DNA from: Promethearchaeia archaeon
GTDB taxonomy: Archaea; Asgardarchaeota; Lokiarchaeia; Sigyniarchaeales; SOKP01
Direction: 5' to 3'
NCBI GenBank assembly: GCA_029856295.1
Contig: JAHQWS010000204.1
Coordinates: 1 to 32,488, forward strand
DNA length: 32,488 nucleotides
Shown here: piece by piece, positions 1-32,488 of the stretch
Numbering within the stretch: the first letter of the stretch is position 1
How the letters are laid out: each line of letters begins with the position of its first letter
Position numbers and translations under genes: made by a program
The notes under the pieces: model-generated
Database searches by the model: none
What the model was told of the DNA's origin: nothing
Seen by the model: only the letters and a program-made list of their open reading frames with translations

Positions 1-7
1 GATTAAC

Positions 8-424
8 TTGTTAAGTTATGATGAGAAAATTTCTGTGAAGGATTCTACATTAAATATTTGCGAATATAAACAAGCATTCACCCAGAATGCGGGAGTTCGT
101 CCTTTTGGAGTTTCTTTCTTAGTTGCTGGAATTGATTCAAATGGACCTTCTTTATATTTAACGGACCCTTCTGGGGCTATGTGGGGTTATAAAGCTTTTG
201 CTATAGGCTCTGGAGCGAATGAAGCAAGAGCTTATCTTGAGGAACATTATAAAGATGATATTAGTGATGAGAATTTAAAATTATTGCCCTTAAAAACGTT
301 AAAGGAATTGATGGGAGATAATTTGAATAAAAATACATATGATATAGCCTTTATATTGAAAGAAGATAATAAATATAAATTGTTAAGTATCGAAGAAAAG
401 GAAGATCTGTTAAAAAAAATTTAA
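8..424 (+). CDS. psmA: Proteasome subunit alpha, C-terminal part (gene truncated by window start)
   Basis: RPFGVSFLVAGID..GPSLYLTDPSGAMWGYKAFAIGSGANEARAYLEE is the 20S alpha-subunit core; the 5' end lies outside the window. Confidence 0.9.
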   Translation: MLSYDEKISVKDSTLNICEYKQAFTQNAGVRPFGVSFLVAGIDSNGPSLYLTDPSGAMWGYKAFAIGSGANEARAYLEEHYKDDISDENLKLLPLKTLKELMGDNLNKNTYDIAFILKEDNKYKLLSIEEKEDLLKKI

Positions 425-582
425 AATAATAATTGAAAAGTAAAAAGAAACAAAAAAAATTCAAAAAAATACCATTAAAAATTAAACTTATCTACTTATT
501 CCTTAATAATTCAAATAGATAGACAACATATAAGAAGGATAAATAGTAGGTAAATTTTTTATTAGATAGGGTAAATACTTTT

Positions 583-1374
583 ATGATTGATAGAGCAAGA
601 ATAGATTTAGGCGGTTACATAGTAGGACGCATTGAAAAAGGGGGAAGAACTTTTGAAATGCTTATTGATCCTGAACAGGCATGGGAAGCGAAGAAAATTA
701 TTCGAGAAGAGATCAATAAAAGATTAAGAGCGGGTAGTCAGAAAACTCGAGTCTCTGTTGAAGAATTAATAAATGACACTAAAATCAATTTAGAAATGAT
801 CTTTGAAAGTTTTACTGTTTTTGAAGACTTACGACGGGGCAAAAAAGCTACTGACGGTGATATGGAAGCTATCTTCAATACCACTGAAGGTAAGACAATT
901 AGCGGTTATATCCTTTTAGATGGAGAAATTCAATGGACTAAAGCCCAAAGAGAAGAAGAAAGAAATAAAAAACTAAAACAAATAATCACAATCATTAGTA
1001 AAAACGCAATAAACCCTCAAAATAAAAAACCACACCCTTCTCAAAGAATAGAAAAAGCTATTGATGAAGCGAATATCAAAATTGATTTAATGAAAAATGC
1101 CGAAGAACAAGTTGACGACATTATCAAAAAAATCCAGAGCATTATCCCAATTCGCATGGAACAGGCCGAGTTAGCAATTAAAATCCCGACAAGTTTTACT
1201 GCTAAAGGTTACCATATTGTTGCTCAATTGTCACAAATTAAGAAAGAAGAGTGGCAATCAGATGGTTCTTGGGTTGCTGTGGTCAGTTTACCTGCAGGAT
1301 TACAAATGGAATTAATTGATAAATTAAATAAATTAACCCATGGAAGAGTTCAAACAAAACCCTTAAAATCCTAA
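583..1374 (+). CDS. Ribosome maturation protein SBDS homolog
   Basis: ARIDLGGYIVGRIEKGGRTFEMLIDPEQAWEAKK..RAGSQKTRVSVEEL..VFEDLRRGKKA matches the SBDS N-terminal domain; sits upstream of rrp4 as in other archaea. Confidence 0.92.
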   Translation: MIDRARIDLGGYIVGRIEKGGRTFEMLIDPEQAWEAKKIIREEINKRLRAGSQKTRVSVEELINDTKINLEMIFESFTVFEDLRRGKKATDGDMEAIFNTTEGKTISGYILLDGEIQWTKAQREEERNKKLKQIITIISKNAINPQNKKPHPSQRIEKAIDEANIKIDLMKNAEEQVDDIIKKIQSIIPIRMEQAELAIKIPTSFTAKGYHIVAQLSQIKKEEWQSDGSWVAVVSLPAGLQMELIDKLNKLTHGRVQTKPLKS

Positions 1375-1467
1375 CTTAAAAATTATTAATTTGTTCTAAA
1401 TACATTATTTTTTTGATGATAAGTTAGGTTAATAAATAAAATAAATAATAAGAGTGAGTAAAAATAA

Positions 1468-2250
1468 ATGGAAGATGAAGGAGAAATTCAAGAGGACGAC
1501 GAATTTGAGGATGAGGAAAGATCCCGAGAACTCGTCGTTCCGGGAGAAGTTTTGACTGAAGATGTTAATAATTTTTTACCAGGACGGGGAACAATATTAA
1601 ATGATACAAGAGATAAAATAATCTCACTTCATATTGGATTGAAGCAGATCAACAAGAATTATATTAATGTAATCCCACTTAAAGGAATTTATACACCTCA
1701 ACCAGGTGATAAAGTTATCGCAATAGTTGTGGATAAGAATCCTGTTAAATATAGATGTGATATAAATGCTAAGGATGATGCGCAACTCAAACCAAGAAAT
1801 ACAGAAAGAAGAATTAAAACTCGATTAGGAAGAGGACGGGATTATCAGCGAGATCACCGAGATGAATCTAACACGGATAGATTTGTAATTGGCGATGTGT
1901 TGATTGTAAAAGTCCTTTCAGCAGATCGCTTGAATAAACCAGAATTAACGACTGTTGGAAAGTATCTCGGGAAGAAAAATGGTGGTATTGTCATTTCAAT
2001 TGATCCCCCAAAAATTCCTCGAGTAATCGGACGTAGTGGATCAATGATAAAAATGCTTAAATCTTTAACCAATTGCAATATATTTGTTACTCAAAATGGG
2101 CGCATATGGTTAAGGGGTGATAACATAGCATATGAACGCTTACTTATTGATGCAATCTATAAGATCGAGAGAGAAGCACATACTTCAGGGTTAACTGATA
2201 GAATACAAGCATTTGTAAAAAATGAAAAAATAAAGAGAGGTATTAAATAA
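1468..2250 (+). CDS. rrp4: Exosome complex RNA-binding protein Rrp4
   Basis: S1/KH architecture; VPGEVLTEDVNNFLPGRGTI and a KH segment KIPRVIGRSGSMIKMLKSLTNCNIFVTQNGRIWLRG; followed by rrp41/rrp42. Confidence 0.93.
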   Translation: MEDEGEIQEDDEFEDEERSRELVVPGEVLTEDVNNFLPGRGTILNDTRDKIISLHIGLKQINKNYINVIPLKGIYTPQPGDKVIAIVVDKNPVKYRCDINAKDDAQLKPRNTERRIKTRLGRGRDYQRDHRDESNTDRFVIGDVLIVKVLSADRLNKPELTTVGKYLGKKNGGIVISIDPPKIPRVIGRSGSMIKMLKSLTNCNIFVTQNGRIWLRGDNIAYERLLIDAIYKIEREAHTSGLTDRIQAFVKNEKIKRGIK

Positions 2251-2252
2251 AG

Positions 2253-3032
2253 ATGGTATTAATAATAAAAGACGAATATCCAGATAAATTATTTAGAGAA
2301 GATGGCAAAAGACTGGATGGACGTGATAAAAATGAATTGCGCCCAATTAAGATGGAAGTGGGTGTGATAAAAAACGCAGATGGTTCTGCATATCTTGAAT
2401 GGGGTAATAACAAAATATTTGCTGCTGTGTACGGACCTAGAGAAGTACATCCTCATCATCTCGCAAAGCCCGATCGCGGAATTTTACGAGTTTTTTATAG
2501 AATGGCTACCTATTCTGTATTTGATAGAAAAAGACCTGCACCGGGTCGTCGTGAAAAGGAGATCTCAATGATTATTTCTGATTGTATAGAGCCTGTTTTA
2601 TTCCTTGAACTTTATCCTGGTACTTCTTTTGAAGTATTTATAGAAGTCATTGATGCGGATGGAGGAACAAGATGTGCTAGCACAATTGTTGCTTCTTTAG
2701 CGTTAGCTGATGCTGGTGTCCCTATGAAAAGTTTAGTCACTGCCGTAGCCGTTGGTAAAATTGATGGGGAGATTGTGGTAGACCTTTCAGGTATAGAGGA
2801 TAAAGCTGGAGATGCTGATCTTCCTTTAGCGATTACCTGGTTTAATAATGAAATTTCATTATTACAATTTGATGGTACTATGGATGCTGAGGAATTTGAT
2901 ACATGTTTAACACTTGGGAAGGAAGCTGCAGAAAAGATATATAAAATTCAGTTAGATACATTAAGAAGTAAATATATCTCAATTCAAGAAAGTGTTAGCG
3001 AAATATCAAATACAAGTGGAGGTGAAGAGTAA
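2253..3032 (+). CDS. rrp41: Exosome complex exonuclease Rrp41
   Basis: RNase PH fold: REDGKRLDGRDKNELRPIKMEVGVIKNADGSAYLEWGNNKIFAAVYGPREVHP. Confidence 0.95.
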   Translation: MVLIIKDEYPDKLFREDGKRLDGRDKNELRPIKMEVGVIKNADGSAYLEWGNNKIFAAVYGPREVHPHHLAKPDRGILRVFYRMATYSVFDRKRPAPGRREKEISMIISDCIEPVLFLELYPGTSFEVFIEVIDADGGTRCASTIVASLALADAGVPMKSLVTAVAVGKIDGEIVVDLSGIEDKAGDADLPLAITWFNNEISLLQFDGTMDAEEFDTCLTLGKEAAEKIYKIQLDTLRSKYISIQESVSEISNTSGGEE

Positions 3033-3034
3033 AT

Positions 3035-3862
3035 ATGATGGATGTTAAAAGAGTTATTTCAACGATCGAACGAAAATATATTATAAATAATTTGAAAAAA
3101 GAAGAGAGGATTGACGGAAGGGGTTTGTGGGAATATCGTGAATTTAAAATAGATTCAGATATGGTCGCATCTGCAGAAGGGTCTGCTGATGTAATGCTAG
3201 GAGAAACTCGAATTATTACTGGGTTAAAATATGATGTTGGTTCGCCTTTTCCTGATTTACCTGATGCAGGTGTTTGTACAATAATGGCAGAGTTATTACC
3301 TTTGGCATCTCCTTTATTTGAGAGAGGCCCTCCAGATGAACAATCAATAGAATTAGCTCGTGTAGTAGATCGAGGAATTCGACATGCTGATTGCGTTCAA
3401 ACTAAAAAACTTTGCATTAAGGAGAAAGAAGCAGTCTATATCTTATTTGTAGATATGTATGTCATAAATCATGGCGGCAATTTAATTGACTGTGGTGGCG
3501 TAAGCGCCTTAGCTACATTGATTTCAGCCCATATTCCTGAAGGAATATATACTGAAAATGGTATAGAATGGACGGGGAATTATTTAACAGGTGAGGATAT
3601 TGTGAACGAATTACCTTTAGTTTTAACTTACGGTAAAATTGATGACATCATATTCTTAGATCCAAGCTTACCAGAGGAATTAGTATGTGATGGAAAGATT
3701 TCCATTTCAGTAACAGAAGATAAAATAACATCAATCCAAAAAAGCGGTGCTACCACATTTTCTTTTGATGAAATTCGTATGCTAGGTCAGAAAACAATTG
3801 AAATTGGTAAAGAATTGAGAAATAAATTAAATTTTTGGCAATATAAGGTAAAAATTGACTAA
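3035..3862 (+). CDS. rrp42: Exosome complex subunit Rrp42
   Basis: RIDGRGLWEYREFKIDSDMVASAEGSADVMLGETRIITGLKYDVGSPFPDLPD; GGAGGTGA ribosome-binding site upstream. Confidence 0.94.
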   Translation: MMDVKRVISTIERKYIINNLKKEERIDGRGLWEYREFKIDSDMVASAEGSADVMLGETRIITGLKYDVGSPFPDLPDAGVCTIMAELLPLASPLFERGPPDEQSIELARVVDRGIRHADCVQTKKLCIKEKEAVYILFVDMYVINHGGNLIDCGGVSALATLISAHIPEGIYTENGIEWTGNYLTGEDIVNELPLVLTYGKIDDIIFLDPSLPEELVCDGKISISVTEDKITSIQKSGATTFSFDEIRMLGQKTIEIGKELRNKLNFWQYKVKID

Positions 3863-3975
3863 ATGTATTGCCTTATGCCCTTGTTTTTTACTATTTTTAA
3901 CTTTTTTCACGAAAATTTTTATTTTATAATAATTTTAATAGAATATCAATAATTTTAAATAAAACGGGTAGTATC

Positions 3976-4266
3976 ATGGGAAAGACTAAAAAAGTCGGCT
4001 GGACAGGTCGCTACGGAGCAAGATACGGTTCAAATGTACGTAAAAGAGTACGCTTAATTATGGAAAGAATGAAAGGGGGGAACATAAAATGCCCTCGATG
4101 CATGACTGTAGGTTCAGTTTATCGTGTCTCAACGGGGATTTGGCATTGTAAAAAATGCGGGGCTAAATTTACAGGTGGTGCATATGATATTGTTACTCCT
4201 AGAGGCGCAGAATCGTACCGAATTGCAAAGAGAAAACAACGTGAATTAGAAGTAATCGAAGAATAA
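3976..4266 (+). CDS. rpl37ae: Large ribosomal subunit protein eL43 (L37Ae)
   Basis: GWTGRYGARYGSNVRKRV with zinc ribbon CPRCMTVGSVYRVSTGIWHCKKCGAKFTGGAY. Confidence 0.95.
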   Translation: MGKTKKVGWTGRYGARYGSNVRKRVRLIMERMKGGNIKCPRCMTVGSVYRVSTGIWHCKKCGAKFTGGAYDIVTPRGAESYRIAKRKQRELEVIEE

Positions 4267-4529
4267 TGAGTAATTCTAATTACTTTTCTATAAAATCAAC
4301 AATAGAACTAACTTTTAAGGATTCAAACACTTGTACTTTAGCGTATAATTCGTTTTTACCAGAATTAAAAAAGGCAAAATCTCATAGATCAAGAATTTTA
4401 ATGGAAAAACTGGATAACGCTTTAATTTTTTCTATTGAAAGTGCTGATATAACCGCTTTTAGAGCGTCTATAAGCGATGTTATTAGCTTTGGAAAAATTA
4501 TTGATAGTACTTTAAAATTATGCGAGTAA
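4266..4529 (+). CDS. pcc1: KEOPS complex Pcc1-like subunit
   Basis: Small ORF in the conserved position between eL43 and prefoldin beta; ending ALIFSIESADITAFRASISDVISFGKIIDSTLKL is Pcc1-like. Confidence 0.75.
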   Translation: MSNSNYFSIKSTIELTFKDSNTCTLAYNSFLPELKKAKSHRSRILMEKLDNALIFSIESADITAFRASISDVISFGKIIDSTLKLCE

Positions 4530-4584
4530 AACATTTATAACTTATCATATTACAATTTTTATAAAAAAAAAACTATGAAGAATT

Positions 4585-4947
4585 ATGAGTATAGATTTAA
4601 ATAGCCTTGATGAGGAAGTAAGGAACAAAGTAATAAACCTGCAGAATCTTTCTACTACAATGGAATACTTATCACAACAGAAGATGCAAATTGAAACGAG
4701 CTTAAGAGATACAGAACTAGCGATCGAAGAACTTGAAAAAATTAACCCGGATGATGTTGTCTATAAATCAATTGGCGGAATATTAGTCAAAAGCGAAAAA
4801 AATAAGCTGCTCGATGAAAAAAAATCACTGAAAGTTACTTTAGAGATGCGTTCTAAAACTGTAACCCAGAAACTCGATAGAACTAAGAGCCAAATCGAAA
4901 CTATGAGAAATTCAATTCAGGCAGATCTTCAAAGTAAAAGTGCTTAA
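4585..4947 (+). CDS. pfdB: Prefoldin subunit beta
   Basis: Coiled-coil ORF with NPDDVVYKSIGGILVKSEKNKLLDEKKSLKVTLEMRSKTVTQKLDR. Confidence 0.9.
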   Translation: MSIDLNSLDEEVRNKVINLQNLSTTMEYLSQQKMQIETSLRDTELAIEELEKINPDDVVYKSIGGILVKSEKNKLLDEKKSLKVTLEMRSKTVTQKLDRTKSQIETMRNSIQADLQSKSA

Positions 4948-5959
4948 TTGTATGTTGACATATAAGTTTGAAGATTTCAAAACATATTTGAAAAATAAAA
5001 ATGTTTTAATAACTACTCACGCGCATGTGGATATTGATGGTGCTGCCTCTTGTTATATCTTTAAAATTTTTTTCACTAGTTATTTTAAAAATGAAGCCGC
5101 TTTAGTACTTCCTGAATTCTCCAAATCTACAAGAGACTTTCTAGAAAAAGTTTCACAAAAATTTCGGGAACTCTCCTTTTCTTTTAATGACGAATTTGAT
5201 ATTTCAAATATAGATGTAATTCTGGTATTAGATACTAATAACTTAGCACAAGTAAGTATTTTTGATAAATTGAATATTAGTAATGCCGAGATTCCCTTCA
5301 TTTTTATTGATCATCATTTAAATCTTAAAAAGGATTACAAAAACAATCTCTCTTCCTTAAATATTATCAACGAACAAGTCTCTTCTACTTCCGAAATAAT
5401 TTTTGAATTATGCGAATTCTTTAATTTTAAATTGGAATTTCCTTATAAATTTCTATTAATCTCTGCAATATTAACTGATTCGGGGTTTTTCAAATATGGC
5501 AATAATGATACAATAAAACGGATATCAAGATTATTGGACGATCAGTTAGATTTTCAAGAAATTCTATCAACACTTGAGTTTGAACAAGATATTTCTGAAA
5601 AATTAGCAAGAATAAAAGCATTACAGCGATTGAAATTAATCCGTTCAAAGGATTGGTTGATTGGAATGACACATGTAGGTAGTTTTGAAGCAGGTGTTGC
5701 AGCTTTATTGATTAACATAGGCTTAGATGTGAGTATTGTATATTCTGAAAAAAAGACGACATTTAGAATTAGTACGAGAGCAAAGAAAAGGGTTTGCATA
5801 AAAACAGGTTTACATTTAGGAAAAATTTTACAGGAAGTGGCTGAGGAATGTGAAGGAAGTGGGGGTGGTCATGATGGTGCTGCTTCTCTAAATGGAAAGA
5901 ATGATCTAAAAAAGATTTTAAACAAAATCATTGAGAAAATAAAACAAATTTTAAAATAA
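4940..5959 (+). CDS. DHH family phosphoesterase
   Basis: THAHVDIDGAASCYIF, VLDTNN, FIDHHLN and C-terminal GSGGGHDGAASLNG (DHHA1-type) motifs. Confidence 0.88.
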   Translation: MLNCMLTYKFEDFKTYLKNKNVLITTHAHVDIDGAASCYIFKIFFTSYFKNEAALVLPEFSKSTRDFLEKVSQKFRELSFSFNDEFDISNIDVILVLDTNNLAQVSIFDKLNISNAEIPFIFIDHHLNLKKDYKNNLSSLNIINEQVSSTSEIIFELCEFFNFKLEFPYKFLLISAILTDSGFFKYGNNDTIKRISRLLDDQLDFQEILSTLEFEQDISEKLARIKALQRLKLIRSKDWLIGMTHVGSFEAGVAALLINIGLDVSIVYSEKKTTFRISTRAKKRVCIKTGLHLGKILQEVAEECEGSGGGHDGAASLNGKNDLKKILNKIIEKIKQILK

Positions 5960-6001
5960 CTAAGAATTTTTATAAAACAATATAATTGGTTCGCGTTTGT
6001 T

Positions 6002-6841
6002 ATGCATTTAATTGAATTTCATAATTTTTACTTCCGGTATAAAAAAAATAAGGAATATCAATTAAATGAAATTAATCTAAAGATAGACGAAAATAAATTT
6101 ATTTTATTATGCGGCCAGACCGGTTCAGGTAAAACTACTTTAATTCGGTGTATGAATGGACTGATCCCCCAATTTTATCCAGGATTCTATAGAGGTTATG
6201 TTAAAGTTCTTGGAAAAGATACAGCTGAAGCCCCCATTGCGGATTTATCTACTGAAATTGGAATTGTCTTCCAAAATCCTGAGAATCAATTAATATCAAT
6301 GAATGTTGAGCATGAAATTGCTTTTGGTATGGAAAATCTTGGAATTCCCCGTGAAGAGATGGAAAAGAGAATTAAAGAAGTTATTAAATTAACCGAAATT
6401 GAGCATTTACTAGATAAAGCTCCATTTGAGCTGAGTGGCGGAGAACAGCAACGAGTTGCAATTGCTTCAATTTTGGTTTTAGAACCAAAAATTTTGATTT
6501 TAGATGAGCCTACTGCATTACTTGATCCAAGTATGGCTGATAAAATAATTAAATTATTGAAGAAAATCCAGACGGAAAAAAACGTGACCATTATTATTAG
6601 TGAGCATAGAATGGATTTGGTTGTTCCTTATGCTGACGAAATAATTTTATTAGATAACGCAAAAATACTTGAACATGGAAAACGAGAAGAAGTATTGAAT
6701 GGTGAAAATTTCCAGAGATTGACCATTAATAAACCAGTCATTTATTCAGTATTTACAACATTAAAAAGTGAACAGTTGTATAAGGAAAAAATTCCTGCTT
6801 CTATTGATGAAGCTATAAGGTATTTTCAAAATTATAAGTAA
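6002..6841 (+). CDS. ecfA1: ECF-type transporter ATP-binding protein
   Basis: Walker A GQTGSGKTTL, Q-loop FQNPENQL, signature LSGGEQQRVAIAS, Walker B ILILDEPTALLD. Confidence 0.88.
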   Translation: MHLIEFHNFYFRYKKNKEYQLNEINLKIDENKFILLCGQTGSGKTTLIRCMNGLIPQFYPGFYRGYVKVLGKDTAEAPIADLSTEIGIVFQNPENQLISMNVEHEIAFGMENLGIPREEMEKRIKEVIKLTEIEHLLDKAPFELSGGEQQRVAIASILVLEPKILILDEPTALLDPSMADKIIKLLKKIQTEKNVTIIISEHRMDLVVPYADEIILLDNAKILEHGKREEVLNGENFQRLTINKPVIYSVFTTLKSEQLYKEKIPASIDEAIRYFQNYK

Positions 6842-6855
6842 AAAAAGGATACAAT

Positions 6856-7725
6856 ATGCCCCAAGATTACCCCTTAATAGTAGTACACGATGTAGATTAC
6901 AAATATCTTAATGAAACCGTAGCTTTAAAAAAAATAAATTTAAAAATTTATAAAGGTGAATTAATTGGGATTATGGGAAAAAACGGAGCAGGCAAAACCA
7001 CATTAATAAGGACTTTTAACGGTTTAATACGGCCTACTAACGGCAATATTTATATAAATGGTGAAAATATAAAATCTAAAACACCTGGTACCCTATCTCA
7101 AAAAGTGGGCATAATTTTTCAAAATCCTCAACATCAAGTTTTTTCTAACACTGTGGAAGAAGAAATTAAATATTCATTAAAAAGTCTCAATCTTAGCAAA
7201 CAAGAAAATCAAATTAAAACCGATGATATTTTAAAAAAATTTGATTTGGATAAATATAGGGAACGCTCACCTTTGAACCTTTCAGGAGGAGAGACTAAAA
7301 AATTAGCAGTAGCATCAATATTTTGTAGAGATCCAGATATTCTCGTCTTTGATGAGCCCACTTTAGGACAGGATGCTAAAGAAATCAGTTTTTTTATAGA
7401 ATTAATTAAAAGCGAAATGAAAATTGGAAAAACTATCGTCATTATCACTCATAATATAGAATTTGCTATGGAATACATCTCCCGAACGATTTTAATGGCG
7501 GATGGAAAAATTATTGCTGATGGCCCTACAGAAAAGATAATAACCAATGAATTTTTAGTCAAAAAATCTGCTCTCATTTTACCCCAAATAAGTCAATTTA
7601 ATATAGCGCTTAATGATATAGGAATTCCATGTCCAAATAATATTTATTCCAAAGATAAAATGACTGAATTTTTAGCTGGTTATATAAAAGATAAATCTAA
7701 AGTAGTGTCAGGTGAAAGTAACTAA
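6856..7725 (+). CDS. ecfA2: ECF-type transporter ATP-binding protein
   Basis: GKNGAGKTTL, FQNPQHQVF, LSGGETKKLAVAS, ILVFDEPTLGQD; adjacent to paralog and T component. Confidence 0.87.
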   Translation: MPQDYPLIVVHDVDYKYLNETVALKKINLKIYKGELIGIMGKNGAGKTTLIRTFNGLIRPTNGNIYINGENIKSKTPGTLSQKVGIIFQNPQHQVFSNTVEEEIKYSLKSLNLSKQENQIKTDDILKKFDLDKYRERSPLNLSGGETKKLAVASIFCRDPDILVFDEPTLGQDAKEISFFIELIKSEMKIGKTIVIITHNIEFAMEYISRTILMADGKIIADGPTEKIITNEFLVKKSALILPQISQFNIALNDIGIPCPNNIYSKDKMTEFLAGYIKDKSKVVSGESN

Positions 7726-8492
7726 TGTCCCTTGAATTTCTAAATGCATTTAAATTTCAAAAGAAAAATACATTTGTACATAATTTAGATCCAAGGGCTA
7801 AGTTATTATTTTCACTAGTATATAGCATTTCAGGTCTTATGTTTACAGAAATTGTACCTTTATTTATTATTTTTTTAACCTTGACTCCAATGATTTTATT
7901 AGGGAAAATGGTTAAGGAGTGGCTTAGAAGTATTCGAGGGCTTTCATTTTTAGTATTAATGATCATTGTACTAAATACCTATTTTATATCTTTAGGATAT
8001 GCGATAGCAATGATTATAAGAATAACCATTATGATCACCGCTTTCTCAATATTTTTTTTAACAGTACATCCTAATGATTTAGCATTGTCCTTAATATCAA
8101 TGAAAGTACCATACCCCTATGCCTTTTCCTTTTCATTAGCATTTAGGTTTGTACCCACTATAGCCAATGAAGCTCAAAATATTATGGATGCCCAGCAAAG
8201 TAGAGGGTATGAAATGAAAACCAGTGGTATGATAAATCAAATAAAAAATCTTTTTCCGTTATTAGTACCTCTTATAATTTGTTCAATTAAAAGAGCTTTT
8301 AATGTAGCTGAAGCCCTAGAATCGCGGGCTTTCGGGAGCGTTAATGAACGGACCTATTACTATACTATTAAGTATACTTTAAAAGATTGGATTTTTACCT
8401 TTTATTTAATTTGTTTTTTTATACTTACAATTTATGTGCGAATCCAATTTGGTCTCATGCCAGAATGGCTACTTTGGAGCCTACCCGTATAA
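7725..8492 (+). CDS. ecfT: ECF transporter transmembrane (T) component
   Basis: Hydrophobic; LDPRAKLLFSL, AFRFVPTIANEAQNIMDAQQSRGYEM and RAFNVAEALESRAFG motifs of EcfT; GGTGA ribosome-binding site. Confidence 0.88.
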   Translation: MSLEFLNAFKFQKKNTFVHNLDPRAKLLFSLVYSISGLMFTEIVPLFIIFLTLTPMILLGKMVKEWLRSIRGLSFLVLMIIVLNTYFISLGYAIAMIIRITIMITAFSIFFLTVHPNDLALSLISMKVPYPYAFSFSLAFRFVPTIANEAQNIMDAQQSRGYEMKTSGMINQIKNLFPLLVPLIICSIKRAFNVAEALESRAFGSVNERTYYYTIKYTLKDWIFTFYLICFFILTIYVRIQFGLMPEWLLWSLPV

Positions 8493-8602
8493 AACTATAT
8501 TCTAAAACATTTAAAACAAAAATCGCAATTTTTTATGAATAATTAAAATTAAAGTTTTAGTATTTGAAAATGATTTAATATTAATAAAGAGAAAAATTAT
8601 TT

Positions 8603-9121
8603 ATGAATTTTAATAAGCAGCATGCAGCAGTTTGTGGTCTTTTTTGCCCAAGCTGTACAATATTTATTGGCACAACGGAAGATCCTAAAAGGCTTGAGAG
8701 ATTAGCAAGTCTATTTAATACTCCAGTTGGGGATATGAAGTGTTTAGGTTGCCGTTCAAATACTCGAGTCGCTTATTGCGATTCATGCAAGCTTTATTCA
8801 TGCGCTCAAGAAAAAGGAATAGATTTTTGTGGGGAATGTTCTGAATTTCCATGTAATGAAATAAAAGATTTTCAGGCTGGCGGCGCTCATAGATTTGAAT
8901 TATGGAATTTTCAAGCTCAAATTGTAAAAATGGGATATAAAAAATGGATACTAGAGATGATTAAATATTATTCATGTCCAAATTGTGGAATTATCAATTC
9001 AACCTATGATGATAAATGCAGAAAATGTGGACATAAACCAAGTAATCAATATACTGCTAAATATGGGCAAAAAATTCGGGATTTTCAAAAAAAACATCAA
9101 ACACGATTAAATATAAAATAA
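8603..9121 (+). CDS. DUF3795-type cysteine-rich protein with C-terminal zinc ribbon
   Basis: CGLFCPSCTIFIGT..CLGCRSN..CDSCKLYSCAQEKGIDFCGECSEFPCNEIKDFQ; later CPNCGIINSTYDDKCRKCG. Confidence 0.75.
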   Translation: MNFNKQHAAVCGLFCPSCTIFIGTTEDPKRLERLASLFNTPVGDMKCLGCRSNTRVAYCDSCKLYSCAQEKGIDFCGECSEFPCNEIKDFQAGGAHRFELWNFQAQIVKMGYKKWILEMIKYYSCPNCGIINSTYDDKCRKCGHKPSNQYTAKYGQKIRDFQKKHQTRLNIK

Positions 9122-9154
9122 TTTCTTTAAAATTATATCTAAAGAATTTCTAAA

Positions 9155-9844
9155 ATGATCATTAAAGAATTCAATATACCTGATATAAAATTGAAGTATT
9201 TTGTAGGTATTAATCAAGTCTCAATCGATTTAACAAAATTGTTAGATCAAAATAAATTAGAAAATCAAGCTCAAGTGTTAGATGTTATTTTCGATGTAAT
9301 TGAAAAAGTTCAAAACACATTTAAAGGGTCCATGATTCAATTTTTTTCTCATGAGTATGTTTTAGACCAGAGTCATATTTTTAATGCCTTCTATTATATG
9401 GAAAAAGCATTTCTTAATAATCTAAATATCTCAAATAAAAAAAATATCGAATTGCTGTTGTATTTAGCTACTAATCGGCAGATAAAAATTGGTATTGAAG
9501 CTTTTGGTATTAAATATTTAGATGTGAAAAAAGGAGAATTGCTTTATTGTATCATATCACGTGAGAATAGTGTACGTGAAATAAATGAAGAGATTTTACA
9601 TCTACTTCAAGCTAAAGAATTACCATTAAATCTGAACAACAGGTCTTTTGATAAATTTGACAGAATTAAAACTTTTTTTGAGATAACAGATAACCAGATT
9701 ATAACTGTATTAAAATCTTATGGAGTTAGTAATATTAACAAAGATCCAATAAGTTACAAGCTTGAAGATCTCTATGTAGCTTTAAATGATTTAATTTGTG
9801 AAAAAATGACATTGCTTAGTTTGGAAAAAATCAAACTTGATTAA
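9155..9844 (+). CDS. cgi121: KEOPS subunit Cgi121-like protein
   Basis: IQFFSHEYVLDQSHIFNAFYYMEKAFLNNLNISNKKNIELLLYLATNRQIKIGIEAFGI resembles the Cgi121 core; next to Sua5/YrdC. Confidence 0.65.
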   Translation: MIIKEFNIPDIKLKYFVGINQVSIDLTKLLDQNKLENQAQVLDVIFDVIEKVQNTFKGSMIQFFSHEYVLDQSHIFNAFYYMEKAFLNNLNISNKKNIELLLYLATNRQIKIGIEAFGIKYLDVKKGELLYCIISRENSVREINEEILHLLQAKELPLNLNNRSFDKFDRIKTFFEITDNQIITVLKSYGVSNINKDPISYKLEDLYVALNDLICEKMTLLSLEKIKLD

Positions 9845-10371
9845 TCAACATAATTCTCACTTTTTAACCTAAGAATCTCATCAGGTTTAAGAAAAGTTAT
9901 ACCGCAAAAATTTCCTAAAAGTTCTATACGTATAATTTTATCCGGATTCTCAAGATTCACCTGATTCTCAATATTGTTAGCAACATATTTGATAAGACGT
10001 TCCCTCTCAATAATATCATTATTTCTACGCTTTAAATCAATTTTAAATGTGTCAGTTTTATCAATAAATTCCGAATAATGATTCTCCACAATTTGGGTTA
10101 TACTTTTAAGATTTGTTTCACACACAAAATCAATAGGTACAATTTTGAGGATAAATTTGAGGAAATCGGGGTCTTTCTTTAGAATTTCTTTAATTTTTTG
10201 AATTATGATTTTTGCATCAATATTAGATAAAGCAGTTAATAAACCTAAGAATTCTAAATTTGAAATAATGGGATATTTATCACCAGTAATGAATAATGTA
10301 AACCATAACTCAGCTCTTGCGTTAGTTTCGTTATATCTTGATGTCGATACTAATAAATTGAAGTTCTTCGC
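9841..10371 (-). CDS. THUMP-domain (Tan1-like) tRNA modification protein with no canonical start codon
   Basis: My translation of the open frame: AKNFNLLVSTSRYNETNARAELWFTLFITGDKYPIIS...FLKIVPIDFVCETNLKSITQIVENHYSEFIDKTDTFKIDLKRRNNDIIERERLIKYVANNI...RIELLGNFCGITFLKPDEILRLK. The track reports only 94 aa (9841..10125). In-frame TAA at 10372-10374; AGGTGA ribosome-binding site just upstream. Confidence 0.7.
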   Translation of the reverse strand, partial: AKNFNLLVSTSRYNETNARAELWFTLFITGDKYPIISNLEFLGLLTALSNIDAKIIIQKIKEILKKDPDFLKFILKIVPIDFVCETNLKSITQIVENHYSEFIDKTDTFKIDLKRRNNDIIERERLIKYVANNIENQVNLENPDKIIRIELLGNFCGITFLKPDEILRLKSENYVD

Positions 10372-10407
10372 TTAAATCACCTAAAAAACTTGGTAAAATC
10401 TAATTTC

Positions 10408-11061
10408 TCATAAAACACTTCTAATTTCTTCTTCAGAAATTTTTCCAATTCGCAAGAATTTCACTTCTTCAGACGTGCTATCTACAATTGTAGTAGGAAT
10501 CTGAGATTGTGAATTTCCAGAATCTATAATATAATCTATAGTCCCGAGGAATTTTTTTGCAACTTCAGCCCCGCTAATTGAAGGAGGCTCCCCAGAATAA
10601 TTGGCGGAAGTTCCTATTATCCCTCCAAATTGCCCTCTTTGTTTCAGAATTTCTAATATCTTCAATATAACTTTACTTTCCGGTACTCTTAGTCCTATTG
10701 TATCTTGGAACGCAGTTACCTCTAAAGGAATTATATTTGGCTCTTTTCTTTTCAAGATCAATGTCAATTGGCCTGGCCAAAAATGGGTCGCTAATCTTTT
10801 AGCGGTACTGTTAAATTCTGCGATTTTAGATGCTTCTTCAAAATCAGAAACCAATAACAAAAAACCCTTCGAGCGTTCACGGAATTTTATATCATATATT
10901 CTTTCTAATAAGCTAAGATTTAAAGGGTCTCCTCCTAACCCATATACGGAATTGGTGGGGAAGCCTATTAACTTTCCTGCCATTACCCACTCTACCGCAG
11001 TTTCAAGGAACATTTCTGTATCCATATCTAAATTTCCAGATAATTTAACTAAGAAACCCAT
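10408..11061 (-). CDS. L-threonylcarbamoyladenylate synthase (Sua5/YciO/YrdC)
   Basis: GKLIGFPTNSVYGLGGDPLN..RIYDIKFRERSKGFLLLVSDFEEA..FWPGQLTLILKRK..IGLRVPES..GIIGTSANYSGEPP. Confidence 0.92.
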   Translation of the reverse strand: MGFLVKLSGNLDMDTEMFLETAVEWVMAGKLIGFPTNSVYGLGGDPLNLSLLERIYDIKFRERSKGFLLLVSDFEEASKIAEFNSTAKRLATHFWPGQLTLILKRKEPNIIPLEVTAFQDTIGLRVPESKVILKILEILKQRGQFGGIIGTSANYSGEPPSISGAEVAKKFLGTIDYIIDSGNSQSQIPTTIVDSTSEEVKFLRIGKISEEEIRSVL

Positions 11062-11127
11062 TCAATTTCACTATTAGAGAATAAATATAATATAAAATTA
11101 AAAAGATATAAAAAAAATATTACTTAA

Positions 11128-12075
11128 CTATTTTGAGTACTCATCTTGACATTTTAATTCTGTGCTGAGTTTTTCCCAATCGTTGTCAATTTGTTCTTGT
11201 ATCTCTATTAAAGTTTTTTCTGAAATACCAGCAAATCGTTTTTGCGTAGAAACATATTCAATAATTGGGATTCTTTTTGATGGATCCAACAAGGGCTTAC
11301 TTTTTTTGGACAATGTTAAAACGCCGTTTTCAACTTCGTATAATATCCAAGATCCTGCTTTTACTGCCATCCTAGCAATTTCAATAGTATCTTCTGATGG
11401 AAAACCCCAACCAGGAGCACAGGGAGCTAAGATATGGATATACTTAGTACCGTTAATAGATTTTGCCTTTTTGAATTTTTCATAAATATCTAAAGGTTCA
11501 CTAATACTACAAGTCGCTACATAGGGAATATCATGCGCTCTCATTATAGCTGGTAAGTTCTTTTTATATCTCTCCTTCCCAAAAGGCGTTGTAGTGGTAA
11601 TAGCACCGTGGGGGGTACTTGACGATCTTTGGATTCCGGTATTCATGTACGCCTCGTTATCATAACACACATAAATGATATTACTATTACGTTCTGCAGC
11701 CCCGGAGAGGCCTTGTATCCCTATATCTGTTGTCCCCCCATCTCCCGCAAAACAAATTGAGATCATCTTATCCCAGCCTTTCCCTGGGAATTTATGTGCC
11801 TTTGCTTTGAATGCCGCTTCAAAACCAGTTGCCACTGCTGCTCCTGCGGCGAATGCCATATTAAATTGAGGAAAGTCAGGAGCTGTTTTCGGCCAAAGTC
11901 CTATAACAACGTTTAAACAACTAGCAGGGGTAACCATCGCTATGTCTGGTCCTAAAGCTTTCATCGTCCATCGAAGGGCTACTTCAAGACCGCATCCGGC
12001 GCAACAAGCATTACCCGGTAAAAACCACTCTTTACAAGCTATTTCATCTTCCATTACTTTCTTTAATGATGCCAT
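11128..12075 (-). CDS. porB: Pyruvate:ferredoxin oxidoreductase subunit beta
   Basis: GNACCAGCGLEVALRWTMKALG, thiamine pyrophosphate motif FAGDGGTTDIGIQGLSGAAERNSNIIYVCYDNEAYMNTGIQRS. Confidence 0.93.
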   Translation of the reverse strand: MASLKKVMEDEIACKEWFLPGNACCAGCGLEVALRWTMKALGPDIAMVTPASCLNVVIGLWPKTAPDFPQFNMAFAAGAAVATGFEAAFKAKAHKFPGKGWDKMISICFAGDGGTTDIGIQGLSGAAERNSNIIYVCYDNEAYMNTGIQRSSSTPHGAITTTTPFGKERYKKNLPAIMRAHDIPYVATCSISEPLDIYEKFKKAKSINGTKYIHILAPCAPGWGFPSEDTIEIARMAVKAGSWILYEVENGVLTLSKKSKPLLDPSKRIPIIEYVSTQKRFAGISEKTLIEIQEQIDNDWEKLSTELKCQDEYSK

Positions 12076-12078
12076 TTC

Positions 12079-13350
12079 TTAATCCACCTCTAATTTTCCA
12101 TGCCAGAGAGTACCATGAAGCAAATCTTCTGGTAATTCTCCAGTTTCATTTATTTTAATTAATATTTTTAACTGTTCTTTTTGTTGTTCCACGGTCACTT
12201 CTCTCCCTCCAATGCCATTTATCATCGGAAAAATCAGAGCAGTTCCTTTTGTTCCATGTAGGGCTGTTTTTACTTCAGAACTTACGGGACCCCCAGTTGG
12301 CGATCCAAACGCAGTAGCTCTGTCCATTACACCCAAGACTTTCACTTTTTTGGCAACCTCAATGATATCTTCAACAGGGAATGGTCTAAAGTGTCGTAAC
12401 TTAACCATTCCAACTTTATACCCTTCTTCCCTTACGGCGTCTATGGCCTCTTCCATTTGTAACGCTAAATCACCATAATTTAGCATTGCAACATCGGCAC
12501 CATCCATTCTATATTCTTGAATCAATCCATTTCCATAACTTCTTCCAAAAGTTTTTTCAAATTCTTTTGCAACAGCCTTAATTTTTGATTTTGATCTTAT
12601 CAATGCATCATGGATTTTCATTCTAAATTCGCTATAAAACCCTGAGGGCATGATAAGGTTTCCGTGCATAAGTGGTCTTTTAGGGTCGATCCATATATGT
12701 GGCCAACCTTTTTCATCTGGCAATGGTGGTAAAAAGTTATCAACTTTATCTTGATCTTCCAGTATTACTGGTTTTGATGTATGAGATAATATAAAACCCC
12801 CATAGGCAACGAATTTCGGTAATAAAACGTCATAATCTTCACATACCTTATATGACATTAATATTTCATCATAAATTTCTTGATGGGTTGCCGTAAAGGC
12901 ACTCATCCATCCTGTATCTCTACAGCTAATAACGTCTGTGAAATCTGCCCAAATATTCCAGGGTGGTGCTGGACCTCTTGAAGCAATAGCCATTACAATA
13001 GGTAGCCTTACGCCAGCTGTCCAATGAACCATTTCATACATATAGAAAAGACCTTGTCCTGACGTAGCTGTAAAGGTTCTTGTACCTGCCATACTTGATC
13101 CAACCAGGGATGCGAGTACCGAGTGCTCGGATTCTACTTTAATATATTGCGTTCCAGGCATTAATCCCCCATCAACAAACTCAGATAATTTCTCAACAAC
13201 TGTTGTCTGTGGAGTAATTGGGTACGCACTAATCACTTGGACTCTTGCAGACTTTGCTGCATACGCAGCTGCCACATTTCCTTTGATTATCTTTATTTCC
13301 TCACTCTGTAAAAAATCTTTTAATTCAGGTTTAATCATCTTTTGTATCAC
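12079..13350 (-). CDS. porA: Pyruvate:ferredoxin oxidoreductase subunit alpha
   Basis: GNVAAAYAAKSARVQVISAYPITPQTTVVEKL..VESEHSVLASLVGSSMAGTRTFTATSGQGLFYMYEMVHWTAG. Confidence 0.94.
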   Translation of the reverse strand: MIQKMIKPELKDFLQSEEIKIIKGNVAAAYAAKSARVQVISAYPITPQTTVVEKLSEFVDGGLMPGTQYIKVESEHSVLASLVGSSMAGTRTFTATSGQGLFYMYEMVHWTAGVRLPIVMAIASRGPAPPWNIWADFTDVISCRDTGWMSAFTATHQEIYDEILMSYKVCEDYDVLLPKFVAYGGFILSHTSKPVILEDQDKVDNFLPPLPDEKGWPHIWIDPKRPLMHGNLIMPSGFYSEFRMKIHDALIRSKSKIKAVAKEFEKTFGRSYGNGLIQEYRMDGADVAMLNYGDLALQMEEAIDAVREEGYKVGMVKLRHFRPFPVEDIIEVAKKVKVLGVMDRATAFGSPTGGPVSSEVKTALHGTKGTALIFPMINGIGGREVTVEQQKEQLKILIKINETGELPEDLLHGTLWHGKLEVD

Positions 13351-13678
13351 TTTCTCTTATCATTTCTATATTGTTAGTTGGACATTCTTTAGCACATATG
13401 CCGCAACCTTTACAATAAATATAATCAATTTCAAAAGAACCATCTTCTTTTTTATGAATAGTTCCCTCGGGACAATACATCCAACATATTCCACACTTAT
13501 TACATCCTTCTTTGATAATTGGTCTGAATGTACGCCAATCACCTGTGATACCCATAGCTCCGTCGATGGGTAATGATATTGGAATAGGTGATAATTCTTC
13601 CCAACATGAATATTCTTGGAGCTTTGGACGCTCTTCTCTCGATTTATTTATTTTTTTCCATTTTTCAGTGTCTGCCAT
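13331..13678 (-). CDS. porD: Pyruvate:ferredoxin oxidoreductase subunit delta (2x[4Fe-4S] ferredoxin)
   Basis: CNKCGICWMYCPEGTIHKKEDGSFEIDYIYCKGCGICAKECPTNNIEM; overlaps porA start. Confidence 0.92.
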   Translation of the reverse strand: MADTEKWKKINKSREERPKLQEYSCWEELSPIPISLPIDGAMGITGDWRTFRPIIKEGCNKCGICWMYCPEGTIHKKEDGSFEIDYIYCKGCGICAKECPTNNIEMIRESDTKDD

Positions 13679-13680
13679 TT

Positions 13681-14256
13681 TTATACCTCCTTAACTGACT
13701 CGTAAGCATCTTTGGCTACGGCCATATTCTTATCTATTCTCTCTTCCCCAAATTCTTTCTTTAAGACTTTTTCCATTATTTCAAGGGCATAATAACCCGA
13801 AACCTTTCCAAAAGCCCCCAACATAGGGATATTCAAGATGGGACCACTCGAATGCATGAACTTGTTCTTTATACAAATTCCTGTCGCATCAACAATAAAA
13901 ACTTTTACATTTTTAGGTAGTTTGTTTTTATCTAAAGGTCTAACGCTATCTACTATGAGTGTAACCCCCTCTTTAATAGTTTCGTTTATTCTGGGAATCG
14001 ATAGTAGAGATGTATCAAAGATGAGCATATAATCCGGGTCCTTCACACTATCATAAGTTCTTATTGATTTATCTTGAGATATTTTAGTAAAAGCTTGAAT
14101 AGGGGCACCTCTTCTCTCAGCACCTATAATGGGTATTGCGATCGTATCTTTAAATCCTTTTTCAAACGTGAACTCGGCTAATAATTGGCTTGCGGTGATC
14201 GCTGTTTGACCACCTCTCCCGTGAAACGTTATCTCTATTATACCATTATCTTTCAA
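13681..14256 (-). CDS. porC: Pyruvate:ferredoxin oxidoreductase subunit gamma
   Basis: EITFHGRGGQTAITASQLLAEFTFEKGFKDTIAIPIIGAERRGAPIQAFTKIS. Confidence 0.93.
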   Translation of the reverse strand: MKDNGIIEITFHGRGGQTAITASQLLAEFTFEKGFKDTIAIPIIGAERRGAPIQAFTKISQDKSIRTYDSVKDPDYMLIFDTSLLSIPRINETIKEGVTLIVDSVRPLDKNKLPKNVKVFIVDATGICIKNKFMHSSGPILNIPMLGAFGKVSGYYALEIMEKVLKKEFGEERIDKNMAVAKDAYESVKEV

Positions 14257-14308
14257 TTTTTTCCAACATTTCCTTTTTTGATTTTTATATAGTTATTATC
14301 TAAGCAAC

Positions 14309-14340
14309 CAATAAAAACCCTAAAGCGTAGGTTTTTATTG
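14309..14340. promoter_or_regulatory. Perfect 11-bp inverted repeat upstream of the por operon
   Basis: CAATAAAAACC-CTAAAGCGTA-GGTTTTTATTG; a TATA-like TATATAAAA (minus strand) lies at about 14283-14291 between it and porC. Confidence 0.6.
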
Positions 14341-14636
14341 TTTACTTTATAAAATTAATACTACTACTTGAATTACTGAGAGTACTAACAATAATATAGA
14401 GTTAAGAACAATTGGAGATTTTTTTATCATAAGATTAAGCATTTTTTCCCAACTTTATATTATTTAACTAAGTATTAACTGAATTAAAAATCGGTAATAT
14501 TAATAATTTTTGCATAAACTTTTTAAGGTAACTCTTTAAATGACTTATAAAATGATTAAATCTCACATGTAGAAATAATAAAAGTCATATTTATTGCATA
14601 AATTCATCATATTATAGAAAAAATTAACATTATATT

Positions 14637-15212
14637 ATGTCTGGAAAAGGGAGCAACAAGGAAGAAACGTTTTCATTCAAATGTCCTTCTTGTGAAAAGG
14701 GAGTTATAACAATTGATACCACAGATTATGATCTTCCTGATGGTGATAAGATGCTAATTATTAAATTTACTTGCGATCAATGTAATTACCATAAAAATGA
14801 TGTTATTCCAATGACTACAAGAATGGATTCTGGAATCATGACTTTAAAAATAGTGGATGAGAGTGATCTAAAATCTAAGATTTATCGTTCACCTACAGGA
14901 AAATTAGAGATTCCTGAATTGGAACTCATTGTTGAGCCTGGACCAAGAGCTGACTTTTATTACACTAATGTGGAGGGTGTACTTTTTAGATTCGAAGAAG
15001 CGGTTTCAATTTACAAAAATAATCTTGAAAAAAATGATCCCCAATTCAATGAAATTGAAGAAATCTTAGGAAATTTAAAGAAAGCAATAAACGGAAAATT
15101 AAAGTTTACATTAAAAATATCGGATCCCGGTGGAGGAAGCTATATAATTCCCCAAGATCCTTCACGCTATACTTTTCAAAAACTAAATAGTGATGAACTT
15201 GAGGAGGGTTAA
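14637..15212 (+). CDS. zpr1: ZPR1 zinc-finger domain protein (archaeal type)
   Basis: FKCPSCEKGVITIDTTDYDLPDGDKMLIIKFTCDQCNYHKNDVIPM..LELIVEPGPRADFYYTNVEGVLFRFEEAV..TLKISDPGGGSYI. Confidence 0.88.
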   Translation: MSGKGSNKEETFSFKCPSCEKGVITIDTTDYDLPDGDKMLIIKFTCDQCNYHKNDVIPMTTRMDSGIMTLKIVDESDLKSKIYRSPTGKLEIPELELIVEPGPRADFYYTNVEGVLFRFEEAVSIYKNNLEKNDPQFNEIEEILGNLKKAINGKLKFTLKISDPGGGSYIIPQDPSRYTFQKLNSDELEEG

Positions 15213-15377
15213 ATTAGATTGTTATCCCCAGAACAGAATTTATTTTCATTAGCGAGACTATCAATTCTAAATTTACTAATATAGAAGAGTAGTGTGGATC
15301 AGCACAACTTTTTTAATCGAAAATGGCTTAATTAATTAGTCAAACTACCAAATTAAAAATAACTAAGGTGATTTTAT

Positions 15378-16587
15378 ATGACCATTAAAAAAGTTGGAAT
15401 TTTAACGGGTGGCGGAGTCATGTTAAAGGATTTCTTTAGCTGCCGTATACTGCCCGGGTTTAAACAGCGTAATATATGGCATTATGTTGAAAGCTTTCGA
15501 TGCCGGTGTTGAGTGTGTCGGTATTAAAAAAGGATGGAAAGGATTTTTAGAAAACTTGACCATTCCCCTCAATATTGCAGAACACGATGATCTCCATACT
15601 ATAGGAGGAACTCTCTTATATACCAGTAGAACCAATCCTTTTAAAGGAGTTGATTCTAAAGAAGAAAAATCAAAAGAGTTAGGAAAAAAATTTGATGATC
15701 TCGGCATTGATGCTCTAATCGCGATTGGTGGAGATTTAAAATGGTTTCCATTTTAAACTAAAAACGATACCCTCGGAGTCGCGGATGCTTTATATAAATA
15801 TGCAAATGCTAAGGTCGTTGGATGTCCAAAGACGATTGATAACGATTTAGCTGGCACCCATTATACTTTCGGATTTTGGAGTGCCGTTCAACTAGCATCA
15901 AATGCCATGGACAATCTTACAACCACGGCTAGATCCCATCAAAGAGTCTTTATTGTCGAGATAATGGGACGAGATGCCGGATTTTTAACAATGTACAGTG
16001 GAATCTCTTCAGGAGCAGATATTATTCTTATACCAGAAACACCATTCGATTTTGAGAGAGATCTTGTAGGCGTGCTAAAAAAAAGAGCAAATGCCGGTCA
16101 TAAATATCATATGATTGCGTGCTCTGAAGGGGCCTATCCCGATCAAGCATCACTTAAGCGAGACTTTAAGACTATAACCCAGGAGACCATTGATAAATTA
16201 CCAAAAGATGTCTTCGGAAATCCAATGTTACCCGCATTGAATATTTCAAACATATTAGTAAAGGAGTTAAATCTAAGAGATGATTTAAAAGAAGTTTTCA
16301 AGAAAAATGGAGTCGATTTTGAATGCCGTAGTGTAGTGCTGGGTCATACTATGAGAGCGGGAACACCCAATTCTTTTGATAGAATATTAGGACTTAGATT
16401 CGGTTTAGCAGCTATGAAACTCGTGCTTGATGGGGAATTCGGAAAAATGGTTTCCCTCCAAGGTACTGATATTACCACTTTTCCGCTTGAAGAGGGGGTA
16501 AATAAGAAATATATCAAGCCCGAAAGCGATAAATTAGAACTTAGGGATTTAATGGTTAAAATAAGGTATAAATCAAGAGAAAATTAA
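15378..16587 (+). CDS. pfk: 6-phosphofructokinase, PPi-type signature, interrupted by two mini-introns: join(15378..15417,15449..15733,15764..16587), 382 aa
   Basis: Spliced product [46 protein letters not shown]...[46 protein letters not shown]...VEIMGRDAGFLTMYSG...VVLGHTMRAGTPNSFDRILGLRFG. Exons total 1149 nt (383 codons with stop). Start ATG 15378 has an AGGTGA ribosome-binding site. ORF track splits it into 15484..15756 and 15907..16587. Confidence 0.88.
15418..15448 (+). other. Predicted 31-nt BHB (archaeal splicing-endonuclease type) intron 1 in pfk
   Basis: Parsed: CGGGTG GCGG AG^T CATGTTAAAG (GATTT) CTTTAGCTG CCGT AT^A CTGCCCG. Central helix GCGG/CCGT is 4 bp with one G.U; inner helix 9 bp with one bulged U; outer helix 6 bp with one bulged U. 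Cuts give GGA G|AC TGC = G-D-C. Confidence 0.8.
15734..15763 (+). other. Predicted 30-nt BHB intron 2 in pfk
   Basis: Parsed: ATTG GTGG AG^A TTTAAAATGG (TTT) CCATTTTAAA CTAA AA^A CGAT. Inner helix is a perfect 10 bp; central GTGG/CTAA pairs at 3 of 4; outer ATTG/CGAT 4 bp with one G.U. Cuts give GGA G|AC GAT ACC = G-D-D-T. Unspliced frame meets TAA. Confidence 0.7.
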
Positions 16588-16727
16588 CTTGCTTTTTTTA
16601 CTTATTCTTTTTACTTTTAATAAATTTATTTTAAATACTTAATTTATTAGAAATAAATTAAGGGGAATAAAATCTGATTTTAACATACATAGTATATGGT
16701 TTTTTATAAAAACCTATTTATAGGGCT

Positions 16728-18131
16728 TTATTTAATCCTGACACCCTGTTTTTTGAGAATCTTCTGGACTTTTGAGATATCAACCTGTCTACATGTCACA
16801 TTTTCTTGAAGAGACACGGCAGCAGCTACACCAGCACCTTGGCCTGTGACTGTACAGCACGCCATTTGACGGGTTGCAGCATGGGAAATTTTATCTCCAG
16901 CAACACAGCGACCTGCCACGAGAAGGTTTTCCACTTTCTGTGGGAGTATAATGCCGTAAGGAACTTGGAAATATCTTCCCGTAGTAGGCAAGATTGCAAT
17001 GCCGTAGCCGTCTATAAACTCCGGACAGATGCCGATAGAGTCTTCAAAACGGGCCTCATTTCTCACATCATGCTCGGTGATGTTGTATTCACCGATTATT
17101 TTTCTGGATTCTCTGGTACCCAAAGATGATCCGATTGTTCTTAACCGTGCCTTTTTAAACCCTGGAGTGTATTTTTTTAAGGCTTCAACGGCCCACATCA
17201 CCCGCTTTCTGCCTTCCATTTCTGCCTTGGTAAGATCCCATATATCTGTGCAGTCATATCCTGTCATATGGATTCCGTTAAACGATGTAATCTCTCCCGC
17301 ATCCGTATAGTTGGTCCAATAGCTTTCTATGGTGACATTCTCGGGAATCTCACCGGCTTCCCTGGCCTTGTTAAACGGTTCCACGAGGTAGGTGCTGAAG
17401 GTATCTGCTTCCTTACCTGTGGTCTCACCCCAATCTCCTATGCTACCGCGATTTAGATATATATACATGAGAAATTTGCCGATATTTATACCACTACAAC
17501 CGAAGTTTACCGTCACCTCCATCAATTCGTTCTTCGGGTTTTTTCGAAATGGGGCACCTGCAAGGAAAGCGATATCGGCGTCTCCTGTGGCATCGATAAT
17601 CCTTTTAGCCAGAATTGCTTGTCTTCCAGATTTACTCTCTGTAATGACACCTTTTATAGTGTTGCCATCCAGGACCACATCAACAGCAGAACAATGTAAA
17701 ATTGGAGTAATTCCTGCTTCTTGTATTAGCGTATCGGCCACAAATTTGAACATCTCTGTTTCCAGAACCTCATAGGTTGGCTCCCCCTTTACCATCAATC
17801 CTTCCTGCTCAAGAACTTCCACCATTTCCGGATTCTTGATATTGCCGATTATATTTATAGTACTTCCCATCTCTTTTGCTCGACGTTCAAACTCAACTCC
17901 AATTCCCCCAGCATCCACAGTTTTTGCATATCGATACCACGCAATAGTTCCAATCATGGCCTGTGTTATAACCCCTCCAAAACAACCATATCGCTCTACA
18001 AGCATGGTATCAACACCTTCTCTTGCCGCTGCTAACGCAGCGGAGAGACCCGCGGGTCCTCCTCCTATTACTAAAACATCAGTCTCCGCCATAACGGGGA
18101 TTTTTCTTGATGGTTCTTCAATTTGTTTCAT
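16728..18131 (-). CDS. FAD-dependent oxidoreductase
   Basis: TDVLVIGGGPAGLSAALAAAREGVDTMLVERYGCFGGVITQ Rossmann motif; RIIDATGDADIAFLAGAPF; LPQKVENLLVAGRCVAGDKISHAATRQMACCTVTGQGAGVAAAVS. Confidence 0.88.
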   Translation of the reverse strand: MKQIEEPSRKIPVMAETDVLVIGGGPAGLSAALAAAREGVDTMLVERYGCFGGVITQAMIGTIAWYRYAKTVDAGGIGVEFERRAKEMGSTINIIGNIKNPEMVEVLEQEGLMVKGEPTYEVLETEMFKFVADTLIQEAGITPILHCSAVDVVLDGNTIKGVITESKSGRQAILAKRIIDATGDADIAFLAGAPFRKNPKNELMEVTVNFGCSGINIGKFLMYIYLNRGSIGDWGETTGKEADTFSTYLVEPFNKAREAGEIPENVTIESYWTNYTDAGEITSFNGIHMTGYDCTDIWDLTKAEMEGRKRVMWAVEALKKYTPGFKKARLRTIGSSLGTRESRKIIGEYNITEHDVRNEARFEDSIGICPEFIDGYGIAILPTTGRYFQVPYGIILPQKVENLLVAGRCVAGDKISHAATRQMACCTVTGQGAGVAAAVSLQENVTCRQVDISKVQKILKKQGVRIK

Positions 18132-18213
18132 GATTTATTACCTTTTTAAATATTTAATATTAAAAATATAAGATAGCTAAAAAATGTGTTTTAAAAGAAA
18201 TAAAAAAAAATAT

Positions 18214-19452
18214 TTAGCCATAATGCTTCTCTTCTTCATGATCCTCAGCTATAGCATCTTGCTCTATGTCTCTGCCAAGCCATTTTTCGCTTAAAAATTC
18301 TTTATACCATTCATGCTGGATGATAAGGCTCATAATCTCATTGGTCCCCGTCCATATCATCCCAATTCGGCAATCGCGGAGTAACCTTTCAATTGGATAA
18401 ACAGTAGTGTACCCTATTCCAGCCACAATCTGCATAGCATTATTAATTACTTTCCAACAGGCTTCAGTTGAGAACTTTTTAGATTCAGAAACTAATCTTC
18501 TCTGCAAAGCAGGAGGAGCTCCGGCATCTATGCTTCTTGCGGTGTTGTAAACGATTGCTCTAGTTGCATCTAATAACGTGCAATTTTCAGCGACCAAAAA
18601 ACTTACAGCTTGAAATCTATTTATAGTTTGACCAAATGCTTTTCTTTTTGTACTATATTTAGTGGAAATCCTATGACATGCTCTAGCAAGCCCAATCAGC
18701 CCAGACGCCGTGGTAAGACGTTCGGGGACCATCATCTGATAAAAGATTTTTCCTCCTGCTCCTTCCCCTAATATAATGTTTTCTTTAGGAACCTCACAAT
18801 CTTTAAACACCAGTCTTCCAGTCCCTCCCCCGCGAGTTCCCATTAAACCGTAAATATATGCCGATTCTACCGCATCAGATCTATCCACAACAAAAAGACT
18901 TAAAGATTCGTGAGGAGGTGCATTAGGATTTGTTTTTGCGTAAACTAAGAAGAAATCAGCACCTTCGGCGCCTACTACAAACCTTTTTTCCCCATTTAAT
19001 ATGTAATGATCACCCTCCTTCACAGCAGTGCAAGTGGCTCCAAAGAAATCAGAACCTCCTCTCGGTTCCGTGAGTGCCTCAGCGCAAAATTTTTTACCCT
19101 CACACAGAGGTTTGAGGTATCTTTGTTTTTGGTCTTCATTACCAAAATGATGAAACGCTTCACCGCATATGCTAGTTATGGAGAATAAACACGCAAGCGA
19201 ACTTCCGAGTACTCCGATCTCTTCTTGGGCAATGATTTCAGCTTCCCAATTTAATCCACGACCTCCAAATTCTTTTGGAAACCGTATTCCGATTAAATTT
19301 TGTTTTGCTAATGCCTGAATAAACTCGCCAGGATATTGAACTTCGTCATTGTCCATTTTTCTTAATAATGAGGGGGGAACCTCATTTTTCACAAATTCTC
19401 GAACTTCTTCCTTAAATTTCTTGTTTTCTTCACTCAATAAATAATCATACAT
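18214..19452 (-). CDS. Acyl-CoA dehydrogenase family protein
   Basis: FPKEFGGRGLNWEAEIIAQEEIG..AEALTEPRGGSDFFGATCTAVKEGDHYILNGEKRFV..RKAFGQTINRFQAVSFLVAE..VINNAMQIVAGIGYTTVYPIERLLRDCRIGMIWTGTNEI. Confidence 0.92.
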   Translation of the reverse strand: MYDYLLSEENKKFKEEVREFVKNEVPPSLLRKMDNDEVQYPGEFIQALAKQNLIGIRFPKEFGGRGLNWEAEIIAQEEIGVLGSSLACLFSITSICGEAFHHFGNEDQKQRYLKPLCEGKKFCAEALTEPRGGSDFFGATCTAVKEGDHYILNGEKRFVVGAEGADFFLVYAKTNPNAPPHESLSLFVVDRSDAVESAYIYGLMGTRGGGTGRLVFKDCEVPKENIILGEGAGGKIFYQMMVPERLTTASGLIGLARACHRISTKYSTKRKAFGQTINRFQAVSFLVAENCTLLDATRAIVYNTARSIDAGAPPALQRRLVSESKKFSTEACWKVINNAMQIVAGIGYTTVYPIERLLRDCRIGMIWTGTNEIMSLIIQHEWYKEFLSEKWLGRDIEQDAIAEDHEEEKHYG

Positions 19453-19581
19453 TATTAAATCACTTTTAAAGAATCCTTTATTATTAACTATTTCAAGAAA
19501 CTAATCTTCTATTGAAAAAATATCTTACTAAATTAAACTAGAAGTATTAGTTTAAATTAATTTCACATTATTTAGAAAGTT

Positions 19582-19601
19582 CGTGAAACACTCATTTCAC
19601 G
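19582..19601. promoter_or_regulatory. Short perfect inverted repeat between the acyl-CoA dehydrogenase and nucleotidyltransferase-like genes
   Basis: CGTGAAA-CACTCA-TTTCACG followed by GTTTTTC; function (operator or terminator) undetermined. Confidence 0.4.
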
Positions 19602-19713
19602 GTTTTTCTAACATGTTAGGATATTATATAGATATAAAAAGAATTAAATTTCAAAAGTTTCCTTTGTTTTCTCCTCAATTATCGATCAGGTCAATATCGC
19701 TTTTAATAGTAAA

Positions 19714-20862
19714 CTATTCCTCAATTTCAAATTTAACTTTTAAATAATTATATTTGGAATTAAGCAGCACTAATATTTTATGGGCAAATTTCCTAAGATT
19801 TGCAGCATGGATCGGCTTTTCTTCGGCTTCTTGATGAAAAAAATCATGAAGCATTTTTCTCGTTTCCTCCTCTCCATTATTTTCGAGAAATGCTTCCCAA
19901 TGGATAGAAGTTCTACATATCCACTTTAATTTCTCATCCGGATGCTTTCCTTTATCAAAAATGAGGTCATTATATTTTTTTAATGCCCCGCTTACCCTCT
20001 CGAGATGGTCTGCAATTGCCAGGGAGGACCGGCATAAACTAATTAAGTTAGAAGTTGTCCTTGAATTTCTTGTGTTTGCAGCTTCCTCGAAAGCAGACCA
20101 CGCTTGTATCCATTCATCCTTATGTTTTCCCGTAATTCCATCGTTAACCATTGCTATATTAATAATATCGCTGATATCCACATCATGACCTCTTTTTATT
20201 TTTTTTGCGAAAATTTCTTTTAGACTCGATCCTTCGAGATATGCCCCTGCGCCGAAATCTAGCAATTGATTTAAGTTGTTAGCAGCAAAAAGAACATTGT
20301 GTCTAGTTTTTTTTTTATCGCGATTAACCCATTCAATCTTTTTTTCCCATTCACCGTCTTGGTTTTTTATAAAACTACAGTTTTTTAGCGTAGAATCTAA
20401 TAGTGAGGTTTGAAATGTCCAAAAATCTATATCGTCGGTAAATCTCTTTCTTCTCCAGTCTCTTGTGGTATATTTCCCTAAATACAGCTTCAGGGTCCCT
20501 CTCACCAATGCAAATTTGCCGTGTTTCAGCGCATCACGAGCATCTTCGCAGTAGTGGTGATTTGGATCGTTGGAACAAGCTACTAATTCATTAAGAACTT
20601 TTCTCGCATGACTTGATACTATATCGCAGGGAATACTTCCATCAGAGGGGTATTCCCGTGATCCGCCTTCTACAAACTTTTCAAATAATTCATAATCATC
20701 TTCAGGGATGGCATACCATTTATTATTAAACAAAATTTTACTAAAAACATAATGAGTATATCCCTCCTCATCTTTCCGTGTTTTACCTGTTATGGATGAA
20801 ATATCTCTTAAGTTGTCTCCATCTGATACAACATCGGCTTTAGTGTCCCAAATTCCATTCAT
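19714..20862 (-). CDS. Putative nucleotidyltransferase-like (AbiEii-like) protein
   Basis: KFALVRGTLKLYLGKYTTRDWRRKRFTDDIDFW resembles the NTase pattern (..L.GGT.L.....R.T.DIDF); family call is tentative. Confidence 0.45.
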   Translation of the reverse strand: MNGIWDTKADVVSDGDNLRDISSITGKTRKDEEGYTHYVFSKILFNNKWYAIPEDDYELFEKFVEGGSREYPSDGSIPCDIVSSHARKVLNELVACSNDPNHHYCEDARDALKHGKFALVRGTLKLYLGKYTTRDWRRKRFTDDIDFWTFQTSLLDSTLKNCSFIKNQDGEWEKKIEWVNRDKKKTRHNVLFAANNLNQLLDFGAGAYLEGSSLKEIFAKKIKRGHDVDISDIINIAMVNDGITGKHKDEWIQAWSAFEEAANTRNSRTTSNLISLCRSSLAIADHLERVSGALKKYNDLIFDKGKHPDEKLKWICRTSIHWEAFLENNGEEETRKMLHDFFHQEAEEKPIHAANLRKFAHKILVLLNSKYNYLKVKFEIEE

Positions 20863-21018
20863 AAAATTATCTAGCTCAATCTATCTCTAATCAGAAAAAA
20901 ACTAATTTGGCTTTTAAATCTATTTTTTATATTTTAAATCAATCTAATAATATAAAAAAATTAATTATAGCGTAACTAATTAATGAGTAAATAGAATTAT
21001 AAAATAATTGGTAAAAAA

Positions 21019-22239
21019 TTGTTTCAAATCACGGAACCACTCATTTACTATAAAACTTCCGAAATTATGGAAGAATTGGAAGAAAATTCAGTCCAATTAA
21101 TCGTAACATCTCCTCCTTACGGTAAAATTAAGGATTATGGTCTTGATAATCAGATTGGTTTTTTTGATTCTTTTGAAGACTATTTTAAAAGGCTTAAAAA
21201 GGTTTGGAAAGAGTGTTATCGTGTTTTGGAACCTAAATGCAGGATGGTAATTAATGTAGGCGACCAATATTTAAGAACTACGCAATACAGTCGTTATCGA
21301 ATACTTTCAATAGCCAGCAGAATAATAAATGACTGTACAGATTTAGGATTGGACTTTTTAGGAGATATCATTTGGCAAAAAATCAGTACAACCAATACTA
21401 CTGGCGGATGCTCTTTAATGGGCTCCATTTATTATCCTAGAAATGGATTATTGACTTACGATTATGAACACATACTTATTTTTAAAAAACATGAGGGTAA
21501 AAAGAAGAAAATAAATCCTCCAATAAAAGAATTGTCTAAAATATCATTGAGTGAATGGAAAAAATGGTATACAGGTCATTGGAGATTTCCAGGAATCGTT
21601 CAAAAAGAGCATATTGCAATGTTTCCAGAAGAATTACCATATAGGATCATTCGAATGTTTTCATTTATTGGAGATAACATCTTAGATCCTTTCGTGGGTA
21701 GCGGAACAACTCTGAAAGTCGCGAAAGCCCTATTTAGAAAAGGTATAGGTTATGAAATCAACGAGAATTTTAAACCCATTATAGAGAAAAAGATCTTCGA
21801 AGCAAATGAAGGAATTTATAAAGATTTCCAATATTTATTATATAAAATTTATCAAAAGGGATTATCCGAAGATATACAATTTAATTTTGAAAAACAAAAG
21901 CAGAAAGGCATTGTAATTTTAAAAGATAAAGAAAATTCGGAGATTGTATTAGATTATCTATTATTGGAAGATGAAATGATTAATAATGAAAAAATTTTTA
22001 AAGAGTTCAAATCTAAATTTGAAGAAAACACCATTCAATACTATTTAAAAGAAAAAGAAGGATGGAATTCTTATCATAATTACATAATTGTTGTGAATGC
22101 TCATAAATCGACCAAAAATGAAATTATAAATATTGGAAAAAACCAGCTGAATGATCTTGGAATTTCTAAAAAATTCCAAATTATATTCATAGATGATATA
22201 ATTTCTGATAATTTTCATATTAATCAAATTTTTAAATAA
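21019..22239 (+). CDS. DNA methyltransferase (N4-cytosine/N6-adenine, SPPY type) with C-terminal extension
   Basis: Catalytic LIVTSPPYGKIKDYG precedes SAM-binding ILDPFVGSGTTLKVAKALFRKGIGYEIN (beta-type order); about 150 aa unassigned C-terminal region. Confidence 0.88.
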   Translation: MFQITEPLIYYKTSEIMEELEENSVQLIVTSPPYGKIKDYGLDNQIGFFDSFEDYFKRLKKVWKECYRVLEPKCRMVINVGDQYLRTTQYSRYRILSIASRIINDCTDLGLDFLGDIIWQKISTTNTTGGCSLMGSIYYPRNGLLTYDYEHILIFKKHEGKKKKINPPIKELSKISLSEWKKWYTGHWRFPGIVQKEHIAMFPEELPYRIIRMFSFIGDNILDPFVGSGTTLKVAKALFRKGIGYEINENFKPIIEKKIFEANEGIYKDFQYLLYKIYQKGLSEDIQFNFEKQKQKGIVILKDKENSEIVLDYLLLEDEMINNEKIFKEFKSKFEENTIQYYLKEKEGWNSYHNYIIVVNAHKSTKNEIINIGKNQLNDLGISKKFQIIFIDDIISDNFHINQIFK

Positions 22240-22244
22240 TTTAT

Positions 22245-22958
22245 TTGCAAAATGAATTTATTTTAGCCAAATACTTATGTAATATAATGACAGATTTTTT
22301 TATGGTATATACAGAAACACCCTGGGATAATCTAAATACAAATCAGCTAGCCCAGATAAGAATCCTCTCTTTAAAAAGCATTTTTAAGTCATTTCCCGTT
22401 ATTGAACCCTCATTTTTTGATGATTTGAATTCCAAAATTATTGAGTATAATCATTATATGTGGGCTCAGAGCATTAAGAGGATTATTGGACCCAAAAACG
22501 AGGATTATGAAATAGCTAACTGGAATTTTGTGTGGGCGTTTGATAATCAGAGAAGGATGTTTCAATTCTTGTTTCAGAAAGTTGAAGAGCAAGGTATTTT
22601 AGTAGGATTAGCTCCACCAGAATTATCAAAACTATTTTCTGAGCATGGAAAAGGGGCAATATTACGAACTCTCTCTATAATAACGAATCCCTCAAAAATT
22701 AAATTCTTAATGGTCCTAGGTCCCAGAGGGAAATCAATTGTCGAGGGGCAACAACTTTTTCAAGCAGATAAAAATTATCTCGAAAAATTAAATTATCTAA
22801 GAACTTTAAAAGATGTCCCTAATATCCAAGGAGCCTGGTATCCTTCCTTTGACCCTAGGTGTCCTGTTTGTAATTCATTTATGTCAGAAATAAAGGATTA
22901 TAAGGTTGGAGTCAGTAAATTAGTATGTCCTCAATGTGGGTATGAGAAAACGAAATAA
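22245..22958 (+). CDS. Hypothetical protein with C-terminal zinc ribbon, next to the methyltransferase
   Basis: Intact ORF 5 nt after the methyltransferase stop; CPVCNSFMSEIKDYKVGVSKLVCPQCG. Confidence 0.7.
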   Translation: MQNEFILAKYLCNIMTDFFMVYTETPWDNLNTNQLAQIRILSLKSIFKSFPVIEPSFFDDLNSKIIEYNHYMWAQSIKRIIGPKNEDYEIANWNFVWAFDNQRRMFQFLFQKVEEQGILVGLAPPELSKLFSEHGKGAILRTLSIITNPSKIKFLMVLGPRGKSIVEGQQLFQADKNYLEKLNYLRTLKDVPNIQGAWYPSFDPRCPVCNSFMSEIKDYKVGVSKLVCPQCGYEKTK

Positions 22959-23047
22959 ATAAATTTAACCTTTAAAAATCTTAATAATGGTTTTTATAAA
23001 ATCAATAATTATTTTTATATGATTATAAAATAAAAAGAGATGTAAAC

Positions 23048-24580
23048 ATGTACATTGCAGCTTTAGATTTGGGGACCACCGGATGCAGGACATTCATCTT
23101 TAATTTAGTGGGAGATGTTATAGCAAGTGATTATCAAGAATGGGAAAGCTTTTACCCAACCCCGTCTTCTGTAGAGCAAGATGCGAATTCATGGTGGGAT
23201 TCTATTAAAAAAACGATAGAAGCGGCAATTAAAAAAAGCGGCATCGATAAAAGTGAGATTGTGTCATTATCGGTTACAAACCAGAGAGAAACCATTGTTC
23301 CTGTGGATAAAGAGGGCAATCCCCTCCATAACGCTTTAGTATGGCAGGATAGACGTACCACAGACCAGGTTGAATTTATTAAAAATAAGATAGGAGCAGA
23401 TAAAATATATAAAACGACTGGTTTAACAATAGATCCCTATTTCTCAGCCACCAAAATCCTCTGGTTTAAGGATAAGAGGCCGAATATCTATAATAAAACT
23501 CATAAATTTCTATTAGTCGCTGATTTTATCATTTTTAAGCTAACAGGTAAATTTGTAAGTGATCATAGCAATTTAAGCAGAACTATGTTATTTGATATTA
23601 ATAATTTAAGGTATTCTGAAGATATTGCTTCTGAGATGGGACTTGATTTGGATAAAATGCCCGACCCAGTTGGGTGTGGTGTAGATATTGGAGAAATTAT
23701 TACTGAAGAAACGGACTTTGATAAGAAGACATTAGTAGTCTCTGGTGCCGGAGATCAACAATCTGCCGCATTAGGAGTAGGTGTCATTTCTCCTGGGGAA
23801 ATAAAATGTACAACAGGAACGGGTAGTTTTATTTTAGCCTATTTAAGCGAGCCAAAATTTGATCCAGAGAAAAGAGTTTTGTGTAGCTGTCATGCCATTC
23901 CTGGGGCATGGGTTCAAGAAGCTAGTATCTTTACCTCTGGAGCAGCATTAAGATGGTTCAGAGATCAAGTTGGCCAGCCAGAATGTATAGCTGCCGGAGA
24001 AGGACAAGATCCATACGATATTATGACCGCTGAGGCTGAAAAATCCCCTATAGGGGCAAACGGCTTAATGCTAATTCCGCATTTAATCGGTGCGGGGGCA
24101 CCCCATTGGAATCCCTATGCTAAAGGTATTTTATTTGGGTTATCGCTAGGCCACCAACGGCGAGATCTTTACCGTGCAGTACTTGAAGGCGTCGCCTTTG
24201 AAGTGAAAAAAAATATCCAAGTTTTTAAGGAACTGGGAATTGAACCTAGGGAATTGTTACTTACTGGTGGAGGGTCCCGTTCTGATTTCTGGAATCAAAT
24301 TTATGCGGATGTGTTAGGAATTACATGTGTAAGAAATGTTATTGAAGAAGCTACATCTTTAGGTGCTGCCATATTAGCGGCTTCGGGAGCAGGACTTTTC
24401 CCAGATGTGGCAAAAGCTGCGGAAAATTTATGTAAAGTTGATAAGAAATGGGTTCCTAATGAAAACAATAGCAAATTTTATAAAGAGATGTACAAATTTT
24501 CCTATGATTTATATAATTTATTAAAAAGCAAAAATATGTATAAGAATTTCAATGACTTAAATCAGTTAAAAGATTCCTAA
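23048..24580 (+). CDS. glpK: Glycerol kinase (FGGY family)
   Basis: AALDLGTTGCRTFIFN..VSLSVTNQRETIVPVDKEGNPLHNALVWQDRRT..KFLLVADFIIFKLTGKFVSDHSNLSRTMLFDI..LLLTGGGSRSDFWNQIYADVLGI. Confidence 0.88.
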   Translation: MYIAALDLGTTGCRTFIFNLVGDVIASDYQEWESFYPTPSSVEQDANSWWDSIKKTIEAAIKKSGIDKSEIVSLSVTNQRETIVPVDKEGNPLHNALVWQDRRTTDQVEFIKNKIGADKIYKTTGLTIDPYFSATKILWFKDKRPNIYNKTHKFLLVADFIIFKLTGKFVSDHSNLSRTMLFDINNLRYSEDIASEMGLDLDKMPDPVGCGVDIGEIITEETDFDKKTLVVSGAGDQQSAALGVGVISPGEIKCTTGTGSFILAYLSEPKFDPEKRVLCSCHAIPGAWVQEASIFTSGAALRWFRDQVGQPECIAAGEGQDPYDIMTAEAEKSPIGANGLMLIPHLIGAGAPHWNPYAKGILFGLSLGHQRRDLYRAVLEGVAFEVKKNIQVFKELGIEPRELLLTGGGSRSDFWNQIYADVLGITCVRNVIEEATSLGAAILAASGAGLFPDVAKAAENLCKVDKKWVPNENNSKFYKEMYKFSYDLYNLLKSKNMYKNFNDLNQLKDS

Positions 24581-24798
24581 AAAAATTGTATTTTTTTTTT
24601 ATATTTATTGTATAATTTTACAAGTACTTTCAATTTTAGATATATCTTTCATTTATCGCCTCAAAATATTGAAAACTCCATCTTATTGATTTCAAAAGGA
24701 AAAAATTATTATAATGTATACAATCAATTTTATATATCTTAAATGGTATTCTTTTATTTATAAAACATATTTAAAAAACATATAAATTTGAGAAATTT

Positions 24799-25389
24799 AT
24801 GAATGTAATACGCTTTTCAAAAAAACAAATGTTGGTAGCAACTATTTTTTATATCGCAATAACAATAACCGTAATCGTTATTATTGCAGGGTTAGTATAC
24901 ACATTAGCAGACCTCATTATGGAAACCGGAAAAATGGCATTATTCTTAGGTTTAAATTTTGGTTACCAAATCGCCATCATTGGAACTTTATTAGCAGGGT
25001 TATTCTTCTTAATTGTTTACTTTTTTGGGTTATATAAGAAAGGAAGAACCATGATCTTAAAAAATATTTTCAGGAAAAAACTATTCAATGATAAATATAG
25101 AAATCGGATCGGAGTGAAAATAGCCGCAGGTGCTTTAATGTTTAGCATTTTTGCAATTATCATTGGAATTTTAACTGCTGTTATTTACGATCTCTTTACA
25201 CGTCCAGCAAGTGGAGATAGGGTGACACTTAACACGATATTTGCAGAATTATCGCAAGGACAAATTGTTTTATTTATCGGGATGTTAATGTTATTAATCA
25301 TAGGGCTTTTATTTTTTCTTAATTACCTGTGGTATAATGGATATTACTTGATACTTCGCATGATAAAAGATTTAGAAGAAGAGGATTAA
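24799..25389 (+). CDS. Hypothetical multi-pass membrane protein
   Basis: Several long hydrophobic segments (e.g. MLVATIFYIAITITVIVIIAGLVYTLADLI; IVLFIGMLMLLIIGLLFFLNYLW). Confidence 0.7.
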   Translation: MNVIRFSKKQMLVATIFYIAITITVIVIIAGLVYTLADLIMETGKMALFLGLNFGYQIAIIGTLLAGLFFLIVYFFGLYKKGRTMILKNIFRKKLFNDKYRNRIGVKIAAGALMFSIFAIIIGILTAVIYDLFTRPASGDRVTLNTIFAELSQGQIVLFIGMLMLLIIGLLFFLNYLWYNGYYLILRMIKDLEEED

Positions 25390-25516
25390 ATAAATCACTA
25401 TTTTCTTTTTTCAATATAAGTCAAAAAACTTTTACTCCTATTTTGTTTAAATTCATTCCTTTTTTTATTTTAACTCAAATAGATTGAATTAATGTTTTTT
25501 TAGACTTTAAATTATA

Positions 25517-27037
25517 ATGCCCTCTAAAATTGGTACTATTTTTAATTTTAATCAATTACCAGATGTATCAAAATTTCCCTTTGTTATTAGTAAAAGGAGA
25601 GATAGAGTTTTAGTAAAAAAGGGATTATTTGTGTATACTAAATCAAGTGAGGGTTATTTAATAGGTATAATTGAAAGAATATTAATATTAAATGAATATT
25701 TTTCTGATGCTTTGACTATAAAGTCATATAATAGTAATAATAATCCAAATATATTAAAGGGCTTATTTCCAAGTGAAGACTTTGAATTTGTCACGGCTAT
25801 TGTGAAATGTTTAGGGATAATCCATTTTATAAACGGAAATAATAAGGAGATTAAAACAATTAAAAGAATGTCATATCCCGCAAATCCGGGAGCTGATGTT
25901 TATTTATTAGAAGAAGAGATTTTTAACCAATTCATAGGACTCGATATTAAACGGGGATTACATTTAGGAAATATAAAAGTTTCAAATTTTGACGCAAAAA
26001 TAAACGTGGACCGCTTATTAAATAAGCATTTTGCTATTCTATCAATTTCCGGAGGGGGAAAAAGTTATCTCACATCAATTCTCATAGAAGAATTATTGAC
26101 AAGAGATATGTCCTATGGGAATCCTGCTATAATTTTAATTGATGTTCACGGAGAATATTTATACTTGAAAGATCTACCTAAGATTCAAGATAAGGTGAAA
26201 ATACAGGATATTTCTTATTTTCAAATTTCTGTACCTAATTTAAATGCATGGTGGTTCAGAAAGTATCAGGATCAGATCTCCAATGTTCAGATTAGAGAAC
26301 TTTCTAAATACATTCAAAAACTGAAAAACGATAAAGGGAGAAATGGGAATTACACTTTGCAAGATATTATTGATTATATTGAAAACGAATCTGAGGGTGG
26401 TAAAAGTACTAAACAAGCATTAATTGGCTGGTTATCTGATTTAAATCGACTGACATTATTTGGACCTCAAGAAAACCCATTCATTGCCAATATAGTTAAT
26501 CAAAATCAAATTACGATATTTAACCTTGCAAATGAGATTAGTATAAGAAAAAAACAAATTATTGTCGATTATCTTTGTAATCGATTATTTTATCTAAGGA
26601 GAACCGATAATATTCCCCCTTTCTTATTAATAATGGAAGAGGCTCACCAATTCTGCCCTGAGGCAGCACATTCCAAAGCAATATCTAAATCCATAATAGA
26701 AACTATCGCCAGAGAGGGTAGAAAGTTTATGGCATGCTTATGTTTAATTTCGCAACGACCAAAGAAATTGAGTGCCACTGTTTTATCTCAATTGAATTCA
26801 AAAATGGTTTTGAACATAAAAAATCCATACGATTTAAAACATTTAATGGATAGCTCCGAAGCAATATCTAAAGAGTATGCCGATATGATTTCGAGTTTAG
26901 GAGTAGGTGAGATGCTATTGATCGGAAATGCGGTTAATTACCCTATCTTCATCGATATCAGAGAAAGAAAGTTTAAATCGAAGATTGAAGACCTTTCACT
27001 TACAGATGTTTGCTTAAAATGGGAAAAAACAAGCTAA
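25517..27037 (+). CDS. HerA-like ATPase/helicase
   Basis: Walker A AILSISGGGKSYLTS, IILIDVHGEY, LIMEEAHQFCPEAA, IETIAREGRKFMACLCLISQRPKKLSATVLSQLNSKMVLNI. Confidence 0.88.
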   Translation: MPSKIGTIFNFNQLPDVSKFPFVISKRRDRVLVKKGLFVYTKSSEGYLIGIIERILILNEYFSDALTIKSYNSNNNPNILKGLFPSEDFEFVTAIVKCLGIIHFINGNNKEIKTIKRMSYPANPGADVYLLEEEIFNQFIGLDIKRGLHLGNIKVSNFDAKINVDRLLNKHFAILSISGGGKSYLTSILIEELLTRDMSYGNPAIILIDVHGEYLYLKDLPKIQDKVKIQDISYFQISVPNLNAWWFRKYQDQISNVQIRELSKYIQKLKNDKGRNGNYTLQDIIDYIENESEGGKSTKQALIGWLSDLNRLTLFGPQENPFIANIVNQNQITIFNLANEISIRKKQIIVDYLCNRLFYLRRTDNIPPFLLIMEEAHQFCPEAAHSKAISKSIIETIAREGRKFMACLCLISQRPKKLSATVLSQLNSKMVLNIKNPYDLKHLMDSSEAISKEYADMISSLGVGEMLLIGNAVNYPIFIDIRERKFKSKIEDLSLTDVCLKWEKTS

Positions 27038-27306
27038 AGTAGGTCTTCCATTAATTTACTACTAATCTTTTCATTGTGTTTATTGAGAACGATCATCTTT
27101 TTATTCTTAGAAACTCTGAATACATTTATAATATTCATAGATTCTAATTTCATAAAGGTTTCTTCTAAATACAATGAATTGACAAAAGGAAATTCTTTTT
27201 TAAGTAATTCTTCCATTCTCTTATCCATTACCTCTCCTTTATTTCTTACAAGGATATCAATTATTGAGTTTAAAATCGGTTTTTGATTCCAACGATGTGC
27301 TTCTAT
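27034..27306 (-). CDS. Small putative winged-helix-like protein, possibly starting at a non-canonical ATA codon
   Basis: Open frame KLIEAHRWNQKPILNSIIDILVRNKGEVMDKRMEELLKKEFPFVNSLYLEETFMKLESMNIINVFRVSKNKKMIVLNKHNEKISSKLMEDLL. The first ATG (27228) would remove the N-terminal third. AAGGTGA plus 6 nt precedes ATA at 27304-27306. Confidence 0.45.
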   Translation of the reverse strand: MEAHRWNQKPILNSIIDILVRNKGEVMDKRMEELLKKEFPFVNSLYLEETFMKLESMNIINVFRVSKNKKMIVLNKHNEKISSKLMEDLL

Positions 27307-27420
27307 AAGTTTTCACCTTATTGTTTTAATTTTTTAGGTTTTTTATAATTTATTAGTCAAAAAAAAAGAAAATTCAAGTTATCACGATTAATATTTTCTT
27401 TATAATTAATATTTTTAATA

Positions 27421-29649
27421 TTATACAAACAGACCTTCTTCTTTTTCTTTTTCTATTCTTCTTCTTTTTAGTTTTTCGCCAAATTCTCCGTACCATTTAA
27501 GTATTTCAGGGGTAATTGTTGGATGTATTTCTGTCCGTGCTTCTTTAAAGTGGTCCAAAGTGATTTTTCTTGCTCGAATATTTTCCCTTAAAGCATTCAT
27601 AGCCGCTTCCCGGCATAATGTTTCAATGTCAGCACCAGAAAAACCTTCATCGATTATAGCATGAATCTCTTCTACTTTTAAATTCGTTGCTAAAGGCATT
27701 TCTTTAGTATAGATTTTTATTATTTCAATTTGAGTTTTTTCATCTGGAGCGGGAACTAATAATGTGCGATCTATTCTTCCTGGTCTTATTAACGCCAAAT
27801 CTAATATATCAGGGCGATTTGTAGCAGCAATTACCACAATATCTTTCATACTTTCTAACCCATCTAATTCGGTTAAAAGTTGCGATAGAACCTTTTCTGT
27901 CACTCCTGTACTTGAAGCATATCTACCTCGACTTGGAGCAATGGAATCAAATTCATCAAAGAATACAATACATGGTGCTGCCATTTTAGCTTTTCGAAAA
28001 ATTTCTCTAATAGCTTTCTCACTTTCGCCTACCCATTTTGATAAGAGTTCTGGACCTTTTATCGAAATAAAATTTGCCTTACTTTCAGTTGCTACGGCTC
28101 TGGCAAGAAGTGTTTTACCACAACCTGGAGGACCATAAAGTAAAATACCCTTTGGAGGGTTTATTCCCATTCTTTTGAAAATTTGTGGACTAGATAAAGG
28201 CCATTCTACAGCTTCAATTAATCTTTGCTTTAAATCCTCTAAACCTCCCACTTGATCCCATTTTACATTGGGAACTTCTACAAATACTTCTCTTATTCCA
28301 GAGGGCATTACCTCTTTTAAAGCTTCTTCAAAATCTTCCTTAGTAACAATTATTTGTTCCAAAAGGTCTGGGTCAATCATCTCTGATTCTAAATTAATTT
28401 TAGGTAAATATCTTCTTAAGGCTGACATTGCCGCTTCTCGACAAACTGCTGAAATATCAGCGCCTACAAATCCATGAGTTATTTGAGAAAACTCTTTTAT
28501 AGAGATTTTTTTATCAAGAGGCATGTTGCGAGTATGAATTAGAAATACTTCTCGGCGTCCCTTCTCATTTGGAACTTTTATTTCAATTTCGCGATCAAAT
28601 CTTCCAGGGCGCCTTAAAGCGGGATCTAAACTATTTGGTCTATTCGTAGCCCCTATGACTATAACTCTTCCTCTACTATGTAACCCATCCATTAATGCTA
28701 ATAATTGTGCCACGACTCTTCTCTCTACTTCTCCTGTTACAGTTTCCCTTTTTGGTGCAATAGCATCGATTTCATCAATAAATACTATTGAGGGACTTTT
28801 TTCTTCCGCCTCTATAAAAATTTTCCGTAATTTCTTCTCTGATTCACCATAAAATTTGCTCATAATTTCTGGACCATTTATTGAGATAAAATGAGCCTCA
28901 CTTTCATTAGCAACCGCTTTCGCTAATAATGTTTTTCCACATCCGGGAGGCCCCCTTAATAATACTCCCTTAGGAGGATCTATCCCTAAACGTTTAAATA
29001 TAGACGGATGACGCAATGGTAATTCAACCATTTCTCTTACTCTTTGTATTTCTCTATCCAAACCACCGACATCTTCATAAGTTATGTAGCCTCCCCCCTT
29101 TTCCTCATCTTCGGTAACATGCTCACTTATATGTAATGCAGATTCTTGTTTAATAACACAAATCCCCTTAGGTCTAAGACCTATAACTTTGAAAGTAATT
29201 TCTCTACTTATCCCTATTGAAATTAATATAAGATCATCAATGGTAACGGGATAATTATTTAATTTTCTTTTTACAAACGATTCAAATCTTGGATTCGTTC
29301 TAATTTTTACACTTGAAGGTGCCAAAACAATGTTTTGAGCGACTTTGGCATTTACCTTAAAAATCTCGATGGTATCGTCGATGCTAGTGCCCGTATTTTT
29401 TCTCAATCTCGAATCTATTCGTACAATTCCTAATCCATTATCCTGAGGATAACTTGGCCATGCTATACCTGCACTTTCTTTTTTACCAAATAACCCGATT
29501 ACATCTCCCGTTTGAATGTTTAAATCTTCCATAGTTTTGGGGTCAATCCTTATAATATTCCTACCGATATCCCTCTTCTTCGCTTTTTGGACGCGGAGTG
29601 TGAATCTTTTTTCCTTATCATCTACTTTATTTGTCTCTCCTTCTGACAT
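27421..29649 (-). CDS. cdc48: CDC48/VCP-type AAA+ ATPase
   Basis: N domain plus two AAA modules: GPPGCGKTLLAKAVANES / GPPGCGKTLLARAVATES; FIDEIDAIAPKRE / FFDEFDSIAPSRG. Confidence 0.95.
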   Translation of the reverse strand: MSEGETNKVDDKEKRFTLRVQKAKKRDIGRNIIRIDPKTMEDLNIQTGDVIGLFGKKESAGIAWPSYPQDNGLGIVRIDSRLRKNTGTSIDDTIEIFKVNAKVAQNIVLAPSSVKIRTNPRFESFVKRKLNNYPVTIDDLILISIGISREITFKVIGLRPKGICVIKQESALHISEHVTEDEEKGGGYITYEDVGGLDREIQRVREMVELPLRHPSIFKRLGIDPPKGVLLRGPPGCGKTLLAKAVANESEAHFISINGPEIMSKFYGESEKKLRKIFIEAEEKSPSIVFIDEIDAIAPKRETVTGEVERRVVAQLLALMDGLHSRGRVIVIGATNRPNSLDPALRRPGRFDREIEIKVPNEKGRREVFLIHTRNMPLDKKISIKEFSQITHGFVGADISAVCREAAMSALRRYLPKINLESEMIDPDLLEQIIVTKEDFEEALKEVMPSGIREVFVEVPNVKWDQVGGLEDLKQRLIEAVEWPLSSPQIFKRMGINPPKGILLYGPPGCGKTLLARAVATESKANFISIKGPELLSKWVGESEKAIREIFRKAKMAAPCIVFFDEFDSIAPSRGRYASSTGVTEKVLSQLLTELDGLESMKDIVVIAATNRPDILDLALIRPGRIDRTLLVPAPDEKTQIEIIKIYTKEMPLATNLKVEEIHAIIDEGFSGADIETLCREAAMNALRENIRARKITLDHFKEARTEIHPTITPEILKWYGEFGEKLKRRRIEKEKEEGLFV

Positions 29650-29740
29650 ATAATATCATTCTTTTGGTGAATCACTTCTTTAATTAATTTAATGCAATTA
29701 ACTAGTAAAAACTTTTGTGTTTCAATTTATAAATTACTTT

Positions 29741-30796
29741 TTAATTTTTTTTAAGAAAACTATCAAGTGATATTTGCATTTTTGAAGAATCTAATTTTCT
29801 TAAACGGTCAAGTGCATTCTCCACCCGCTGTTTTGAGAAGTTGTGCTGTTCTAGCAGCAATTCTTCTATTTTTTCGAAATCTATTTTTTTCCACTTCAAT
29901 TTGGGATATTCTTTTTTAATATCTGGTTTTAAAAAAATCGTTTTTACTTGCTCAATTATTTCTGGAGCTATTTGAATTTCTAGTTTTCCTACTTTTATTT
30001 CTTTATCAATTATATTTTGTATAGATCCATATTTCTTAATCAGATCTAAGGCCTTATGTTGACCTATTCCTGGTATCCCTTCAAAGAAATCGGTTCCAAT
30101 CAATATTCCCATTTCGATTAATTGTTCTCGCGAAATTTCTAAATTCTCTAATAATTTTGGGAGTGAAACATATTCTATGTCTAGAGTAACTGTCGTATCT
30201 TTTACCTTTTTACTTCTGCTTACTGCGAAATTCCTGACTAATCGTTCTCCACCAAATAATAAGGTATCATAATCCTGAGATGCACACGCCCAAGCATCGC
30301 CTCTTTCAACTAAATATGCTGATTGAGCTTCACCTTCGGAGCTGGCTTCAATGACAGGGATACCCATATATTCAATTAGTTTTTTACTCTCTTCTATCAT
30401 ATCTGTAGATAGTTTAGATGTTTGTTGCGCGAATTTTCTTGCCTCTCTGAAATCTTCTGCTTCTTGAGCCTTAATCATCTTTTCCTTAGCTTCTTCTTTA
30501 ATTTTTTTTCTCTCCTTTATTGTATCTGATTTAAGTTCAGATGGAATCCCATCAAAAACATAAATTGGTTTAATAGCATGCTCAAGAAAATTTATAGTTC
30601 TATAAAATAATCCTGAAAGATGAGAGGTTACATTTCCTTCATAATCCTTAAGTGGAGTACCATCTCTCTGACGAATAATTGCCAAAAATTGATAAATTGT
30701 ATTAAATGCATCAATAGCTATAGGTTTTCCTAAAAGATTCTCAAAAGTAATCGTTCTGCTAACTTCTTTAACTAACTCGTTTATCTTTACTCCCAT
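29741..30796 (-). CDS. fen: Flap endonuclease 1
   Basis: IAIDAFNTIYQFLA, IYVFDGIPSELK, GIPVIEASSEGEAQSAYLVERGDAWACASQDYDTLLFG, GTDFFEGIPGIG, C-terminal QISLDSFLKK. Confidence 0.95.
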   Translation of the reverse strand: MGVKINELVKEVSRTITFENLLGKPIAIDAFNTIYQFLAIIRQRDGTPLKDYEGNVTSHLSGLFYRTINFLEHAIKPIYVFDGIPSELKSDTIKERKKIKEEAKEKMIKAQEAEDFREARKFAQQTSKLSTDMIEESKKLIEYMGIPVIEASSEGEAQSAYLVERGDAWACASQDYDTLLFGGERLVRNFAVSRSKKVKDTTVTLDIEYVSLPKLLENLEISREQLIEMGILIGTDFFEGIPGIGQHKALDLIKKYGSIQNIIDKEIKVGKLEIQIAPEIIEQVKTIFLKPDIKKEYPKLKWKKIDFEKIEELLLEQHNFSKQRVENALDRLRKLDSSKMQISLDSFLKKN

Positions 30797-30969
30797 TTTT
30801 ATCTTTGATCATAATTGTTATTCTATCAATTATTATTTGGAAAATTTAATATATATTTTCCACTATATTCCAAATTCATTCTTCTAGTTCTTAAAAATTT
30901 ATATCCTAAATTTAGCTTAGCTTGGATTTATTTTAAAAAAAATTGTTTATATTGATGTATATATATATT

Positions 30970-31515
30970 TTAAATTAATTTTATTTCATTCTTCCTTCTT
31001 CGTCTAAGTCTTGTCCCACATCTTTCACATTCTTTACCAAATTCTTCAACTTTTTTTGCTTCTTTACAAAAAGGGCAGTAAATTTCCCAGATAATCCTTG
31101 ATTTAATTCCATCTCTAATTAATGGTGAAAAAGGAATGTTCAATTCTGAGCATAAGTTTTGCATTGAATAATCATTAGTGTAGAGAATAAAATCATTTTT
31201 AATGGATTCTTTAAATTCTAAAGCCAACGCAATTAATTCTTTATCAACCATCGATAACGTTTTATAATCTCCTGTAGTTTTTGAACTTGTCTCGATTTCT
31301 TGAAAAAACCTGCTTGAAGGAGTTTGTATCAATAACTTTTTACTTTCAATGGCTACTTGAATTCTATTAACAATATTCCTATTTTTATTTGTATATCTCT
31401 TATGTTTAACTTCCTCAATAACTTTAGGCGTTGTATAAATAACACCATCAATTACATTAAATTCTATGCCTAACAAAAAGATATTTGTATCAAAAATTAA
31501 AGTTGGTTTATTCAT
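30970..31515 (-). CDS. nob1: rRNA maturation endonuclease Nob1 (PIN plus zinc ribbon)
   Basis: FDTNIFLLGIE, PKVIEEVK, LSMVDKELIALALEF, LYTNDYSMQNLCSELNI, CPFCKEAKKVEEFGKECERCGTRLRRRR. Confidence 0.92.
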   Translation of the reverse strand: MNKPTLIFDTNIFLLGIEFNVIDGVIYTTPKVIEEVKHKRYTNKNRNIVNRIQVAIESKKLLIQTPSSRFFQEIETSSKTTGDYKTLSMVDKELIALALEFKESIKNDFILYTNDYSMQNLCSELNIPFSPLIRDGIKSRIIWEIYCPFCKEAKKVEEFGKECERCGTRLRRRRKNEIKLI

Positions 31516-31527
31516 TTTTTATGAACA

Positions 31528-32445
31528 TTACTCCTCTGGGGAATCGTTCAATGGAGTTCTTATTGTTCCTATTATTTTTTTTCTTAAACGCCTAAAATAA
31601 TTTTCATATAAATTATCTGTTAAGCGAATGAATTTTGTGTGAGAGTTAGCTTTTCGAATTCTAATTCTCGTATTTGGGTGAATCTTTTTAATTGTTTGCT
31701 GTCCATCTACAATGATTCTAGCATTCAACCTTGGTCTTAAGGGAGTAATCTCTATTTCAGAATCAATAGGGAGAACCATGGGTCTTAAACCAGAGCGAGC
31801 AAAACTGTTTAGAGGTGTTAACTGCATAATCTCTAAGTTAGGGCTTATTATCGACCCTCCTGCGCTTAGATTATAGGCTGTTGAGCCTGTGGATGTAGAA
31901 ATAATCAATCCATCTAAGTAACTCCGATTTAAAAAAATCCCATTCACCTTAACCGAAATTTGTAATACTTTGGAATTTTTTGAGGAAATAATTAGAATTT
32001 CATTTAACGCATTATTGAGCTTAATCTCTTCAGAATTTCTTACTATATAAGGAGTCAACTTAGAACAAGTCTCTATTATATATTCTCCTTTTAACACTTT
32101 AATTAAATCTTTATATACTCGTCTATCGTTAGACTCATCCAAAAATCCAATCGATCCAATATTAACTCCTAAAATAGGAGGAGGATCAATTTGAGAAACA
32201 CCATTCGCTACCCGGAGGAGTGTACCATCACCTCCTACAGAAATAAGGAATTTCGTATTTTTAGATGTCATGGTATTTAGATCTATTCCATTATGGGGAA
32301 ATATTTTTGGAGCAATACGAGTTTCTAAATACACTACCTCTCCTTTTTTTACCAAAAATTCAAAAATTCTCTTAGATAATTTAATTGCTCTCTCTGAATC
32401 CATCCGACAAGCTAATGCGATAGATTTTTTTTCCATACCTCTCAA
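31528..32445 (-). CDS. nadK: NAD kinase
   Basis: FLISVGGDGTLLRVA, ILGVNIGSIGFLDE, LDGLIISTSTGSTAYNLSAGGSIISPNLEIMQLTPL. Confidence 0.94.
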   Translation of the reverse strand: MRGMEKKSIALACRMDSERAIKLSKRIFEFLVKKGEVVYLETRIAPKIFPHNGIDLNTMTSKNTKFLISVGGDGTLLRVANGVSQIDPPPILGVNIGSIGFLDESNDRRVYKDLIKVLKGEYIIETCSKLTPYIVRNSEEIKLNNALNEILIISSKNSKVLQISVKVNGIFLNRSYLDGLIISTSTGSTAYNLSAGGSIISPNLEIMQLTPLNSFARSGLRPMVLPIDSEIEITPLRPRLNARIIVDGQQTIKKIHPNTRIRIRKANSHTKFIRLTDNLYENYFRRLRKKIIGTIRTPLNDSPEE

Positions 32446-32488
32446 AACTATTTAAATAAGTCTCTTTTCTTGATATAATCTAAAATAG

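What the first reader, a model, noticed from the sequence alone, without database searches (positions are those of the whole stretch)
10366..10412. THUMP/Tan1-like gene has no canonical start: non-AUG initiation or a third cryptic intron
The conserved N-terminus (KNFNLLVSTSRYNETNARAELWF) is intact but follows an in-frame TAA (10372-10374), with no in-frame ATG, GTG or TTG near it. Two explanations compete. (a) AGGTGA lies 5-8 nt before GCG/AAG, implying a non-AUG start. (b) An ATG at 10411 overlaps the Sua5 stop (ATGA); removing 40 nt (10369..10408) joins ATG to AAG AAC TTC = MKNFNLLVSTS. In BHB register (c=TTTA/TAAG, bulges TG^A and CG^A) 4 central pairs form, but the flanking helices are weak and I tried several registers, so chance is a real possibility.
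Basis: partly seen in the sequence, partly recalled or inferred. Interest (0 to 1): 0.6.

Follow-up and report, generated by a model that had tools for sequence, protein, structure and literature searches.

The report
Gene starting at GCG, not ATG
A tRNA-modification helper gene in a Lokiarchaeal (Asgard) archaeon has no ATG, GTG or TTG start; comparison with 58 relatives indicates that translation starts at a GCG codon placed just after a ribosome-binding site, as one case of a lineage-wide habit of using rare start codons that includes the start-codon quality-control factor aIF1 itself.

Summary
The THUMP/Tan1-like ORF (9841-10371, minus) follows an in-frame TAA, and its first in-frame ATG/GTG/TTG is codon 83. 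Orthologues from 58 genomes of the same Lokiarchaeal family have their start at exactly this codon slot. The slot holds ATG (20 genomes), TTG (18), ACG (9), ATT (4), GTG (3), GCG (2), CTG (1) or ATA (1), with at least 10 switches between NTG and other codons on the tree. The window and a second species (LW40_45) share GCG; three congeners have GTG after the same TAA. Purifying selection starts at codon 2. All 17 non-NTG members have a strong Shine-Dalgarno (SD) site; the neighbouring gene sua5 is almost always ATG without one. The proposed 40-nt intron fails: its central helix breaks in the sister species and it ranks 91st of 425 placements. Best reading: SD-directed initiation at GCG, an extreme case of near-cognate starts. 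The same family starts IscU mostly at ATT (19 of 30) and aIF1, the start-codon fidelity factor, at ATT/ATA/ATC in all 39 readable genomes (never NTG), reminiscent of bacterial infC. Inferred, not shown: methionine insertion and control by aIF1. I found no report of this in the literature searched.

The parts
10369..10371 (-). GCG codon, inferred translation start of the THUMP/Tan1-like gene
   Evidence: same alignment slot holds ATG/TTG/ACG/ATT/GTG/GCG/CTG/ATA in 58 relatives; GCG shared with G001
9841..10371 (-). THUMP/Tan1-like gene (176 codons plus stop), tRNA acetylation adaptor family
   Evidence: PF02926 E=1.9e-11; dN/dS G000-G001 0.13, first 30 codons 9 synonymous and 0 non-synonymous changes
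10376..10382 (-). Shine-Dalgarno AGGTGAT, with AGGTGA ending 5 nt before GCG
   Evidence: AGGTGA conserved with the same spacing in G001; all 17 non-NTG orthologues have duplex energy -5 kcal/mol or lower
10372..10374 (-). in-frame TAA directly before the start codon
   Evidence: the same TAA precedes GTG in G002, G003, G004 and ACG in G012, G060, G064
10408..11061 (-). sua5 (threonylcarbamoyladenylate synthase) gene directly upstream; control gene with ATG start
   Evidence: PF01300 E=3.6e-47; ATG in nearly all relatives
27037..27312 (-). second gene in the window with a conserved non-NTG start: about 90-aa unknown protein, slot ATA here after AGGTGA and an in-frame TGA
   Evidence: slot ATC 7, ATA 4, ATT 1, TTA 1, ATG 2 in 15 genomes

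Best explanation
The mRNA is not spliced and the sequence is correct. The ribosome is placed by the Shine-Dalgarno AGGTGA(T), and initiator Met-tRNA(CAU) starts at the GCG codon in the P site. GCG has a G-U pair at position 1 (as in GUG), a C-A mismatch at position 2 (as in ACG) and a normal G-C pair at position 3. The codon arose by one T-to-C change from the GTG of its congeners and was kept in two species. It is the extreme case of a family-wide habit: Lokiarchaea start a few percent of genes, mostly SD-led ones, at near-cognate codons (AUU, AUA, AUC, ACG, CUG). Shown: the slot, its codons, the SD site, the selection on the protein, the absence of other usable starts. Inferred: that Met is inserted, that output is low, and that aIF1, whose own gene starts at AUU, sets how well such starts are used (an infC-like loop).
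For: No NTG from the TAA to codon 83 in the window. Slot codons in 58 genomes; at least 19 codon changes and 10 NTG/non-NTG switches on a Tan1+Sua5 tree. GCG shared by two species, three congeners GTG after the same TAA. dN/dS 0.13 since their split, 9 synonymous and 0 non-synonymous changes in codons 2-31. SD stronger with non-NTG starts: Tan1 -8.3 against -6.0 for ATG (p=0.005), IscU -7.4 against -4.0 (p=1e-4); Sua5 -1.5, as at random positions. P. abyssi aEF1A mRNA has GGAGGUGAUUUAA before its AUG (PMC6237735), the same AGGTGATTTAA that precedes GCG here. Lineage-wide near-cognates: IscU ATT 19 of 30, aIF1 ATT/ATA/ATC 39 of 39, enrichment after SD in 793 kb of G001, 9 against 2.4 expected, p=2.6e-4, and in G064, p=0.03.
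Against: GCG is two changes from AUG and I found no report of a natural GCG start (one search for the phrase). No transcript, ribosome-profiling or N-terminal protein data. In G001 an in-frame GTG lies 3 codons upstream, so only the window genome strictly excludes it. The anti-SD was assumed from the general archaeal 16S end; this genome's own 16S 3' end was not recovered. The initiator tRNA was not identified.
Confidence: 0.82

Rival explanations
1. C-to-U editing of the mRNA turns GCG into GUG (and ACG into AUG in relatives), as plant organelles do for start codons.
For: 11 of the 17 non-NTG slots are NCG, which editing would turn into AUG or GUG.
Against: The same slot also holds ATT (4), ATA and CTG, and IscU and aIF1 use ATT/ATA/ATC, which editing cannot explain. 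No editing enzyme was sought or found. One mechanism, tolerant initiation, covers all codons.
Confidence: 0.05
2. A 40-nt BHB intron (10408..10369) is removed, joining the ATG at 10411 to AAG AAC TTC.
For: Four central pairs can be drawn. Real short mRNA introns exist in the phosphofructokinase gene of the same window.
Against: Central helix broken in G001; flanking helices of 1-2 pairs; rank 91 of 425 placements. Relatives with ATG/GTG/TTG at the slot need no intron.
Confidence: 0.03
3. Translation starts upstream, at GTG 10380 or from sua5, with readthrough or a frameshift past the TAA.
For: G001 has an open GTG AGA GAA GCG frame; in G012 sua5 and the Tan1-like gene are in one frame separated by a TAA.
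Against: The GTG is part of the SD itself and has no SD of its own. The TAA is conserved in four of five congeners. Constraint on the protein begins at codon 2. sua5 lies in varying frames in relatives.
Confidence: 0.05
4. Start loss: the gene is dying, or the protein starts at codon 2 (AAG) or at internal codon 83.
For: GCG is not an accepted start codon; AAG is a near-cognate in the window genome.
Against: dN/dS 0.13 between two species that both have GCG, so the gene outlived the change. Codon 2 is AAA in G001. A start at codon 83 would remove almost half the protein.
Confidence: 0.04

Closest known systems
infC (IF3) AUU start in E. coli, ATC in Streptomyces, and sigR GTC start in Streptomyces (PMC5472188)
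   Same: A conserved gene with a start codon outside AUG/GUG/UUG; translation sensitive to an initiation fidelity factor. Lokiarchaeal aIF1 shows the same arrangement, the fidelity factor's own gene starting at AUU.
   Different: Bacterial, and IF3 is not homologous to aIF1. Here it is archaeal, several genes are involved, one start is GCG, and no expression data exist.
Archaeal SD-led initiation (P. abyssi aEF1A mRNA GGAGGUGAUUUAA-AUG, PMC6237735; review PMC7531240)
   Same: Identical SD and spacer, AGGTGATTTAA, before the start codon.
   Different: The passages read list only AUG, GUG and UUG as archaeal start codons; here GCG sits in the place of AUG.
Tan1/THUMPD1, partner of Kre33/NAT10 in tRNA N4-acetylcytidine formation (PMC9957541)
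   Same: Stand-alone THUMP protein of the expected size (176 aa) with a THUMP domain at its C-terminal end.
   Different: Function not tested. Nothing published was found on the start codon of this gene.
Archaeal BHB mRNA introns (cbf5 type, from general knowledge)
   Same: Short introns do occur in this window, in the phosphofructokinase gene.
   Different: The Tan1-like leader lacks a conserved BHB.

Membership tests
Genes with a non-canonical (near-cognate) start codon | no in-frame AUG/GUG/UUG compatible with the conserved N-terminus | tested here: met
   none from TAA to codon 83
Genes with a non-canonical (near-cognate) start codon | start slot homologous to canonical starts in relatives | tested here: met
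   ATG/TTG/GTG in 41 of 58, others in 17
Genes with a non-canonical (near-cognate) start codon | start codon one base away from AUG | tested here: not met
   GCG differs at two positions; the ACG, ATT, ATA and CTG orthologues meet it
Genes with a non-canonical (near-cognate) start codon | SD at working distance | tested here: met
   AGGTGA ends 5 nt before GCG
Genes with a non-canonical (near-cognate) start codon | protein N-terminus or initiation complex mapped to the codon | not testable with these tools
   no expression data
BHB mRNA intron | bulge-helix-bulge with 4-bp centre and flanking helices, conserved in relatives | tested here: not met
   centre broken in G001, flanks 1-2 pairs, rank 91 of 425
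BHB mRNA intron | exact absence of the insert in intron-less relatives | tested here: not met
   relatives start at the slot; none shows the joined ATG-AAG with the insert missing
Tan1/THUMPD1 | THUMP domain without a catalytic domain | tested here: met
   only PF02926, residues 86-159 of 176
Tan1/THUMPD1 | needed for ac4C in tRNA | not testable with these tools
   experiment
infC-type autoregulation (aIF1) | fidelity factor gene with a conserved non-NTG start | tested here: met
   ATT 32, ATA 6, ATC 1 of 39, including the window genome
infC-type autoregulation (aIF1) | repression by the factor depends on the start codon | not testable with these tools
   experiment

The most novel reading that the evidence does not exclude
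Lokiarchaea run an aIF1-controlled set of genes with near-cognate starts. aIF1 starts at AUU and limits itself, as IF3 does in bacteria by an unrelated protein, and genes such as the Tan1-like gene, iscU and others are tuned by the same stringency, down to a true GCG start.
Probability: 0.4. Interest if true: 0.85.

Novelty: new variant of a known kind. Interest (0 to 1): 0.7.

Why it matters
The archaeal initiation review that I read names only AUG, GUG and UUG as start codons. A start codon two bases from AUG, fixed in two species and embedded in a lineage that starts iscU at AUU and its own fidelity factor aIF1 at AUU/AUA/AUC, suggests that start-codon choice in the archaea closest to eukaryotes is looser and perhaps regulated. 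It also means that gene finders limited to NTG will miss or truncate such genes. The aIF1 case offers a directly testable, independent counterpart of the classic IF3/infC loop.

Tried and rejected
Sequencing error: rejected, GCG recurs in another species' assembly and TAA in three more. BHB intron: rejected; my BHB scan is crude and did not single out the phosphofructokinase introns either, so the weight lies on the comparison. A Tan1-only peculiarity: first favoured because sua5 is ATG, then dropped when IscU, aIF1 and the 27037-27312 gene showed the same. A codon-bias gene finder on 793 kb failed and was replaced by ORF length plus SD. First aIF1 extractions missed loci on the other strand and were redone. 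Initiator tRNA search: not resolved. 16S 3' end: not recovered. [quoted passage not shown] coli (Hecht 2017) is not in the library, so GCG efficiency could not be cited.

Full report
What is there. The window lies in contig C205 of a 337-contig assembly of a Lokiarchaeon: the nearest relative, G001, is GenBank JAHPZA010000001.1, Candidatus Lokiarchaeota archaeon LW40_45. On the minus strand sua5 ends with TGA at 10410-10408. It is followed by AGAAATTAGATTTTACCAAGTTTTTTAGGTGATTTAA and then GCG AAG AAC TTC, the start of a THUMP/Tan1-like ORF that runs to 9841. The frame is closed by TAA directly before GCG, and the first in-frame ATG, GTG or TTG after it is codon 83. So a protein with the conserved N-terminus cannot begin at a canonical codon of the unspliced, unedited mRNA.

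The start slot in relatives. Searching 65 genomes of the family gave an orthologue in 60; 58 with a readable N-terminus were used. The start lies at the same position, one codon before (K/N/R)NFNLL. The codons are ATG 20, TTG 18, ACG 9, ATT 4, GTG 3, GCG 2, CTG 1 and ATA 1, counting two genomes whose ATG lies one codon upstream. In G012, G060 and G064 ACG directly follows an in-frame TAA, and in G059 ATA does. Congeners G002-G004 have TTTAA GTG where the window has TTTAA GCG, so a single T-to-C change explains the window. On a Tan1+Sua5 protein tree the slot changed at least 19 times and crossed between NTG and other codons at least 10 times.

The gene is alive. Between G000 and G001, which share GCG, dN is 0.076 and dS 0.587. 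Codons 2-31 show 9 synonymous and no non-synonymous changes. GCG therefore most simply predates their split, and the protein has been kept since. GCG is only 12.5% of alanine codons in G001, so its presence in both is not what a free alanine codon would give.

SD dependence. All 17 non-NTG orthologues have a good SD (duplex energy -5 kcal/mol or lower; median -8.3, against -6.0 for ATG members, p=0.005). For IscU the medians are -7.4 and -4.0 (p=1e-4). Sua5, ATG in nearly all genomes, has none (-1.5, like random positions). The window's AGGTGATTTAA-GCG matches the natural P. abyssi aEF1A leader GGAGGUGAUUUAA-AUG used in aIF1 work (PMC6237735), with GCG in the place of AUG. These tests do not correct for relatedness of the genomes.

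Controls and the wider pattern. In syntenic 20-kb stretches of 20 genomes nearly all families start at NTG: Sua5 21 of 21 ATG; PorB, HerA and FEN1 all NTG where complete. Exceptions led further. A second window gene (27037-27312, minus; no known domain) has ATC, ATA or ATT in 12 of 15 genomes, after AGGTGA and usually an in-frame TGA. In 793 kb of G001, 11 of 628 ORFs of at least 100 aa have an SD near the upstream stop and no NTG in the first 12 codons. Near-cognates at the right distance are enriched, 9 of 21 against 2.4 expected (p=2.6e-4); in 800 kb of G064, 5 of 16 against 1.8 (p=0.03). The scaffold protein IscU/NifU, whose N-terminus MYSEKVM is universal (my knowledge), has ATT 19, ATG 7, ATA 3, ATC 1 in 30 genomes. 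aIF1 (SUI1), the factor that rejects wrong start codons, has ATT 32, ATA 6, ATC 1 and never NTG in 39 genomes. In 31 of them no in-frame NTG exists from the upstream stop to the CxxC finger; the window's own genome has ATT. Other Asgard families have ATG or GTG there, and some ATA or CTG.

Mechanism. Shown: slot, codons, SD, selection, lack of alternatives. Inferred: initiator Met-tRNA reads GCG with a G-U pair, a C-A mismatch and a G-C pair; output is modest; aIF1 modulates it. S. solfataricus aIF1 destabilises complexes on non-AUG mRNA, as reported in PMC6237735, and bacterial infC is autoregulated through its AUU (PMC5472188), which makes the aIF1 loop plausible but untested. Literature searches for near-cognate starts in archaea or Asgard, for a GCG start and for aIF1 with AUU gave no prior report; subscription papers are mostly not in that library.

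The intron alternative. Four central pairs exist in the window but not in G001; flanks are 1-2 pairs; rank 91 of 425 placements.

Limits. No RNA or protein data; the anti-SD was taken from general archaeal knowledge; the initiator tRNA was not found; editing of GCG to GUG cannot be excluded by DNA alone, though the ATT, ATA and CTG members argue against it.

Noticed in passing
G000:C337:8109-8321 (locus L255) and aIF1 in 38 further genomes: The aIF1 gene starts at ATT/ATA/ATC in all 39 readable genomes of the family, with a conserved AAGGTTGTGA leader in most; reminiscent of bacterial infC. GGTTGT could pair with ACGAC after the start; this hairpin was not tested.
   Followed up: partly
window 27037-27312 (-): About 90-aa unknown gene with conserved ATH start codon after AGGTGA and an in-frame TGA (12 of 15 genomes ATC/ATA/ATT).
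   Followed up: partly
window 15379-16587 (+): Phosphofructokinase gene with two short insertions of about 30 nt (after GGCGGAG and GGTGGAG), exactly absent in G001, G027 and G012 and variably present elsewhere (G011, G076 both; G003 first; G019 second): lineage-variable archaeal mRNA introns.
   Followed up: partly
L175-L204 (IscU/NifU, G001:C9:291523-291672): iscU starts mostly at ATT; genomes with ATG have weak SD sites.
   Followed up: yes
G012 (L124), PorD gene; G059 (L114), MFS gene: Isolated candidates for ATT and ATA starts in genes that start with NTG elsewhere.
   Followed up: no
G000:C308:5286-8170: Dense array of about 25 tRNA genes on both strands in the window's assembly, unlike G001; possibly a mobile element or a contaminant contig.
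   Followed up: no
window 9155-9844 (+): CGI-121-like (KEOPS) gene that overlaps the 3' end of the Tan1-like gene by 4 nt, tail to tail; with sua5 it makes a small cluster of tRNA-modification genes.
   Followed up: no
window 22245-22958 (+): The likely start of this gene is about 14 codons downstream of the first TTG; ATG or GTG is conserved there in relatives.
   Followed up: no
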